64,000 nucleotides of DNA, taken from NCBI RefSeq assembly GCF_001580995.1, contig NZ_LHZU01000148.1, positions 62,001 through 126,000 of the forward strand. Reading direction: 5' to 3'. This document shows, one piece after another, positions 1 through 64,000 of the stretch (positions are counted from its first letter, which is position 1; each line of letters opens with the position of its first letter). The translations under genes and the position numbers were made by a program. The DNA is from Acetobacter senegalensis (GTDB taxonomy: Bacteria > Pseudomonadota > Alphaproteobacteria > Acetobacterales > Acetobacteraceae). The notes beneath the pieces were generated by a model. It was not told where the DNA came from. It did no database searches and saw only the letters and a program-made list of their open reading frames with translations.

Positions 1-588
1 ATCTTCCGCATGAATGGCCACGCGGCGCAGGCCGGAGCGCAGCACCCGTTCCAGCATATCATCCTCGGACACCAGCAGATTGCCGGTGGAGGACCCCATG
101 AACACCTTGATCCCTGCCGTGCCGGGCAGTTTTTCAAGTTCTCCGCACTGGTCAGCGTTATCGACTGTCGCGCCGACGTAAAAGGCGTGATCACACCACA
201 TGCGGTTTCTGGCGCGGGCCAGCTTGTCCGCTACGGCTTCCGGCGTGGAGGTGGTGGGCTTGGTGTTGGGCATTTCAAATACGCCCGTCACACCCCCCAG
301 CACAGCGGCGCGGCTGCCGGATTCCAGATCTTCGTTTTCCGTGGCGCCGGGTTCCCGAAAATGCACCTGTGTGTCGATCACGCCCGGCAGAATGGTCAGG
401 CCCGTGCAGTCCAGTTCCCGTGCGGCTTTGCCTTGGCCACCAATGGCGGCAATCAGCCCATCGCGCACATAAACATCTGTCACCACGGTTGCGTCTGGCA
501 GCACAACGGAGCCGCCTTTCAGAACCAGATCAAATGAACCGTGCGCCGTTGCGGCGGCGCTGCCGGGCGTGCTGCTGGAGAGGGGCAT
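1..588 (-). CDS. pyrC: Dihydroorotase, 5' part (gene runs off the window)
   Basis: The complement from ATG at 588 stays open to base 1 and gives 196 residues. Dihydroorotase closes N-carbamoyl-aspartate to dihydroorotate in pyrimidine synthesis. The amidohydrolase metal motif is visible as GVIDTQVHFREPG near residues 69-81, where HVHFR is usual, so the first metal-ligand His is replaced by Gln (QVHFR). The following segment GVFEMPNTKPTT is the class I dihydroorotase substrate-loop signature. An N-terminal stretch rich in Ser and Ala precedes the first beta strand. The Gln substitution may mean an inactive PyrC-like paralogue of the kind that partners aspartate carbamoyltransferase, or allantoinase-type divergence. 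The C-terminal half is needed to decide. It lies downstream of gor on the same strand with a 165-base gap. Confidence 0.85.
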   Translation of the reverse strand, partial: MPLSSSTPGSAAATAHGSFDLVLKGGSVVLPDATVVTDVYVRDGLIAAIGGQGKAARELDCTGLTILPGVIDTQVHFREPGATENEDLESGSRAAVLGGVTGVFEMPNTKPTTSTPEAVADKLARARNRMWCDHAFYVGATVDNADQCGELEKLPGTAGIKVFMGSSTGNLLVSEDDMLERVLRSGLRRVAIHAED

Positions 589-753
589 GAAGCTTTAATC
601 CTGTATGCTGGACCTGAAAAAGCGGGGGAATTCGTCAAACCGGAGGCGTGACGGGCTCCGGGCTTCCGTTTTTTCTGGCGGTCGGAGCCCGGAGCGTCAA
701 CGCAAAATACGGCCGATGATGTGTGCTGCCACAAAATACCGTGCTGGTGGAGA

Positions 754-2151
754 TCAGCGGGTAGCCGGGGTTTCCCGCGTGCGGGTGCGCATGGTCACCA
801 GTTCTTCGGCAGAGGTAGGGTGGATGCCAACAGTGCGGTCAAAATCCACCTTCCGCAGTTCGGCGGTCACAGCCACGGCTACGCCCTGCATCATCTCGGC
901 GGCATCATCGCCCAGAATGTGTGCGCCCACTACTTTCTGACTATCCTGATCCACCACCAGCTTCATGACTGTCTTGCGGTCCTTGCGGCCGCTGAGCGTG
1001 TGGCGCATGGGCGTAAAGCGGGTGAAATAGATATCCACGGTGCCATGTTGCGCGGCTTCAGCCTCGCTCAGCCCCACGGATGCCAGCGGTGGTGAAAAGA
1101 ACACCGCCTTGGGCGTGGTGCGCAAGGACCAGGAACGGGGGCGCTCCTTGCCGAACAGCCGGTCGGCCAGATTGTGGCCTTCCGCAATGGCAACCGGGGT
1201 CAGGTTCAGGTGGTCTGTCACATCGCCAATGGCGTAAATGCCGGGTTGGCTGGTCTCACGCTTGCTGTCGACCTTGATGCGTCCGTTCTCCGCCGTTTTC
1301 ACGCCCGTTGTTTCCAGCCCCAGCGAATCGATCTTGGGGCGACGGCCGGTAGCAAGAAACACGCAGTCTGTTTCAATGGTGCGGCCGTTATTCAGCGTGA
1401 CAGTATAGGTGCTGCCATTTTTGCTGATCTGGGTAGGGCTGGCCGGAGCATGCTGGGTAATACCGCGAACATGAATGGCCTCCTTCATGGCGGCGCGCAT
1501 GTCTTCATCAAAGCCGCGCAGGGGCAGTTCATGGCGGTAAACCAGATCTACCTTTGAGCCCAGCCCCGCAAAAATACCCGCAAATTCGATCCCGATATAG
1601 CCGCTGCCCACAATTACCACCCGATCAGGGCGGGCGGGCAGATGGAAGGCTTCATCAGACGTAATGGCGTGTTCGGCCCCCGGAATATCCGGCTTCATGG
1701 GCGTGGAGCCCGTAGCGATGACAATGTGTTTGGCTGTAACCGTGCGTGGCGCTTCAGTCGGGGCGAGCGGTGAGGGCTCAATGCGCACGGTATGGGCGTT
1801 TTCAAAACGGGCATGGCCGGTCAGCAGCGTGATACCTGCCTTTTCCAGCATGGACACGTAAATGCCGTTCAGGCGCGTAATTTCCTGATCTTTGGCGGCA
1901 ATCAGTTTTGCCCAGTCATGCGTGCCGCGGGTGCTGTTCCAGCCAAAGGCATGGCTGTCTTCCACCATGTCCCCATATTCGCTGGCTTGAACCATCAGCT
2001 TTTTGGGCACGCAGCCCAGATTGACGCAGGTACCGCCCCAGTGGCGGCTTTCTACCACCGCCACACGGGCGCCATGCCCAGCCGCGATTCGGGCACAGCG
2101 TACGCCGCCGGAGCCTGCGCCTATGACTAGAAGATCAAACTCATGCGTCAT
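754..2151 (-). CDS. gor: Glutathione-disulfide reductase
   Basis: 465 residues, the usual length for class I flavin disulfide reductases. It reduces oxidised glutathione with NADPH in the cytoplasm. The FAD-binding motif GAGSGG is at 11-16, the redox disulfide CVNLGC at 42-47, the NADPH-binding motif GSGYIG at 182-187 followed by arginines at 206 and 212 that suit NADPH rather than NADH, and the dimer-interface catalytic motif HPTSAEE at 444-450. The CVNLGC spacing and HPT segment fit glutathione reductase better than lipoamide dehydrogenase or mercuric reductase. It lies 50 bases downstream of the ferredoxin-NADP reductase gene on the same strand, so the two NADPH-linked redox genes may share a transcript. 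Confidence 0.93.
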   Translation of the reverse strand: MTHEFDLLVIGAGSGGVRCARIAAGHGARVAVVESRHWGGTCVNLGCVPKKLMVQASEYGDMVEDSHAFGWNSTRGTHDWAKLIAAKDQEITRLNGIYVSMLEKAGITLLTGHARFENAHTVRIEPSPLAPTEAPRTVTAKHIVIATGSTPMKPDIPGAEHAITSDEAFHLPARPDRVVIVGSGYIGIEFAGIFAGLGSKVDLVYRHELPLRGFDEDMRAAMKEAIHVRGITQHAPASPTQISKNGSTYTVTLNNGRTIETDCVFLATGRRPKIDSLGLETTGVKTAENGRIKVDSKRETSQPGIYAIGDVTDHLNLTPVAIAEGHNLADRLFGKERPRSWSLRTTPKAVFFSPPLASVGLSEAEAAQHGTVDIYFTRFTPMRHTLSGRKDRKTVMKLVVDQDSQKVVGAHILGDDAAEMMQGVAVAVTAELRKVDFDRTVGIHPTSAEELVTMRTRTRETPATR

Positions 2152-2201
2152 TGGCGCAGGCTCCTTGTGCCGGGAATGGAAAACGGGATTGCAGAGACCC
2201 C

Positions 2202-3116
2202 TTAGCGTCCTGCGAAGGCTTTTTCCACCACGTAGGAGCCAGGGTTGGACATATTGCCTTCATCAAACCCGCGGGCCTGCAGCAGGGCTTCCGTATCAGC
2301 CAGCATTTCCGGAGAACCGCAGATCATCACGCGGTCATGCTCGGGGTCCAGTTCCGGAATGTTCAGATCACTGAAGATCTTGCCGGTTTCAATCAGCTTG
2401 GTGATGCGGTCGGTCACGGCAAATTCTTCACGCGTCACGGCCGGGTAATACAGCAGCTTGCCAGAGATATCCTCGCCCAGGAATTCGTGTTCCGGCAGTT
2501 CATGGCGAATGTGGTTGGCATAGGCCAACTCGCCGGAAATACGCACCGTGTGGCTGAGGATGACGTGATCATAGCGTTCATAGCAGGCCGGATCCTTGAT
2601 CAGGCTCATGAACGGTGCCAGCCCCGTGCCGGTGGACAGGAAATACAGGTTCCGGCCCGGACGCAGGTTATCCAGAATCAGGGTGCCGGTCGGCTTGCGG
2701 CCAATCAGAACCGTATCGCCTACCTTCACATGGCGCAGGCGGGAGGTCAGCGGACCATCCGGCACGGCAATGGAGAGGAACTCCAGTTCATCTTCATAGT
2801 TAGGAGAAGCCAGGGAATAGGCGCGCAGCAGCGGTTTTTCGTTCAGTTCAATGCCGATCATGGCGAACTGGCCGTTTTCAAACCGCAGGCCGGGGTCACG
2901 GGTGGTCGTGAAGCTGAACAGACGGTCTGTCCAGTGATGGACTGTCAGCACCTTGGCGGGATACAGGTGCCCGTATTCCTTGGTGGGCGGCGCAAGATGC
3001 CACATACCGTCCTGTCCATCCACGGGCAGAAGGCCGGTGGGCACTTCCGAGGCGGACATTTTGGGCAGGATATCGGAAAAGGTTCCGGTCAGCTTTTCTG
3101 GCATGGTTTCAGACAT
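2202..3116 (-). CDS. fpr: Ferredoxin/flavodoxin--NADP(+) reductase
   Basis: 304 residues from the ATG at 3116 (MSETMPEKL); an in-frame extension to 3254 has no convincing start. FAD is bound by the RAYSLASP motif at 98-105 and NADP by GTGLAP at 163-168. The protein ends SYVVEKAFAGR, close to the bacterial subclass I C-terminus that stacks on the flavin. The enzyme passes electrons between NADPH and ferredoxin or flavodoxin, for example for Fe-S assembly or stress defence. Family members are usually about 258-275 residues, so the roughly 45 residues before the FAD domain are an extension, and a later start cannot be excluded. It is followed by gor on the same strand. Confidence 0.9.
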   Translation of the reverse strand: MSETMPEKLTGTFSDILPKMSASEVPTGLLPVDGQDGMWHLAPPTKEYGHLYPAKVLTVHHWTDRLFSFTTTRDPGLRFENGQFAMIGIELNEKPLLRAYSLASPNYEDELEFLSIAVPDGPLTSRLRHVKVGDTVLIGRKPTGTLILDNLRPGRNLYFLSTGTGLAPFMSLIKDPACYERYDHVILSHTVRISGELAYANHIRHELPEHEFLGEDISGKLLYYPAVTREEFAVTDRITKLIETGKIFSDLNIPELDPEHDRVMICGSPEMLADTEALLQARGFDEGNMSNPGSYVVEKAFAGR

Positions 3117-3543
3117 GGGCCGCTTTATACTCCGCTTGCAGCAGATCGAGAGAATGCCCCTCATTGCCCCGTTGGTTCTGGTCTCACTCCTGAACGGCAC
3201 AAAGGCGTATTTTCGGGGCGTGTTTTCTAGTCGTGGCGGCGTTTCTAAGGGCACAGAAGGCCAGATGCCAGCGTAAATTCATCATCCACCTTGTTCTTTT
3301 ACGACACGCTGAGAGCCTATTTTCTTTTGAAACAAAGAGTTAGCATGCAAACAATGCACTGAGACCATACGTGAGATGCCATGGGCGAGACTCCGGGTTT
3401 CGCCTGCATCATGACAAGGTGGGGCGTGAATCTTTCATTGTGCGCCTCGGGCGGGGTGTTTGGGCCGCCGCCGGATGTGACGCCACCATGAAATACGGCA
3501 GTCTTTGCCCTGTGGGGCATTGTTCCGGTGCGCAGGACGGGGC
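3117..3543. other. Intergenic region, divergent genes
   Basis: About 430 bases between the start of fpr (minus) and the helicase start (plus). It should carry both promoters. Open frames here overlap each other in several phases and have no recognisable protein content. No RNA gene or clear palindrome was seen. Confidence 0.5.
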
Positions 3544-5916
3544 ATGAGTAGAGGCATGACGTCAGAACCTTTTGCCTCCCCCGCGCGTGAGGCGTTTGTC
3601 CATGTTGCAGCCCGAACCGGGCTGGACGTTGAGCCCAAGGAAGAGCAGGAGGTTCTGCGCCGTGTTGCGCGCGCACTTGAACCCGGTGCACGGGATATTC
3701 CGGATGAGACATTCCGCACCATTCTGTGCACGGTGCGGCGCAAGAAGCGTATTTCCCGGCTGGTGGACCTTACCCGCCGCAGCGGGCGCATCTGGGTCAC
3801 GCGGGACGAGATCGAACAGGCTGTTGCCACCATAACCGAGCCCGAAGCCGGAGATACGGAGCTGGAGCGCGCTCTGGCTCCGGTAGCGGAAGAACGGCTG
3901 CGGTCCTACGCCAAAACACCCAAGGCTGTGTTTGAGGCCGTGCAGGCAGACCTGCTGGATACGGGGCGCGTGCTCTCTCCCGGTCAGACAGACCTTCTGC
4001 TTATGGCCATTGCCGTGGCCTTCGGCCTGCCGGAGGGCGATCCTTTTCTGGATACAGCCCGGCAGGAGGAAGCCCAGCGCCAGAAAGTGGCGCATACCAT
4101 TGAACGCACGGCGCAGGAAAAACGACAAAAGGAAGAGCAACGCCTTCAGGCGTGGGAAGAAAGCCTTGTTCCCTTCAAGGACGTTCCGCGGATTCTGCGC
4201 TGCTCGCACAAGGAAGCACTTCGCTGGATTGCCGAGAACCGGCTGCCCGTGGCCCGAAAGGTGCGCGAATCGGGCGGGCGGGAACGGTGGGAGTTTGATC
4301 CGGCTGAACTTGTGGCCCTGCGGGACAAACTGGTTGAATGGCGTATTGGCACCGGCACGCCTGCACCCGGCAGCCCCCGTGTGCAGGCCGATATGGGGCG
4401 CAAGGTGGCCAACTCGGTCATTGCACGGGTGGCGGCCCTTGATCGGTATGCCGCGCATTTTCGCACGGCCCGCGCGCTCAACCGTCGCATTACGTTGGTC
4501 ACCGGCCCAACCAACAGCGGCAAATCCTACACCGCGTTGAATGCGCTGGCGCAGGCTGAAAGTGGTCTGGCGCTCGCCCCCCTCCGGTTGCTGGCGCATG
4601 AGTTCCGGGAGGCATTGGCCTCACGCGGCGTAGAAGCCTCTCTCGCCACCGGTGAGGAACGCATTATCGTGCCGGACAGCCGTCATCTGGCGGCCACGGT
4701 GGAAATGTGCCCGTTCTACAATCCCGTTGATGTTGCTGTGATTGATGAAGCCCAGATGCTGTTTGATACAGATCGGGGTGCTGCATGGACGGCTGCCATC
4801 ATGGGGGCTCCGGCCCGTCATCTGTATGTGCTGGGCGCGCCAGACTGTATTCCCATGGTGCGGCGCATTGCCGAACTGTGTGGAGACCCGCTGGATGAAA
4901 TCTCGCTGGAACGGAAAAGTCCGCTCCGGGCAGCGGCTCAGCCTGTCAAACTGACCGATCTTACAACAGGTGACGCGCTGATTGCGTTTTCTCGCCGGGA
5001 AGTGCTGGATCTGCGGGCCGCCCTGATGCAGCACGGGCGGCGTGTGGCAGTGGTGTATGGGGCACTCAGCCCGGAAGTGCGCCGTGCAGAGGCCCAGCGG
5101 TTCAATTCTGGCGCGGCCGATATCCTGATAGCTACAGATGCCATTGGCATGGGGCTGAATCTGTCCATCAAGCGGGTGGTGTTTGCCGCCCTGAAAAAAT
5201 TTGATGGCAAGCAGACGCGTGATCTTACGGTGCAGGAAGTCAAGCAGATTGGCGGGCGTGCGGGCCGGTATGGCAAGCATGAAGTTGGCACTGTGGCGGT
5301 CTTGGCTGGTGCGGGCAGCCCGTCCTTTATTCGCCGCCAACTGGAAGCGGATGCGGAACTGCCAGAAGATTTACGTCCCTTTGTGCAGCCGGACGCCGAT
5401 ATTGTGCGGGCGGTTGCGACCGAAATCGGGTCAGAAAGCCTGTATGGCGTGTTGTCCCGTATTCATAGGGCCGTTCTGCGCAAGGATGATCCCAATTACC
5501 GGCTGGCGGATATGGAACAGGCCTTTGCTATCGCTTCGGCGCTGGAAGGGGTCGACGGGCTGGATCTGACAACCCGCTGGTCTTACGCCATGTGCCCGGT
5601 GGATGATCGGGACAACGGGATTCGTCGTCTGGTGGGCTGGGCAGCCGACCATGCAGCGGGCCGGCGTGTGCTGCCACCGGGCACGGGCCGCCTTCCACCG
5701 AGTGAACGGGCCAGCCGCGAAGAACTGGAACGTGCGGAAAAACGGCATAAGCGGCTGGTGGCATGGCGTTGGCTGGCGCTGCGCTTTCCGGAGTTTTATC
5801 CGGACCGGGAAGAAGCCGAAGACACGACTCGTAAACTGAATGACTGGATTGAAAGCGTGCTCCGCCAGCAGAGCCGCACCCGCACCACGGCGGGCTCTCG
5901 CCGTGGGCACGGATAA
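3544..5916 (+). CDS. SUV3-like ATP-dependent RNA helicase
   Basis: 790 residues from ATG 3544, chosen because GGACGGGG stands just upstream; ATG 3556 is an alternative. Superfamily 2 motifs are clear: Walker A GPTNSGKS at 321, the Walker B variant VIDEAQ at 399, and motif VI QIGGRAGRYG at 568. This set resembles mitochondrial SUV3, which unwinds RNA in the degradosome, and its alphaproteobacterial relatives. The first 300 residues are not helicase. They include a charged coiled-coil-like stretch (about 180-205) and a winged-helix or excisionase-like segment from about 211 to 256 (FKDVPRILRCSHKEALRWI), which suggests nucleic-acid binding. The substrate is unknown. A long ORF on the other strand over 3562-4599 is a shadow of this GC-rich gene. 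Confidence 0.88.
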   Translation: MSRGMTSEPFASPAREAFVHVAARTGLDVEPKEEQEVLRRVARALEPGARDIPDETFRTILCTVRRKKRISRLVDLTRRSGRIWVTRDEIEQAVATITEPEAGDTELERALAPVAEERLRSYAKTPKAVFEAVQADLLDTGRVLSPGQTDLLLMAIAVAFGLPEGDPFLDTARQEEAQRQKVAHTIERTAQEKRQKEEQRLQAWEESLVPFKDVPRILRCSHKEALRWIAENRLPVARKVRESGGRERWEFDPAELVALRDKLVEWRIGTGTPAPGSPRVQADMGRKVANSVIARVAALDRYAAHFRTARALNRRITLVTGPTNSGKSYTALNALAQAESGLALAPLRLLAHEFREALASRGVEASLATGEERIIVPDSRHLAATVEMCPFYNPVDVAVIDEAQMLFDTDRGAAWTAAIMGAPARHLYVLGAPDCIPMVRRIAELCGDPLDEISLERKSPLRAAAQPVKLTDLTTGDALIAFSRREVLDLRAALMQHGRRVAVVYGALSPEVRRAEAQRFNSGAADILIATDAIGMGLNLSIKRVVFAALKKFDGKQTRDLTVQEVKQIGGRAGRYGKHEVGTVAVLAGAGSPSFIRRQLEADAELPEDLRPFVQPDADIVRAVATEIGSESLYGVLSRIHRAVLRKDDPNYRLADMEQAFAIASALEGVDGLDLTTRWSYAMCPVDDRDNGIRRLVGWAADHAAGRRVLPPGTGRLPPSERASREELERAEKRHKRLVAWRWLALRFPEFYPDREEAEDTTRKLNDWIESVLRQQSRTRTTAGSRRGHG

Positions 5917-5964
5917 CAGGGCTTTTTCTGACCGGGCCTGTTAAGCTGCTTCCGGGTGTGGGCT

Positions 5965-6915
5965 TTACCAGCCCAGCCCGGTCAGCCGTTCAGACACATC
6001 CCACAGCCGTTCCGCTGTGCTGGCTTTCAGGGCTTCAGGTGGCACATGGGCCGGGCCGGGTAGCCCCCGGCGCTCTGCGCGTCCCTGAGGGCCGTAATAG
6101 TCTCCATCCCGGGCGGCAGGGGAGAGCGCGGCGTAAAGCAGGGGTTCAGCCCCTCGCGCAGCGGACTGGCCCATTATCCGCAATACGACTCCGCCCAATG
6201 TTTCTTCTACCTTGCCAATGGGGCCCGGCAGGGCGGAGGCAGGACCATTGGCAACAATGGAAGTGGAAGACCATCCCGGATGTGCTGCGCGGGAGTGGAG
6301 CTTCCATCCAGCGTCTCCTGCACGTCGGGCCAGCTCACGCGCAAAAAGCAGATTAGCCAGTTTGCTCTGCTGATAGGCTCCAAACGGGCTGTAGCGGTGG
6401 CGGAACTGGAGATCATCAAAATGGATGGAGCCTTTGCAGGCTGCCAGACTGGCCACAGTCACCACAACACCACCGCCTGCCGCCGCTTCCAGCAAGGGGC
6501 GCAGATGATAGGTCAACGCAAAATGGCCAAGATGATTGGTGCCGAACTGGAGTTCAAACCCGTCCTGGGTTTCCTTCCGGCGGGCAGGCGCCATGACACC
6601 AGCATTATTGATAAGAAAATCCAGCCGGTTGGTATGATGCGCAACAACTGCCGCGCAGGCGGCAACAGACTCAAGGGACGTAAGATCCAGCGTCAGCAGG
6701 TCTACTTCTGCGGTGGGGCAACGGGTCTTCAGGTTTTCCACCGCCACAAGCCCGCGTGCATTGTTGCGCACCGGCAGCAGCAGGCGTGCCCCCCGCATGG
6801 CCAGCCCGCAAGCCGTTTCAAACCCCAGCCCGCTGTTGGCGCCCGTTACCAGTGCAACTTTTCCCTGCAAGCTGGGCTGCTTGGCCGTTACGGCCCACTC
6901 GTGTCGTCCAATCAT
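5965..6915 (-). CDS. SDR family oxidoreductase (retinol-dehydrogenase-like)
   Basis: 316 residues. A Rossmann-fold short-chain dehydrogenase/reductase with the cofactor motif TGANSGLG near residues 24-31, the structural NNAGVMAP motif, and the catalytic pair in YQQSKLANLLF. The overall pattern (TGANSGLG, then YQQSK) is that of the retinol dehydrogenase/WW-oxidoreductase-like branch, which usually uses NADP(H). The substrate cannot be read from sequence. Its ATG overlaps the stop codon of the upstream dedA-like gene as ATGA, which points to translational coupling and one transcript. It converges with the helicase gene, with 48 bases between the two stops. Confidence 0.85.
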   Translation of the reverse strand: MIGRHEWAVTAKQPSLQGKVALVTGANSGLGFETACGLAMRGARLLLPVRNNARGLVAVENLKTRCPTAEVDLLTLDLTSLESVAACAAVVAHHTNRLDFLINNAGVMAPARRKETQDGFELQFGTNHLGHFALTYHLRPLLEAAAGGGVVVTVASLAACKGSIHFDDLQFRHRYSPFGAYQQSKLANLLFARELARRAGDAGWKLHSRAAHPGWSSTSIVANGPASALPGPIGKVEETLGGVVLRIMGQSAARGAEPLLYAALSPAARDGDYYGPQGRAERRGLPGPAHVPPEALKASTAERLWDVSERLTGLGW

Positions 6916-7514
6916 GAAGGGATAATCCGTAACCGTTCGTCATTTTCCGCAGCTTTCAAGGCTTCCTCCGTCAGGCGTTTCTCGTTGCGTTTCAGGAAAA
7001 GGAATGACGCGGTAATAATGATGATGGCGCAAACGCCGAACCCGATGCCCACCGGGCCAGACAGCTTGAGCACCTCATTCCCCAGCATATAGGTGCAAAA
7101 GGCGTATCCTCCTGCCCAGCATATGCCACCTAACGCATTGTGCCATAAAAACGTGTGCCACGGCATATGGTTCGCCCCGGCCAGCAGCGCCACAAACATG
7201 CGCAGAACCGCAATAAACCGGCCAAAAAACACCACTGATCCGCCATGCTTCAAAAACACATAGCGGCCCAGCAACAAACGCTCAGGTGTCAGCCCGATCT
7301 TGGGGCCGTATTTCTGCAACAGTTTCAGCCCCAGCGCACGGCCCAGCAGATACCCGAAATTGTCACCCATGATGGCACCTGTCACGGCGGCGATAATAAC
7401 GCCCGTAATGTGCAGCTTGTGGGTTGTGGCGCAGAATAAAGCAGCGGTGATGATCAGGCTTTCCGCTGGCAGGGGCAGGCCCATGCTTTCCAGCATCACC
7501 ACCACGCCAACCAC
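6912..7514 (-). CDS. DedA family membrane protein, 5' end uncertain
   Basis: A multi-pass inner-membrane protein of the DedA/SNARE-associated family, related to undecaprenyl-phosphate and lipid flippases. The family signatures are visible: ESMGLPLPAES near the N-terminus, GAIMGDNFGYLLGRALG in the middle, and FFGRFIAVLRMFVALLAG, including the conserved FxGRF(I/V)xxxR. The boundary given starts at a GTG inside the first membrane segment. However, the same frame stays open upstream to about 7593 and encodes a typical DedA N-terminus (SLQHLDGLFSQYGYAVVG) without any start codon. A good ATG at 7600 is one base out of frame (see findings). Its stop overlaps the SDR start. Confidence 0.8.
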   Translation of the reverse strand: MVGVVVMLESMGLPLPAESLIITAALFCATTHKLHITGVIIAAVTGAIMGDNFGYLLGRALGLKLLQKYGPKIGLTPERLLLGRYVFLKHGGSVVFFGRFIAVLRMFVALLAGANHMPWHTFLWHNALGGICWAGGYAFCTYMLGNEVLKLSGPVGIGFGVCAIIIITASFLFLKRNEKRLTEEALKAAENDERLRIIPS

Positions 7515-7801
7515 GGCATAACCGTATTGGGAGAACAGGCCATCCAGATGCTGGAGCGAAAAGTAGGATTCAAGAGTGTGTAGCAGGACGGGTTATCCAT
7601 TTCTGGCAGATCGGGTGTCACAGGCAGGAACAGTGTTGGGTGCGGGGTGTCAAGTCTGTCTGCGGGCGGAGGGTGAGCAATCATGCTGGGCTGCACCGCT
7701 GGAGATATGAGGGAAAAACCCTATCATGGTGAAAAGAGCATCTGCATGCGCCGGGTTGCGTTGGGCGCGTGCGTTATTGTTTTCTGGTCAAGGAGCCCCT
7801 G

Positions 7802-9823
7802 ATGCCTGATGCGCCTATCTCTGCCGAAGTCTCCAGCGTTGCCAAAAAGGAGAGCAGCAAGCAGCCATTGCCTTGTGGCACCTGGCCCTCCCGTGTCACG
7901 GTAGATCTGGTGGCAGGGAAAACACGCACACTTTCTGAAGTCAGTGTTGATGGGACCGTGGTGTACTGGCTGGAGCGGCGGCCCTCGGAAAAGGGGCGCA
8001 CGGTTCTCATGCGGTGGTGTGAGGCTTCCGGAAGTCAGGAGGTTCTGCCGCCCGAGTGTGATGTCGCAACACGGGTGCATGAATATGGGGGCGGGGCATA
8101 TGCTGTCCGGAACGGGCAGGTTGTCTTCTCTGACAAGCGAACAGGTGGCTTATGGGGGCAGCTTGCCGAAGATGCCACTCCTGTCTGTCTGGCACCGGGG
8201 GAGGTGCTACGTTATGCGGACCTCCGATTTGATCAGGCAGGCCATACGGTGCTGGCCGTGCGGGAAGATCATCGCACACAAGGGGAGCCAAAGGCGGCTC
8301 TTGTTGCTGTTCCCGTTGGTTCCGATCCTGTGGGGGAAGCGGCCGTGCTTTATACGGGGCCAGACTTTCTTTCTTCTCCGGCACTTTCTCCTGATGGGAC
8401 GTTTCTGGCGTGGATCGAGTGGGATCACCCCAATATGCCGTGGGATGCCACGCGCCTCTGTCTTGCCCGTGTTATGCGCGATGCGCAGGGACAGATTCGG
8501 GCGCTTGAGGATCGGCGTGCTTTAGCCGGAGAAACACAGGCCGAATCGATTCTCGAACCACGCTGGACAGACGATGGACGGTTGCTGGTCATTTCTGATC
8601 GGTCAGGCAGTTGGACCGTCTGGCGGGTAGAGTTGCCCGCTCAGTCACTGCACAATTCGGCGCAACAGGCGGATGCACCCCTTTCTGGATTGACGCCGCT
8701 CCCTATGCCGGAGGGCGAAATCGGTCAGCCGGCATGGGTGTTCGGCCAGCGCAGCTATCAGCCTCTGCCGCAGGGGAGCATTCTGGTTCTGGCTGTGCGG
8801 GAAGGGGTGACACACTGTTTGTGCGTGAGCCGCGAGGGCACAGTGACACCCTTTGCTGCGCATCCTGAACAATGTCCTGTGCCTTTGGCCAACGGCCACT
8901 TTGCATGGCTTGAAGCACCATCAGACGCCTTGCCAACGGTCGTTGTGGGCACGGTGCAGAACGGCGTGCAGCAGGTTCTTCAGCATTCTGCGGCTCTAAC
9001 CCTTTCTTCGGATGATATTTCCCGGCCCGAGACAATTCGTTTCCCGGTTGAGGAAGGAGGCGAACCACTGGGTCACGCCTTTTTCTATCCGCCAGCCAAC
9101 AGTGCTGCCCGTGTACCAGAAGGGGAGCGTCCCCCCATGATTGTGCTGGTGCATGGTGGTCCTACCGCCCGAGCGCAGGAGGGACTGTCTTTCAAGGTGC
9201 AGTGGTGGACATCCCGTGGCTTTGCTGTGCTGGATGTGAACTACGGTGGCTCCACAGGGTTCGGCAGGCAGTGGCGCGAGCGTCTGAAAGGGGCTTGGGG
9301 CGTGGTGGATGTGGCGGACTGCATTGCCGCCTGCCAGCATATGGTCAAAACCGGACGGATTGATCCGGCCCGAATCGCTATTCGGGGTTCCAGTGCTGGT
9401 GGCATGACGGTGCTGGTGGCGCTGGCATCCTCGTCTCTCTTTGCCGCCGGGGTCAGCCTGTATGGCGTGACAGACCTGCGGGCACTGGCGCAGGAGACCC
9501 ATAAATTTGAAGCACGCTATCTGGATGGACTGATAGGACCGTGGCCAGAGGCCGAATCGGTCTATCTGGCGCGCTCTCCTCTTTCCGTGGCGGCGCGCAT
9601 CCAGGCCCCCGTTCTGCTGTTGCAGGGTGCGGAAGATCAGGTGGTTCCCCCTGCTCAGGCATACGCCATGGCCGATGCCCTGAAGGCGGCAGGCACACCC
9701 TGCATTTTGCACGAATTCCCCGGTGAGGGTCACGGCTTTCGGCAGGAAAGCACCATTCGTAAGGCGTGGGAGGAAGAGCTGGCGTTTTATGGCCAGGTGT
9801 TTGGTTTTCAGCCTCAGGGCTAA
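7802..9823 (+). CDS. S9 family prolyl-oligopeptidase-type serine peptidase
   Basis: 673 residues from ATG 7802, which has AAGGAG upstream at the right distance; an in-frame ATG at 7769 lacks one. The N-terminal two thirds read as a beta-propeller with repeated strand-turn-strand units. The C-terminal alpha/beta hydrolase domain carries the catalytic triad: Ser531 in GSSAGG, Asp612 in GAEDQVVP and His644 in GEGHGF. This layout matches the S9C acylaminoacyl-peptidase/dipeptidyl aminopeptidase group, which removes residues from short peptides. No signal peptide is visible, so it is probably cytoplasmic. The gene stands alone and converges with the malic enzyme gene, the two sharing a terminator. 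Confidence 0.9.
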   Translation: MPDAPISAEVSSVAKKESSKQPLPCGTWPSRVTVDLVAGKTRTLSEVSVDGTVVYWLERRPSEKGRTVLMRWCEASGSQEVLPPECDVATRVHEYGGGAYAVRNGQVVFSDKRTGGLWGQLAEDATPVCLAPGEVLRYADLRFDQAGHTVLAVREDHRTQGEPKAALVAVPVGSDPVGEAAVLYTGPDFLSSPALSPDGTFLAWIEWDHPNMPWDATRLCLARVMRDAQGQIRALEDRRALAGETQAESILEPRWTDDGRLLVISDRSGSWTVWRVELPAQSLHNSAQQADAPLSGLTPLPMPEGEIGQPAWVFGQRSYQPLPQGSILVLAVREGVTHCLCVSREGTVTPFAAHPEQCPVPLANGHFAWLEAPSDALPTVVVGTVQNGVQQVLQHSAALTLSSDDISRPETIRFPVEEGGEPLGHAFFYPPANSAARVPEGERPPMIVLVHGGPTARAQEGLSFKVQWWTSRGFAVLDVNYGGSTGFGRQWRERLKGAWGVVDVADCIAACQHMVKTGRIDPARIAIRGSSAGGMTVLVALASSSLFAAGVSLYGVTDLRALAQETHKFEARYLDGLIGPWPEAESVYLARSPLSVAARIQAPVLLLQGAEDQVVPPAQAYAMADALKAAGTPCILHEFPGEGHGFRQESTIRKAWEEELAFYGQVFGFQPQG

Positions 9824-9902
9824 GCGGCGGGGTGACCTGTCTTAAATGTGATCACCGGCTGTCTATTCATCTGGAGCCGGAGGGCGGGTTACCCCGTTGA
9901 AG

Positions 9903-9946
9903 CAAGAAAAAGGCCGGTTCCCCCTTCAGGGAATCGGCCTTTCTTG
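9903..9946. terminator. Bidirectional rho-independent terminator
   Basis: A long hairpin with an A-rich left arm and T-rich right arm (CAAGAAAAAGGCCGGTTCCC pairing with GGGAATCGGCCTTTCTTG). It lies between two converging genes, the S9 peptidase and malic enzyme, and can serve both. Confidence 0.85.
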
Positions 9947-9982
9947 TGTCTCAGGCAATGGAGGTGTGACGCCTGAAAGCCC

Positions 9983-11620
9983 TTAGAATTCCGCGTAACG
10001 CGGAGAATAGGTCAGGCTTTCAATCCATGCCCGGATATCTGTTGGGCGGTCCACCGTGGCGGCCCCTTTTTCAAAAATGAACTCCGCAATGCGGGCTGCG
10101 GAGGTGATGGACACTTCCAGAATATCACTCTGCGGTGGGAACAACCGTCCACGTTCCTGAGAAATGGGGCTGACCTGATCCGCCAGAGCGCGGGCAGCTT
10201 CAATGACCATTTCGTTGGTAATCACGTCCGGACAGGTTGCGTAGACTGCCAGCGCCAGCGCGGGGAAAATATAAAAATTGTTGGCCTGGCCGGGGTAGAA
10301 CGTCTTGTCGTTCAGCGTGACTTCCGGGAACTGGATGCCAGCCGCAAAAAGCGCACGCCCGTTGGACCATGTATAAGCCTGCTCGGCCGTGCATTCCGCG
10401 TTAGTGCCCGGCAGGGAAAGGGCAAAGATCACGGGGCGTTCATTCAGGGCAGACATGGCTTCCACCACGTCCTGCGTAAATGCGCCGCCTGCGGTTGAAA
10501 CCCCAACCAGAACCGTTGGCTTCACGGTTTTCACCATCGCCAGCAGATCTTTCGATGCAGGCATGGTTTTGGCGTAGCGCGCCTGCTGCGGGGAAAGATC
10601 CGTGCGGGATGTTTCCAGCAATCCGTTCACATCCATCAGCGTAATGCGGGAAATGGCATCTTCTTCCGAGACACCTTCCAGTTTCATGGCGGAGACGAGC
10701 ATATCTGCCGTGCCCAGCCCTGAAGAGCCAGCACCAAGGAACAGGACACGTTGGTCAGCCAGCGATTCGCCCTTGATCTTGAGGGCCGTGATCAGCCCGG
10801 CCAGCGTAACGGCTGCCGTGCCCTGAATGTCATCATTATAGCAGCGAATCCGATCCTGATATTTTTCCAGATACCGGATGGCGTCCGTGCCTTTCCAGTC
10901 TTCAAAATGGATCACGCAGCGCGGGAACACGGCGCGCACCGCCTGAATGAATTCTTCCACAAATTCATCCAGAACCTCTTCAGACGGCGGCTCACGCCGC
11001 AGGCCCAGATAAAGCGGATCAGCGCGAAGCGCCGTGTTGGTCGTGCCAATATCAAGCTGAATGGGCAGCAGCACATCAGGCGGCACGGCACCGCAGGCGG
11101 TGTACAGATGCAGCTTGCCAATGGGGATACCCATGCCGTTTACGCCGATATCGCCCAACCCCAGAATCCGGCCGCCGGTGGTCACGCAGATGGCGCGCAC
11201 ATCCGTGACCGGCCAGTTACGCAGCACCTCTTCAATCCGGCCCTTCATTTCCAGGCTGATATACATGCCACGTGGGCGCCGATAGATGTGGCTGAACTGC
11301 TTGCACACTGTTGCCAGCGTGGGGGCGTACACAATCGGCACAAACTTGGCCGGGTTGGACATCAACACGCGGAAGAACAGGGTTTCGTTCTGGTCACGCA
11401 GGCCGCTCAGATAAATATAGCGTTCCAGATCATTGGGCTTGGCATCCAGATGCCGCTGCACCCGCTCCACCTGCCTGTCCAGACTTTCCACATGCGTTGG
11501 CAGGAGACCTTCCAGACCATAAAGGCGGCGTTCTTCCGTTGTAAACGCCGTGCCTTTGTTAAGGCGTGCGTCATTGAGGAGGGACATTCCCCGGGCAGGA
11601 GGCGGTGTGGTGCTGGGCAT
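9983..11620 (-). CDS. maeA: NAD-dependent malic enzyme (oxaloacetate-decarboxylating)
   Basis: 545 residues from ATG 11620 (MPSTTPPP), preceded by AAGG; ATG 11587 is also possible. Malic enzyme oxidatively decarboxylates malate to pyruvate. The N-terminal malic domain contains VYAPTLATVCKQFSHIYRRP with the catalytic Tyr. The cofactor domain has LGAGSSGLGTADML, and the segment CYNDDIQGTAAVTLAG carries metal-binding acidic residues. Length and the large malic domain match the SfcA/MaeA type without the phosphotransacetylase domain of the MaeB type. Other in-frame starts lie upstream, to 11668. It is a single gene downstream of the nusG terminator on the same strand, so it probably has its own promoter in the 290-base gap. 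Confidence 0.92.
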   Translation of the reverse strand: MPSTTPPPARGMSLLNDARLNKGTAFTTEERRLYGLEGLLPTHVESLDRQVERVQRHLDAKPNDLERYIYLSGLRDQNETLFFRVLMSNPAKFVPIVYAPTLATVCKQFSHIYRRPRGMYISLEMKGRIEEVLRNWPVTDVRAICVTTGGRILGLGDIGVNGMGIPIGKLHLYTACGAVPPDVLLPIQLDIGTTNTALRADPLYLGLRREPPSEEVLDEFVEEFIQAVRAVFPRCVIHFEDWKGTDAIRYLEKYQDRIRCYNDDIQGTAAVTLAGLITALKIKGESLADQRVLFLGAGSSGLGTADMLVSAMKLEGVSEEDAISRITLMDVNGLLETSRTDLSPQQARYAKTMPASKDLLAMVKTVKPTVLVGVSTAGGAFTQDVVEAMSALNERPVIFALSLPGTNAECTAEQAYTWSNGRALFAAGIQFPEVTLNDKTFYPGQANNFYIFPALALAVYATCPDVITNEMVIEAARALADQVSPISQERGRLFPPQSDILEVSITSAARIAEFIFEKGAATVDRPTDIRAWIESLTYSPRYAEF

Positions 11621-11852
11621 GGAAGACCTTTGAAAAATGGAACACAAGGCCCGCTTTATAGCGCTCAAAAGCGCGTGACGGGCAGCGGCTTTGTCTCAGG
11701 GAACGTATCAAATATCTGAAAGCTGCCGGTTGAGTTTTTCAAGATAGAGCTATGCTTTTACAGGAACAGTAAAATCGGTTTTCAAAACGGGCACCGGCAG
11801 CAAAGTCTTGGCGGCACAGATGGCCTGCTGGCAGAAAGGGAGGACCGAAAAC

Positions 11853-11881
11853 AAAAAAAGTGGCCACAAGGGCCACTTTTT
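11853..11881 (-). terminator. Terminator of secE-nusG
   Basis: The hairpin AAAAAGTGGCC / GGCCACTTTTT with a five-base loop is followed on the minus strand by a T run. It lies about 30 bases past the nusG stop and separates nusG from the malic enzyme gene. Confidence 0.85.
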
Positions 11882-11912
11882 CAGGAAATCCAGAAACTGG
11901 AACAATACCAAA

Positions 11913-12443
11913 TCAGAGCTTTTCAACCTGATTATATTCCAGATCAACCGGCGTAGACCGCCCGAAGATGGAGACGCTGACTTTCAGGCGACCCTTTTCT
12001 TCGTCAATTTCTTCAATCACGCCATTGAAGGAGGTGAACGGACCATCCGCCACGCGAATCTGTTCACCAACTTCGAACGTAACAGCCGAACGCGGATGCT
12101 GAATGCCTTCCTGCGTCTGCTTGATAATCCGTTCAGCTTCTGCTGCGGAAATGGGGGTCGGCCGGTTTCTGGTGCCCAGAAACCCCGTAACCTTGGGCGT
12201 ATCCTTGACCAGATGCCAGGATTCGTCCGTCATTTCCATTTTCACCAGCACATAGCCGGGGAAAAACTTGCGTTCAGCGTTAACTTTCTGGCCGCGGCGC
12301 ACTTCAATGACTTCTTCTGAAGGAACCAGAATCTCGTCAATGTGGTCTGCCAGACCCTTCTGCTCAGCCTGTTCGCGAATATGCTGCGCAATTTTCTTTT
12401 CGAAGCCCGAATAGACGTGGACCACGTACCAACGTTTGGCCAT
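11913..12443 (-). CDS. nusG: Transcription termination/antitermination protein NusG
   Basis: 176 residues, typical of NusG. The NGN domain begins [19 protein letters not shown], includes the [10 protein letters not shown] strand, and contains [10 protein letters not shown]. The C-terminal KOW domain contains [17 protein letters not shown] and ends LEYNQVEKL. It binds RNA polymerase and links transcription to Rho and to the ribosome. It lies 9 bases after secE, the common bacterial order. The usual next genes, rplK-rplA, are absent: a terminator and malic enzyme follow instead. Confidence 0.97.
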
Positions 12444-12452
12444 GTCGTTTCC

Positions 12453-12647
12453 TCAGCCTCCCAGTCCGAACAATTGACGCACGCCAAGACCAATCAACTG
12501 GTCAACGACGAAAAAGAACACCGATGCCATGCCTGCCATGGCAAGAACGGCACCTGTTGTAATGAGAGTGGCGCGGCGTGTGGGCCATGTAACCCGTTCG
12601 GCCTCGGCACGCACATCACGCAGAAACTTACCGGGACTGACCGACAC
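12453..12647 (-). CDS. secE: Preprotein translocase subunit SecE
   Basis: 64 residues, the short single-helix form of SecE. A cytoplasmic amphipathic helix (PGKFLRDVRAEAERVTWPTR) with the conserved VTWPTR/E motif is followed by one membrane helix of about 20 residues. It is an essential part of the SecYEG channel. It is co-oriented with nusG 9 bases downstream and tRNA-Trp 121 bases upstream, matching the widespread tRNA-Trp-secE-nusG order. Confidence 0.96.
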   Translation of the reverse strand: MSVSPGKFLRDVRAEAERVTWPTRRATLITTGAVLAMAGMASVFFFVVDQLIGLGVRQLFGLGG

Positions 12648-12768
12648 GAACCATCCTCTCTCCGCTGACTGGCCCGACGCAATGCGGGCAGACAGTGCAG
12701 CCTGAAAAACTCTTCAATTCTGTCAGGAAACGCCGCATGCGCAGCAAACTTTTCCAGCCAGCATAAAC

Positions 12769-12845
12769 TGGCAGGGGTGGAGGGTCTCGAACCCACAACC
12801 TCCGGTTTTGGAGACCGGCGCTCTAGCCAATTGAGCTACACCCCT
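12769..12845 (-). tRNA. tRNA-Trp (anticodon CCA)
   Basis: The complement folds as a cloverleaf of 77 bases including an encoded CCA. The acceptor stem is AGGGGTG/CACCCCT with discriminator G, the anticodon loop is CTCCAAA (anticodon CCA), and the T arm is GTGGGTTCGAGACCC. It lies directly upstream of secE. Confidence 0.97.
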
Positions 12846-13067
12846 GCAATGCGACTGCCGTCACTACAGGCCGAGCATAACGGAAACCCGTCAGCCTGAC
12901 CAGCCGTGCGCGGCCCTTGCAGGAGGCGGAACAAAATATGTTGTGAGGATAAAGTCAAGAGGCAGAAGACGATAACCTGCAAGATGGTGCAGATCAGGCA
13001 CAAAAAACCGCATAAACGGGGGCTTGCAGGACAGGCGGATTTTAGCGTAAAAGCATCGCCACGGAGT

Positions 13068-13141
13068 GCGGGCATAGCATAGTGGTAATGCAGTAGCCTT
13101 CCAAGCTACCGAGGAGGGTTCGATTCCCTCTGTCCGCTCCA
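13068..13141 (+). tRNA. tRNA-Gly (anticodon TCC)
   Basis: A 74-base cloverleaf including an encoded CCA: acceptor GCGGGCA/TGTCCGC with discriminator T, anticodon loop CTTCCAA (anticodon TCC), T arm GAGGGTTCGATTCCCTC. It is divergent from tRNA-Trp. Confidence 0.97.
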
Positions 13142-13655
13142 AGCTTTCCCCTACATGTTATAAAAACTGTCATTTCAGCCCTCTTAAAAGCGGCATGAGA
13201 ATGGAACAGTTTTCTTGTGTCTCGCCAGTGGGCGATATGGGGCAGAAATTTTTTTCAAAAATATGAAATTCTAACGTCACGCTGTTTTTGTGCTCCTTCC
13301 GGTGTGCCGTTTCGTGGATTCGGGGCGCGTCGTTTATTTTCTAGAAAGAGTGGACCGGCTCTGACGCCAGGTGTGTGCGGTATTACGGATGGGGTCTCCG
13401 TGCCTCAAAACGTGCGCCATATTTCTTCATCGCTCAGTCCGCTTTTTTCTCGGGCTTTGCGATGAGAGGATTCGTTTTTCCTCCCTTGGGAGCCAGAAAA
13501 CGGCCCCGATCTTAAAATTAGAGTTAAGCTGCCAGTTGCGTGGTGTGTTTCAGCATGCTAGAGGCCGCGCCGACGCATGCTTGTGGTTCCTGACGGACCA
13601 GAGGCGGAGTCATGACGTGGAATGCCGGCGCGCACAGAAGGAAAGAGCCTAAAAA
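13142..13655. other. Long leader/intergenic region upstream of the atp operon
   Basis: About 514 bases between tRNA-Gly and atpH. It must contain the atp promoter. It is more AT-rich than its surroundings near 13230-13280 and 13485-13530. The 82-codon frame at 13217-13465 has no recognisable content and no good ribosome-binding site, so it is not called. An untranslated leader or small RNA is possible but unproven. Confidence 0.4.
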
Positions 13656-14239
13656 GTGGTGGCCTCGGGCGTAACGACAGCACAACCGGTTGCTTTTGCT
13701 GCCAACGGTCTTGAAGGCCGTTATGCAACTGCGCTTTATGAACTCGCAGCAGATCAGCAGCAGCTTGACGCAGTGCTTGATGAAGGGGCGGCTCTTGCCC
13801 GCCTGATTGATGAAAGCGCGCCGCTGCGCACTGTTCTGGCTGACACACGGCTGGATATCCTCGTATCGCGCAAAGCTGTTCTGGCAGCTCTTGAAGCGCA
13901 GGGATTCAGCCAGATCATCAGAAATTTTGTTGGCGTTGTGGCTGATAACCGCCGCCTGCCTGTGCTGCGGCGCATTCTGGCCTCGCTGGATGCGCTGGCG
14001 GCGTCGCGCCGTGGTGAAGTGGTGGCCGAGGTGGTAAGCGCCCAGCCCCTTTCCACACCGCAGCGCGCCCAGCTTCAGGTTCGCCTGGCAGAGGCTGGTT
14101 ATTCCCGCGTTACAATCCGTGAGCGTGTCGACGCTTCCCTCCTCGGCGGTCTCGTCGTGCGTGTGGGAGCTAAACTTTATGACGCCAGTCTTCAGACCCG
14201 CCTGTTTCGTTTGCATTACGCCATGAAGGGAGCCGCGTG

Positions 14240-14240
<1 letters not shown>
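13656..14240 (+). CDS. atpH: F1 ATP synthase subunit delta
   Basis: 194 residues from GTG 13656 (a second GTG follows directly). GGAAAG lies about 15 bases upstream. The delta subunit joins the F1 head to the peripheral stalk of Fo. The N-terminal helical bundle starts [14 protein letters not shown] and the conserved C-terminal signature is [20 protein letters not shown]. It opens a five-gene F1 operon atpHAGDC. Fo genes are not in the window, as is usual in Alphaproteobacteria, where F1 and Fo genes are in separate operons. Its stop TGA overlaps the atpA ATG by one base. Confidence 0.95.
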
Positions 14241-15772
<1,532 letters not shown>

Positions 15773-15788
15773 GGGAGCAGGAGCATTC

Positions 15789-16685
15789 ATGGCTTCCCTC
15801 AAGGAACTCCGCGCCCGGATCGGAAGTATCAAGTCGACACGGAAGATCACCAGCGCGATGAAAATGGTCGCGGCCGCAAAACTGCGCCGCGCTCAGGCTA
15901 GTGCTGAAGCTGCCCGTCCGTACGCAGCGGCCATGCGCCGTATGCTGGCCGAACTGGCAGGCGCTGCGAAGGGGGAAGAAGGCGGTCCGCGTCTTCTGGC
16001 CGGGACAGGGCGTGATCAGATCCATCTGCTTATTCCGATCACCAGTGATCGCGGGCTGTGCGGTGGCTTCAACGCCAACGTGCACCGCCTGACACAGCAG
16101 ACCATCCGTCGGCTCCAGTCCGAAGGCAAAACTGTCAAGCTGCTGCCTGTTGGCCGTCGCGCTCTGAACTATTTCTCGCGTGAATACAGTGATCTCATCA
16201 TTGATAAGGTCAGTGGCGTCAGCGGGAAGGACGTGCCGTTCTCAGCCGCAACCGATCTTGGGAACAAGATTAATGCGCTGCTGGAAGCAGGCGAGATTGA
16301 TGTCTGCACGCTTGTTTATAACAAGTTCCGCAATGCCATGACGCAGGTTCCAGCCTGCCAGCAGCTTGTGCCGCTGGTGATGGACGATGCCGCAACCGCA
16401 GCAACTGCTCCGGAAGCTGCAGGTGACGTGGCCCAGTACGAATTTGAACCGGATGAAGCAACGCTTCTGGCAATGCTGCTTCCGAAAAATCTGCAGGTTC
16501 AGATCTACGCATCGCTGCTGGAAACAGCGGCAGGCGAGAACGGAGCCCGTATGACGGCCATGGACAACGCCACGCGGAATGCAGGCCGGTCCATTGACAG
16601 TCTGAGCAAAGTCTATAACCGGACCCGCCAGACAAACATTACTAACGAACTGATCGAAATCATCTCGGGCGCACAGGCTGTCTGA
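15789..16685 (+). CDS. atpG: F1 ATP synthase subunit gamma
   Basis: 298 residues. The central stalk subunit that rotates within the alpha/beta ring. The N-terminal coiled coil begins MASLKELRARIGSIKSTRKI, and the family end signature is TRQTNITNELIEIISGA, both highly conserved helices that form the rotor. Central motifs include LIPITSDRGLCGGFNANV. It begins 16 bases after atpA; AGGGAGCAGGAG upstream is a strong ribosome-binding site. Confidence 0.97.
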   Translation: MASLKELRARIGSIKSTRKITSAMKMVAAAKLRRAQASAEAARPYAAAMRRMLAELAGAAKGEEGGPRLLAGTGRDQIHLLIPITSDRGLCGGFNANVHRLTQQTIRRLQSEGKTVKLLPVGRRALNYFSREYSDLIIDKVSGVSGKDVPFSAATDLGNKINALLEAGEIDVCTLVYNKFRNAMTQVPACQQLVPLVMDDAATAATAPEAAGDVAQYEFEPDEATLLAMLLPKNLQVQIYASLLETAAGENGARMTAMDNATRNAGRSIDSLSKVYNRTRQTNITNELIEIISGAQAV

Positions 16686-16713
16686 GCCCGCTCGTTTGCC
16701 CCGCAGGAGCTGA

Positions 16714-18189
<1,476 letters not shown>

Positions 18190-18216
18190 TAGCCGAATTC
18201 GGGAAGGAGCACATCC

Positions 18217-18630
18217 ATGCCGATCCAGGTCGAGATTATCAGCCCTGAAAAGGTTCTGGTGTCGCGTGAAGTAGATATGGTTGTAATGCCGGGTGCGGAA
18301 GGTGATATTGCCGCCATGCCCGATCATGCCCCCATGATGCTTCTGCTCCGTGGTGGTGTTGTGTCACTGTATGAAAATGATACGGTGACAGACCGCTTTT
18401 TTGTAGGCGGTGGCTTTGCTGACATGACAGCAACCCGCTGCACCATTCTGGCAGACAAAGCTGAGCCGGTAAGCGCAATTTCTATTGATAACGCAACAGC
18501 CCAGTTGGAAGCTCTGACGGAAGCATGGGACAAAGCGGACAAGAGTGATATGTCCCGGCTGGACGTGCTTCAGGATAAAATCCTGGCGGTCCGTGCTGAA
18601 ATTGAAGCAGGCTCTTCCCACTCGGCCTGA
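18217..18630 (+). CDS. atpC: F1 ATP synthase subunit epsilon
   Basis: 137 residues. The N-terminal beta-sandwich starts MPIQVEIISPEKVLVSREV and includes the conserved PGAEGDIAAMPDHAPMM, followed by two C-terminal helices that can inhibit ATP hydrolysis. GGAAGGAG lies just upstream of ATG. It is the last gene of the operon and is followed by a strong terminator. Confidence 0.96.
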   Translation: MPIQVEIISPEKVLVSREVDMVVMPGAEGDIAAMPDHAPMMLLLRGGVVSLYENDTVTDRFFVGGGFADMTATRCTILADKAEPVSAISIDNATAQLEALTEAWDKADKSDMSRLDVLQDKILAVRAEIEAGSSHSA

Positions 18631-18664
18631 TATGTTGGTCAATAGGGTCTGTTGAAGTCCAAAC

Positions 18665-18696
18665 AAAAAGCCACCTGTTATCAGGTGGCTTTTTTT
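18665..18696 (+). terminator. Terminator of the atp operon
   Basis: The hairpin AAAAAGCCACCTG / CAGGTGGCTTTTTTT with a four-base loop and a T run begins about 35 bases after the atpC stop. Confidence 0.93.
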
Positions 18697-18991
18697 ATGC
18701 GCAGACTTTTCTACCAGAGAGCAAAATGAGGGAGCTGTTCCCGCTGCTCCGCCCAGCCTCACAAAAAGATCTTCCGCGATATCCTTTTGGGAGCCTCTTT
18801 TAGAAGGGGTGGACAGAGGCTCAAAAGCAGGCAGGCCTGCTGGGCTTGCACCTGAAGGTGTTAGCATATCTCTGAGATACTACCGATATCGAGCACACAA
18901 ATGTGCCTTTCAGCGATAAAACTTCTCCACTGCCTTCCTTCTTTCAGGTCCTTCCTCTGCGGATATTTCAGATTGTCTTCTATGGGCAGAT
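18697..18991. other. Intergenic region between converging atpC and queF
   Basis: About 295 bases with no supported gene. The 504-base minus-strand open frame that runs through it into atpC has no recognisable protein character. No further structure was recognised. Confidence 0.4.
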
Positions 18992-19462
18992 TTAGCCGCG
19001 GCCGCGATATGTGGGAACATCCTGCGAGGGAATCCAGACATCTGCCGGGGGTGCGCCTGTCTGCCAGAAGACATCAATGGGAATGCCGCCACGGGGGTAC
19101 CAATAGGCCCCAATGCGCAGCCAGACAGGCGAAAGCAGATCAACCAGTGTTGTCGCAATCTGCACAGAGCAGGCTTCGTGAAACGCGCCGTGGTTTCGGA
19201 AGCTGGTCAGGAACAGCTTGAGGGATTTGCTCTCCACAATCCACTGATCTGGCACATAATCAATGACCAGATGCGCAAAATCAGGCTGGCCAGTTACGGG
19301 GCAGAGGGACGTGAATTCCGGTGCGGTAAAGCGCACCAGGTAGCGTTTGTCAGGGTAAGGGGCTGGCACACGTTCCAGCACAGCCTCTTCCGGGCTGGTG
19401 GGGGCAGGGGTGTGGCGGCCCAACTGGGTGAGGGCGGCGCTGCCGTCGTCTGGGCGGGTCAT
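18992..19462 (-). CDS. queF: NADPH-dependent 7-cyano-7-deazaguanine reductase QueF
   Basis: 156 residues from ATG 19462, preceded by AAGGAAG; an upstream in-frame ATG (19537) has a poor context. QueF reduces preQ0 to preQ1 in queuosine synthesis. It is the short, unimodular type: nucleophile Cys54 and Asp61 in [15 protein letters not shown], the QueF motif [12 protein letters not shown] at 77-88, and HGAFHE at 91-96. The fold is related to GTP cyclohydrolase I but lacks its zinc motif. Other queuosine genes are not nearby. It is divergent from rnd with 126 bases between starts. Confidence 0.95.
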
Positions 19463-19588
19463 GATAAACTCTTCCTTGTGTCTCAGATAGCTCTGGATGT
19501 CGAAGCTGTAAGCCGTTTCGTCAAGCTTTTCAGGCATGGCAGCCGTGGGTCTGCTTCTTTTTCTTCTCAGGTTGTGTATGAAGGTCTT

Positions 19589-20791
19589 ATGGCCAAATCT
19601 TCAGCTCCTTCCTTCCCACAGCCCCGTCTTGTTTCCACAACACAGGATCTGGCAGACTCACTCATCCGTTTACGGGAAGAGCGGTTTCTGACCATTGATA
19701 CCGAGTTCATGCGGGAACGCACATATTGGCCGGAATTATGTCTGGTTCAGATTGGCGGCGCCAATGATGTTGTCCTGATTGATACGTTGGCGGAAGGGCT
19801 TGATCTCGCACCGCTGGCTGATCTGCTGGCAGATGAAAGTGTGCTGAAGGTTTTCCACGCTGCACGACAGGATCTGGAGATTTTCCTGTATCTATTTGAT
19901 GCCTTGCCAACGCCTGTGTTTGATACACAGGTGGCTGCCATGGTGGCAGGTTATGGAGATCAGGTGGGGTATGATAGCCTTGTAGGCTCCCTGACAGGCC
20001 ACGCCATTGATAAAAGTCACCGGTTTACGGACTGGTCCGTCAGGCCTCTAACGCCCGCGCAACTGACCTACGCAGCTGGTGATGTCACCTGGCTGCGGCT
20101 TGTTTACGAGCGGCTGGTGAAAAAGCTGGAGCAGGAAAAGCGGCTGGAATGGGTTTCTGCCGAAATGGCGGAACTGGCTGACCCAGCGACATTTCGCGCT
20201 GACCCTGAAAAACAGTGGGAACGGCTGCGTGCCCGTACTGGTAACCGGCGGATGCTTGGTATTCTCCGGGCCGTGGCGGCGCTTCGTGAGCGGGAAGCCC
20301 AACGCGTAAACGTACCACGTCAGCGTTTGCTGAAAGATGAAAGCCTGCTGGAAATTGCGGCAACAGCACCTGCTACGGTGGACGCTTTGGCGCGTGTCAG
20401 GGGTATCTCACGTGGGTTGGCTGAAGGCCGAACCGGTCAGGGACTATTGGACGCCGTAAAGGCAGCGCAGGCATTGCCTGATTCAGAACTGCCCCGCCTG
20501 CCAAAAGGCCGAAGTAAGGATGCGCCGCGTCCGTCTGCTGCTCTTATGGCCTTGCTGAAAGTGCTGTTGACTACCTGCTGTGAAGATCATGATGTTGCGC
20601 CTAAACTCGTGGCATCCATGGATGATCTTGAAGCGCTGGCCCTTGATCCGTCCGTGCCCAACCCTTTGCTGTCAGGCTGGCGGAAACGCGTGTTTGGTGA
20701 TGCTGCTCTGGCCCTGCGCAATGGAGATATTGCTCTGGCCGTGAAAAAGGGAAAAGTGGACCTTATTCCGTGCGAGTCTTCAGCGAAGTAA
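19589..20791 (+). CDS. rnd: Ribonuclease D
   Basis: 400 residues from ATG 19589 (MAKSSAPSF); the open frame extends further upstream but overlaps queF. RNase D is a 3'-5' exoribonuclease that trims tRNA precursors. The DEDDy exonuclease motifs are seen as [16 protein letters not shown] (Exo I), [11 protein letters not shown] (Exo II) and [16 protein letters not shown] (Exo III with the Tyr). An HRDC-like helical domain follows ([18 protein letters not shown]), then a second C-terminal helical segment. The length is close to that of other Alphaproteobacteria. Confidence 0.94.
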
Positions 20792-21174
20792 TAAAGAGCG
20801 GCCTTAAACGGCCTCTCCGTGCTGTCAGGCTAGCTTGGTGAAGACCCAACATTGGTTTTGCAGTTGGCGTCCGTGTGCAGGCTGGCCAGCTTACGTGCCA
20901 CACGACAAATGGTGCGTAAGCAGTCGGAGTAGCGAGCCTTTTTGTCACTGAATGTATTGGATTTTCGTCTCTCAGGGCAACGCAGCGCGCTGTGAGGCCC
21001 CATGCTTGTCAGCGTCTGAAATTTTTCAGTAGCCGTCACCTGTCGATACGTTGAACAGGCTCTCCGATTTTTTCAGAAAGTCTCTTGGGGTGCTGGTTCT
21101 GGTGACGTGAAACCGTTCTCTGTTCTCAGAGACTGTCCACAAAATCAGTCTCTGAGAACCAAAGGGAAAGGATT
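20792..21174. other. Intergenic region between converging rnd and kinase genes
   Basis: About 380 bases. Right after rnd is a GC-rich inverted repeat (GAGCGGCC TTAAAC GGCCTCTC, 20796-20818) that may end rnd transcription. A 69-codon minus-strand frame (20830-21039) is possible but resembles no family I know. A perfect hairpin lies at 21122-21159. Confidence 0.45.
21122..21159 (-). repeat. Perfect 14-base inverted repeat 3' of the kinase gene
   Basis: GTTCTCAGAGACTG at 21122-21135 is exactly inverted at 21146-21159, with a ten-base loop. It begins 16 bases past the kinase stop. No T run follows, so it may be an mRNA 3'-end stabiliser or a rho-dependent end rather than a simple terminator. Confidence 0.7.
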
Positions 21175-22173
21175 TTAGAATCCCATTTCCTGCCAGATGT
21201 TGGAGAGCGGGCGCGCGCCAACGTGTGAAATGATTTCAGACGCGGCAACGGATGCCAGTCGGCCACATTCGGGCAGTGTCCGCCCAGATGTCAGCCCGGC
21301 CAGAAAGCCTGCTGCATAGGCATCACCAGCGCCAGTTGTATCGACCACCTGGGTGGGGACAGGATCAACTTTGGTGCGCTGGCCGTCATGAATGATCACG
21401 CTGCCAAGGCCGGAGCGGGTCAGGGCGGCGAAGGTTGTGTCCTGCTCGGTGTGGCGGGCGGCTGTATCAAAATCTTCCGTTTCATACAGCGCGCAGATTT
21501 CATCTTCGTTGGCGAAGAGAATATCAATGTGCCCGCGCACCAGATCCAGAAAAGCTTGACGGTGGCGGCCAACGCAGAACGGATCGGAAAGAGTTAGCGC
21601 AACCTGACGGCCATTCTGGTGGGCGAGGGTTGCGGCGCGGCGGAAGGCTTCCTGCGCATGGGGCGGATCAAACAGATACCCTTCAAGATACACAATGCTG
21701 GAGGCTGCAATGGTTTCCTGAATCACGTCATCGGGTGTGAAGTAAGTGCAGGCGCCAAGGTAGGTTGCCATGGTGCGCTGGCCATCAGGCGTTACCATCA
21801 CAATGCAGCGTGCCGTCGGCAGGTTTTCGTAAGTGTGGCCATCCAGAGGGGCGGAAGGAAATGTAATGCCGTTTTCACGCAGATCCTGCGCAAACGTATC
21901 TCCCGCCTGGTCCCGTGCCACTTTACCCAGATAGGCAACGCGTGCGCCAAACTGGGCGGCGACCACACAGGTATTGGCAGCCGAGCCTCCGCCCATAACA
22001 CGTTCCGTTTTTAGTGTGGCTGTCAGGGCATTTGCACGGTCCACGTCAATCAGCGTCATGCTGCCCGGTGTCAGACCTTGCTGTTGCAGAAAGGAAGGTT
22101 CAACATTGGCAAGGATGTCCGTAATGGCATTGCCAATGCCCAGAATGTCGTATTTCGTTTCAGAAACGGTCAT
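21175..22173 (-). CDS. Adenosine-kinase-like PfkB/ribokinase family sugar kinase
   Basis: 332 residues from ATG 22173 (MTVSETKYD). The ribokinase-family N-terminal motif GIGNAITDIL is at 12-20 and MGGGSAANT at 60-68. The C-terminal signature DTTGAGDAYAAGF at 278-290 supplies the anion hole and catalytic Asp284. The GNAITDIL plus GGSAANT pattern is the one annotated as adenosine kinase in Alphaproteobacteria, which would phosphorylate adenosine or another nucleoside; fructokinase-like activity is an alternative. It is divergent from the bactofilin gene and ends in a long hairpin. Confidence 0.85.
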   Translation of the reverse strand: MTVSETKYDILGIGNAITDILANVEPSFLQQQGLTPGSMTLIDVDRANALTATLKTERVMGGGSAANTCVVAAQFGARVAYLGKVARDQAGDTFAQDLRENGITFPSAPLDGHTYENLPTARCIVMVTPDGQRTMATYLGACTYFTPDDVIQETIAASSIVYLEGYLFDPPHAQEAFRRAATLAHQNGRQVALTLSDPFCVGRHRQAFLDLVRGHIDILFANEDEICALYETEDFDTAARHTEQDTTFAALTRSGLGSVIIHDGQRTKVDPVPTQVVDTTGAGDAYAAGFLAGLTSGRTLPECGRLASVAASEIISHVGARPLSNIWQEMGF

Positions 22174-22360
22174 GAGCGTGTGTGTTTTCCTGAAAAAAAT
22201 GAATGAGTCGGCTTTTTCGGTAGCCCGCTGCCATAAAAAGGGCAACAGGAAGCCTTAAGGGATGCTTGCCGCTCGGCCTGTCGGCTGTATAACAATTTGG
22301 AATGCCAGCTAGACGGATCGATGCGGGCAGTTACACGATCAGTAAAACCGCTGTCATAAA

Positions 22361-23086
22361 ATGGCAGCCAGCATGGCGGGGGTGTTCTTGTTCAGAAGAC
22401 GCAAACCTGAAGAAACCAAACCAGCAGCACCCGGCGCGGGTCAGAATGCCAGTTCGTCTGACAAGGCACGTCCGACCAGTGCGTTTGGTACCATTTTTCC
22501 TCCCACTTCTCCAGCCGGCTCACCCACACCTGCTTCCGGCAGCGGTGCGGCTCCGGCTTCCCGTCCTGATACAGCAAAGGAGACCCCTATGGGTCGTGCG
22601 CCACTTCCTCCCGGTTCCCCGCTTTCCCCCGGTTCTTCCGTGCCTCCCATTCCGGGTGCTGCCGCCCGCGGTCTGCCGCAGCAGGTACAGCCTAAAAAAG
22701 ACGTGCCCGAACAGAGAACCCTTGTGGTTGGTCGCGGCATCAGCGTTCAGGGCACTGTGCAGGATGCTGAACGTCTGGTTGTTGAAGGCACCGTTGAATC
22801 CAGCATGATCACCGCCAAGGAACTGAGCGTCATGCCCGGTGGCCTGTTCCGCGGTGGTGTGGAAGTGGAAAACGCAGAGATCGCCGGTACGGTTGATGGC
22901 TCTCTGACAGCCCGTGGCAGCCTGACGCTGCGCGCAACCGGCCGCCTTCTGGGCAAAGCCGCCTGCCGCCGCCTGAAAGTGGAAGATGGTGGTCAGATTA
23001 CCGGTCAGCTTGAAATGCTGAGCGATGATGCGGCATCCAAGCCTTCTGTCTCCGCGCCAGAAAAGAGCGCCAGCGCAGAAAGCTGA
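22361..23086 (+). CDS. Bactofilin (polymer-forming cytoskeletal protein)
   Basis: 241 residues from ATG 22361, or 237 from ATG 22373. The first 115 residues are a Pro/Ser/Ala-rich disordered tail. The bactofilin domain spans about 119-221 and shows the repeating beta-helix pattern (LVVGRGISVQGTV, LVVEGTVESS, AEIAGTVDGSLTARGSL). Bactofilins polymerise without nucleotide and scaffold cell-wall or stalk enzymes at the membrane. The N-terminal tail is longer than in most family members; the basic FLFRRRKP start could touch the membrane. It is a single gene converging with gcrA. Confidence 0.9.
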   Translation: MAASMAGVFLFRRRKPEETKPAAPGAGQNASSSDKARPTSAFGTIFPPTSPAGSPTPASGSGAAPASRPDTAKETPMGRAPLPPGSPLSPGSSVPPIPGAAARGLPQQVQPKKDVPEQRTLVVGRGISVQGTVQDAERLVVEGTVESSMITAKELSVMPGGLFRGGVEVENAEIAGTVDGSLTARGSLTLRATGRLLGKAACRRLKVEDGGQITGQLEMLSDDAASKPSVSAPEKSASAES

Positions 23087-23198
23087 GTGGTCTGAAAAGA
23101 CCAAGCCCTCATCTACCGGAGCAGTCAGCCGGTAGATGAGGGGGCGCTACCCGTTGATCAGGCTGGGCGCGCCAGAGAGCAGACATGCTCCCGAAAGA

Positions 23199-23798
23199 TC
23201 AGGCGACGTTATCGCGCCGGTCGCGTAGTTTGACATACGCAATCTGTGCGTGTTCCGCACAGTAAGGTTTGCCCGGCAGCGGCACTGCTCCACAAAAATG
23301 AAAACCCGGTGTTCCCGGATCGCCAATCGGCCAGCAGCAGGACGGACCACGCCGTTTCTGGGGCTCAGGGTCGGAAATACGCTGTGGAACCGGCTTGGGT
23401 TTTGCCGGAGCACGCGGAGCCGCAGGTTTTTCAACTTTGACCGGTTTCGGCTGAACAGCCGCCGGAGCCGGCGTGACTGGTGCAGGTGTTGGCGTAGGGG
23501 CTGCGGGCTCCGGTTTGGCGGCAATCGGTGCAGCTTCCGGGGTTGCGTCCACAGCATCTGTTTTTGCAGCAGGTTCTGCTGCGGGAGCAGATGTTGCCAC
23601 GGACGGTTTGGCAGCCTCGGCTTCCGGCTTCTTGACACCACGCCGAATGGGAGACGGGCGCGGGGGCAGCCCCAGCCGGTGTGCTTTGCCCACCACCGCG
23701 TTTTTAGTGATGGAGAGCCGACGGCCTATTTCTGCCGTTGAAAGACCTTCCGCCCAGAGCTCTTTGAGCCGGGAGATTGTTTCCTCGGTCCACTCCAT
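23199..23798 (-). CDS. gcrA: GcrA family cell cycle regulator
   Basis: 199 residues. The N-terminal helix-turn-helix is highly conserved (WTEETISRLKELWAEGLST, AEIGRRLSITKNAVVGKAHR). The C-terminal sigma-factor-interaction domain has the Cys-rich CCWPIGDPGTPGFHFCG and PYCAEH. The roughly 85-residue linker is rich in Ala, Pro and Lys and is longer than in Caulobacter GcrA. GcrA binds RNA polymerase sigma70 and activates promoters carrying methylated GANTC sites; that is family knowledge, not shown here. It stands alone, converging with the bactofilin gene. Confidence 0.95.
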   Translation of the reverse strand: MEWTEETISRLKELWAEGLSTAEIGRRLSITKNAVVGKAHRLGLPPRPSPIRRGVKKPEAEAAKPSVATSAPAAEPAAKTDAVDATPEAAPIAAKPEPAAPTPTPAPVTPAPAAVQPKPVKVEKPAAPRAPAKPKPVPQRISDPEPQKRRGPSCCWPIGDPGTPGFHFCGAVPLPGKPYCAEHAQIAYVKLRDRRDNVA

Positions 23799-23965
23799 TC
23801 ACAGGCACCTTTTTTACATTGTCATCGTACAAGGAAGCAGCCTGCTTCCAATTCGGCGCATATTAGGGCGAGCGCAGGGGTATCTCAAGGACAAAGCCGT
23901 ATAATCTTGCGCTTACCTGCGGAAATGCGTTTGAAAAAGAAGGTCTTCTCTCTTTTGCCGCATCT

Positions 23966-24862
23966 CTATTGATGGGCGGCCACAACCCTGCAGGCTGCCA
24001 GATCCCATGCCGCGCAGCCTACAGATTTGAAAAAGACCGGCTTGTTGGCGGGGGGCGGGTTGCCAAAGGCCGTTGCAAGAGGGGTCACATCCTGCCAGTT
24101 GACGCCTGCCTGAATAAGGTCTCCGGCTTCCGTTGGCGCGCCAATGGGGTCATCCACATAGAGCAGGCTGTTTTGAACAATGTTCGGCCCCACCTCAATC
24201 ATCTCCGGTCTATAGGCCCCTACGCCTATTATCAGACATTTCGGGTCAGCAGGCGCATCATACAGGATGGTGGTGCTGGAGGTCAGGGTCAGAACCAGGT
24301 CAAACGGTCCATGGTGCGCGTCTTCCGGTATAAGCGGGAAGGACTGCGTGCTGTGCTGTCGGCAGAAGGCTTCCGTCCGCTTGGGCGAGCGGCCGCGCAC
24401 GGCTACGGTGGCGTGCGGGTAGAGTGCTGCCAGAGCGTCCGCATGGGCAATGGCCTGAGCACCCGTGCCAATCATCAACACATGTCTGACAGGCCCGCGG
24501 GCCAGAAGCCTGATACCCAGCATGCTGATGGCGGATGTGCGGCGCATGGTAACCGTCGGGCCATCCAGAGAAAACAGGAAGGTTCCTGTTCTGGCGTCTG
24601 CGCAGGTGACAACACCCTGAATGGTCGGGCGGTCCGTGCCAGCGTTCTCCGGGCAGATGGTCAGTATTTTGGTGACCAGAAGATCCCTGCTGGCGGTCGG
24701 CATGCTCATCAGCAGCCCCGTGCCATCTGGTGCAGGCACGCTTAGCCGTTCCGGGCAGCGGATCAGCCCTTCAGCATAGTCCTGAACCGTCTGGGCAAGA
24801 GTGTCCACCAAAGCGGGATAAGGGAGGAGAGCACGTGTTTGCGGAGCGGAATATTGCTTCAT
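23966..24862 (-). CDS. Ornithine cyclodeaminase / mu-crystallin family enzyme
   Basis: 298 residues, slightly short for the family (about 310-330). The NAD(P)-binding motif is GTGAQAIAHADALAALYP in the middle. Upstream is the conserved segment VVTCADARTGTFLFSLDG, and near the end the motif FFKSVGCAAWDLAAC. Members act as ornithine cyclodeaminase, as delta1-pyrroline-2-carboxylate reductase or as ketimine reductases. The lysine in LLVTKILTICPEN matches the substrate-binding Lys. The exact substrate is unknown, and pyrroline-2-carboxylate reductase (as in trans-3-hydroxyproline use) is a good candidate. It is divergent from adhC. Confidence 0.82.
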   Translation of the reverse strand: MKQYSAPQTRALLPYPALVDTLAQTVQDYAEGLIRCPERLSVPAPDGTGLLMSMPTASRDLLVTKILTICPENAGTDRPTIQGVVTCADARTGTFLFSLDGPTVTMRRTSAISMLGIRLLARGPVRHVLMIGTGAQAIAHADALAALYPHATVAVRGRSPKRTEAFCRQHSTQSFPLIPEDAHHGPFDLVLTLTSSTTILYDAPADPKCLIIGVGAYRPEMIEVGPNIVQNSLLYVDDPIGAPTEAGDLIQAGVNWQDVTPLATAFGNPPPANKPVFFKSVGCAAWDLAACRVVAAHQ

Positions 24863-25101
24863 GCAGGGAACTTTCGGTCAGGAACGCCAGAAGAGTGTAC
24901 ACTTGGTGGCGGAGAGGAAGGATCACTTCTGTTGCGCGTCCGATATGTCTTGCTGTGGTGTTGTCAGCATTTGTAACCCATGGGGTAATGGTTCTGCCAG
25001 TATCTGAAGCTAGTGGTAACGGCAGCGCGACATGACGGTCCGGACCGGGTCTGGTAGGGATTAGTGTCTGGTAATGATGGGCACCAAAGGGAGCACGCAG
25101 C

Positions 25102-26217
25102 ATGGATGTAAGAGCGGCGGTCGCGTTTGAGGCAGGCAAGCCTCTGGAGATTGAAACGGTTCAACTGGAAGGCCCGCATGCGGGTGAGGTGCTGGTTGAA
25201 ATCAAGGCCACTGGCCTGTGCCACACGGATAAATACACCCTCTCCGGCGCGGACCCTGAAGGTCTGTTTCCTGCCATTCTGGGGCATGAAGGCGCTGGCA
25301 TTGTGCGCGAAGTTGGGGCCGGTGTGCGGCATCTCAAACCGGGCGATCATGTTATCCCGCTCTACACTCCCGAATGTCGGGAATGTAAGTCCTGCCTGTC
25401 CCGCAAGACGAACCTGTGCACGGCCATCCGGTCCACGCAGGGTAAGGGGCTGATGCCGGATGGTACTTCCCGTTTTTCCTTCAAGGGTCAGCCTATCCAT
25501 CATTACATGGGCTGCTCCACGTTTGCGAACTATACTGTTCTGCCTGAAATTGCGCTGGCCAAAATCCGGCCTGATGCCCCGTTTGACAAGGTCTGCTACA
25601 TTGGCTGTGGCGTTACCACGGGTATTGGTGCTGTGCTGTTTACCGCCAAGGTGGAAACAGGCTCAACAGTGGTGGTGTTCGGCCTTGGGGGCATCGGGCT
25701 GAATGTGATTCAGGGTGCCAAAATGGTGGGTGCGGACCGCATTGTGGGGGTGGATATCAACCCTGAGCGTGAAGCCATTGCCCGCAAGTTCGGCATGACC
25801 GACTTCGTAAACCCGAACGATCTTGGACCGAACGGCGACATTGTCGGTCACTTGATTGAACTGACGGATGGCGGTGCGGACTATACGTTTGAATGTGTGG
25901 GTAACCCTACCTTGATGCGTCAGGCACTGGAATGTGCGCACCGTGGCTGGGGTGTTTCCACCATTATCGGGGTGGCTGGTGCCGGGCAGGAAATCAGCAC
26001 GCGGCCGTTCCAGCTTGTTACCGGTCGGCGGTGGATCGGCTCGGCTTTTGGCGGTGCGCGTGGCCGCACGGATGTGCCGAAAATTGTTGATTGGTATATG
26101 GAGCACAAGATCAATATTGATGATCTGATTACCCACAAACTGCCATTGGAACAGATTAACGAGGGGTTCGATATGATGGCAAAAGGCGAAAGCATTCGCA
26201 CCGTTGTGGAATATTGA
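25102..26217 (+). CDS. frmA: S-(hydroxymethyl)glutathione dehydrogenase / class III alcohol dehydrogenase
   Basis: 371 residues, full length. It oxidises the formaldehyde-glutathione adduct with NAD and can reduce S-nitrosoglutathione. Catalytic zinc ligands are Cys40, His62 (GHEGAGIV) and Cys169. The structural zinc is bound by four Cys at 92, 95, 98 and 106 ([15 protein letters not shown]). The NAD site is [16 protein letters not shown] near 192-207, with acidic residue D in VGVDIN. No frmR or frmB is adjacent, so regulation cannot be read here. It is followed by a clear terminator. Confidence 0.96.
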
Positions 26218-26250
26218 ACCTTATAGGAAAGAAAAAGAATTTTCCGGGAG

Positions 26251-26287
26251 AGGACAGCCACCAGATGCGGTGTCTGTCCTTTTTTTA
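26251..26287 (+). terminator. Terminator after frmA
   Basis: The stem AGGACAG-CACC / GGTG-CTGTCCT with an internal bulge and a run of T (26279-26287) lies about 33 bases past the stop. Confidence 0.88.
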
Positions 26288-26456
26288 TTGTCACCCCCCC
26301 CATTTTCTTAAATCAGAGATCGTCAGAAGAGCGAAGCCTCAGTTGGGGCAATGTGTGTCTGAAAATGGAGTGTGCCATACCTCTTCCGCGTCACAAGCTG
26401 CTCAAACGTTGAGGTGAGGCACGTTCTGAAAACAAAAAATGTGAAAAATGGGTTTT

Positions 26457-26813
26457 TCAGGGCTTTGGCAGAATCTCCAGCACTAGCTCTTTCGGACGGC
26501 ATAAGCGTGCCCCAAGGGGAGTGACAACAATAGGCCGATTGATCAGTTCCGGGTGGGCGGCCATGGCGTCCAGAATGGCTTCATCGGAAATGTCTTCCTT
26601 GGCCAGACCAAGTTCTTCATACAAAGCGCCTTTCTGGCGGAGCAGCCCGCGCGGGGTCAGGCCTGTCTGCTTGACCAGTTCTTCCAGCTTTTCCCGGCTG
26701 GGGGGCGTTTTCAGATAAAGCACAATCTCCGGGGTGATCCCGGCATCCTGTATCATGCCCAGCACAGTGCGGGAGGTGCCACAGGCGGGGTTGTGGTAGA
26801 TGGTTACTGTCAT
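26457..26813 (-). CDS. arsC: Arsenate reductase, glutaredoxin-dependent (ArsC family)
   Basis: 118 residues. The single catalytic Cys11 is in IYHNPACGTSR. Three conserved arginines follow the E. coli ArsC pattern (in LTPRGLLRQK, INRPIVVTPLGARL). This family uses glutathione and glutaredoxin to reduce arsenate to arsenite, although many members function as Spx-like or YffB-like proteins of other use. No arsB, arsR or acr3 is next to it, so an arsenic-resistance role is not supported by context. It lies 48 bases downstream of the Lrp regulator gene on the same strand. Confidence 0.85.
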   Translation of the reverse strand: MTVTIYHNPACGTSRTVLGMIQDAGITPEIVLYLKTPPSREKLEELVKQTGLTPRGLLRQKGALYEELGLAKEDISDEAILDAMAAHPELINRPIVVTPLGARLCRPKELVLEILPKP

Positions 26814-26861
26814 GTCGATACATCCTGTTCTGACAAGGTAAGTTTGAAAAAAGGAAAGCTT

Positions 26862-27323
26862 TTACAACGGCAGGGGGCGGTTATCGGCAATGGCTTCCAT
26901 GGCCATGTAGGATGTCACGGTATCAATATCTATTTTTTCAATAATCTTGCGGTAAATGGCATCAAAGGCATTCATGTCTCGGGCAACAATTTTCAGCATG
27001 TAATCATATTCCCCGGCAATACGGTAAAAATCGATAATATTAGGAATAGATAGAACAATTTTCTTGAAATCATCCAGCCAGCTTTGTGCGTGATGCCGTG
27101 TTTTGATCAGCACAAAAACGGTTAGCCCTAGTTCTGTCGCGGCCCGATTGATACGCGCTGTCTCGCCTTGCAGAACATTGGTGGCCCGCAGATGCTGTAA
27201 CCGCCGCCAGCAGGCGTTTTGAGACATACCGGCCCGTTCCGCCAGATCCCGTTGGGAGAGCGAGGCATCCTGCTGGAGCAGCCGCAACAGGGTGCGATCA
27301 AGATGATCTAGTTTCTGGTCCAT
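26862..27323 (-). CDS. Lrp/AsnC family transcriptional regulator
   Basis: 153 residues. The N-terminal winged helix-turn-helix is LSQRDLAERAGMSQNACWRRLQHL, and the C-terminal RAM/AsnC ligand domain follows (FRIAGEYDYML pattern as YRIAGEYDYMLKIVARDM). Such proteins sense amino acids and control amino-acid metabolism. The start is ATG 27323. A perfect 12-base palindrome lies 4 bases upstream of it (27328-27339). It is divergent from the cysteine-desulfurase-like gene at 27441 and co-oriented with arsC; the divergent gene is the likely target. Confidence 0.93.
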   Translation of the reverse strand: MDQKLDHLDRTLLRLLQQDASLSQRDLAERAGMSQNACWRRLQHLRATNVLQGETARINRAATELGLTVFVLIKTRHHAQSWLDDFKKIVLSIPNIIDFYRIAGEYDYMLKIVARDMNAFDAIYRKIIEKIDIDTVTSYMAMEAIADNRPLPL

Positions 27324-27327
27324 AAGC

Positions 27328-27339
27328 GATCATATGATC
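27328..27339. promoter_or_regulatory. Candidate operator: perfect palindrome GATCATATGATC
   Basis: A 12-base perfect palindrome between the divergent lrp-type gene (start 27323) and the PLP enzyme gene. Its place next to the regulator start suits autoregulation. That binding is inferred, not shown. Confidence 0.5.
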
Positions 27340-27440
27340 TGATTTTCAGCGCATCAAGCATGAAAAAGAGGAATTTTCCTGAGGTCCGCCATTCTATTCT
27401 GGGGCTGCACCGTTCCCCAGAAAAAGGCAGAGAAAGCACC

Positions 27441-28910
27441 ATGATGTCTGGCCCAGAGTTTCTTTTCTCCCGTTTTGCCGAAAATTTAGGTGGGACAGAT
27501 GTCGTCACCCGCTTGCGGGAGGATGTGATCGGTGATGGTCTGCCTATTTCCGGCCCATTTGGGGTGAGGCCACTGGTTTATGCGGATTACGTGGCTTCTG
27601 GCCGGGCGCTTGGAATTATTGAAAAAACCATCGCTACAGACGTTCTGCCCTATTACGCCAACAGCCATACGGAGGCTTCTTTCTGCGGGCAGGTCATGAA
27701 CCGTCTGCGTCTGGCCGCCCGCCAGACAATCGCCCGCCTGTGCGGTGCCGAGCATGGGTACGCGACCATTTTTGCGGGTAATGGCGCAACAGCCGGGCTC
27801 AACCGTCTTGTGCATTTGCTGGGGGTAAACCGCGCAGTACAGGCAGGTGAAAGGCCGTTGGTTGTGCTCGGCCCGTATGAACACCATTCCAATATTCTGC
27901 CATGGCGAGAAAGTGGTGCGGAACTGGTGGAACTTCAGGAGGTGCCGAATGGCGGCCCAGATTTGCAGCAGCTTGAAGATTGTCTGGCAAAAGCGGGGCC
28001 TCACCGTCTGAAAATAGGCGCATTTTCAGCCGCATCAAACGTAACAGGTATCATAACAGACGTTGATGCTGTCACGGAAATCTTGAAACGCCACGGTGCT
28101 CGGTCTGTATGGGATTATGCCGGAGGCGGCCCTTATATGCCAATAGACATGAAGGCCGGTACACGGTGGGAGAAAGACGCCGTAGTGGTTTCGGCCCATA
28201 AATTTCTTGGTGGTCCCGGCGCATCAGGCGTGTTGATTGTGCGGGAGGCTGCTGTGGATGCAACAAATCCGTCACTACCTGGTGGGGGCACGGTCAGATT
28301 TGTCTCGCCGTGGGGGCACGACTATTCGGACAGCATTGTCGCACGGGAGGAAGCAGGCACACCCGATACGGTCGGAGATATTCGGGCAGCACTCTGCTTT
28401 CTGGTGAAAGACGCAATTGGTGATGCCTATATGGCCAGCCGCAATGCAGCCTTATATCAGCGTGCCTGTGAAAGCTGGCAGGCGAACCCGCATCTGCAAC
28501 TCCTGGGCAATCCGGACGCCAGCAAGCATCTGCCCATTTTCTCATTCCGGGTAAAAGATGATGCTGGCAGGGTTGTGCATCATCAACTGTTCACACGCAT
28601 GTTGTCTGATCTGTATGGCATCCAGGCACGTGGGGGATGTGCTTGCGCGGGACCATACGCGCATAGAGTGCTCGGGATTGGACAGGAACAGTCCCGCGCG
28701 TTGCAACAGGCTATTCAGGCCGGGCAGGAACTTGAAAAACCCGGCTGGGTGCGCCTGAACTTCAGCGTGCTGATGGATGATGCCAAAGTGGCGTATATTA
28801 TCAACGCCGTAAATGAACTTTGCATACAGGGTGATACGGTGGCAGCCAGTTATCGCAGTGATCCCGCAACAGCCCGCTTCCGGTATCAGGCAGCGGTTGC
28901 GGCTGAATAG
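27441..28910 (+). CDS. Class V aminotransferase-fold PLP enzyme (cysteine desulfurase-like)
   Basis: 489 residues from ATG 27441 (MMSGPEF); the frame extends to 27360 without a good ribosome-binding site. The PLP-binding Lys254 is in VSAHKFLGGPGASG. The catalytic-loop region RGGCACAGPY at 397-406 has Cys400 and Cys402, like the Cys loop of cysteine desulfurase/selenocysteine lyase relatives (SufS/CsdA). Length exceeds SufS (about 400), with extra sequence near the N-terminus and the C-terminus. The product could be sulfide transfer or another beta- or gamma-elimination; substrate is not fixed. It is divergent from an Lrp regulator with a palindrome between them. Confidence 0.85.
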   Translation: MMSGPEFLFSRFAENLGGTDVVTRLREDVIGDGLPISGPFGVRPLVYADYVASGRALGIIEKTIATDVLPYYANSHTEASFCGQVMNRLRLAARQTIARLCGAEHGYATIFAGNGATAGLNRLVHLLGVNRAVQAGERPLVVLGPYEHHSNILPWRESGAELVELQEVPNGGPDLQQLEDCLAKAGPHRLKIGAFSAASNVTGIITDVDAVTEILKRHGARSVWDYAGGGPYMPIDMKAGTRWEKDAVVVSAHKFLGGPGASGVLIVREAAVDATNPSLPGGGTVRFVSPWGHDYSDSIVAREEAGTPDTVGDIRAALCFLVKDAIGDAYMASRNAALYQRACESWQANPHLQLLGNPDASKHLPIFSFRVKDDAGRVVHHQLFTRMLSDLYGIQARGGCACAGPYAHRVLGIGQEQSRALQQAIQAGQELEKPGWVRLNFSVLMDDAKVAYIINAVNELCIQGDTVAASYRSDPATARFRYQAAVAAE

Positions 28911-29062
28911 GCTGGTGGTGGCAGCCATGCGTCATTGGTATTGAACTCCATGCGCCTTATGTTGTTGTGATAGCAGACACGCCTCACTCCATCCGTTGTG
29001 TCGTGTAATGGATGGCGTGATGGTACCTGTAAAGATCACAAGATTTAGGGGGAGAAGCTGGC

Positions 29063-29857
29063 ATGCAGTTTGATCTGTCAGGCCTTAAGGCCATTGTTAC
29101 CGGGTCTACCGCAGGGATTGGTTTTGCCACAGCGCGCGGTTTGGCTGTTGCCGGGGCGCAGGTTGTTATCAATGGGCGTAAGCAGGATGCGTGTGAAAAA
29201 GCAGCAGAAGCGCTTCGCAAAGTAGCACCCAAGGCGAAAATAGAAGCGTTTGTAGGGGATTTGAGCACGTCTGAAGGGTGTGATGCGCTGGTCTCTGCTC
29301 ATCCCGCATGTGATATTCTTGTCAATAATGTGGGTATTTTCGGCCCGAAGGATTTCTTTGAAACCCCGGATGATATCTGGGAGCAGTATTTTCATATCAA
29401 TGTCATGTCCGGGGTGCGGCTGTCTCGCGCTTATCTGAAGGGTATGGAAAACAAGAAATGGGGACGTGTAATTTTCATTTCCTCTGAATCCGCACAGAAT
29501 ATTCCCCAAGACATGATTCATTACGGGTTTTCCAAAACAGCGCAGCTTGCTGTCTCTCGTGGGCTTGCAAAGCGCATGGCTGGCACGGGGGTTACGGTCA
29601 ATTCCGTTCTGCCCGGTCCTACCATGTCAGAAGGTGTGAAAACCATGCTGGAGCAGGAAGCGGAAAAGACCGGAAAATCTGTTGATGAGATCAGCCATGG
29701 TTTTGTCATGCAGAACCGGCCTTCTTCTCTCATCCAACGTTTTGCGACGGTTGAGGAAGTGGCGAATATGGTCCTGTATGTGGCATCGCGGGAATCGTCC
29801 GCTACCAGTGGCGCAGCCCTGCGGGTTGAAGGCGGAATTCTGGAAACAATCTTCTAA
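29063..29857 (+). CDS. SDR family NAD(P)-dependent oxidoreductase
   Basis: 264 residues. Cofactor motif TGSTAGIG near residues 14-21, structural motif NNVGIFGP where Val replaces the usual Ala of NNAG, catalytic Ser in FISSESA and the YGFSK pair. Classical SDR fold with a C-terminal segment (SSATSGAALRVEGG) that matches the usual TGxxxxxDGG motif with Arg-Val-Glu in place of Val-Asp. It lies 152 bases after the PLP enzyme gene, same strand. Substrate unknown. Confidence 0.88.
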   Translation: MQFDLSGLKAIVTGSTAGIGFATARGLAVAGAQVVINGRKQDACEKAAEALRKVAPKAKIEAFVGDLSTSEGCDALVSAHPACDILVNNVGIFGPKDFFETPDDIWEQYFHINVMSGVRLSRAYLKGMENKKWGRVIFISSESAQNIPQDMIHYGFSKTAQLAVSRGLAKRMAGTGVTVNSVLPGPTMSEGVKTMLEQEAEKTGKSVDEISHGFVMQNRPSSLIQRFATVEEVANMVLYVASRESSATSGAALRVEGGILETIF

Positions 29858-30094
29858 TTTTTCCGGATAAAAATTTTCAGAATATTCCTGAAAATTGAAG
29901 CCTGTTTTCTGTTGCCTAGATCAATGAAAACAGAATTCATAAAAATCTGTGCAACAGATGCCGCTGTTGATCGTTGGAAATACCGAACCGCTATGAAACG
30001 GACCACCCGGCACACACGCCGGGGTCTGCCTGGAGCTCATTTCAGAGGCTCTGTTGGGCAGAATGTCCGTCCCACCTTATCAGGGAGGAACGAT

Positions 30095-30469
30095 ATGACC
30101 GCCTCAACAACGGAACAGCTGAACTCTGTCATGACCAAAGCTGCGGATACCCTTACTGCGGCCACAACGGATACCTCAGGCCTGTTTTCGGCGCTCGTGC
30201 AGTATCTGGACCATAATGGAAACAGTGGGGAGCACGAACTGCGCCAGAATGCGCAGATCCACGGACTGCATGATCAGGTAAAGCAGTGGGAACAGGAACG
30301 TCGCCCGGCAGCCACAACGGAAGACGTGGTGACAAAACTTCTGCCAGCGCATGCGATTGAAACACTGGCAAAACAGAGTGGCTTGTCAGAGAAAGCCACC
30401 ATCAAGGCGCTGACAGGTGTGCTGCCCGCTGCATGCCACAAAGATCACGCAGACGGAAAAAGCGCATAA
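30095..30469 (+). CDS. YidB-like protein (DUF937)
   Basis: 124 residues from ATG 30095 with AGGGAGGAA upstream. The C-terminal part has the YidB-type stretch with an alternating helical pattern: TKLLPAHAIETLAKQSGLS, then EKATIKALTGVLPAA. In this family two such helices are repeated around a conserved Gly/Pro-rich motif. No signal peptide or membrane segment is seen. The function is unknown. It is preceded by 237 bases without a gene after the SDR, so it probably has its own promoter, and followed by a terminator. Confidence 0.75.
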   Translation: MTASTTEQLNSVMTKAADTLTAATTDTSGLFSALVQYLDHNGNSGEHELRQNAQIHGLHDQVKQWEQERRPAATTEDVVTKLLPAHAIETLAKQSGLSEKATIKALTGVLPAACHKDHADGKSA

Positions 30470-30494
30470 ATCCGCCAAACGCCTGATCCCGACG

Positions 30495-30590
30495 GGAGAG
30501 GAGGGTCTTCCCCTCCTGTCTCTCACATCAAAACGGAGTTTTGATGGCAAGCACCTCTACCGGGTGTTTTCCCTCGGGCTCCGTTTTTTT
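30495..30590 (+). terminator. Compound terminator with mutually exclusive hairpins
   Basis: Three nested structures: GGAGGG/CCCTCC near 30499-30515, CATCAAAA CGGAG TTTTGATG at 30526-30546, and AAAACGGAG (30530-30538) pairing with CTCCGTTTT (30579-30587), which ends in seven Ts. The second and third hairpins share bases, so they cannot form together. It ends the yidB-like gene. Confidence 0.75.
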
Positions 30591-30706
30591 GTGATGATGG
30601 GGAGGCCGCTAAAGGCGAGCAAGAGTTGTTAGGCCAAAGGCACCATGCGCAAGGATGATGAACAAAAGGTGACGAACGCACGGAATAACGGCACAACCTC
30701 CTGAGG

Positions 30707-30784
30707 GGCTGTTTGAAAAATCGGCAGATGACGGTTGGAGGCGAGAAGGCCAGCAGATCCGCATGACAGATTTTTCAAACAGCC
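30707..30784. mobile_element. MITE-like inverted-repeat element
   Basis: A 78-base segment with perfect 16-base terminal inverted repeats: GGCTGTTTGAAAAATC at 30707-30722 and its exact inverse at 30769-30784. It has no coding capacity. It ends 35 bases before the sulP start. The flanks (CTGA..., CTAT...) show no exact target duplication. The family of the parent element was not recognised. Confidence 0.65.
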
Positions 30785-30819
30785 TCCTATGCAATGATGA
30801 CGCATGAGGATGATGTGCA

Positions 30820-32502
30820 ATGTGGTGGCCCGGATTAAAGCAATGGTGCAATCGGTTTAAAACTGCGGATGGTGTGCGCGGCTGGGTGAGGGATGGCTTT
30901 GCCGGGCTTTCGCTGGCCTCCATGAATATTCCTCAGGTGTTGGGGTATGCGCGTATCGCGGGCATGCCTGCGGTTACCGGGCTTTATACCGTTTTGCTGC
31001 CACTGGTGGCTTTTGCTGTGTTCGGATCATCGCGGCATCTGGTGGTGGCGGCAGATTCCGCCACAGCAGCTATTTTTTCCAGTGCGCTGTCTGAAATGGC
31101 ACAGCCGGGGTCCGCCCATTACAGTGCTCTTGTCAGCATGGTTGCCTTGCTGTGTGCCGGGTTTCTTCTGGTGGCGCGGTTGTTCCGGTTGGGGTTTCTG
31201 GCAGATTTTCTGTCCCGCACGGTTCTGGTGGGTTTTATGGCGGGGGTCGGTGTTCAGGTTGGTATTGTCATGCTTTTTGACATGCTCGGCCTGACTGCGC
31301 ACACCCACCATCCCCTCTATCAGATCGGGGAACTTCTGCGTGGCCTTCCCCACGCTGTGCCACAGGCTCTCCTGTTTTCAGGTGTGGTGAGCCTCGGCCT
31401 TTTTCTCGCCAACCGCTTTGTGCCACACCTGCCATGGGCTCTGCTGGTTGTGGGGGGCAGCATCTGTGCAAGCTGGTTCTATCACCTTCAGGCGTATGGG
31501 TTTGAGGTGGTCGGGCCTGTGTCTGGCGGCCTGCCAGCCTTGAGTCTGCCCTGGGTCGGGTGGGATGACGTGCTGGCCCTGCTGCCGGTGGCAACATCCT
31601 GCGTGTTTGTAATGATCGCGCAAAGTGCTGCAACATCCCGTGCCATTGCAGATCAGTTCAATGAAACAGTTGATGAAAATGCTGACATTCTTGGCCTGAG
31701 TGCCGCTAATGCAGCGGCTGCTGTAAGTGGAGCTTTTGCCGTAAATGGTAGCCCCACACAAACGGCCATGGCGGTCAGGGCAGGGGCACGGAGCCAGAGG
31801 GCGCAACTTGTGTTTGCCGCCGTAACGGTATGCGTTTTACTGTTTCTGACCAAACCGCTGCAATTTTTGCCGCGCTGTGTGCTGGGGGCGATTGTTTTCA
31901 ATATTGCCATGGGCATGATCCAACTGCGCACGTTGGGGCACATCCGGCGGGAAAGCCCCGGCGAGTTCGGTCTGGCCGTGATTACGGGGTTGACGGTTGT
32001 GGGGTTGGGCGTGGAGCAGGGCATCTTTATTGCCATCGCTCTCTCGCTTTTTCGGCATGTTCGTCATAGCTATCTGCCACATACCATGCTTCTGAAAGAA
32101 GATCCGCAAACAGGCGCTATGGAAGCCCAGCCTGTAAAAAGCGGTGTGCAGCCGGAAAATGGTGTTGTGATCTATCGTTTCTGCGCGGACCTATTCTATG
32201 CAAATTGTAATCGGTTTGTCGAAGATCTGCGGGTTTTGGCAGAAACATCTCATCCATCTGTGCGGTGCATTGTGATTGACGCAAGCGCCATAACAGATGT
32301 GGATTATTCAGCCGCAGTGGCCGTGCGCAACATTCTGACCATACTGCAACATGACCATATACGCGTGATATTCGGGCGGGTCAGTCCGTATCTCAGGGCA
32401 GATATGGACAGGCATGTGATTTCAGATGTTCTGGGAAAAGAGAATATCTTTTCACAACTGCATACAGCTTTGGCAGAGGCCCGCCTTCATGCCGCTGGCT
32501 AG
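30820..32502 (+). CDS. SulP family inorganic anion transporter with STAS domain
   Basis: 560 residues, an integral membrane protein. The family begins with GFAGLSLASMNIPQVLGYAR and MPAVTGLYTVLLP, has the SSRHLVVAADSATAAIFSS stretch that forms part of the substrate path, and a C-terminal cytoplasmic STAS domain (about residues 445-555) with CIVIDASAITDVDYSAA. The substrate could be sulfate, bicarbonate or dicarboxylate. About ten helices are visible by hydrophobicity. A MITE-like repeat lies immediately upstream and may affect the promoter region. A terminator separates it from the yidB-like gene. Confidence 0.92.
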   Translation: MWWPGLKQWCNRFKTADGVRGWVRDGFAGLSLASMNIPQVLGYARIAGMPAVTGLYTVLLPLVAFAVFGSSRHLVVAADSATAAIFSSALSEMAQPGSAHYSALVSMVALLCAGFLLVARLFRLGFLADFLSRTVLVGFMAGVGVQVGIVMLFDMLGLTAHTHHPLYQIGELLRGLPHAVPQALLFSGVVSLGLFLANRFVPHLPWALLVVGGSICASWFYHLQAYGFEVVGPVSGGLPALSLPWVGWDDVLALLPVATSCVFVMIAQSAATSRAIADQFNETVDENADILGLSAANAAAAVSGAFAVNGSPTQTAMAVRAGARSQRAQLVFAAVTVCVLLFLTKPLQFLPRCVLGAIVFNIAMGMIQLRTLGHIRRESPGEFGLAVITGLTVVGLGVEQGIFIAIALSLFRHVRHSYLPHTMLLKEDPQTGAMEAQPVKSGVQPENGVVIYRFCADLFYANCNRFVEDLRVLAETSHPSVRCIVIDASAITDVDYSAAVAVRNILTILQHDHIRVIFGRVSPYLRADMDRHVISDVLGKENIFSQLHTALAEARLHAAG

Positions 32503-32558
32503 GACAGGGGCATGAAGGCGGCAGCTTGTGAGGCTTGTTGTGTTAGAACAAATGTATC

Positions 32559-32657
32559 TTATGGGAAAAACTTGCGTCCGAAAAGATACGCAATGCAATA
32601 AAGTGCAAGATATACAAAAGGAATAAAAAGAATTACCCCTTCAAGATCACCCATCAT
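32559..32657 (-). CDS. 32-residue membrane peptide at the end of the cyd operon
   Basis: Found by reading the complement. It starts ATGATG at 32657 (or 32654), 2 bases after the stop of the CydX-like gene, with a perfect AGGAGG six to seven bases upstream that overlaps the end of that gene. The peptide is almost one hydrophobic helix (VILFIPFVYLALYCIAYLF) ending in basic residues GRKFFP. No known family was recognised. Its placement as the last cyd gene suggests a small bd-oxidase or membrane-complex subunit. Nothing else in it supports a function. Confidence 0.6.
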   Translation of the reverse strand: MMGDLEGVILFIPFVYLALYCIAYLFGRKFFP

Positions 32658-32659
32658 GA

Positions 32660-32851
32660 TTATACCTCCTTCTCAGAAGAAGAATCCATTTGCGCATCCA
32701 GCAGAATGGCGCCTGCGCCGGAGATGAGGATGATCATCACGGTGCCAATTACCCAGGAGAAATACCACGGGCCCTGATCTCCTACAAAAACAGCAAACAG
32801 AAGAGAGATAACAAGAACAATGGCCAGACCAGCCATGCGGAGAAGAGACAT
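32660..32851 (-). CDS. cydX: CydX-like small subunit with an extra N-terminal helix
   Basis: 63 residues with two predicted membrane helices. The second half contains GPWYFSWVIGTVMIILIS, closely resembling CydX (WYFAWILGT...), which in E. coli is a 37-residue single-helix subunit needed for stable cytochrome bd. The first half (LAIVLVISLLFAVFVG) adds one more helix, possibly similar to a YbgE-type protein joined to CydX. The tail is acidic and short (DSSSEKEV). It begins 11 bases after the cydB stop on the same strand, so it is the third subunit of the operon by position. Confidence 0.75.
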   Translation of the reverse strand: MSLLRMAGLAIVLVISLLFAVFVGDQGPWYFSWVIGTVMIILISGAGAILLDAQMDSSSEKEV

Positions 32852-32862
32852 GGTGGGCTCCT

Positions 32863-34002
32863 TCAGTAGCTATGGGAATCATGGATGATATCCGCCGTGC
32901 GTACCTTGCCGCGCATGACGTAATAGCACCAGGATGTGTAACACAGGATAATCGGCACAAAGATCAGTGCCACTACCAACATGCAGGTCAGGCCATATGC
33001 ACTGGCGGTGCTGTTCCATATGCTCAGGCTTTGGTCCGGGGCGGTGGTGGATGGCATCAGAAACGGGAACATGGCGGCGGCAACTGTGCCAATAGTCCCA
33101 ATCCAGCAGCCCAGACCGCTCCACCATGCCAGAATGGCCTTCTGTGCGCGAACAGCCAGCACACTTAGTGTCATGCTGGCAAAACCCAGAACAGGAAGCA
33201 ACCACAGGAACGGGTGGGCCGCGTAGTTATGCAGCCAGCCACCTGCCAGTTGCGCAACATGTTGTCCATGCAATGGGTTTGCTGGCATGGCCGGATCAAC
33301 CGGGGCTGTTAGAACAAAACCTTTCATGCGGCTGATAAACAATCCCCCTATGGCAAACAGTACTATTGCTAGAAGCCCCCCGCGCTGGGCGTAGGTACGG
33401 GCACGGCTGTAAATCGGGTTTTCAGACCGCATCATCAGCATCACTCCCCCCTGATAGACGCTGAGGGAGACAGACATCAGTCCACACAGAATGACAAACG
33501 GATTCAGCAGATAGGAAAGAAATGAACTATCCTGATAGTACTGGCCATTCCAGCCAAAATGGTAGCCTACACCTTCAAGAATATTCCCAAAGGCTGCACC
33601 GTAAATGAACATGGGTAGAAAACCTGAGATCAGGAAAACCCAGTCCCAACTGGCGCGCCAGAGCGTGCTATCTGCTTTTGAGCGGTATTCAAAAGCGACA
33701 GGCCGCAGAATCATGCTGAATAGCAGCAGGATCATGACCACATAGAACACGGAAAAAGATGTGGCATACAGGGTGGGGAACGCAGCAAAAATCGCGCCGC
33801 CGCCAAGAATGAACCACACCTGGTTTCCGTCCCAGTGCGGGCCGATAATGTTCAGTGCCGTGCGGCGTTCACCATCATTGCGGCCCACAAAGCGCAGCAG
33901 GGTGCCTACGCCCATGTCCATTCCCACCATCAACCCCAGGCCGATGAACAGAATGCACAGGAGTGCTGCCCATATCAGTTTGAGAAGTGCGTAAAGTTCC
34001 AT
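32863..34002 (-). CDS. cydB: Cytochrome bd ubiquinol oxidase subunit II
   Basis: 379 residues, the same length as E. coli CydB. An integral membrane protein with eight or nine helices. Recognisable signatures are LIWAALLCILFIGLGLMVGMDMGVG at the start (GMDMGVG), HWDGNQVWFILGGGAIFAAFP, and LRPVAFEYRSK. It forms the second half of the bd quinol oxidase that reduces oxygen with ubiquinol without pumping protons. The start lies 25 bases after cydA. It is followed by the CydX-like gene. Confidence 0.97.
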   Translation of the reverse strand: MELYALLKLIWAALLCILFIGLGLMVGMDMGVGTLLRFVGRNDGERRTALNIIGPHWDGNQVWFILGGGAIFAAFPTLYATSFSVFYVVMILLLFSMILRPVAFEYRSKADSTLWRASWDWVFLISGFLPMFIYGAAFGNILEGVGYHFGWNGQYYQDSSFLSYLLNPFVILCGLMSVSLSVYQGGVMLMMRSENPIYSRARTYAQRGGLLAIVLFAIGGLFISRMKGFVLTAPVDPAMPANPLHGQHVAQLAGGWLHNYAAHPFLWLLPVLGFASMTLSVLAVRAQKAILAWWSGLGCWIGTIGTVAAAMFPFLMPSTTAPDQSLSIWNSTASAYGLTCMLVVALIFVPIILCYTSWCYYVMRGKVRTADIIHDSHSY

Positions 34003-34027
34003 AACGGATTTTCTCTCTCATTACCCT

Positions 34028-35641
34028 TTAATGGGCTGCTGCCGGAGTGGACGCAGCACCCCCAAGGTGCAGATGATCGGGCGCGGTTTGTGGGGTATCA
34101 TGCGCTTCCGGCCCAAGGCGTGCGAACTTGAACATCAGGTAAAGTTCCGCCGCGATAAAAATGCTGTAGAGCACGGCAAATCCGGCCAGCGAGAACAGCA
34201 TGTAAGATACGCTGTGCGTAGAGGCAGACAGGAACGTGGGTAGCCTGTTGAACACCGTCCATGGCTGCCGGCCTGCTTCTGCGGTAATCCACCCGAACTC
34301 AGTCGCCAGAATGGGCAGAGGGATGGACCACAGGCAGAGGCGCAGCAGCAGCCTGTTACGTTCAAGTCTGTTCTTGAGGCTGACATAGGAGGAAATGGCA
34401 AACAGCGCGAAGAAGTACAGCGCCAGAAACACCATCAGGCGGAAAGCCCAGAATGTAACAAAAACATTCGGCAAGATATCCGGTTTTGTTGCCTCAATAA
34501 CCTGCGGTAGAGCTTCGGCTGAAAGCGTGGTGACATCCTGGCCCGGTGCGTGACGTGTGGCCAGAAAACCAAAGCCCATATCAGCTTCATGCGCCTGGAA
34601 AACATCCAGATCAGCCTGCTGGTGGGTTTCGCCATACCGCCGCAGGGCGGAAACGGCTTCTATGCCCGATTGAATGCGGGGGCCAGCAGCATCTTCCAGT
34701 TCATGCAGACCGGTGATGGGGGTATTGAAATCATGCGTAATCAGTGGAGTAAGAACAAACGGAACACCGATTTCAAAGTGGTTTTCCTGTTTTGCATCAT
34801 CAGGAAGCGCTGCCAGAATCCACGGTTCATACGGCGGTTTGCTGGTGTGCCACAGGCCTTCGATCGCGGCGATCTTGGTGGGCTGCTTTTCATAATCCAT
34901 GCGGCCCAGAACATCGCCCAGCGTAATGACCGCCACAGTGGAAATAATACCGAACAGTGCCGCCATACGGAAGGAACGCGCAGCAAACTGTTTGTGCTGG
35001 CCACGCAAAATGTAGAACGCGCTTATACCCATGACAAACAGCGCGGCGGATACGTATCCGGCAACGGATGTATGCACAAATTTGGACTGGGCATCCGGGT
35101 TGAAGACGACATGCACAAAACTGTCAAACTGCATGCGCATGGTGTCGGGGTCAAAATGTGCACCTTCCGGCACGTTCATGCTGGCATTGGCAATCAGGAT
35201 CCACAGTGCGGAAAGGTTGGAGCCCAGTGCCACCAGATAGGTTACAGCCAGATGGGCCTGTTTGCTTAGCCGGTCCCAGCCAAAAAACATCAGGCCTACA
35301 AAGGTTGATTCCATAAAGAAGGCCATAAGCCCTTCAATGGCCAGAGGCGTGCCGAACATATCTCCAAAAAAGCGGGAATACATGGACCAGTTGGTGCCAA
35401 ATTCAAATTCCATGGTGATACCGGTGGCAACACCAATGGCAAAATTGATGCCAAACAGTTTGCCCCAGAACTGGGCCATTTCTTTATAAATCTTGCGGCC
35501 AGTGACAACGTACACTGTTTCCATGGCGGCAAGCATGAAGGTCAGCCCCAGTGTGAGGGGGACAAACATGAAGTGGTAGAGTGCAGTCAGCGCAAACTGA
35601 AAGCGCGAAAGGTCAACAACAGTGGGGTTGATGAGGTCCAT
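34028..35641 (-). CDS. cydA: Cytochrome bd ubiquinol oxidase subunit I
   Basis: 537 residues. The likely heme b595/d region ligand His23 is in ALTALYHFMFVP, the glutamate pair near MEFEFGTNW is kept, and the Q-loop motif GRQPW occurs in WITAEAGRQPWTVF. The length, longer than the 470-residue short-Q-loop cyanide-insensitive oxidases, indicates an E. coli-type long Q-loop. Heme b558 would be coordinated by His in KFVHTSVAGY and a later Met. Genes cydDC (assembly) upstream and cydB downstream complete the unit. The start ATG 35641 is 47 bases after the cydC stop. Confidence 0.97.
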   Translation of the reverse strand: MDLINPTVVDLSRFQFALTALYHFMFVPLTLGLTFMLAAMETVYVVTGRKIYKEMAQFWGKLFGINFAIGVATGITMEFEFGTNWSMYSRFFGDMFGTPLAIEGLMAFFMESTFVGLMFFGWDRLSKQAHLAVTYLVALGSNLSALWILIANASMNVPEGAHFDPDTMRMQFDSFVHVVFNPDAQSKFVHTSVAGYVSAALFVMGISAFYILRGQHKQFAARSFRMAALFGIISTVAVITLGDVLGRMDYEKQPTKIAAIEGLWHTSKPPYEPWILAALPDDAKQENHFEIGVPFVLTPLITHDFNTPITGLHELEDAAGPRIQSGIEAVSALRRYGETHQQADLDVFQAHEADMGFGFLATRHAPGQDVTTLSAEALPQVIEATKPDILPNVFVTFWAFRLMVFLALYFFALFAISSYVSLKNRLERNRLLLRLCLWSIPLPILATEFGWITAEAGRQPWTVFNRLPTFLSASTHSVSYMLFSLAGFAVLYSIFIAAELYLMFKFARLGPEAHDTPQTAPDHLHLGGAASTPAAAH

Positions 35642-35688
35642 TTTAAAAGCCCTTGGTTCAAGAAAAATAACGAAGTTTCAGAACTAGG

Positions 35689-37380
35689 TCATGCTCTTGC
35701 CTCCTCTGCGGAGTGAAAGGCTCCGTTTTCTATCCGGATGGCTCTATCCATGAATGGCAGGACGGTACGGCGGTGTGTGATGCACAGCAGTGTGGCATCC
35801 GGCCGCGCCTTCAGCAGGCTTGTCATGAGCGCAGTCTCTGTTTCGGCATCCAGGCCTTCTGTTGGTTCATCCAGAATGAGCCATGGCGTTTTGCGTAACA
35901 AAGATTGAGCAATGGTCAGACGTTTTGCCTGCCCGCCAGAAAGTTTAAACCCATCGTTCCCTATTAGCGTATCCAGCCCCTGCGGGGTCTGGGCCACAAA
36001 CGCATGCAGTTGTACAACGCGCAGCGCATCTTGCAGGTCAGCTTCAGTTGCGTGAGGGGCGGCGAGCAGCAGATTGTCCCGCAGGCTGCCATTGAACAGG
36101 TGAAAATTCTGCGCCGCCACGCTTATGTTCTGCGCCAGTGTTTCAGCCTGAAAGGAAGATAGATCCATTCCAGAAAAGGAGATTTTTCCTTCCTGATAAG
36201 GATAAAACCGAAAAAGAAGGGAAATCAGGCTGCTTTTTCCACTTCCTGATGGACCAATCAGCGCGACCCGCTCCCCCTGCCGAATGGACAGGCTGGCTTT
36301 ATGCAATATCCATTGGTGTGTTTCCGGATAGCGGAAGGAGACGTTGGCCAGTTTCAGATTGTAGGGTGGTTGTGCCTGAGCGGGTATGGCCGGGGTTGGA
36401 ACGAGAGGGGAAACCGCGCACGCAGCATGGAGCCGGGTAGCTGCCAGACGGATGCGCCCCCACGTCTGCCGTGCGGCAGGTAATGGAGCCAAAACATCAA
36501 ACGCCGCCAGACTACCCAGAACCAGCATGGGAACTTCCGGTAAGGAAAGTGCATGATTTTGAAAGGCTTCAACAGCCGAGATCAGAACAGCGAGTGTTGT
36601 CCCTGTTGCGCAAAGTGTGATGATGCCTCTGGCCGCGCCTTCAAGCGCAGCCAGTTTGCGTTGTGCCGCCATAAGGGCGCGTTGCTGGCGAAGAATATGC
36701 TCTTGCTGCCGTTCTGCTGCGCCCAGCGTAAGATAGTCACCCAATGATTGCAGTGTTTCTGCCAGATCGGCCTGCTGCACGCCTTGTTCCGTTGCGACAC
36801 GGGCCAGAAGAGCATCAGACAAACGGCCTGTCACAAACGGAACGGCCACACCACACATAAGGCACGCAGCGATTAACCATACGGCTGCGGTTTTTAAGAA
36901 AATGGCTGTTATACCAATAGCAACGGCACAGCAGACACCCGCCCGAACAAAAGGCAGAAGCGTGTCCGTGTAATACTGACCCACCTGATCTGTGTCTGTC
37001 ACAAAGCGAGAAAGTAAATCGCCCCCGCGTTTGTCATTCACGCCAGCAGGGGCCAAGGGAGCCAGTTTGCCATAGGTCCATGCCCGTAATGCACCAATCA
37101 ATTGCAGGGCCGTGTCATGTGTTACCAGCCGTTCAGCATAGCGAGACAGAATCCTCAGGGTTGCGAAAAAACGCACACCTGCTGCAGGAAGCATCATGTT
37201 GAAGGCCTGCTGTGCGGCCATGCCTGCGGCTCCGGCAAAGGCGGCTCCCGCCAGAAGCCAGCCAGAGAGAAACAACAAACCAAAGTTGGCGAGTGCCGCC
37301 ACGCAGGCCAGAAATAGGCCAAGCACCAGCCGCCAGCGCATAGCTCCGGTAATGGGAAGGGGGCTATAGAACTGTCTCAT
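35689..37380 (-). CDS. cydC: Thiol reductant ABC exporter subunit CydC
   Basis: 563 residues. An N-terminal six-helix membrane domain is followed by an ATPase domain with Walker A GPSGSGKSS, the signature LSGGQAKRL, Walker B WLILDEPTEGLD and a final H-loop (CITHRR). CydDC exports cysteine or glutathione and heme into the periplasm and is required for bd oxidase assembly. Its ATG overlaps the cydD stop (ATGA), so translation is coupled. The order in the unit is cydD-cydC-cydA-cydB. Confidence 0.95.
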   Translation of the reverse strand: MRQFYSPLPITGAMRWRLVLGLFLACVAALANFGLLFLSGWLLAGAAFAGAAGMAAQQAFNMMLPAAGVRFFATLRILSRYAERLVTHDTALQLIGALRAWTYGKLAPLAPAGVNDKRGGDLLSRFVTDTDQVGQYYTDTLLPFVRAGVCCAVAIGITAIFLKTAAVWLIAACLMCGVAVPFVTGRLSDALLARVATEQGVQQADLAETLQSLGDYLTLGAAERQQEHILRQQRALMAAQRKLAALEGAARGIITLCATGTTLAVLISAVEAFQNHALSLPEVPMLVLGSLAAFDVLAPLPAARQTWGRIRLAATRLHAACAVSPLVPTPAIPAQAQPPYNLKLANVSFRYPETHQWILHKASLSIRQGERVALIGPSGSGKSSLISLLFRFYPYQEGKISFSGMDLSSFQAETLAQNISVAAQNFHLFNGSLRDNLLLAAPHATEADLQDALRVVQLHAFVAQTPQGLDTLIGNDGFKLSGGQAKRLTIAQSLLRKTPWLILDEPTEGLDAETETALMTSLLKARPDATLLCITHRRTVLPFMDRAIRIENGAFHSAEEARA

Positions 37381-39080
37381 GCTGCGGCATCCTTCGGGAA
37401 CACGATGTTCTCAACACGGGCATTTTCAATGTGCAGAATCTGGTCTGCATGCCGGACAAGTGCTGGGTCATGGGTTGCCGCAATGACAATCCGGTTTGCC
37501 GCACACTGGCGAATGGTCTGCGTAATACGGTGTGCGCTGCCGGGGTCCAGATTGGCGGTGGGCTCATCCAGGCAGAGCACGTCTGGGGCGCGCAGCAGAA
37601 CACGGGCCAGAGCAAGCCGTTTGATCTGCCCACCTGACAGAAGGGTACCACGTTCGCCCACCATGGTTTCAAAACCATTTGGCAGAGACTCAATAAAACC
37701 CAGCGCATCTGCCTGTCTGGCTGCTGCGCGCAGACTGTGCATGTCTGCATCAGGATTGGCCAGGCGTAGATTGTCCGCCACCGTGCCGAAAATCATCAGC
37801 GGGCGTTGTGGCAGCCACCCTGCACACCCTTGGGGCAGGGCAAGAGGGTGTCTGTGCCTGTCTAATGCCGTTATGTGACCGGCCTGCACGGGCAGAAAAC
37901 CCAGCAGCACACGCAGTAGGGTGGTTTTTCCGGCACCACTTTCGCCAGTCAGGACGGTCAGTTGGTTGCGTGAAAATTTGCAGCACACATCATCCAAAGC
38001 TGTGGCTGTGGCTGTGGCTGTGGCGTAGGCGGCAGAAACGTGCTGGCATTCCAATGCCGTGATCGCGCTGTGCGTGCCTGAAGCATTTTGAGGTTGCTGG
38101 GAGTTCGCCTCCAACTCCGGAATTGCAAAGATCTCTGCAATGCGGGCAGCGGCGGCGGTCGCGTTCTGTCGGGCGTGGTAGCTGGCGGAAAAAGCCCGCA
38201 ACGGCATGAAGTATTCTGGCGCCAGCAGCAGAACCAGAAAGGCAGACCGAAAATCAGCCGTACCATTCAGCAGGCGCGCTCCGAATACCACAGCGACCAG
38301 TGCAATGGACAGGCTTGCGAAAAATTCCAGTGCTGCTGACGTAAGAAACGCGACTTTCATGACAGAAAAAGTGGCACGGCGATGTGCTTCTGCCATTTCA
38401 CGCATGCGGGTGATACTGGCCTGTGTCTGACCGAACAGGCGCAAGGTGCCAAGGCCCCGCAAGGAATCCAGAAAGCTGGAACCCATTATCAGCAACTGTA
38501 CCCATTGCCGGTTCATGATGGCCTGCGCACTGTAACCGATCAGAGCCATGAAAACGGGAATCAGAGGGCCTGTGCAGGCCAGAATGGCGAAGCTCCAGCC
38601 ATCCAGATGAAACACCATGGCTAGAATAAGCCCCGGCAGGACAACCATCATGGCTGCGCGTGGAATATACTGCGCAAAATAAGGCTCCAGCGCTGCCGTG
38701 CCTTCAGTCATGGTGGTGACGATCTGGCCCGCAGGGAGTGTGGCACACCCTACGGGGCCCGCGCGGAACAGATGCCGGAGCATATCCCGTTGTACAGAAG
38801 CGCTGATGCGCAAACCGGCTTCTGTGCCTGCCATATCCGCCAACCATTGCAGCAGCAGGCTGCCCGCACACAGCGCACCAACCTGCACCAAGGCGGGATA
38901 TGTGCTGGCAAGGGGGTGCCCCTTGAAGGTCAGATCATCAACGGCGTGGGCCAATGTGGCCAATTGCAGCACAAACAGCACGCAGGAGGCGCCACCCAAA
39001 ATGACGGCAGCCACCAGCCAGCGTGTGGCACGGCGTGCCAGACCTGCGGTTTGCCAGTCTGTTTGCTGTTGTGTGCGCAT
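37377..39080 (-). CDS. cydD: Thiol reductant ABC exporter subunit CydD
   Basis: 567 residues from ATG 39080 (MRTQQQTDW), chosen over ATG 39128 because it begins at the expected cytoplasmic segment. Six-helix membrane domain, then an ATPase with Walker A GESGAGKTT, the signature LLSGGQIKRL and Walker B VLCLDEPTANLD. A hexanucleotide tandem repeat encodes an Ala-Thr run (YATATATATAL) just before the ATPase domain, which may vary in length between strains. It is the partner of CydC and the first gene of the operon. Confidence 0.94.
   Translation of the reverse strand: MRTQQQTDWQTAGLARRATRWLVAAVILGGASCVLFVLQLATLAHAVDDLTFKGHPLASTYPALVQVGALCAGSLLLQWLADMAGTEAGLRISASVQRDMLRHLFRAGPVGCATLPAGQIVTTMTEGTAALEPYFAQYIPRAAMMVVLPGLILAMVFHLDGWSFAILACTGPLIPVFMALIGYSAQAIMNRQWVQLLIMGSSFLDSLRGLGTLRLFGQTQASITRMREMAEAHRRATFSVMKVAFLTSAALEFFASLSIALVAVVFGARLLNGTADFRSAFLVLLLAPEYFMPLRAFSASYHARQNATAAAARIAEIFAIPELEANSQQPQNASGTHSAITALECQHVSAAYATATATATALDDVCCKFSRNQLTVLTGESGAGKTTLLRVLLGFLPVQAGHITALDRHRHPLALPQGCAGWLPQRPLMIFGTVADNLRLANPDADMHSLRAAARQADALGFIESLPNGFETMVGERGTLLSGGQIKRLALARVLLRAPDVLCLDEPTANLDPGSAHRITQTIRQCAANRIVIAATHDPALVRHADQILHIENARVENIVFPKDAAA
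38001..38024. repeat. Hexanucleotide tandem repeat (TGTGGC)x4 inside cydD
   Basis: Four perfect copies of a six-base unit, read in frame on the minus strand as alternating Ala and Thr in the linker before the CydD ATPase domain. Changes in copy number would keep the frame. Confidence 0.85.
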
Positions 39081-39124
39081 TTGGAAAACCTGGTTGCAAC
39101 AGAAAGTGCTGCGAAAAGCGCTTA

Positions 39125-39179
39125 ACACTTAATGAATTAAATTAACAATAATAAAAATATTCATAAAACTATTAAGTGT
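39125..39179. promoter_or_regulatory. AT-rich inverted repeat upstream of cydD
   Basis: ACACTTAAT at 39125-39133 is inverted as ATTAAGTGT at 39171-39179 in a very AT-rich stretch. It is 45 bases upstream of the cydD start and could hold the operon promoter and a regulator site. The binding protein is unknown. Confidence 0.4.
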
Positions 39180-39292
39180 CAAGCAGATGCCCAAGAGGCA
39201 GCCATGCTGTTCTGGAGGGGAAAAGCCATGACTAAAATGAGGTTTTTTAGAAAATCTCTTTGGTATCTAAGGTTGCGCCAATCAGGCAGCAC

Positions 39293-39318
39293 AAAAAAAG
39301 CGGCCTTATGGCCGCTTT
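39293..39318 (-). terminator. Terminator of the TSUP-exporter gene
   Basis: The hairpin AAAGCGGCC TTAT GGCCGCTTT, followed on the minus strand by a T run, begins about 40 bases past the stop of the gene at 39358. Confidence 0.85.
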
Positions 39319-39357
39319 ATCAGTTAATGATTTTTTTAAAGTGAAGGTGCTGGAGCT

Positions 39358-40140
39358 TTAAAGAGCGCGCAGACTTTGCCAGATCATGTAAATGGCCACG
39401 CAGAAAATAACGCCAGCAAAAAAGGTCGTCAGGCTGCCGGTGGAGCGGGCCATGGAGCGCGCGGTGCGGGTACCTGCCACACTGCCAATGGCGCCCCCTA
39501 CAATAAACAGTGCCGCCAGATTCCAGTCTATATAACCAGACATCATGTAGCTGGCGGCTGTGCTCAGGCCAAATGCGGCTACTGCAACAAGGGATGTTCC
39601 AACAGCGTTGAGAATGGGCATGCCGGTTGAGGCTATCAGGCCGGGTACAATCAGAAAGCCGCCACCAATGCCAAAAAAGCCGGATAATACACCCGTGCCC
39701 AGACCAAAACCGGCAACTTTTGCGGCATTATCACGGTTGCAGCTTGCGCCGGGGCATCCCAGATTGCGGCGACCGCGCAGCATAAGAATGCCAACACCAA
39801 TCATGAGTATGGCAAAGCATAGTAAAAGGCGCTTGCCATCCACGGCTTTGCCTGCGGCGGCCCCTACAAATGCGCCTATAATTCCGCAGGAGGCAAAAAT
39901 AGCGGCGCATCGCCATTTTACAGTGTGGGCGCGGGCGTGCTGGGCCAGCCCCACCAGTGCGTTGATGGCAACGGCCAGTGCGCTTGTGCCAATGGCCACA
40001 TGCGGGTTGGAAACACCGACCAGATAAACCATGAGTGGCACAGCCAGAATGGAGCCACCGCCGCCAATCAGGCCCAGTGTAAACCCCACAAGCATGCCAG
40101 AGAAAATTTCCAGTCCGGTATGGAGAAGGGGATCTGACAT
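39358..40140 (-). CDS. TSUP family sulfite/sulfur exporter (TauE/SafE-like)
   Basis: 260 residues, integral membrane protein with about eight helices arranged as two repeats: GFTLGLIGGGGSILAVPLMVY near the N-terminus and GVLSGFFGIGGGFLIVPGLI in the second half, each with the glycine-rich TauE/SafE signature. Members export sulfite or sulfoacetate or carry other sulfur compounds. It lies next to a persulfide-dioxygenase-like gene (same strand), which makes sulfite from persulfide, so sulfite export is the likely job. This is inference from context. Confidence 0.88.
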   Translation of the reverse strand: MSDPLLHTGLEIFSGMLVGFTLGLIGGGGSILAVPLMVYLVGVSNPHVAIGTSALAVAINALVGLAQHARAHTVKWRCAAIFASCGIIGAFVGAAAGKAVDGKRLLLCFAILMIGVGILMLRGRRNLGCPGASCNRDNAAKVAGFGLGTGVLSGFFGIGGGFLIVPGLIASTGMPILNAVGTSLVAVAAFGLSTAASYMMSGYIDWNLAALFIVGGAIGSVAGTRTARSMARSTGSLTTFFAGVIFCVAIYMIWQSLRAL

Positions 40141-40296
40141 GGTGAGTATTTCTGGCCTGAAAAACTGGAAAAAGCAGAGAAAAATTTAGAGTCTATTTCA
40201 AAAGCCTGGAAGGTGAAGGCGACCAGAACTTTCCTGGCTACCCTATTCACAGGGGAATAGGTGCCTGACCGACCTCGGGGCTTTTGACGTGGCCTC

Positions 40297-41223
40297 TTAC
40301 ATCTTGTTGATGGGGATCTTGATGTAGCTCACGCCGTTCTCTTCGGGTTCTGGCATATGGCCGCCCCGTATGTTCACCTGAACGGACGGCATGATGAGGT
40401 TGGGAAGCGAGAGTTTTGCGTCGCGCGTGGTACGCATTTTCACAAAATCGTCTTCCGTTACGCCGTCATGCACATGCACGTTATGAGCCCGTTCCGCGCC
40501 TACGGTTGTTTCCCACGCAAATGTATCACGTCCCGGTGCCTTGTAGTCGTGGCACAGGAAGAGGCGCGTCTGCTCCGGGAGTTTGAGTAGGCGATGAATG
40601 GAGCGGAACAGCATGCGTGCATCGCCACCGGGGAAGTCCGCACGGGCGGTGCCATAATCCGGCATGAACAGCGTATCCCCGATAAAAGCGGCATCCCCAA
40701 TGATGAAGGCCATGTCCGCGGGTGTGTGGCCTGGCACATGCAGGGCTATGGCATCCAGTGTGCCCACCTTGAACCGGTCACCATCATGAAACAGTCGTTC
40801 AAACTGGGAACCATCGCGGGCAAATTCGCTTCCAGCATTGAAGATCTTACCAAAGACATTCTGCACTGTGACAATATCAGCCCCAATGCCCAGCTTGCCG
40901 CCCACCTGTTCCTGTAGCCATGGGGCGGCAGAGAGGTGATCTGCATGGGCATGAGTTTCAAGTTGCCATTCCACATGCAGCCCCTCGGTGCGGACATACT
41001 CCACAATCTTTTTGGCGGAGGCATAGGACGTGCGGCCGGAGGCCGCTTCATAATCCAGCACGCTATCAATGATGGCCGCGGCTTTTGTGTCCGGGTCATG
41101 CACAACGTGGCTGGCGGTGAAGGTGGCTTCATCAAAAAAAGTTCTGATAACCGGTTTGGGGCCAGCACCACGCTCGGTCATCAGGATCTGGTCTGTTGCG
41201 GCGGCGAGGGGTGCGTCCGTCAT
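40297..41223 (-). CDS. MBL-fold hydrolase, persulfide dioxygenase-like (Blh/ETHE1 group)
   Basis: 308 residues. Metal-binding motif THAHADHLSAA with His91, His93, Asp95 and His96, then HVPGHTPAD and CHDYK further along. The length and the ETHE1/Blh-like pattern (HAHADHLS, later FPGGDARMLF) suggest the single-iron dioxygenase that converts glutathione persulfide to sulfite. A glyoxalase II is less likely, as its second metal site and C-terminal domain are not evident. It is divergent from a peroxiredoxin gene with 107 bases between starts and followed at 156 bases by a TSUP exporter. The start may be a few codons later (an internal Met at residue 15). Confidence 0.85.
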   Translation of the reverse strand: MTDAPLAAATDQILMTERGAGPKPVIRTFFDEATFTASHVVHDPDTKAAAIIDSVLDYEAASGRTSYASAKKIVEYVRTEGLHVEWQLETHAHADHLSAAPWLQEQVGGKLGIGADIVTVQNVFGKIFNAGSEFARDGSQFERLFHDGDRFKVGTLDAIALHVPGHTPADMAFIIGDAAFIGDTLFMPDYGTARADFPGGDARMLFRSIHRLLKLPEQTRLFLCHDYKAPGRDTFAWETTVGAERAHNVHVHDGVTEDDFVKMRTTRDAKLSLPNLIMPSVQVNIRGGHMPEPEENGVSYIKIPINKM

Positions 41224-41254
41224 CGGTAGCCTCCGTGATTGTTTATCATTTTAT

Positions 41255-41268
41255 ATAAACATGTATAT
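41255..41268. promoter_or_regulatory. Candidate operator between persulfide-dioxygenase-like and peroxiredoxin genes
   Basis: The near-perfect palindrome ATAAACATGTATAT (core ACATGT) is in the AT-rich divergent intergenic region. It is a candidate site for the ArsR-type regulator encoded at 41987. Not shown by sequence alone. Confidence 0.4.
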
Positions 41269-41330
41269 TCATTTTCATTAAATGCGAAACCATCTTGCGT
41301 CAAGCAGAACAATCCGCTTAGAAACAGATC

Positions 41331-41990
41331 ATGAGCGACCAGACCTTGGAATCCTGCCCGCTGTACCATTCGCGGGCCATTCTTCAGATTGGTGATGCGG
41401 TGCCAGATTTTGTGGCGCGCACCACGCAGGGCGAATTGACCTTCAGTTCCTTGCGGGGGCACTGGGTCATGCTGTTTGCGCACCCGGCTGATTTCACGCC
41501 GGTCTGCACCAGCGAATTTATCGCCCTTGCGCGGGCCGCGCCACAGTTTCAGGCTCTGAACTGTGCGCTTGTCGGCCTCTCCGTTGATAGTCTGCCGTCT
41601 CATCTGGCGTGGGTTGAGGCCATACGGGAGCGGTTTGGCGTTAGTATCCCGTTCCCCATTGTGGAAGATCCTTCCATGTCCATCGCCCGCGCGTATGGCA
41701 TGCTCGACACAACGGCCCAGAGCAGTGTGACGGTGCGTGCCGTTTACGTGATTGATCCGGAAGGCATTGTGCAGGCCGTAACCTGGTATCCCCCAACCGT
41801 TGGCCGTTCCGTAAAGGAATTACTGCGGTTGCTGAAGGCGCTTCAGCAGGTAGCGCAAGAGGATGTGCTGACCCCGGAAGGCTGGCAGCCGGGCGAACCT
41901 GTCATGTATCCGGCAGCACAGACTCAGGATGCCGTGGCCGAGGCAGGGCCTGCGTGGTTTATGCCGGTCAAGCCGGAGAAAAAGGGATGA
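41331..41990 (+). CDS. Peroxiredoxin (1-Cys, AhpC/TSA family)
   Basis: 219 residues, matching the 1-Cys Prx6-type length. The peroxidatic Cys59 is in HPADFTPVCTSEF, with the PxxxTxxC motif. Other cysteines (in SCPLYH near the start and LNCALVG) are not at the usual resolving-Cys position. The extended C-terminal region (MYPAAQTQDAV) is typical of Prx6 proteins. It reduces peroxides, and may reduce reactive sulfur species. Its TGA overlaps the ATG of an ArsR regulator (ATGA), so the two are coupled. It is divergent from the persulfide-dioxygenase-like gene. Confidence 0.93.
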   Translation: MSDQTLESCPLYHSRAILQIGDAVPDFVARTTQGELTFSSLRGHWVMLFAHPADFTPVCTSEFIALARAAPQFQALNCALVGLSVDSLPSHLAWVEAIRERFGVSIPFPIVEDPSMSIARAYGMLDTTAQSSVTVRAVYVIDPEGIVQAVTWYPPTVGRSVKELLRLLKALQQVAQEDVLTPEGWQPGEPVMYPAAQTQDAVAEAGPAWFMPVKPEKKG

Positions 41991-42403
41991 GCCCGCTCTC
42001 CCTTGATGAAGCAAAATTGCTGGTCGAGCGCCTGAAGCTGTTTGCTCAACCGCAGCGTTTGCTTATTCTGGATGCCTTGCTGACAGGCCCTCTGGCGGTG
42101 AGTGAACTGGAAAGCCAGACCGGAATCGGTCAGCCTACGCTTAGTCAGCAATTGGGCACATTGCGTCGGGCGGATATTATTGTGCCGCGTCGGGAATCCC
42201 GTACCATTTATTACAGTCTGGCCAGTGAGGATGAAGTGCTGAGAGCACGCGCCCTGATTGGTCTGTTGCGGGGAGATCAATCAACGCTGCCGCTGCTGCA
42301 AAGTATTGCGGCAGGAAAAGAGAGCGCCCCCAAAAAAAGAGGGCTTACCGAAGGCGGAGCACGGTTTGCATTTATCCGCCCGCCCTCATCTGCCGGGAAC
42401 TAA
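41987..42403 (+). CDS. ArsR/SmtB family winged-helix regulator without cysteines
   Basis: 138 residues from ATG 41987. Winged helix-turn-helix: LFAQPQRLLILDALLTGPLAVSELESQTGIGQPTLSQQL (split), then a wing with PRRESRTIYYSL. The sensor residues used by metal- and sulfur-sensing relatives are missing: no Cys occurs anywhere in the protein, so it cannot sense via disulfide bonding as BigR/SqrR do, nor by a CxC metal site. It has a basic, Pro-rich tail. Translation is coupled to the upstream peroxiredoxin. It probably controls the divergent module; signal unknown. Confidence 0.88.
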   Translation: MSPLSLDEAKLLVERLKLFAQPQRLLILDALLTGPLAVSELESQTGIGQPTLSQQLGTLRRADIIVPRRESRTIYYSLASEDEVLRARALIGLLRGDQSTLPLLQSIAAGKESAPKKRGLTEGGARFAFIRPPSSAGN

Positions 42404-42548
42404 ACTCTAAGCCTGTCATCGGTGGTCATGTGGCAGGCGCAGGAAAGTCCACGCCATCCGTCAAGGTGACGTCGACACGGAGGGGGCCACAGAAACCTTT
42501 ATTCGCTTGAGGTGTTTGATCTGCAACTCTTTTGTAAGGAGATGCAGA

Positions 42549-42722
42549 ATGCGTCGGTTACTGGTTGTGATTCTTGCTTTGTCTGCAGTTGGTCTTTCCG
42601 CAACGGCGTGCAAGCCGCATAAACGGACATTTGGGGAAAAAGTGCAGGATACGTTTGATCCCCCCAAAGGTCCGGCTGAAAAAGCTGGCCGCACGCTGGA
42701 TCGAGCCACAGACAGCAAATAG
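42549..42722 (+). CDS. Small putative lipoprotein
   Basis: 57 residues from ATG 42549, with TAAGGAGATG just upstream. The N-terminus is a short secretion signal (RRLLVVILALSAVGLS) ending in Cys21 after SATA, a lipobox that lacks the usual Leu at -3. After the Cys it is a charged 36-residue chain (KPHKRTFGEKVQDTFDP) with a helix-like, Gly-Arg-Asp rich tail. It resembles small entericidin-like lipoproteins only in size. No function could be assigned. It stands alone after the ArsR gene. Confidence 0.65.
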   Translation: MRRLLVVILALSAVGLSATACKPHKRTFGEKVQDTFDPPKGPAEKAGRTLDRATDSK

Positions 42723-42790
42723 CTGAATGACCCAAGGCGGAGCATCGTCGGGCGTGGCCAAGCTTTGCGGCCCGCGCCCGCCTTTTATTG

Positions 42791-42838
42791 ATGCACGACC
42801 ACGCAGGTGATTAATAAAAGCGTGCGTAAGTCGTGCAT
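42791..42838. repeat. Inverted repeat downstream of the small lipoprotein gene
   Basis: ATGCACGAC at 42791-42799 is exactly inverted at 42830-42838, with a further CACGC / GCGTG pair inside, giving a 48-base stem-loop. It follows a GGCGG / CCGCC hairpin with TTTT (about 42735-42787) that could terminate the lipoprotein gene. Confidence 0.55.
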
Positions 42839-42880
42839 TCAAGTAATCATTACTAAAGAAGTTCTGGGAACAGAAGTTCT

Positions 42881-43111
42881 TTAGAAGTCAGGTCTATCCT
42901 CCTGATAGTTATCTTTAAGCGCAAAGAGAGTGTTGCTGAAATACATTGCGATGAAGCGCTCATCAAACTCTTGAGGAATTTTCAGGTTTTTTTGACAGGT
43001 CGACCCATTTGCACTGTCAGAACCATGAAAGCAGCGCATGAATTCTACTGTAAAGGCTGACGCTGCCTGGATTAAAGCAATCTCAATTTCTGGGCTGATT
43101 TTTTGCGTCAT
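42881..43111 (-). CDS. Hypothetical protein in an AT-rich segment
   Basis: 76 residues. Balanced composition (IEIALIQAASAFTVEFMRCF, then an acidic C-terminal end EDRPDF) and no signal or membrane segment. The gene lies in a stretch poorer in GC than its neighbours. No family was recognised. The ribosome-binding site is weak (GGGATATGC). Confidence rests on the protein-like composition and its isolation from overlapping real genes. Confidence 0.5.
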   Translation of the reverse strand: MTQKISPEIEIALIQAASAFTVEFMRCFHGSDSANGSTCQKNLKIPQEFDERFIAMYFSNTLFALKDNYQEDRPDF

Positions 43112-43289
43112 GATGCATATCCCAAAAGTATATTGAGCAATCAGAACTTTTAAAGAAATAGGGTGACCTATCTTTTTTCAAGTTACAATAGACCTAACGG
43201 TAATGTTAAAATTCGAAATGTAAATAAGTTTGATTGTTTCATGCTTGCATCGGGTAATTTGGGCACGGAAGGCGGGAGGAAGAAAGGGT

Positions 43290-43379
43290 ATGCCTGAAAA
43301 GGATAAAGCTCTTAAAAAGGAGCAGAAATCCGATCCCTCGGATAATGCCCCGAAACCCTTAGGTCTGGATGGGCACTGA
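43290..43379 (+). CDS. 29-residue charged peptide, possible gene
   Basis: Starts at ATG 43290 with AGGAAGAAAGGG upstream. The product is highly charged (MPEKDKALKKEQKSDPSDN) and has no hydrophobic segment. Short length makes chance possible, though the ribosome-binding site is good. It points toward the 3' end of the split tRNA gene. Confidence 0.35.
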   Translation: MPEKDKALKKEQKSDPSDNAPKPLGLDGH

Positions 43380-43464
43380 CTGAACAGGATGCAATGCCTG
43401 TTCTAGGCTTATCAGTCGATTTTATGGGATTTGAAGCAGCAGGAAACTGCCTGATTATGTGCTC

Positions 43465-43791
43465 TGGTGTCCGCGGCGGGATTCGAACCCACGGCCCCAG
43501 GATTCTTCCCACTTCGGTTTTCACCGCCATCTGCCGGGCAGATGCCGTTGGCAGATGTTCGTGGTCTGGACTGTCCCTTTGCCTTAGGCCACCGAAGTGG
43601 CCCGTAGGCACCGCCCGTCCAGTCTCTACACCTTCCGGCCCTGCGTGGCAGGGCTGGCTTGGCTCGGGATCGGCACGGTCCGAGTGGACCAGAGCGTTCC
43701 CCGACTTTGAGCGGATACACCATGATGTTTCCTGTCATGGCGCCCAATTGCATTAGGAATCCTGTGCTCTATCCTACTGAGCTACGCGGAC
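43465..43791 (-). tRNA. tRNA-Arg (anticodon CCT), split by a group I intron
   Basis: Exon 1 (43791-43755) and exon 2 (43504-43465) together form a 77-base cloverleaf with encoded CCA: acceptor GTCCGCG/CGCGGAC with discriminator A, D stem GCTC/GAGC, anticodon stem CAGGA/TCCTG, loop TTCCTAA (anticodon CCT), and T arm GTGGGTTCGAATCCCGC. The anticodon loop is interrupted after the third anticodon base. Self-splicing group I introns at this place in tRNA-Arg(CCU) are known in Agrobacterium, so the gene should be functional after splicing. Confidence 0.92.
43505..43754 (-). ncRNA. Group I intron (IC3-like) in the tRNA-Arg(CCT) anticodon loop
   Basis: 250 bases, no ORF. The intron begins AATGCAATTGGG on the minus strand right after exon bases CCT, whose three bases can pair with the internal guide GGG (C-G, C-G, U-G at the splice site, as in Azoarcus CAU/GUG). 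It ends in G (GGGAAG), the omega-G. The core matches the Azoarcus tRNA-Ile intron: GGTGTAGAGACTGGACG (P7 left strand, J6/7) and ACAGTCCAGACCACGAA (P7 right strand, P3-P8 junction). CCTAAGGCAAAGGG fits the P8 region. The expected folding is inferred by comparison; no folding program was run. Confidence 0.9.
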
Positions 43792-43861
43792 ACACTCTTT
43801 CATCTATACTGAAAGCCGGAACGGGGGCAAGAGGCGGCGGTGCCGGATACTGCCCTGCGGT

Positions 43862-44875
43862 TCAACGGCGTGCGGCGCGTGCGGCTTTGGCGGCCAGCGT
43901 AGCCACATAGCGTTTACATAAAAGCTGGTCGGGCGCGCCGGTCTGTTTGCAGGCCAGTTCCAGCGCCTGTGTGTCTTCCAGGGCCTGTGTCAGGGCCGCC
44001 AGAGGCCAAAGATCAAGAGACCGACCGAATCCATTCGTCCGTTTGAAAAACACTGGCGGCCTGAGGGCTTTCATGGCGTCTGACCGACTTTCCCCCTCGG
44101 CCATGGCTGCGCGCACCCGCCGCAGGCGGTTCAGGTGGCTTAGAAACGCACGGGCTATGGTAATGGGGCTGGTACCCTCCGCCAGAGCCCGTTCAATGGC
44201 CAGATCAGCATCCGCGCGGCGACCTTCCGTGGCGGCAAAGGCGGCGTCCTCAATGGAAACGCTGCCCGCATCTCCAATGCAGGCACAGGCGTCATCCAGC
44301 GTGAGTGTGCCGGTGTCGCCCGCATACAGGGCCAGTTTTTCCACTTCGCTGCGGGCGGCCCCCCGGTCTGCACCCAGCCGGCCCATCAGCCAGTGCAGGG
44401 CGTCCGGTTCAATGCGCACCGTGTGGGCTGCCAGCATCTGGGTAATGGTGGCTTCCAGCGTGCGGCCTTCCTCCGGGTAGCAGCCAACGCTGGCGCAGTC
44501 CGGCCGTTTTTCCAGCAAGGCACGCAGTTTGGAGCGCGAGGGCAGGCTGGGCGATTCCAGAATAACCAATGTATCGGTGGGCTGTTCCAGCACGTGACTC
44601 ACAGCTTTCAGCAGTGAGTCAGAGGCATCACGCACCCGCACCACGCGGCGGCCACCCATCAGGGAAAGGGCGGTGGCTTCTTCTTCAAGTCGGTCATGGG
44701 TTTCCTTGTCCAGCACGGAAACCCGAAACGGATCATCGGTAGAGCCTGCAATCTTGCGTGTGGCATCCTGCGCGCGCTCACGGATCAGCCCGGTATCTTC
44801 TCCGTGCAACAGGATAACACGCCATGCGCCAGGGTTCTGGGTAACGCGGGGCAGGGAACGGGCATCAATCTTCAT
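43862..44875 (-). CDS. holA: DNA polymerase III subunit delta
   Basis: 337 residues. The clamp-loader subunit that opens the beta sliding clamp. The N-terminal domain carries the family signature RVILLHGEDTGLIRERAQD, then VRVRDASDSLLKAVSHVLEQ. Conserved helical segments follow (YAGDTGTLTLDDACACIGD). It resembles HolA rather than DnaX because the Walker A motif is missing. It is the last protein gene of an operon DUF3576-leuS-lptE-holA; the start lies 27 bases after the lptE stop. The intron-containing tRNA-Arg gene is next, 70 bases downstream. Confidence 0.92.
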   Translation of the reverse strand: MKIDARSLPRVTQNPGAWRVILLHGEDTGLIRERAQDATRKIAGSTDDPFRVSVLDKETHDRLEEEATALSLMGGRRVVRVRDASDSLLKAVSHVLEQPTDTLVILESPSLPSRSKLRALLEKRPDCASVGCYPEEGRTLEATITQMLAAHTVRIEPDALHWLMGRLGADRGAARSEVEKLALYAGDTGTLTLDDACACIGDAGSVSIEDAAFAATEGRRADADLAIERALAEGTSPITIARAFLSHLNRLRRVRAAMAEGESRSDAMKALRPPVFFKRTNGFGRSLDLWPLAALTQALEDTQALELACKQTGAPDQLLCKRYVATLAAKAARAARR

Positions 44876-44902
44876 GGTCCGGCTTTCCTGCCGCGCCAGA
44901 AA

Positions 44903-45601
44903 TTACAAAGAACCCGCGTTGGGGGCGTTGCGGCCTGTTGCCATATCGGGAATGGCGTCAGCCCCTTCCTGTTCCATGGGGGCCTGTTTTTCAGACTCCG
45001 GAATGGCGTTGGGGGTTGGGTAATAGGCCGCAGGGCCCTGATCGCGCTGGCGGGATGGCGCAGTATGGGTCCGGAACCATGTGGCAACCTGCTGGGTTAC
45101 CTGCTCGGCCAGAGTCTGTGCCACGCGCCCGATTGCTGTTTCACTGTTCAGGGTCTGGGCAAAATATTGTTCGTACGTGCTGGTGTATCCATCCATTGTG
45201 GAGGCATCACCCTGCGCCAGCAGTTTGGGGTATTGTTCAACAGTCAGAAGCTGCCAGTGGGCATGGGCGTTCATGCGCACCCGGCCGGATGTGTTGTCCG
45301 AGTGGATATCAATGGATTCCTGCCCGAAGGAGGGCTGCACAATCAGCGTATAGCCATCCGGGTCTTCGGGGCCGTCGCCCGCCATGTTTTGCTGCAATGC
45401 CAGCCGTAACTGCTGGCCGGAGCGTTCAGGAATATTGGCAACATAAACCCGCTTCAGTTCCACTTCCGGCGTGGTCTCACCCTTCTGCTCGCCATACAGG
45501 GGTTGGAATCCGCAGCCGCTGAGGGCCGCGGGCAACACCAGCAGGGGGAGAGCCGTCAGGGGAAGAGCGAGCGCCTTCCGGAGGGAGCGGGTTTTTTGCA
45601 T
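44903..45601 (-). CDS. lptE: LPS-assembly lipoprotein LptE
   Basis: 232 residues, longer than E. coli LptE (193). N-terminal signal peptide with lipobox LSGC; lipidated Cys30 is followed by GFQPLYG, the LptE signature. LptE is the plug inside LptD that inserts lipopolysaccharide at the outer membrane. The C-terminal 45 residues are Pro/Ala/Gln-rich and not part of the family core. Its ATG shares one base with the leuS stop (TGATG), so the two are translationally coupled. Confidence 0.9.
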   Translation of the reverse strand: MQKTRSLRKALALPLTALPLLVLPAALSGCGFQPLYGEQKGETTPEVELKRVYVANIPERSGQQLRLALQQNMAGDGPEDPDGYTLIVQPSFGQESIDIHSDNTSGRVRMNAHAHWQLLTVEQYPKLLAQGDASTMDGYTSTYEQYFAQTLNSETAIGRVAQTLAEQVTQQVATWFRTHTAPSRQRDQGPAAYYPTPNAIPESEKQAPMEQEGADAIPDMATGRNAPNAGSL

Positions 45602-48240
45602 CAGCCTGCCGTTACAAAGTTTACAATGCGGTTGGGCACATGCACGCGTTTGACAATACGCTTGCCTTCAAGCAGCCGGGCCACATTGGGTTCGGCTTCT
45701 GCACGGGCCACCACGGCATCCTTGTCTTCATCCGGAGCCGCTTCAATGGTGCCGCGCAGCTTGCCCATGATCTGCACTGCAATGGTCACCTGCGTTGCAG
45801 CCAGCAGACTGGGGTCTGCTTCCGGCCACGGCTGTTCCACCACCATGGATGTGCCGGGCTCAAGCTGGGCGTACATTTCCTCGGCCAGATGCGGCATCAT
45901 GGGGGCGCACAGCAGGCAAAGGGTGCGGGCCGCTTCACGTCGGGCAAACGCCATGCCGGGCAGGTCTGCCGTTTTTTCGGCTTCGGCCAGAGCGGATGTC
46001 AGTTCATGAATACGCGCCACCGCCACGTTGATGGTAAAGCCTTCCAGCGCTTCGGTTACCGCCGCAATGGTGCGGTGGTTGGCACGGCGGAGCGCATCGG
46101 CCTGCGGGGCGATCTCGGCCGGGCAGCTTTCCTGCGCGGGCACTGTCTGGGCAACTGTGCGGACAATGCGGAACAGGCGTTGTGCAAAACGGGCAGCGCC
46201 GGAAACCCCGGCTTCCGTCCATTCCATATCGCGTTCGGGCGGGCTGTCAGACAGAACGAACCAGCGGGCGGTGTCAGCCCCAAAGCGCTCGATAATGGCC
46301 ACCGGGGCCACCGTGTTGCGTTTGGATTTGGACATTTTTTCCACACGGCCAACGGTTACGGGTTCTTCCGTTCCGCGTTTGACCGCGCCATCGCCCTTGC
46401 GCTCCACTTCTTCCGGATACAGCCAGTTGCCAGCGGAATCCTTGTAGCTTTCATGGCTGACCATGCCCTGCGTAAACAGCCCGGCAAAGGGTTCGCTTAC
46501 GTCCAGATGGCCAGTTTTCTTCATCGCACGGGTGAAGAAGCGGGCATAGAGCAGATGCAGAATGGCGTGTTCAATGCCGCCAATATACTGGTCAACCGCC
46601 AGCCAGCCATCCGCCGCGGCGCGCACGGTAGGGGTATCAGCATGGGGTGCCGTAAATCGGGCAAAATACCACGAGCTATCAACAAACGTATCAAACGTGT
46701 CTGTTTCACGGGTGGCGGGCTTGCCGCATTTGGGGCAGGCCACATGCTTCCATGTGGGGTGGTGATCCAGCGGGTTGCCCGGTTTGTCGAAGGTAACATC
46801 TTCCGGCAGCTTAACCGGAAGCTGGTCATCGGGAACCGGCACAGCCCCGCAGCTTTCGCAGTGGATGACCGGAATGGGGCAGCCCCAGTACCGCTGGCGC
46901 GAAACGCCCCAGTCACGCAGGCGCCAGTTGACTATGCCATTGCCCACGCCCATGTCTTCCAGCCGCGCAATGGCTTCACGCCGGGCTTCTTCCGTTGAAA
47001 GGCCGTCCAGAAAGCCGGAGTTGATCATGGTGCCATCACCGGTGAAGGCCGTTTTGGTGATGGCAAAGTCCGCCTGATCCTTGCCCGGTGGCAGAACAAC
47101 AGGCGTTACCGGCAGGTTGTATTTATGCGCGAAATCAAGGTCGCGCTGGTCCCCGGACGGGCAGCCGAACAGAGCGCCCGTGCCGTAATCCATCAGCACA
47201 AAATTGGCGATCCAGACCGGGAAGCTCTGGTCAAGGAACGGGTGATTGACGCGCAGACCCGTATCAAACCCACGCTTTTCTGCCGTTTCCACGGCTTCCA
47301 CGGATGTGCCAAGACGACGACATTCGGCAATGAACGCGGCAGCTTCAGGGTTCTGCTTGCCTGCCCATTCCGCCAGCGGATGATCTGGGGCAATGGCCAG
47401 AAAGGACATGCCAAACAGCGTATCCGGACGGGTGGTGAACACTTCAACAGCGTTCAGGTTGGTGTCCAGCCCATGCGGCGGTGCGTGTAGGGAGAAACGG
47501 ACGCGAGCCCCTTCCGAGCGGCCAATCCAGCGCTCCTGCATGGTGCGCACACGGTCCGGCCAGCGATCCAGCGTTTTCAGGCCATCCAGCAGGTCTTCCG
47601 CAAAATCGGTGATCTTGAGGAACCACTGTGAAAGCTGCTTTTTCTCGATAGGGGCGCCGGAACGCCAGCCCCGGCCATCTACCACCTGCTCGTTGGCCAG
47701 AACGGTCTGGTCCACCGGATCCCAGTTCACCCAGCTTTCCCGCCGCTCCACCAGTCCGGCCTGCAAAAAGTCCAGAAACAGTTTCTGCTGCTTGCCGTAA
47801 TAATCAGGCAGGCAGGTGGCAATTTCACGGTCCCAGTTCAGGGAGAAGCCAAGCCGCTGCAACGTGGTGCGCATGGCGGCAATATTGTTCAGCGTCCATT
47901 CCTGCGGGTGCACACCGCGTTCACGCGCTGCGTTTTCTGCTGGCAGGCCAAAGGCGTCCCAGCCCATGGGGTGCAGCACCGCGTAGCCCCGTGCCCGTTT
48001 GTAGCGGGCAATCACGTCACCCAGCGCGTAGTTGCGCACGTGGCCCATGTGCAGCTGGCCAGATGGGTAGGGGAACATCTCCAGCACGTAATATTTCGGG
48101 CGGTCTGCCGGGGGCACATCCGGCACCGTGAAGATGCTCGCTTCATCCCATGCTTTCTGCCAGCGCGGTTCAACAGACTGGAAATCGTAGGAAACGGCGG
48201 CAGGAGCCGGTGCGGCAGGCGTGTTGGCGGGCTGTGTCAT
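45601..48240 (-). CDS. leuS: Leucine--tRNA ligase
   Basis: 879 residues from ATG 48240; a GTG start at 48258 would add six. A class Ia synthetase with the HIGH-like motif HMGH at 64-67, the KMSKS motif in [12 protein letters not shown], and the large editing (CP1) domain between ([19 protein letters not shown] region). A zinc-binding-type region with Cys pairs (CESCG, CPKCGKP) is present. It charges tRNA-Leu. The gene is third from the end of the operon and overlaps lptE. Length 860-880 is standard. Confidence 0.97.
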
Positions 48241-48294
48241 GGAACTCGTGCGGGTCACTGGGGAGAGAAGGAAACGGCAGGAAAAGCCGGGACG

Positions 48295-48834
48295 TCAGTC
48301 GTCCCGGTTGCCGTTGTCCGCGCGCAGCTTGCGGGCGCGGGAGAGAATACGGGCGGCAATGTCAGATGCAGTGTTGGCGGCAGGCGGAGAATCTACCCAT
48401 TCATCGCCTTCCTTTACCTGCCGGAACACGGACAGGCGTAGCGCGTCGGAACGCAGGCGGCGGTCAAGAATGAACGCGGTAATCTTGAAGCGTTCATTAT
48501 GCGCGGCGGGTGGTGTGTACCAGTCCGTCAGGATAATGCCGCCTTCAGCATCTGCCGTGGCAACGGGCATGAAGGAAATGGTATCCAGCGTGGCGCGCCA
48601 CAGATAGGCGTTTACGCCGCCTTTCAGCTTGTCCTCTCCGCCAGATGCACCGCGGTCTTCAGCCAGCAGATGGTTGCGCGGGGCTGTCAGATCCGTGGAG
48701 GAGCGTGGACCACTGGAGCAGGCAGGCAGAAGCACCACCCCCAGCAGGGCTGCAACGGAAAGGCAGGAAACGCCCGGTATGCGGCGTGCGGAAGAACCGG
48801 GAGTGGGACGGCAGGGCATGAGACGACGTGGCAT
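48295..48834 (-). CDS. DUF3576 domain lipoprotein
   Basis: 179 residues; an internal Met at residue 6 is an alternative start. Signal peptide (VSCLSVAALLGVVL) ending in lipobox LPAC with lipidated Cys39. The DUF3576 core includes NAYLWRATLDTISFMP and GGIILTDWYTPP. In Alphaproteobacteria this family is often found just before leuS; it is thought to be an outer-membrane or periplasmic protein of unknown role. It lies 54 bases upstream of leuS on the same strand and begins the operon. Confidence 0.88.
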   Translation of the reverse strand: MPRRLMPCRPTPGSSARRIPGVSCLSVAALLGVVLLPACSSGPRSSTDLTAPRNHLLAEDRGASGGEDKLKGGVNAYLWRATLDTISFMPVATADAEGGIILTDWYTPPAAHNERFKITAFILDRRLRSDALRLSVFRQVKEGDEWVDSPPAANTASDIAARILSRARKLRADNGNRDD

Positions 48835-49242
48835 AATGTCGATACGGCTCCTTCGGCGCGCGGGCGTCGATGTTCCCAGTCCTGTCTGCTTGCGGCAGAT
48901 CAGGTCCGGTTCATGGTCAATCAGGTCTATTGTGCCTTCATATCCTGTCGGGGCAATCCCGCCAAGCGTCTGCGTGCAATGGCGGCATGGTGTGTGGGAG
49001 TCTTTCCGACCTTAGGACAGCCGCAGCGATGGGCACGGTATCTCTCTCTCCTGCACCAAGGTGCCGCCCGTTGCTTCAGTGTGGAGGCGGTTGGAGCACT
49101 CAGTCCTGTCGGGTCGGCAGGGCTTTTTGCGCCGGAATGCGCGGGATTTCCTGCTCAATGGCTCTGGGTGAGGCTGTCAAATGCTTCATGATAGCCTCAA
49201 AAACGGCTCATAGTCCTCAACGTGGACGCTTCAAATTGCGTT
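48835..49242. other. Intergenic region, 408 bases
   Basis: Lies upstream of the DUF3576-leuS operon and downstream of the lytic transglycosylase (same strand). It should contain the DUF3576 operon promoter. Open frames in both directions were read, but none has recognisable protein content; the longest plus frame ends with Ala/Trp-rich residues and has no ribosome-binding site. No clear RNA or repeat was seen. Confidence 0.4.
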
Positions 49243-50376
49243 TTATTGGGTGATCACCAGCACGCAGGACATCCCCTGCTGGCGCAGGCTGGTGCAGATA
49301 TTGTCTGTCTGATCGGCGGGCAGGCCTGCAAGCCGGGTGCGCCATATGGGACGCCCCGAGCCGCCTGCGTTGACAGGTTCAATCCGGCTGACGGCATTTG
49401 CCAGCGCGGTGGAGGATTGTCTGGCCAGTGCCGCAGCGCGCTGTGCCCGTTCCTGCGTGGAGAATGCGCCAATCTGGATGATGGCGTTCCCCGTGCTGTA
49501 GGCGGCGTTCTGCCCCCATGCAGCCCGCACTGCTGCCGGGGAAGTTGGTGCGGCTGCATAAGAAACGGGACCAGCCGTTGCAGGCGTGGTTTGGGCTACC
49601 GTGGTGCTGGAGACAGGAATACCGTCATCTGCGCCAGCCCCAGACTCTGCTGAGGCACCCATCGGGGCCGGGGGCGCAAGATCATCCTGCTGCAAGGGCG
49701 GTGCCGTTCCCACACTCTGCTGGCTGAGGGGCGCAGAAGCCGGAGCGGTAACTGCCGTGACGGTAACGGGCGGCGTAGGGGCCGGGGCGTAAGCAATCTG
49801 GGTAGGTTGCAACATGGCGGGGATGGGGTCGTTCAGATGCGGCTTGATGGCGGCCATGTAGGTTTTCGCATAACCGGGCAGCGCCGTGCCACGGGAGCGA
49901 TGATTCTCCGCGCATTGGGGGCCACAATTATAGGCGGCCAGAAAATCCGGTGACCCGAAACGATCATACAGTTCACGAATATAGCCACTGCCCGCCATGA
50001 TATTGTCATGCGGATTATAGGGATCGGAGCCAAGATGATACCGGTGGGCCAGTTCCATATAGGTGCCCGGTTTAAGCTGCATCAGGCCCACTGCCCCATG
50101 CACAGACCGCACCAGATGCCCCCGGATATACTGGTGCCCTCCGGATTCCTGCTGCATGACCGCACGGATCCAGGATTGGGGAATGGAAAAGCGGGTGGAG
50201 GCTTCCTGAATATATGGTCCCCACTGGTCAACCGCAGGCCCCGGCGCGCGGTAGGACGTGGGGCGTGATGATGGCCCTGCACAAGCAGAAAGAACCGCCA
50301 GACCGCCAAGAAACAGGGTAGAAAGCGCCCGTTTGGGGGAAATGTCTGCTTTCTGAATGCCGTATGCCCTGTTCAT
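49243..50376 (-). CDS. Lytic transglycosylase with C-terminal SPOR-like domain
   Basis: 377 residues. Lipoprotein signal (LFLGGLAVLSAC, lipidated Cys32). An SLT-type domain (about residues 55-175) contains the catalytic Glu77 in AVMQQESGGH and the GAVGLMQL motif. A Pro/Ala/Thr-rich linker is followed by a SPOR-like peptidoglycan-binding domain near 305-377 (IIQIGAFSTQERAQRAAALA). It cuts peptidoglycan and probably acts at the division site through the SPOR domain. The long linker and lipid anchor place it at the outer membrane. It appears as a single gene, separated from the neighbouring small gene by 94 bases. Confidence 0.9.
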   Translation of the reverse strand: MNRAYGIQKADISPKRALSTLFLGGLAVLSACAGPSSRPTSYRAPGPAVDQWGPYIQEASTRFSIPQSWIRAVMQQESGGHQYIRGHLVRSVHGAVGLMQLKPGTYMELAHRYHLGSDPYNPHDNIMAGSGYIRELYDRFGSPDFLAAYNCGPQCAENHRSRGTALPGYAKTYMAAIKPHLNDPIPAMLQPTQIAYAPAPTPPVTVTAVTAPASAPLSQQSVGTAPPLQQDDLAPPAPMGASAESGAGADDGIPVSSTTVAQTTPATAGPVSYAAAPTSPAAVRAAWGQNAAYSTGNAIIQIGAFSTQERAQRAAALARQSSTALANAVSRIEPVNAGGSGRPIWRTRLAGLPADQTDNICTSLRQQGMSCVLVITQ

Positions 50377-50470
50377 GCCCGCATGGTGCCTTTGTTGCTC
50401 TGTGGATGCAATCCATAACGGAGGGCCAGAAAAGAGAGGCCGCTATACGGAATACGGGCGATCCTGTTTC

Positions 50471-50698
50471 TTACCGTAGTGTCGTTCTGCGTGTTTTTCC
50501 GGGCATGGCAGTCGTGATGTCCTGCATCAGGTCCGGGTTGGTGCGTCTGATCTGCCCGGCGCGCAAAATGCTGGCGGCGTTGTTGTCCGGGCTGGTGGCC
50601 CATTGTTCCAGAAAATGCAGGTCAGACAGGCTGGTGCGGCCATGTCGGCGCAGGGCGCGGCGGGCGGCGGCAGTCAGAAAGGCGGGTTTAGGTGTCAT
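50471..50698 (-). CDS. Small conserved-looking hypothetical protein
   Basis: 75 residues from ATG 50698; the frame extends to ATG 50761. Basic, with the sequence LTAAARRALRRHGR at the start and EQWATSPDNNAASI in the middle, ending in a basic tail KTRRTTLR. No membrane segment or metal motif. I recognise no family. It lies between the lytic transglycosylase and the dciA-like gene on the same strand. Confidence 0.55.
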   Translation of the reverse strand: MTPKPAFLTAAARRALRRHGRTSLSDLHFLEQWATSPDNNAASILRAGQIRRTNPDLMQDITTAMPGKTRRTTLR

Positions 50699-50826
50699 GG
50701 TTTTCTTCAGAAGTTTGCGACTTTCGCAGGCGTAGATTTTCTGGCCGACGTAACGCGCCATGAATGTGTCAATTTCAAGAGGGGATCAGGACAGATCTGT
50801 GAAAGATATACGCCGTCGCGCGGATG

Positions 50827-51420
50827 TTATCGCTTCTGCTTTTCCCGCAGAATCTGTGCGCCCAACGCCTCCAGAGCCTCCTTTAACGGGCTCTCCTGCA
50901 TGTCGGGCACGCTGCATTTGGGGGCAGGACGGAGGGAGGGCGCCCGTCTGGCTGCGGCAGGGCGCATGCCAGCCTTGGGGTCCTGCACAAAGCGCAGGCG
51001 TGCCACCAGTGCCTGCCCGCACCAGGTATTGATACGGGCAATCAGCGCATCGCTCAGATGTTGCAGTTCCATGGCAACCGGGCCAGCGCATGCAATGGTC
51101 AGGGTGCCTGCCGCCAGCTTGCTGGGGGTTGTCACGGCAGTATGAGCCGGGCCGACAATATCGCTCCAGTCCGTAAAAAGCTGCACGCTGGCCGGGTTGC
51201 GGCGGCGAAAGGCCGGAGCAGTCACGGCAGGCAGAAGGGCAGCCAGACTCCGCGCCGTCATGGCGCGGCGCGGTGGCTCGGCTGATTGCTCAACGGACGG
51301 CTTCCCCTCTCTCTGGGGTGCCGTGCCGGTTTTCGCACTGCTTCTGGCCGAAGGCGCAGAGCGGGTGGTTGCCTGTGTTTTCTTCGCTCCCGTCTTGCCG
51401 GAGAGACTCTCCTTCGTCAT
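50827..51420 (-). CDS. dciA: DciA-like protein (DUF721)
   Basis: 197 residues. The DUF721 core is SVQLFTDWSDIVGPAHTAV followed by PSKLAAGTLTIACAGPVAMELQHL, and then RINTWCGQALVARLRFVQD. Before it are about 60 residues rich in Lys, Ser and Ala. DUF721 proteins include DciA, the ancestral loader of the replicative helicase DnaB, which fits since DnaC is absent in most Alphaproteobacteria. The assignment to DciA is family inference. Its start lies 10 bases from the divergent mutY start. Confidence 0.85.
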   Translation of the reverse strand: MTKESLSGKTGAKKTQATTRSAPSARSSAKTGTAPQREGKPSVEQSAEPPRRAMTARSLAALLPAVTAPAFRRRNPASVQLFTDWSDIVGPAHTAVTTPSKLAAGTLTIACAGPVAMELQHLSDALIARINTWCGQALVARLRFVQDPKAGMRPAAARRAPSLRPAPKCSVPDMQESPLKEALEALGAQILREKQKR

Positions 51421-51430
51421 AACGTCCTCC

Positions 51431-52495
51431 GTGAAAACCCCGCCCGCCCGTTCCCTGCTTGACTGGTATGATCGTCATCGCCGTGTGCTGCCGTGGCGTT
51501 CTGGCTCTGGCCAGACGGCAGATCCTTACGCGGTCTGGTTGAGCGAGATCATGCTTCAGCAGACCACCGTCAAGGCGGTTGGGCCATATTATCATCGTTT
51601 TCTGGAAAAATTTCCAACCGTGCAGGCTTTGGCCGCGGCGGACCGGGATGATGTCCTCTCCGCGTGGGCGGGCCTAGGTTATTATTCCCGCGCCCGAAAC
51701 CTGCATGCCTGTGCGCAGAAGGTGGTGGAGCTTGGCGGCTTTCCCAACACGGTGGAAGGCTTGCTTACCCTGCCGGGAATAGGGGCCTATACCGCCGCCG
51801 CTGTGGCCGCCATTGCCTTCGGCGTGCCCGTGGTGCCGGTGGATGGCAATGTGGAGCGCATTACCTCGCGCCTGTTTGCCATAGAAGAGCCTCTTCCGGC
51901 ATCGCGCAAAAAGCTTGCGGCTCTCGCTTCTGGCCTGAACGCGGATAAAGAAGCGCGGAAACGTCCGTCCGATTTTGCGCAGGCGCTGTTTGATCTGGGC
52001 GCGTCCCTGTGTTCGCCGCGCTCTCCGGCTTGCGGGCTGTGCCCGTGGGTTGCGGTTTGCGCGGCGCACAAGGCGGGCATAGCTGCAACCTTGCCGCGCC
52101 GCGCCCCCAAGGCGGTCAAGCCGGTGCGATACGGTGCGCATTTTCTGGTGATTGATGCGGCCGGGCAGGTGCTTTTACGCAAGCGGCCAGAAAAAGGGCT
52201 ACTTGCCGCCATGACAGAACTGCCCGGCACCCCATGGCGCACCGAGCCGTGGAGCACGGAGGAAGCCCTGATCCACGCCCCTGTGCAGACCGAATGGCAG
52301 GACTGCGGCATGGTCAAGCATGTGTTTACGCACTTCACGCTGCAGGTCACGGTCTATGCTGCACGTATAAGCCGTTTTTCCAATCAGGCCGTGCAGGAGG
52401 GGTTTCTGGCTCCCGCAACCGGGGTGGATGCGCTCTCGTTGCCCTCCCTTATGCTCAAGTGCATAAAACGGGGCTTGAAAACTCTGGCCACGTAA
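51431..52495 (+). CDS. mutY: Adenine DNA glycosylase
   Basis: 354 residues from GTG 51431, chosen because the open frame's longer part overlaps dciA and the family begins here. Catalytic Glu39 in AVWLSEIMLQQTTV, helix-hairpin-helix LPGIG with catalytic Asp138 in VPVDGNVERI, and the 4Fe-4S cluster Cys194, 201, 204, 210 (C-X6-C-X2-C-X5-C). The C-terminal NUDIX-like domain follows (YGAHFLVIDAAGQVLLRK) and recognises 8-oxo-G. It removes adenine mispaired with 8-oxoguanine. The ribosome-binding site is poor. It is divergent from dciA. Confidence 0.95.
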   Translation: MKTPPARSLLDWYDRHRRVLPWRSGSGQTADPYAVWLSEIMLQQTTVKAVGPYYHRFLEKFPTVQALAAADRDDVLSAWAGLGYYSRARNLHACAQKVVELGGFPNTVEGLLTLPGIGAYTAAAVAAIAFGVPVVPVDGNVERITSRLFAIEEPLPASRKKLAALASGLNADKEARKRPSDFAQALFDLGASLCSPRSPACGLCPWVAVCAAHKAGIAATLPRRAPKAVKPVRYGAHFLVIDAAGQVLLRKRPEKGLLAAMTELPGTPWRTEPWSTEEALIHAPVQTEWQDCGMVKHVFTHFTLQVTVYAARISRFSNQAVQEGFLAPATGVDALSLPSLMLKCIKRGLKTLAT

Positions 52496-52579
52496 ATCCG
52501 TTGGCATGGCAGGCTGGCAAAAGGCTGTTTGTTTTAAAAGACGTTCGGCCAAGGGCTGTTCGGGTTCAGGAAAGAGATC

Positions 52580-53617
52580 ATGGTTTTTCACCATATTCCC
52601 CCACGTAAACGCCCAGATGGCACAGCCGCGTTTGAAGGCCGCCCCGGTATTCTGCTCCTGAATCTCGGCACGCCTGATGATACCGGATACCGCTCCGTGC
52701 GGCGCTACCTGTCCGAATTTCTGTCTGACCGTCGGGTGATAGAAGGCTCTCCTGTGCTCTGGCAGCCCATTTTGCAGGGTGTTGTCCTGACGGTACGCCC
52801 CGGTAAAAGCGGCAAGGCGTATGAGCGTATCTGGGACAAAACCCGTAATGAAAGCCCCCTGCGCGGCTATACCCGAGCACAGGCGGAAAGTCTGGCCCAG
52901 CGCTTTATTCAGGATGACGTGCCCGTGGCGTGGGGCATGCGCTATGGCAAGCCATCCGTTGCGGCGGGTGTGCGGGAACTGCTGGAACATGGGTGTGACC
53001 GCATTCTGGCTATGCCGCTCTATCCGCAATACAGCGCCACCACGACTGCTACGGCGAATGATCAGCTTTTTCGTGCGCTGATGCGTCTGCGGAATCAACC
53101 TGCTGTGCGCACGTTGCCTCCGTTTCCTGATCACCCGGCCTATATCAAGGCACTGGCTGATTCCGTGCGGGACGGGCTGGCACCCCTTGCCACGCCGCCG
53201 CAGATGGTGGTGGCGTCCTTTCATGGCTTGCCGCAGGAATATGTGGACAAGGGAGATTCCTATCTGGCGGACTGCATCCGCACGGTAGAAGCCCTCCGTG
53301 CTGCCTTGGGGATGACTGCGGAAACACTGCCGCTTACGTTCCAGTCCCGCTTTGGGCCCACCAAATGGCTGGAGCCCTATACCGCGCCCTTTATTGAAGC
53401 CCTTCCCGAAAAAGGGGTGAAGAATATTGCGGTCATTACGCCCGGCTTCATGGCCGACTGCATTGAAACGCTGGATGAAATTGGCAACGAAGTGCGTGAT
53501 GAGTTCATGGCCAAAGGCGGAGAAGCCTTCACGCTTTTGCCGTGCCTGAATGATAGCCCCGCCTGTGTGGATATGCTGGAACAGCTCGCCCGGCAGGACC
53601 TTTCCGGCTGGCTGTAA
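52580..53617 (+). CDS. hemH: Ferrochelatase
   Basis: 345 residues. Family signatures: GILLLNLGTPDDTGYRSVRRYLSEFL at the start (split), MRYGKPSVAAGV, ILAMPLYPQYSATTTAT, and VVASFHGLPQEYVDKGD with the conserved metal-binding His. It inserts iron into protoporphyrin IX, the last step of heme synthesis. GGAAAGAGATC precedes the ATG. It is 84 bases downstream of mutY on the same strand. No anaerobic or iron-regulated operator was recognised. Confidence 0.96.
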   Translation: MVFHHIPPRKRPDGTAAFEGRPGILLLNLGTPDDTGYRSVRRYLSEFLSDRRVIEGSPVLWQPILQGVVLTVRPGKSGKAYERIWDKTRNESPLRGYTRAQAESLAQRFIQDDVPVAWGMRYGKPSVAAGVRELLEHGCDRILAMPLYPQYSATTTATANDQLFRALMRLRNQPAVRTLPPFPDHPAYIKALADSVRDGLAPLATPPQMVVASFHGLPQEYVDKGDSYLADCIRTVEALRAALGMTAETLPLTFQSRFGPTKWLEPYTAPFIEALPEKGVKNIAVITPGFMADCIETLDEIGNEVRDEFMAKGGEAFTLLPCLNDSPACVDMLEQLARQDLSGWL

Positions 53618-53927
53618 AAGGCTGTTGCAAAACTCTGCCGGGTTCAGGGGCAACCGGTATTGGCCATGGATCTGCGGGTGTTTCGTCCAGATGGGTTTGC
53701 CTCGCGCCCTCACACCTGTCTTTCAGGTTCAAAAACCTAGCGGTTTCAACTCCTTACTTTTGACGTACCTCCAAGAGCCAGCATCAGCCGAAGAGGCTGG
53801 TGAGCAGCTGACGGCTTGCCGAACAGAACTGACCCATTTTTTGCCATGTGCATGACAGAGAGCATACGCTGTCAGGTCGGACAGGGCAGGGCAGGGAGCG
53901 CGTGCTCTGGCCAAACAGAAAACCGGC
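53618..53927. other. Intergenic region between converging hemH and nth
   Basis: About 310 bases. A short GC-rich inverted repeat (AGCCAGC...GCTGGTG, about 53774-53803) is visible. No supported gene, and a strong terminator was not identified. Confidence 0.4.
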
Positions 53928-54749
53928 CTATGTGCTCTGACGCGGCGGTTTGCTGACGGGTCTGTCCGTCTTGGCAGGGAACAGGCACGGCGCACTGGCG
54001 GCGCAGCGCCAGCATTCCGGCTTACGCGCCTTACATACGTAACGGCCTTGCAAAATCATCCAATGGTGGGAATCACGGATCATTTCCGGTGGAATACGCT
54101 TTTCCAGCGCGGTTTCCACCGCCTCCACCGTCTTGCCCCGCCCCAACCCGGTGCGGTTGGCCAGCCGGAACACATGCGTATCCACCGGCACCGTGGGCTG
54201 ATTGAATGCAACATTCAGGACCACATTGGCTGTTTTGCGGCCGACCCCTGCCAACGCTTCCAGTTGGTCCCGCGTGCCCGGAACCTGTCCATCATGCCGT
54301 TCCAGCAACTGGCGGGAGAGTTCCACCACATTTTTGGCCTTGTTGCGCCATAGCCCGATAGTGCGAATGTGTTCGCCCACGCCTTCTTCCCCCAGCTGCA
54401 CCATGGCGGCTGGCGTGGGGGCATCTGCAAACAGGCCCGGCGTAACACGGTTGACGGATGCATCCGTCGCTTGCGCAGAGAGCACTACCGCCACCAGCAG
54501 CGTGAAAGGCGTGGTGTAATGCAGTTCTGTCACTGCATTGGGCCACGCGTGGGAAAGATCGGTCAGGAAAAGACGAATTTCCTCTTTGGTCATGTCACGT
54601 GGGGCCTGCGTGACAGTCTTTGCGTCCTCAACAGGTGCTGCCTTGTCTTTTGCCGCAGCCTTCGGTTTTTTCGGGCTGGCAGCAACCTTCCGTTTGGAGG
54701 TTGCGGGCTGCGTGGTACGGCGGGATGGGGGCAGGGGCTGTTTGACCAT
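53928..54749 (-). CDS. nth: Endonuclease III, with an N-terminal basic extension
   Basis: 273 residues. The core (residues 55-260) has the helix-hairpin-helix LAGVGRKTANVV with catalytic Lys172, catalytic Asp190 in VPVDTHVFRL, and a 4Fe-4S cluster of Cys239, 246, 249, 255 in the usual C-X6-C-X2-C-X5-C pattern. It excises oxidised pyrimidines and nicks the strand. The N-terminal 50 residues are Lys, Ala and Pro-rich (KRKVAASPKKPKAAAK) and absent from E. coli Nth (211 residues); they may bind DNA. It is divergent from the ABC transporter gene. Confidence 0.95.
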   Translation of the reverse strand: MVKQPLPPSRRTTQPATSKRKVAASPKKPKAAAKDKAAPVEDAKTVTQAPRDMTKEEIRLFLTDLSHAWPNAVTELHYTTPFTLLVAVVLSAQATDASVNRVTPGLFADAPTPAAMVQLGEEGVGEHIRTIGLWRNKAKNVVELSRQLLERHDGQVPGTRDQLEALAGVGRKTANVVLNVAFNQPTVPVDTHVFRLANRTGLGRGKTVEAVETALEKRIPPEMIRDSHHWMILQGRYVCKARKPECWRCAASAPCLFPAKTDRPVSKPPRQST

Positions 54750-54905
54750 GGGGGCAGTTTATCCCGCTCCGGGCTGGTGCGTCCATTGGCAGAGTGTGGC
54801 CTGAGCACGGTTCTGGTTTGCTAAAAAGAATGGGGCACGATACATAAGCGGACCAGATATGGCCTGTTTTCTCAGTTTTCCTGAGCTATTTTTCGGAATT
54901 TCCTT

Positions 54906-56705
54906 ATGAATACCCCCTCTTCCGCTGCGCATTCCGCCGCACGGAGGCAAAATCTGTTTGTCGATGTCCTGAAATTTGTCATGCGCCGCTGGCTGGATTT
55001 TCCAGTTCCGCTGTGGGTGACTGTGGCCGGTGTCATGGTAGCCACGGTGTTGGATGTGCTCATGCCCGTTCTGGCCGGACGGCTGGTGTCGGATGTCGCG
55101 CAGCCTGCAACACAGTCTGCTTTGATGCGGGATGCCATCTGGATGCTGGTTGGCATGGCGGCGTGCGGCGTGGGGAATGTGCTGGGCAAGCGGGCCGCCT
55201 ATCTGGGCATCACACATCTGACCACGCAGGTCATGCACAAGATCGGCGCGCAGGCTTTTGCGCGGGTGCAGCGTCTCTCCACAGACTGGCATGCCAATAC
55301 CTTTGCAGGTTCTACCGTAAGAAGGCTGACACGCGGCATGTGGGCGGTGGACATGCTAGATGATACCCTGCTGCTTATGCTCATTCCCGAAGTCTGCCTG
55401 CTGGTGCTGACCACATTGGTTCTGGCATGGCACTGGCTTTTCATGGGGGTGCTGCTGGGCGTTCTGTCCGCGGTTTTCATCACCACCTCCTGCCTGCTGA
55501 CCTTGCGTTATGTTGCGCCCACGGCACGGGAATCCAACCGGTGGGACAGCCGCATGGGGGCCGCGTTGGCGGATGCCATTACCTGCAATGCGGTGGTCAA
55601 AGCCTTTGGCGCGGAGAAGCGTGAAGAGCAGCGGCTGGAGGATGTTATTGGCCAGTGGCGCAAACATACCTGCCTGACATGGACACGCGGCACCAACAGC
55701 GCGGGCATTCAGAATCTGATGGTCACGTTCATGCGGCTGGCTCTTGCCGGGGCGGCAGTATGGTTGTGGCTGAAAGGGCTCGCCGGGCCGGGCGATGTTG
55801 CTTACGTGCTGACCATGACCTTTCTGGTGCAGGGCTATCTGCGGGATATCGGCCAGCAGGTGTCCGTTGTGCAGCGCTCCGTCAACGAGATGGAAGAACT
55901 GCTTGAACTGTGGCGTACCGAACCATCCGTGAAAGATGTTCCCACTGCCGTTCCGTTCAAAGCGCGGGAAGGGGAGATCCGGTTCGAGCATGTCAGTTTT
56001 CAATATCCGGGCCAGAAAAAGCAGATTTTTTCTGATCTGAACGTCACCATCAAAGCGGGTAGCCGTGTGGGGCTTGTGGGGCCGTCAGGTTCGGGAAAAT
56101 CGACTTTCACCAAGCTGTTGCAGCGGCTTTATGAACTGGATGGCGGGCGTATCACTATTGATGGGGTGGATATTTCCACCATCAATCAGTCCTCTCTGCG
56201 GTCGGAAATTGCCATCGTGCAGCAGGAGCCCATGCTGTTTCACCGCAGTCTGGCAGACAATATTGCCTATGGCAGCCCGGATGCCACACAGGCTGATATT
56301 GAAGAAGCTGCCCGGCTGGCCAATGCGGCGGACTTCATTGCCCGCCTGCCGGAGGGATATGACACGCTGGTTGGTGAACGCGGCGTGAAGCTCTCGGGTG
56401 GGGAGCGTCAGCGGGTGGCCATTGCGCGTGCGTTTCTGGCCAACACCCCTATTCTGGTGATGGACGAAGCCACAGCCAGCCTTGATTCTCAATCAGAGGC
56501 GCTGGTGCAGGAGGCCATGCAGCGGCTGATGGAAGGGCGCACGGTGATCGTCATTGCCCACCGTCTTGCCACTGTGGTTGATCTGGACCGCATTCTGGTG
56601 TTTGAGCGCGGTCATGTGGTGGAAGATGGTTCGCACGCAAAACTGGTGCAGAAACCGGACGGACTTTATCACAAACTGTATGAATTGCAGTCCCTGGAAC
56701 AGTAG
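54906..56705 (+). CDS. ABC exporter, fused membrane and ATPase domains (MsbA/LmrA-type)
   Basis: 599 residues. N-terminal transmembrane domain of about six helices, then a nucleotide-binding domain with Walker A GPSGSGKST, signature LSGGERQRV, Walker B ILVMDEATASLD and His-loop IVIAHRLATV. It is a homodimer-type half transporter. It could carry lipid, lipid A or a toxic compound; substrate is not defined by sequence. The start is ATG 54906; the ribosome-binding site is weak. The stop lies 227 bases before the TonB-dependent receptor start, which leaves room for an operator. Confidence 0.9.
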   Translation: MNTPSSAAHSAARRQNLFVDVLKFVMRRWLDFPVPLWVTVAGVMVATVLDVLMPVLAGRLVSDVAQPATQSALMRDAIWMLVGMAACGVGNVLGKRAAYLGITHLTTQVMHKIGAQAFARVQRLSTDWHANTFAGSTVRRLTRGMWAVDMLDDTLLLMLIPEVCLLVLTTLVLAWHWLFMGVLLGVLSAVFITTSCLLTLRYVAPTARESNRWDSRMGAALADAITCNAVVKAFGAEKREEQRLEDVIGQWRKHTCLTWTRGTNSAGIQNLMVTFMRLALAGAAVWLWLKGLAGPGDVAYVLTMTFLVQGYLRDIGQQVSVVQRSVNEMEELLELWRTEPSVKDVPTAVPFKAREGEIRFEHVSFQYPGQKKQIFSDLNVTIKAGSRVGLVGPSGSGKSTFTKLLQRLYELDGGRITIDGVDISTINQSSLRSEIAIVQQEPMLFHRSLADNIAYGSPDATQADIEEAARLANAADFIARLPEGYDTLVGERGVKLSGGERQRVAIARAFLANTPILVMDEATASLDSQSEALVQEAMQRLMEGRTVIVIAHRLATVVDLDRILVFERGHVVEDGSHAKLVQKPDGLYHKLYELQSLEQ

Positions 56706-56847
56706 TAGGCTGTCTGCGTTAGCAGAGACGCAGATGATAGCCCGTGGGTTTCAGCCCTGAAACAAACTGTTGCCAAACCACCACACGCTGTTGCCAATAC
56801 GATCTGCCATCAGACTTTCCAGATGATACCAAAGAAAAAGTTGTATA

Positions 56848-56867
56848 GATAATAATACGTTATTATT
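56848..56867. promoter_or_regulatory. Candidate operator upstream of the TonB-dependent receptor
   Basis: AATAATA at 56851-56857 is inverted as TATTATT at 56861-56867 around CGT, preceded by GAT (GATAAT). It resembles a Fur/iron-box-like AT-rich operator but is not a close match to the consensus. Located 65 bases before the receptor start, it is a candidate site for metal control. Confidence 0.35.
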
Positions 56868-56932
56868 TGTATTTTTGTGTATCAGGAGCGTGCCTCGTGC
56901 ATCAGCGTTTTTTGTCAGAGGGTAGAAAAGGT

Positions 56933-59506
56933 ATGCGGGCAGGCAAAGGCGTGGTTCTGCGCCAGCGGGGCAGTTTTGCCTCCGCGCTGCTGACCGCAAC
57001 TCTTTTTTCCGGGCCAGTTGCTGCCTATGCACAGACAGTTCAGCCTTCTTCGAGTGGTAGAAATACAGGGACGGCGTCTGACGCTGCGGTAGTGCCGCAT
57101 CGCTCAACCCGGGCTGCCGCCGCCACGCCTTCTGTGGCAGATCCCTCTGCTGCCAGTACGGTGCGCTCTGTTAGCAAAACAGCGGCTGCGGCCCCCGTTG
57201 AAAGCAGTGGGGAGGAAAGCGTCATTGTCACCGGCACGCGTGAGACAGGCCGCAAGGCCCGGCAAAGTCTTTCCCCTATTGATGTGGTGTCTGCCAAGCA
57301 GTTGAGCCAGACCGGGCAGCCCAACCTGCGGGAGGCTCTGGCCCAGCTTCTGCCCTCTCTCACCATGCCCACCGGCGGGTTTGACACCGGCGCTTTGACT
57401 GATTCCATCAGCCTGCGTGGCCTCAACCCGAATGAAACGCTGGTGCTGGTAGATGGCAAACGGCGCCACACCACGGCCAACATGTATGCAGACCCGGGCC
57501 CGCAGCAGGGTTCCACTGCTGTTGATATTGATATGATTCCCATGGCGGCCATTGACCATGTGGAAGTGCTGCGTGATGGCGCATCTGCACAATATGGGTC
57601 AGATGCCGTGGCAGGTGTGGTGAATATCATCCTGAAAAAGCAGGATCACGGTTTTCATGCACAATCCATCTCCGGCATCACGGCGGCCAAAGATGGTTTT
57701 CAGCAGGGCGTTTATCTGGATGGCGGGGCCAAGCTGGGCCAGCGTGGCTTTATTCACGTCAGTGGCGATTTTTTCCATACCGATCACACCTATCGCAGCG
57801 CGCCCGATGCCCGTACCGGCACCAAGATCAACAATGTGCTGGGTCAGCCGGAACAGACGCGTGAAAGTGTGGCCATCAAGGCCGGATACGATATTACCGA
57901 CAATATCCAGCTTTACGGCACGGCAACCTACGCTCATCGCCACGCGGAATCGTATCAGAACTACCGTCTGCCGTCCTCTCTGGCCAGTTATCCCGGTTAC
58001 GCAGCCCTTTATCCATACGGCTATTCTCCCCTGCAAACCATGGAGGAGAATGATTACGAACTTACTGCTGGCATCAAAGGTGTTTTCAAAGGTTGGAACT
58101 GGGATCTTTCAACCGTTTACGGGCGTGACTACAATGATATCGGCCTGAAGAACTCTGCAAACACCGCTATCGAACGTGATACAGGCCGCACGCCAACACG
58201 TTTTGATGTGCAGGGATTCAATAATTCGCAGTGGAGCAACACGTTCGATCTGTCACGCAAGTTCCGGTTTTCTGGATGGCCGCATGAAATCAATGTGGCA
58301 GGTGGGGCATCCTACCGGTATGAAAGCTATTCCATCGGCACCGGTTCTCCTGACTCCCTTTATGGCAGCGGGTCAGATGCTCTGGCGGGCACCAACCCCG
58401 GAAACGCGGGCAACTTCAATCGTGATGTTGTGGCTGGGTATGTGGATGTTTCCACACACCTTACCCGCCACTGGCAGCTTGATCTCGCTGGGCGTTATGA
58501 GCACTACACAGACGTAGGGGATACAGAAACGGGCAAAGTGTCTACCCGTTACGATGTCTCGCCTCGTCTGGCATTCCGCGCCACGATCTCCAACGGGTTT
58601 CATGCCCCCACGCTTGCGCAGGAACATTATAGCGCTCTGGCTATTTCTCCCACGGCCGCACGTGGCCTGATCGCTGTGAATTCGGCCGGTGCGTTGGCAA
58701 ATGGTGCCTCCGCCCTCAAGCCGGAACGCTCAACCAACGTGAGCGGTGGCATCGTCATGGAACCGTTCAAGAAACTGCATGTCACAGTGGATGTGTATCA
58801 GATCAACCTGCGTGATCAGATCATGCCGGGTGGCCAGGTTTATGGCGCTCAGGCAGCGTCTGCTTTGCTGATGAACGGCTTTGCTCTGCCGGAGGGGTAT
58901 CAGTCCTGGTCTGATGCTTCTCTTTCCACCCACTGGTTTGCCAACGTGGCTAGCACACGTACACAGGGGCTGGATCTGACGGCAACCTATCCTACCCAGC
59001 TTGGCAATATTGGCCGCATTGATTGGGATGTTGCGATCAACCTCAACCGTACGCGCCTTTCCCATCAGGCTACGGATACCAATGGTAATCCGCTGCTGAA
59101 TGCGCAGAGCATTGCTTACATCACCACAGCTTACCCGCGCAGCAAGATGATTTTTGGTGGCCGCTTTACCAGCGGAAAATGGGCTGTTGCCGTGCATGAA
59201 ATCCGCTACGGGCAGGTAACATCACAGTTGACCTATTATGGTGGGGCCGGAAACACCAGCTCTCTCTCCAGCACAAATTACAGAGAATTTCAGAACACGC
59301 CAAAATTCATTACAAACCTTGAAGTCACCTATCGTGTTAATCCACATCTTGCCGTAACGCTTGGGGGAAACAACCTGTTTGATGCCCGCCCCAGCCGCGT
59401 GCCGGATAACAACCGTTATCTGGGCGCACCCCAGTATTACATGAGCACGTCTCAACTTGGTATGAATGGCGGCTTCTATTACCTGCGCGGAGATATTTCT
59501 TTCTGA
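56933..59506 (+). CDS. TonB-dependent outer-membrane receptor
   Basis: 857 residues from ATG 56933; the frame extends to 56867. A signal peptide (LLTATLFSGPVAAYAQ) leads to a Ser/Ala/Thr-rich region, a TonB-box-like segment EESVIVTGTR and the plug (LNPNETLVLVDGKRRH, EVLRDGASAQYGSDAVAGV). The rest forms the beta-barrel and ends in an aromatic YYLRGDISF. Substrates are often siderophores, vitamin B12 or sugars; none can be read here. A candidate operator lies upstream and a strong terminator follows, so it is probably a single-gene unit. Confidence 0.93.
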   Translation: MRAGKGVVLRQRGSFASALLTATLFSGPVAAYAQTVQPSSSGRNTGTASDAAVVPHRSTRAAAATPSVADPSAASTVRSVSKTAAAAPVESSGEESVIVTGTRETGRKARQSLSPIDVVSAKQLSQTGQPNLREALAQLLPSLTMPTGGFDTGALTDSISLRGLNPNETLVLVDGKRRHTTANMYADPGPQQGSTAVDIDMIPMAAIDHVEVLRDGASAQYGSDAVAGVVNIILKKQDHGFHAQSISGITAAKDGFQQGVYLDGGAKLGQRGFIHVSGDFFHTDHTYRSAPDARTGTKINNVLGQPEQTRESVAIKAGYDITDNIQLYGTATYAHRHAESYQNYRLPSSLASYPGYAALYPYGYSPLQTMEENDYELTAGIKGVFKGWNWDLSTVYGRDYNDIGLKNSANTAIERDTGRTPTRFDVQGFNNSQWSNTFDLSRKFRFSGWPHEINVAGGASYRYESYSIGTGSPDSLYGSGSDALAGTNPGNAGNFNRDVVAGYVDVSTHLTRHWQLDLAGRYEHYTDVGDTETGKVSTRYDVSPRLAFRATISNGFHAPTLAQEHYSALAISPTAARGLIAVNSAGALANGASALKPERSTNVSGGIVMEPFKKLHVTVDVYQINLRDQIMPGGQVYGAQAASALLMNGFALPEGYQSWSDASLSTHWFANVASTRTQGLDLTATYPTQLGNIGRIDWDVAINLNRTRLSHQATDTNGNPLLNAQSIAYITTAYPRSKMIFGGRFTSGKWAVAVHEIRYGQVTSQLTYYGGAGNTSSLSSTNYREFQNTPKFITNLEVTYRVNPHLAVTLGGNNLFDARPSRVPDNNRYLGAPQYYMSTSQLGMNGGFYYLRGDISF

Positions 59507-59553
59507 TAGCTTCCACGCTCTGCTGTTGGACACTCAGTTATAAGAAAATGATC

Positions 59554-59593
59554 AAAAAAGACCGTTCTTTCTTGAAAGGAACGGTCTTTTTTT
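59554..59593 (+). terminator. Terminator of the TonB-dependent receptor gene
   Basis: AAAAAAGACCGTTC pairs with GAACGGTCTTTTTTT around an eleven-base loop. It is symmetric and T-rich, and could also act on the minus strand. Confidence 0.92.
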
Positions 59594-59839
59594 AATGGTG
59601 ATTTTTTTCAGAAAGACCTGAAAAGAAAAGCCAATACATTTCTTCCCTGCCCAAGCGTGCAGGCACTAAAAATGGCTGAACAACGCTCACTTTGCAGAAT
59701 TGTGCTCTCTCGGTTGTCTCAGCGCAGAGTGAAACCAGAGAGAGCACAGTCAGATCTGTCTGTTCACAATGACCCACTCCTATGTTGAGGACTGGGTAAT
59801 CACAGTGCATACAATTTTCGACTGTTTAGTGATTTTATA
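59594..59839. other. Spacer between converging genes, with a large inverted repeat
   Basis: TGTGCTCTCTC at 59701-59711 is exactly inverted at 59738-59748 (loop of 26 bases). It is downstream of the cystathionine-synthase-like gene (minus strand). No gene was found. The repeat may end or stabilise that mRNA, though no T run follows. Confidence 0.5.
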
Positions 59840-61015
59840 TCAGAGTTTGTCTAACGCGCTCGATAGATCTTCAATCAGATCACAGCTGTCTTCCACACCA
59901 GCCGAGTATCTGATCAGGCTTTCAGGAATGCCGGCAGCCTGACGTTCTTCCGCGCTGAGTTCCACATGGCTGGTAGTTTTTGGGGGGCCAACCAATGTGC
60001 CGACAGAGCCAAGGCTGGCTGCCTTGTGAGCGTAGCGCAGGCTTTCCAGCAAAACGACAACCTTGTCAAAGTCGCCTTTGACAGAAAAGCTGAGCATCCC
60101 ACCAAAAGCCTTCATCTGCTTTTTGGCAACATCATGCCCCGGATGTGTCGCTAGGCCCGGATAAAAGACCTTGTCGATTTTGGGATGGTGAGAAAGAAAT
60201 TCTGCAACTTTCATACCATTTTCATTATGGCGTTGCATCCTCAGTTCCAGAGTCTTCATGCCTCGTAAAATCATATAGGCCGACTGTGGATGCAGCGTTG
60301 CACCCGTAATCTCACGATAATGAAAAATCGTATCGATCAGATCTTTCCGGCCGACGGCCAACCCGCCCATTACATCAGAATGGCCGTTCAGATATTTTGT
60401 GGCGCTGTAAACCACAATATCCGCTCCCAGAGAAAGGGGAGTCTGGTTGATCGGGGTGGCGAATGTATTATCCACAATTACAATCGCACCCTGGGCATGG
60501 GCGCATTTGGCAAGGCGCTCAATATCCAGAACTTTCAGCGTCGGGTTGGTCGGTGATTCCAGATAAACGACCTTACAGCCCTTTGCGATCTCACGTTCAA
60601 TAAGATCATAATCTTCGGTGTCACACAGGCAGACATCAACATTTATTTTGGGCAGAAACTCGATAAAAATCTTGTTTGTGCCGCCATATGTATCCTTGAT
60701 TGTCACAACACGGTCGCCCGGCTCCAAAAGAGCCAGCAACGTGTTGCTTATGGCCGCCATGCCCGTGGAAAAGCTGGTTGCTTCTTCTCCACCGTCCATG
60801 ATTTTTATTTTCTCTTCAAGAACACGTACCGTCGGGTTTGTGTTTCTTGAATAAATATGGCCAGGTTTTGCCCCTGTGGCGACGGCAAACCATTCCTCCA
60901 TATCGTCATAGCCGAATGCAACGGAATTATAGACCGGCACGCATATGGCACCTTCGGAAAAAACGTCACTTTCTCCGGCCCAAACGGATTCTGTGCCAAC
61001 ACCCACGTTTTTCAT
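59840..61015 (-). CDS. Cystathionine gamma-synthase family PLP enzyme
   Basis: 391 residues, the usual length for the CGS/MGL fold. PLP-binding Lys207 in VVYSATKYLNGHSD, phosphate-binding YSRNTNPT at 55-62 and Tyr110-Gly-Gly. The position where methionine gamma-lyase has an essential Cys (YGCTF) reads YGGTN, so this is less likely a methionine gamma-lyase; cystathionine gamma-synthase/lyase or O-acyl-homoserine sulfhydrylase activity are candidates. It is divergent from an Lrp-type regulator with 238 bases between them, which implies amino-acid control. A large hairpin follows its stop. Confidence 0.88.
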   Translation of the reverse strand: MKNVGVGTESVWAGESDVFSEGAICVPVYNSVAFGYDDMEEWFAVATGAKPGHIYSRNTNPTVRVLEEKIKIMDGGEEATSFSTGMAAISNTLLALLEPGDRVVTIKDTYGGTNKIFIEFLPKINVDVCLCDTEDYDLIEREIAKGCKVVYLESPTNPTLKVLDIERLAKCAHAQGAIVIVDNTFATPINQTPLSLGADIVVYSATKYLNGHSDVMGGLAVGRKDLIDTIFHYREITGATLHPQSAYMILRGMKTLELRMQRHNENGMKVAEFLSHHPKIDKVFYPGLATHPGHDVAKKQMKAFGGMLSFSVKGDFDKVVVLLESLRYAHKAASLGSVGTLVGPPKTTSHVELSAEERQAAGIPESLIRYSAGVEDSCDLIEDLSSALDKL

Positions 61016-61253
61016 AGCGTATACCTGAACAGAAGAGATTTCATTGAAGCGGCGGACGTTCTGATTTCATCCATTTTCTGGCTGTCACGCATTCTGGAAC
61101 CATTTCATTATTATGTTTCCTTCTTGTAACAAAAAGTGGAGAACGTCTCGATCATCAGAGTATAGGGCTATCCATAAACATATTTACTGCGTAATATTCC
61201 GATTATGATATGATATCGTTCGTAATGATGTATTCGATGAGGATTTCCGGCTT

Positions 61254-61733
61254 ATGAAGCTTTATGACCGCATTGATGCGAGTATTCTTGAGATCGTTCA
61301 GAAAAATAACCGTCTGACATCTCAGGTTATCGGAGATCAGGTTGGCTTGTCTGCCACGGCCTGCCAAAGGCGTTTGAAACGGCTTCGTGATATTGGTGTG
61401 ATTGAAGGGGATGTCTCGATCATTTCCGCGCGGGCGGTGGGGCGCCCGATTCAGATGATTGTTCTGGTCACCCTTGAACGTGAACGGTCTGATATTATTG
61501 ATCGTTTCAAAAGAGCACTTCGTATTACACCTGAAATTGTCAATAGCTTTTATGTGACGGGTGAAACCGATTTCGTTCTGTATGTTACTGCCCGTAGCAT
61601 GGAGGATTATGAAGTTTTCACCAGAAACTTCTTCTATGAAAACCCAGATATCCGAGGTTTCAAGACTCTGGTGGTCATGGACAGGGTCAAGGCAGGTTTT
61701 TCGGTCCCTGTAGAAGTTCCTGATGAGGATTAG
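61254..61733 (+). CDS. Lrp/AsnC family transcriptional regulator
   Basis: 159 residues. N-terminal winged helix-turn-helix (LTSQVIGDQVGLSATACQRRL) with the C-terminal ligand-binding domain (VNSFYVTGETDFVLYV, EVFTRNFFYENPDIRGF). It is distinct from the regulator at 26862, sharing the family but with different residues in the recognition helix. Amino-acid-sensing control of the divergent PLP enzyme, and possibly of the eutB-eutC pair that converges on it, is inferred from location. The upstream region has several AT-rich imperfect palindromes (about 61190-61235) but no single clear operator. Confidence 0.92.
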   Translation: MKLYDRIDASILEIVQKNNRLTSQVIGDQVGLSATACQRRLKRLRDIGVIEGDVSIISARAVGRPIQMIVLVTLERERSDIIDRFKRALRITPEIVNSFYVTGETDFVLYVTARSMEDYEVFTRNFFYENPDIRGFKTLVVMDRVKAGFSVPVEVPDED

Positions 61734-61907
61734 TACCGTTATTAGGGACTGACAGAACACTCGGCATCATGCCGTATTCTTGCTTGTGCATGCGAAGAGT
61801 GTTTGAAAGTTACATTAGATCCTGATGGAGGGATTTTCCTGCCATAACATAGAGGCTTTTTCTACTTTTTTTAAAAAGACCGTTTTGTGGATTATCTTCC
61901 CTTTATT

Positions 61908-62870
61908 TCATAAAGTTGTCTTTTCCCATAGGTCATAAGCCATTGTAGCAATAACAGTGTCCTGAACGCCTGTTCCAGTCAGATCGGCTACAGTAATCTC
62001 ATCCGATGCGCGTCGGCCAGAGTGGTTTCCGTTCAAAACGGCTCCCAGTTCTGTGGAGCGGGAAGGATCAATGCTTAGGCCGCTTTCCAATGCATTGTGA
62101 AGCTCCCCAAGCCGAGTGGTTTGAGGGAGACTATCAGCCACATAAAGGGATGCGTGAGAAATAATGGCTGGGTCTAATTCATTCTTGAATTCGGCATCTG
62201 ATCCCATGGCGGTAACGTGCTGACCAGGCTCCAGCCAATCCTGTAGCAGAATGGGGCTAGCTGATGGTGTTGTCGTGACGAGTATATCGGCCCCTTTTGC
62301 AGCTTCTGCTGGGTTGGCATAAGCTTGAACGGGTAGACCATATTCTTTTTCACACCATTCAGCGGTTGCTTGCGCCTGTTCCGGGCGGCGCGCCCAAATC
62401 CGTGCCTCGGTGATGGGGCGGACCAGCATCAGGGCTTCCAGTTGCAGACGTGCCTGTAAGCCTGCACCATAAATAGCAGCAATATGGGAATCCGGTCGTG
62501 ATAACGCACGCGCTGCGACGCCACCGGCTGCTGCAGTCCGTATATCCGTCAGGTAGCCGTTATCGAGCAAAAGAGCTTTTGTCAGACCTGTTTCTGCATC
62601 CAGAAGAACCATCATGCCGCTTAGGCTCGGTAGCCCCAAAGCGCTATTTCCAAAAAAACCAGAGCTTATTTTGACAGCAAAGCTTTGAACCCCTTTGACG
62701 TAGGCTGTTTTGACATCGACTTCCCCACGATCGGGAATATCAAGCCGCAGGATATCGGGCATCACAACATTGCCCGCGGTCAACGCTTGGAGCCCATCGG
62801 CTATGGCATCAATCAGCGTTACATCCAGCTTTATCAGTGAACGTAGTTGAGGTTCGGTCAGAATTTGCAT
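61908..62870 (-). CDS. eutC: EutC-like cyclodeaminase / ketimine reductase (ornithine cyclodeaminase family)
   Basis: 320 residues. The NAD(P)-binding motif is AIYGAGLQARLQLEAL, with a conserved basic Lys in FAVKISSGFF and acidic segment GSDAEFKNELDP. The name is based on similarity to EutC of hydroxyectoine degradation, where it reduces an imine produced by EutB. Ornithine cyclodeaminase or alanine-dehydrogenase-like activity are alternatives. It begins 2 bases after the eutB-like stop on the same strand, so the two are cotranslated. No ectoine genes are nearby, so the ectoine link is unproved. Confidence 0.82.
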   Translation of the reverse strand: MQILTEPQLRSLIKLDVTLIDAIADGLQALTAGNVVMPDILRLDIPDRGEVDVKTAYVKGVQSFAVKISSGFFGNSALGLPSLSGMMVLLDAETGLTKALLLDNGYLTDIRTAAAGGVAARALSRPDSHIAAIYGAGLQARLQLEALMLVRPITEARIWARRPEQAQATAEWCEKEYGLPVQAYANPAEAAKGADILVTTTPSASPILLQDWLEPGQHVTAMGSDAEFKNELDPAIISHASLYVADSLPQTTRLGELHNALESGLSIDPSRSTELGAVLNGNHSGRRASDEITVADLTGTGVQDTVIATMAYDLWEKTTL

Positions 62871-62872
62871 GC

Positions 62873-63841
62873 TTATATCTTCTGGTATTCTGAGACGAGC
62901 TTCTGATGCACCGCCATGTCGATGTTTCTCCCAGAAACAACGACAGCTACCGTGCCAGATGGGTGCACTTTTCCTGCCAGTAAAGCTGCTATTCCAACAG
63001 CTCCGGCTCCTTCAACAATTTCCTGTTCCTGCCAGTAGGCATGACTAATGCCTGCACCAATCTCCTCTTCTGTCAGAAGGATAATGTCATCAAGATATGT
63101 CTGGCACAGATTAAACGTGTAGTGGTTGGGAATACCGATACCACCGCCAAGAGAATCTGCCAGTGTCGGTTCTTCCGTTACCACAACAGGCTTGCCAGCC
63201 TGAAGACTGGCCGCCATGGCAGCGCCCTTTTCCATGCTGACCCCGATAACCCGAATAGAAGGTTTGACTGATTTGGCCGCCATGGCCACACCCCCGGCAA
63301 GCCCCCCCCCAGAGAGAGGAACAAGAAGGGTATCAACCTCGGGTCTATCTTCCAGAATTTCCAGTGCGATTGTACCCTGTCCAGCAATCACACGCTTATC
63401 ATCAAATGGCGGAACCGGAAGCAATCCTTCAGAGAGAACAAGCCGATCAACCTCTTGCTGCGCATCGTCCTGCGAGGACCCAACGATTTTTATGTCTGCA
63501 CCAAGCGCCCTTACAGCGCTGATTTTGTTTTCAGGAACAAGTTTTGACATGCAGACAACACACGATTTTCCCATCTGCTGTGCCGCATATGCCAGTGCGC
63601 GAGCATGGTTACCGGTGGAGGCAGCAACAAATCCTTTTGCTGTCTGGCCAGAGAGAAGAAGCGTGTTGCTGACACCGCGTAATTTGAAACTTCCGGTGGT
63701 TTGCCGAGTTTCCAGTTTCAAAAAAACAGATGAGGCTTGGATCGTAGATAATGATGCTGACGAGATCAACGGTGTCCGAACAATTCGTTCCCGTAGCCGC
63801 CCTGCAGCAGCCATGACGTCACTTAGTACAGGCAGTGTCAT
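62873..63841 (-). CDS. eutB: EutB-like PLP-dependent threonine/serine dehydratase
   Basis: 322 residues, without the regulatory C-terminal domain of biosynthetic threonine deaminase. PLP-binding Lys53 in TTGSFKLRGVSN and the glycine loop LSGGGLAGGVAMA. This fold II family includes catabolic threonine dehydratase, serine racemase and EutB, the hydroxyectoine utilisation dehydratase. The immediate eutC-like neighbour favours an EutB-type reaction, but a simple threonine/hydroxyaspartate dehydratase is possible. The upstream 160 bases to the window end should contain the promoter. Confidence 0.85.
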   Translation of the reverse strand: MTLPVLSDVMAAAGRLRERIVRTPLISSASLSTIQASSVFLKLETRQTTGSFKLRGVSNTLLLSGQTAKGFVAASTGNHARALAYAAQQMGKSCVVCMSKLVPENKISAVRALGADIKIVGSSQDDAQQEVDRLVLSEGLLPVPPFDDKRVIAGQGTIALEILEDRPEVDTLLVPLSGGGLAGGVAMAAKSVKPSIRVIGVSMEKGAAMAASLQAGKPVVVTEEPTLADSLGGGIGIPNHYTFNLCQTYLDDIILLTEEEIGAGISHAYWQEQEIVEGAGAVGIAALLAGKVHPSGTVAVVVSGRNIDMAVHQKLVSEYQKI

Positions 63842-64000
63842 GATGAAAGTTGTTCAGAAAAATACTTCGTTGCGTCGCTTTGTTTTACAGATGATCTCTT
63901 ATAATCTGTTTGTAAAGAAAACAGGAAGTCGGGTTTTGTTCTGTAAAGTCTTGCGATAACGGGCAAAGCCCCCTTTTTTTGAAGTTTCATCTGTTTCCTG

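Follow-up and report, generated by a model that had tools for sequence, protein, structure and literature searches.

A group I intron in the tRNA-Arg(CCU) gene of Acetobacter senegalensis and its relatives in replacement tRNA genes of putative integrating elements

Results

A split tRNA-Arg(CCU) gene next to holA

The DNA analysed here, called the window, is a stretch of 64,000 nucleotides from Acetobacter senegalensis. Its tRNA-Arg(CCU) gene lies on the minus strand, in a single run of genes with the order leuS, lptE, holA, tRNA. The holA gene (DNA polymerase III delta; 43862-44875, same strand) ends 70 bp upstream of it. The 5' exon of 37 nt (43755-43791) ends in CAGGATTCCT and holds the CCU anticodon at 43757-43755. 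It is followed by an intron of 250 nt (43505-43754), which starts with AAU after exon U36 and has G as its last base, and by a 3' exon of 40 nt with an encoded CCA (43465-43504), delimited by the sequence and by ARAGORN in intron mode. In this mode, ARAGORN called tRNA-Arg(cct)i(38,250) at 43465-43791 on the minus strand, and the joined exons gave a standard 77-nt tRNA-Arg fold. The intron-split gene that the first-pass annotation had proposed at these positions was thus confirmed by program and sequence. Default ARAGORN missed it and reported only tRNA-Trp and tRNA-Gly in the window. The 327-nt RNA folded with a z-score of -4.29, and none of 100 shuffles was as low.

We found no promoter-like or terminator-like site at the locus. 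No homing endonuclease was found in the intron either, as no frame of at least 80 aa was confined to it. Frames of 83-120 aa overlapping the intron run through the exons and were judged spurious. Among the frames at the locus, two of 113-120 aa (43394-43756 and 43412-43753), one per strand, cross both tRNA and intron and look spurious; the one on the plus strand contains the translated T-arm of the tRNA (GGIRTHG).

Core, guide and covariation of the intron

As expected of a group I intron, the exon base preceding the 5' splice site is a U that forms a U.G pair with the guide, and the intron has a terminal G. The internal guide AUUGGG (43743-43748, minus strand) pairs its GGG with the CCU anticodon and places U.G at the splice site. 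As a whole it is complementary to the ligated exons, CCU followed by AAU, and its AUU can pair with the AAU of exon 2 (P10). Among 53 distinct Arg introns of the family, the guide was ATTGGG in 36 and ACTGGG in 17; the last base was G in all 53, as the extraction pattern demanded. Insertion after U36 and a GGG guide, both already noted in the first pass, were borne out by the sequence, by ARAGORN in intron mode and by these family guides.

The catalytic core from P3 to P8 (43557-43718, minus strand) matched model R1, built from 37 family sequences with the window intron among them, at 148.4 bits. The 5' strand of P7 (43620-43626, minus strand) lies inside GTGTAGAGACTG, with its last G at 43620, and in the 3' strand (43568-43573, minus strand) C43573 pairs with G43620. 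Both GTGTAGAGACT and AGTCCAG, the motifs named in the first pass, occur in the window intron and were also seen in four relatives outside the class. The core alignment covers P3 to P8 of 37 same-family sequences, including the window intron, with the pairing drawn by hand from the group I fold. It comprises 27 pairs in seven helices, the P3/P7 pseudoknot included. Standard pairs filled 99.7% of the 999 paired cells, and sliding the helix partners lowered pairing to 25.5-48.5%. Two-sided changes were observed at 12 of the 27 pairs against a shuffled mean of 4.6 (0 of 500 shuffles reached 12), and the P7 pair G43620-C43573 is A-U in 11 of the 37 sequences. P5 is a simple hairpin in the alignment; small size and no P5abc are traits of the IC3 subgroup, to which the intron probably belongs.

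The first-pass annotation had proposed the Rfam group I model RF00028 as a check. It did match the locus, albeit weakly, with 23.2 bits against a gathering score of 50 (E = 0.0011 in a search of 651 bases). At the gathering threshold, RF00028 was absent from the window, where Rfam reported tRNA-Trp and tRNA-Gly alone, and a whole-genome search with it at E ≤ 10 found nothing. The gathering score is the curators' cut-off and no structural feature. A covariance match, whose absence the first pass had named as refuting its reading, is missing at that cut-off only, and the weak score is answered by the family-built model and the covariation, which together bear out the group I assignment.

From its sequence, we read the locus, with a probability of about 0.96, as a tRNA-Arg(CCU) gene split after U36 by an inherited, ORF-less group I intron, probably of IC3 type, that is predicted to splice itself. 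In the proposed reaction, P1 would arise from pairing of the guide with the CCU of the 5' exon, and P10 from pairing of its AUU with the AAU of the 3' exon. The first attack, by a guanosine held in P7, would fall behind U36; the U36 thus released would in turn attack behind the terminal G of the intron, and exon ligation would yield tRNA-Arg(CCU). The Bartonella intron BbgpI, in the same tRNA-Arg(CCU) gene, is reported to splice in vivo and in vitro (PMC7717549).

Sole copy and decoding of AGG

A second, intact tRNA-Arg(CCU), which the first-pass annotation had named as evidence against its reading, was not found among the 41 other tRNAs found in the genome (39 plus two in the window). The 327-nt query had one match in its own genome, with the best 2 of 19 candidates scored, a search that a short leftover half could escape. 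The genome also has one tRNA-Arg(UCU), which should read AGG too, by wobble. In nine ORFs of the window, AGG accounts for two and AGA for five of 223 arginine codons. The suggestion that charging for AGG depends on an RNA enzyme was therefore overstated: tRNA-Arg(CCU) needs splicing, but since tRNA-Arg(UCU) is present and AGG is rare, the reading of AGG is probably independent of it. The same two observations would fit an insert that is a decayed intron in a pseudogene, with AGG decoded by tRNA-Arg(UCU) alone. We consider this very improbable, given that the exons yield a canonical tRNA with an encoded CCA, the core is intact and an intron of the family is kept in 22 of 22 listed Acetobacter genomes.

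Distribution and descent of the Arg intron

The whole-gene query gave a long match to tRNA plus intron in 97 of 249 family genomes (best 2 candidates per genome), and 40-nt exon matches alone in many others; an intronless tRNA-Arg(CCU) was read at six family loci. The survey counts are lower bounds, based on the best-scoring candidates of each genome. Model R1 found the intron family in at least 141 of 299 family genomes (best 10 candidates each) and matched all 22 Acetobacter genomes listed (best 20 each). In the same draw at least 107 of 150 genomes matched; every genome shown belonged to the window's family, and 23 unmatched genomes lie outside those listed. With the best seven candidates each, at least 49 of 385 genomes sampled across the class, including some of the window's family, and at least 42 of 398 sampled across the phylum had matches. 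Insertion after U36 of tRNA-Arg(CCU) also occurs in other families of the class (e.g. L139 and L140), which supports the kinship with other alphaproteobacterial tRNA-Arg(CCU) introns claimed earlier.

Of the 53 distinct family loci, 21 have holA beside the intron-bearing tRNA, within flanks of about 1.5 kb or shorter. For 21 loci from eight genera, intron distance tracks HolA distance (rho 0.763; 0 of 999 permutations). On the Arg-intron tree, the genus labels change 14 times, against a minimum of 11 and a shuffled mean of 29.9 (0 of 200 as low), and five of the 12 genera cluster no better than shuffles. We read the history of the Arg intron from these sequences as mainly vertical descent with loss. 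Of the two origins proposed at first, old vertical descent or transfer, vertical descent is supported within genus and family by the distribution and by the intron and HolA distances. In one Acetobacter genome, a partial second copy (L380, G169:C1:1816985-1817098) consists of the intron 3' part and exon 2 of tRNA-Arg(CCU), preceded by other DNA; it may be a leftover attachment site.

The intron family in other tRNA genes

Model R1 gave 187 matches in chosen loci (94 + 93); this total counts several genomes or loci twice and takes in loci from viruses and plasmids. By the flanking exon pattern, 175 were assigned to 13 isoacceptors; 11 were unassigned and one was a plasmid locus. The hosts were Leu(UAA) in 66, Arg(CCU) in 42, Lys(UUU) in 20, Leu(CAA) in 12, Thr(GGU) in 10, Arg(UCU) in eight, Ile(CAU) in six, Lys(CUU) in five and Thr(CGU) in two, with one each for Leu(CAG), Leu(UAG), Thr(UGU) and, on a viral contig, Asn(GUU). 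Five Leu(CAA) and four Ile(CAU) assignments, in which the cut follows base 33, are less certain. A tRNA-Lys(UUU) intron is present in ten named records of acetic acid bacteria, including Acetobacter peroxydans, A. sacchari, Brytella acorum, Gluconobacter sphaericus and Gluconacetobacter dulcium.

The guide follows the host: it is GGG for CCU, GCC for GGU, GTG for CAU and GGAG for most Lys introns, and GAG for the CUU shared by Leu(UAA), Arg(UCU) and Thr(UGU). With the guide anchored at the P2 loop, which dropped 18 introns lacking that loop, at least three strict pairs with the intron's own exon were formed in 131 of 153 introns. Exons of other hosts gave a mean of 37.9 and at most 53 in 500 draws. 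An unanchored version was rejected as too loose (170 of 171 with own exons versus 74.5% with foreign ones). All 17 Lys(UUU) introns with the cut at 35/36 fail under strict pairing, as the partner of U34 is a G; when U.G is allowed, all 17 form four pairs. Apart from this test, we noted that in L050, L180 and L048, in tRNA-Leu(CAA) and a tRNA-Leu(CAG)-like gene, the base before the splice site would be C and the guide has the matching G; position 33 is likewise a C in the Leu(CAG) and Leu(UAG) hosts.

A tree of 177 cores showed 38 host changes against 99.5 after shuffling (0 of 200 as low). Since host changes lie far below the shuffled value, most introns stay with their tRNA, as read from these sequences. 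In Acetobacter, the additional introns, in Lys and Thr genes, are placed with Lys or other introns, apart from the Acetobacter Arg introns, and recent copying between tRNA genes within one genome was not supported by the tree. Some placements cross hosts, such as Thr(CGU) inside the Lys introns and a viral Arg(UCU) with Leu(UAA), and many forks are weak. Such placements would be expected if the family spread by reverse splicing, with a guide matching 3-5 bases of a new anticodon loop and with reverse transcription and recombination as the next steps. One position and one guide, GAG for the common CUU, are found in the introns of Leu(UAA), Arg(UCU) and Thr(UGU) and in part of those of Lys(UUU). 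Reverse splicing is described in the Hausner review, which states that the pathway as a whole lacks direct evidence (PMC3984707). Nevertheless, the introns cluster by tRNA target, so that changes of target are rare, and we regard this route as unlikely.

One relative (L328, 3927-4225; 154.4 bits with R1) lies on plasmid pCTX-M3 in an apparently complete tRNA-Leu(UAA), about 90 bp from an AAA-family ATPase gene that adjoins aac(3)-IId. Among 72,556 plasmid records, 1262 contained a match, as did 625 of 5426 E. coli genomes; the matches listed were 49% long and about 76% identical. In the tree, the intron of L328 sits among alphaproteobacterial Leu introns, a hint of where this block of DNA came from.

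Broken native tRNA genes and intron-bearing replacements

Broken native tRNA genes and REPLACEMENTS were found in six family genomes, where a Lys, Thr or Leu gene is cut at the anticodon loop. Both halves were found in five of the six, with 7-9 bases at the loop common to the halves. The inserted DNA carries a tRNA of the same isotype with an intron in the loop, and in five of the six also an integrase gene.

The clearest layout is that of G331, whose native tRNA-Lys lies in two pieces 39 kb apart on one contig (5' piece 114897-114935, 3' piece 153920-153965). The sequence common to both pieces, ACTTTTAAT, spans the anticodon loop and extends it by a single base at either end. Within the 46 kb examined, this 9-base core was intact nowhere but at the two borders. 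The 5' piece is at its native place, as 2.8 kb of its flank match, at 73%, the flank of the tRNA-Lys gene that is intact in the window's genome. A 434-aa integrase starts about 150 bp inside the element, and an intron-bearing tRNA-Lys(UUU) (153514-153797) lies just within the other end, its loop reading ACTTT, intron, TAAT.

The other cases are similar. In G319, the pieces of the native tRNA-Thr(UGU), on two contigs, share CTTGTAA, and a 437-aa integrase lies between the 5' piece and a different, intron-bearing tRNA-Thr(UGU). The native tRNA-Thr(GGU) of G024 is also split over two contigs, with CTTGGTAA in common; the intron-bearing gene lies 107 bp in from the border, and there is a 424-aa integrase frame. 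In G209, the pieces of tRNA-Thr(GGU) are 1.5 kb apart on one contig, and the intron-bearing gene lies between them, reversed; no integrase was found in this insert. The pieces of tRNA-Leu(UAA) in G285, again on two contigs, share GACTTAAAA, and an integrase-like frame of 410 aa is directly followed by the intron-bearing gene. On its left side, G014 resembles G285, the two frames being 97% identical; a 3' piece was not found in G014.

PF00589 passed its cut-off in G331, G319 and G024; the G285 protein fell below it and passed two integrase SAM-like models. The five integrase genes fall into four lineages, 24-34% identical in alignable pairs, with two genes 97% identical. The halves formed seven of seven acceptor pairs, G-U counted, in the four cases tested. 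The short cores recur: CTTGTAA seven times in 40 kb of G319, and CTTGGTAA three times in 39 kb of G024 and three times in 4.9 kb of G209, once inside the insert. Split contigs leave misassembly possible in three cases; G331 and G209 are continuous. Thus halves, a short shared core, a host tRNA left without repair, an integrase gene and a same-isotype tRNA, the features of tRNA-dependent lysogeny, were all present in G331, G319, G024 and G285, and in part in G209, without an integrase, and G014, without a 3' half.

Whole-genome searches of 29 genomes with second-site introns found native pieces in six (Lys 1 of 4, Thr(UGU) 1 of 1, Thr(GGU) 2 of 6, Leu 2 of 18). The queries were intact tRNA genes of the window's genome, of which the Leu query is diverged, so its absences are uninformative. 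An intact copy similar to the query was absent from all 11 Lys and Thr genomes searched. In G316, G324, G331 and G079, no intact tRNA-Lys(UUU) was found, only the intron-bearing copy. A scan of 34 second-site regions located the gene in 33 (not in L402) and halves in four; L356 and L383 are the same place. L414 was rejected as a tRNA half, since the contig ends there within an intron-bearing gene, of which it holds the 5' part.

Phage Daredevil and other viral relatives

Gordonia phage Daredevil has an integrase gene and the intact loop core GACTTTTAATC, seen once in 5.2 kb where 0.0004 would be expected by composition. A tRNA-Lys(UUU) about 165 bp from this core has a 238-nt group I intron at 34/35, and default ARAGORN reported no tRNA in the stretch examined. 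According to PMC10865867, Daredevil integrates at tRNA-Lys-TTT, which is not rebuilt, has no tRNA of its own and forms clear plaques; a figure legend there names tRNA-Ile2-CAT as the site instead. The intron-bearing gene was evidently missed in the published reading. Its T-loop is ATCGAAA, which is unusual, so the predicted tRNA may be poor, and the clear plaques count against a working tRNA. The same paper speculates that a plasmid tRNA gene could be a second attB, a hazard that an intron in the core would remove (PMC10865867).

A 2014 review describes phage introns as known from protein genes only. The core pattern matched at least 120 viral stretches (L208-L327). Among 80 of these loci examined (81 matches), a strict script assigned a tRNA host in 27, with L238 and L240 doubtful; some other matches lie in a protein gene. 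Viral locus L221 (6050-7781) has an intron-bearing tRNA-Lys(CUU) and an intact loop CTCTTAA beside an integrase gene; that motif was seen once against 0.35 expected in 8.6 kb and is weak alone. In L246 (13030-13781), the genes for tRNA-Arg(UCU) and tRNA-Leu(UAA), which are some 600 bp apart, both carry family introns. Near 6999 of L214, a relative lies ahead of a 3' half that resembles tRNA-Leu, its core is separated by 323 bases from an integrase gene, and the upstream stretch reads like a putative HNH endonuclease frame within the intron.

Discussion

Bacterial tRNA group I introns have a scattered distribution. The ones read here are small and lack an evident endonuclease frame, which makes their spread and retention puzzling. 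The elements in the relatives suggest a concrete answer. The tyrosine integrase of an element would cut the host tRNA gene at the anticodon loop and so destroy it. The element would bring a replacement of the same isotype, whose loop would be protected from the integrase by the intron, and self-splicing of the replacement RNA would restore the tRNA. Decay of the element would then leave the intron-bearing tRNA as the only copy. We infer, from sequence comparison, that the intron may hide the integrase target in the replacement gene. We suggest tentatively, and with the odds somewhat against it, that small tRNA introns persist and spread without a homing endonuclease as such a mask, and that scattered intron-bearing tRNAs of alphaproteobacteria, possibly including that of the window, are fossils of this process.

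That the window intron itself derives from such an element is a guess. No trace of a tRNA-splitting element was seen at the locus, no native tRNA halves were found in the genome with the 327-nt query (best 2 of 19 candidates scored), and none of the genome's 12 PF00589 matches lies on the window's contig (C66).

The introns could instead be passengers in tRNA-splitting elements, as integrases and tRNA introns both favour anticodon loops. We give this close to an even chance and consider it at least as likely as masking. The elements were found starting from introns, so the sample is biased to intron-bearing replacements, and native halves turned up in only six of the 29 genomes searched whole. 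Anticodon-centred sites are common, with 2083 islands in Islander (PMC4383910), and actinophages appear to carry plain tRNAs (PMC10865867). On the other hand, integrase genes of four lineages, five in all, go with intron-bearing replacements of four isoacceptors, and phage Daredevil adds another intron-bearing case.

Whichever role the intron has, with these elements tRNA-dependent integration reaches beyond actinophages, into acetic acid bacteria and their relatives. Since the intron-bearing gene is the only complete tRNA-Lys(UUU) found in G316, G324, G331 and G079, the reading of AAA should depend on a ribozyme there. Default tRNA finders hide such genes, as in Daredevil.

The scheme in the relatives is that of tRNA-dependent lysogeny as described by Guerrero-Bustamante and Hatfull in 2024 (PMC10865867); it differs by the intron within the core of the replacement tRNA, and the window locus has no such features. 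The group I introns in the T-loop of tmRNA (PMC11915505) are likewise ORF-poor and in a target gene of islands, although in another RNA and another loop; the word integrase is absent from the main text of that paper. Very short inserts in other cyanobacterial tRNAs, including tRNA-Lys, have been termed group I introns (PMC5733544). They too are in the anticodon loop, but with 22-49 nt we judge them too short for a group I core.

Among tRNA introns proper, those of Azoarcus tRNA-Ile(CAU) and of cyanobacterial and plastid tRNA-Leu(UAA) are likewise small and in anticodon loops, with another tRNA and guide; two tRNA-Ile(CAU) relatives found here use the guide GTG after CAU, and many relatives lie in tRNA-Leu(UAA) at 34/35. 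The tRNA-Arg(CCU) introns of Agrobacterium, about 250 nt long, and of Bartonella (BbgpI) are in the same tRNA gene as that of the window, which adds a new genus, known here from its sequence. Paquin, Heinfling and Shub reportedly described horizontal transmission and transposition of the tRNA-Arg(CCU) intron in 1999, which may cover part of the spread to other tRNAs. In the open-licence literature, we did not find this alphaproteobacterial family reported in genes for tRNA-Lys, tRNA-Thr or tRNA-Arg(UCU), or any intron described in a replacement tRNA that an integrating element carries. According to the Asaia genome paper, Gluconacetobacter diazotrophicus has a tRNA(Arg) that is split by a group I-like sequence (PMC4596401). 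The type of intron in the window is thus already known from Agrobacterium, Bartonella and Gluconacetobacter, and the new part lies in its relatives.
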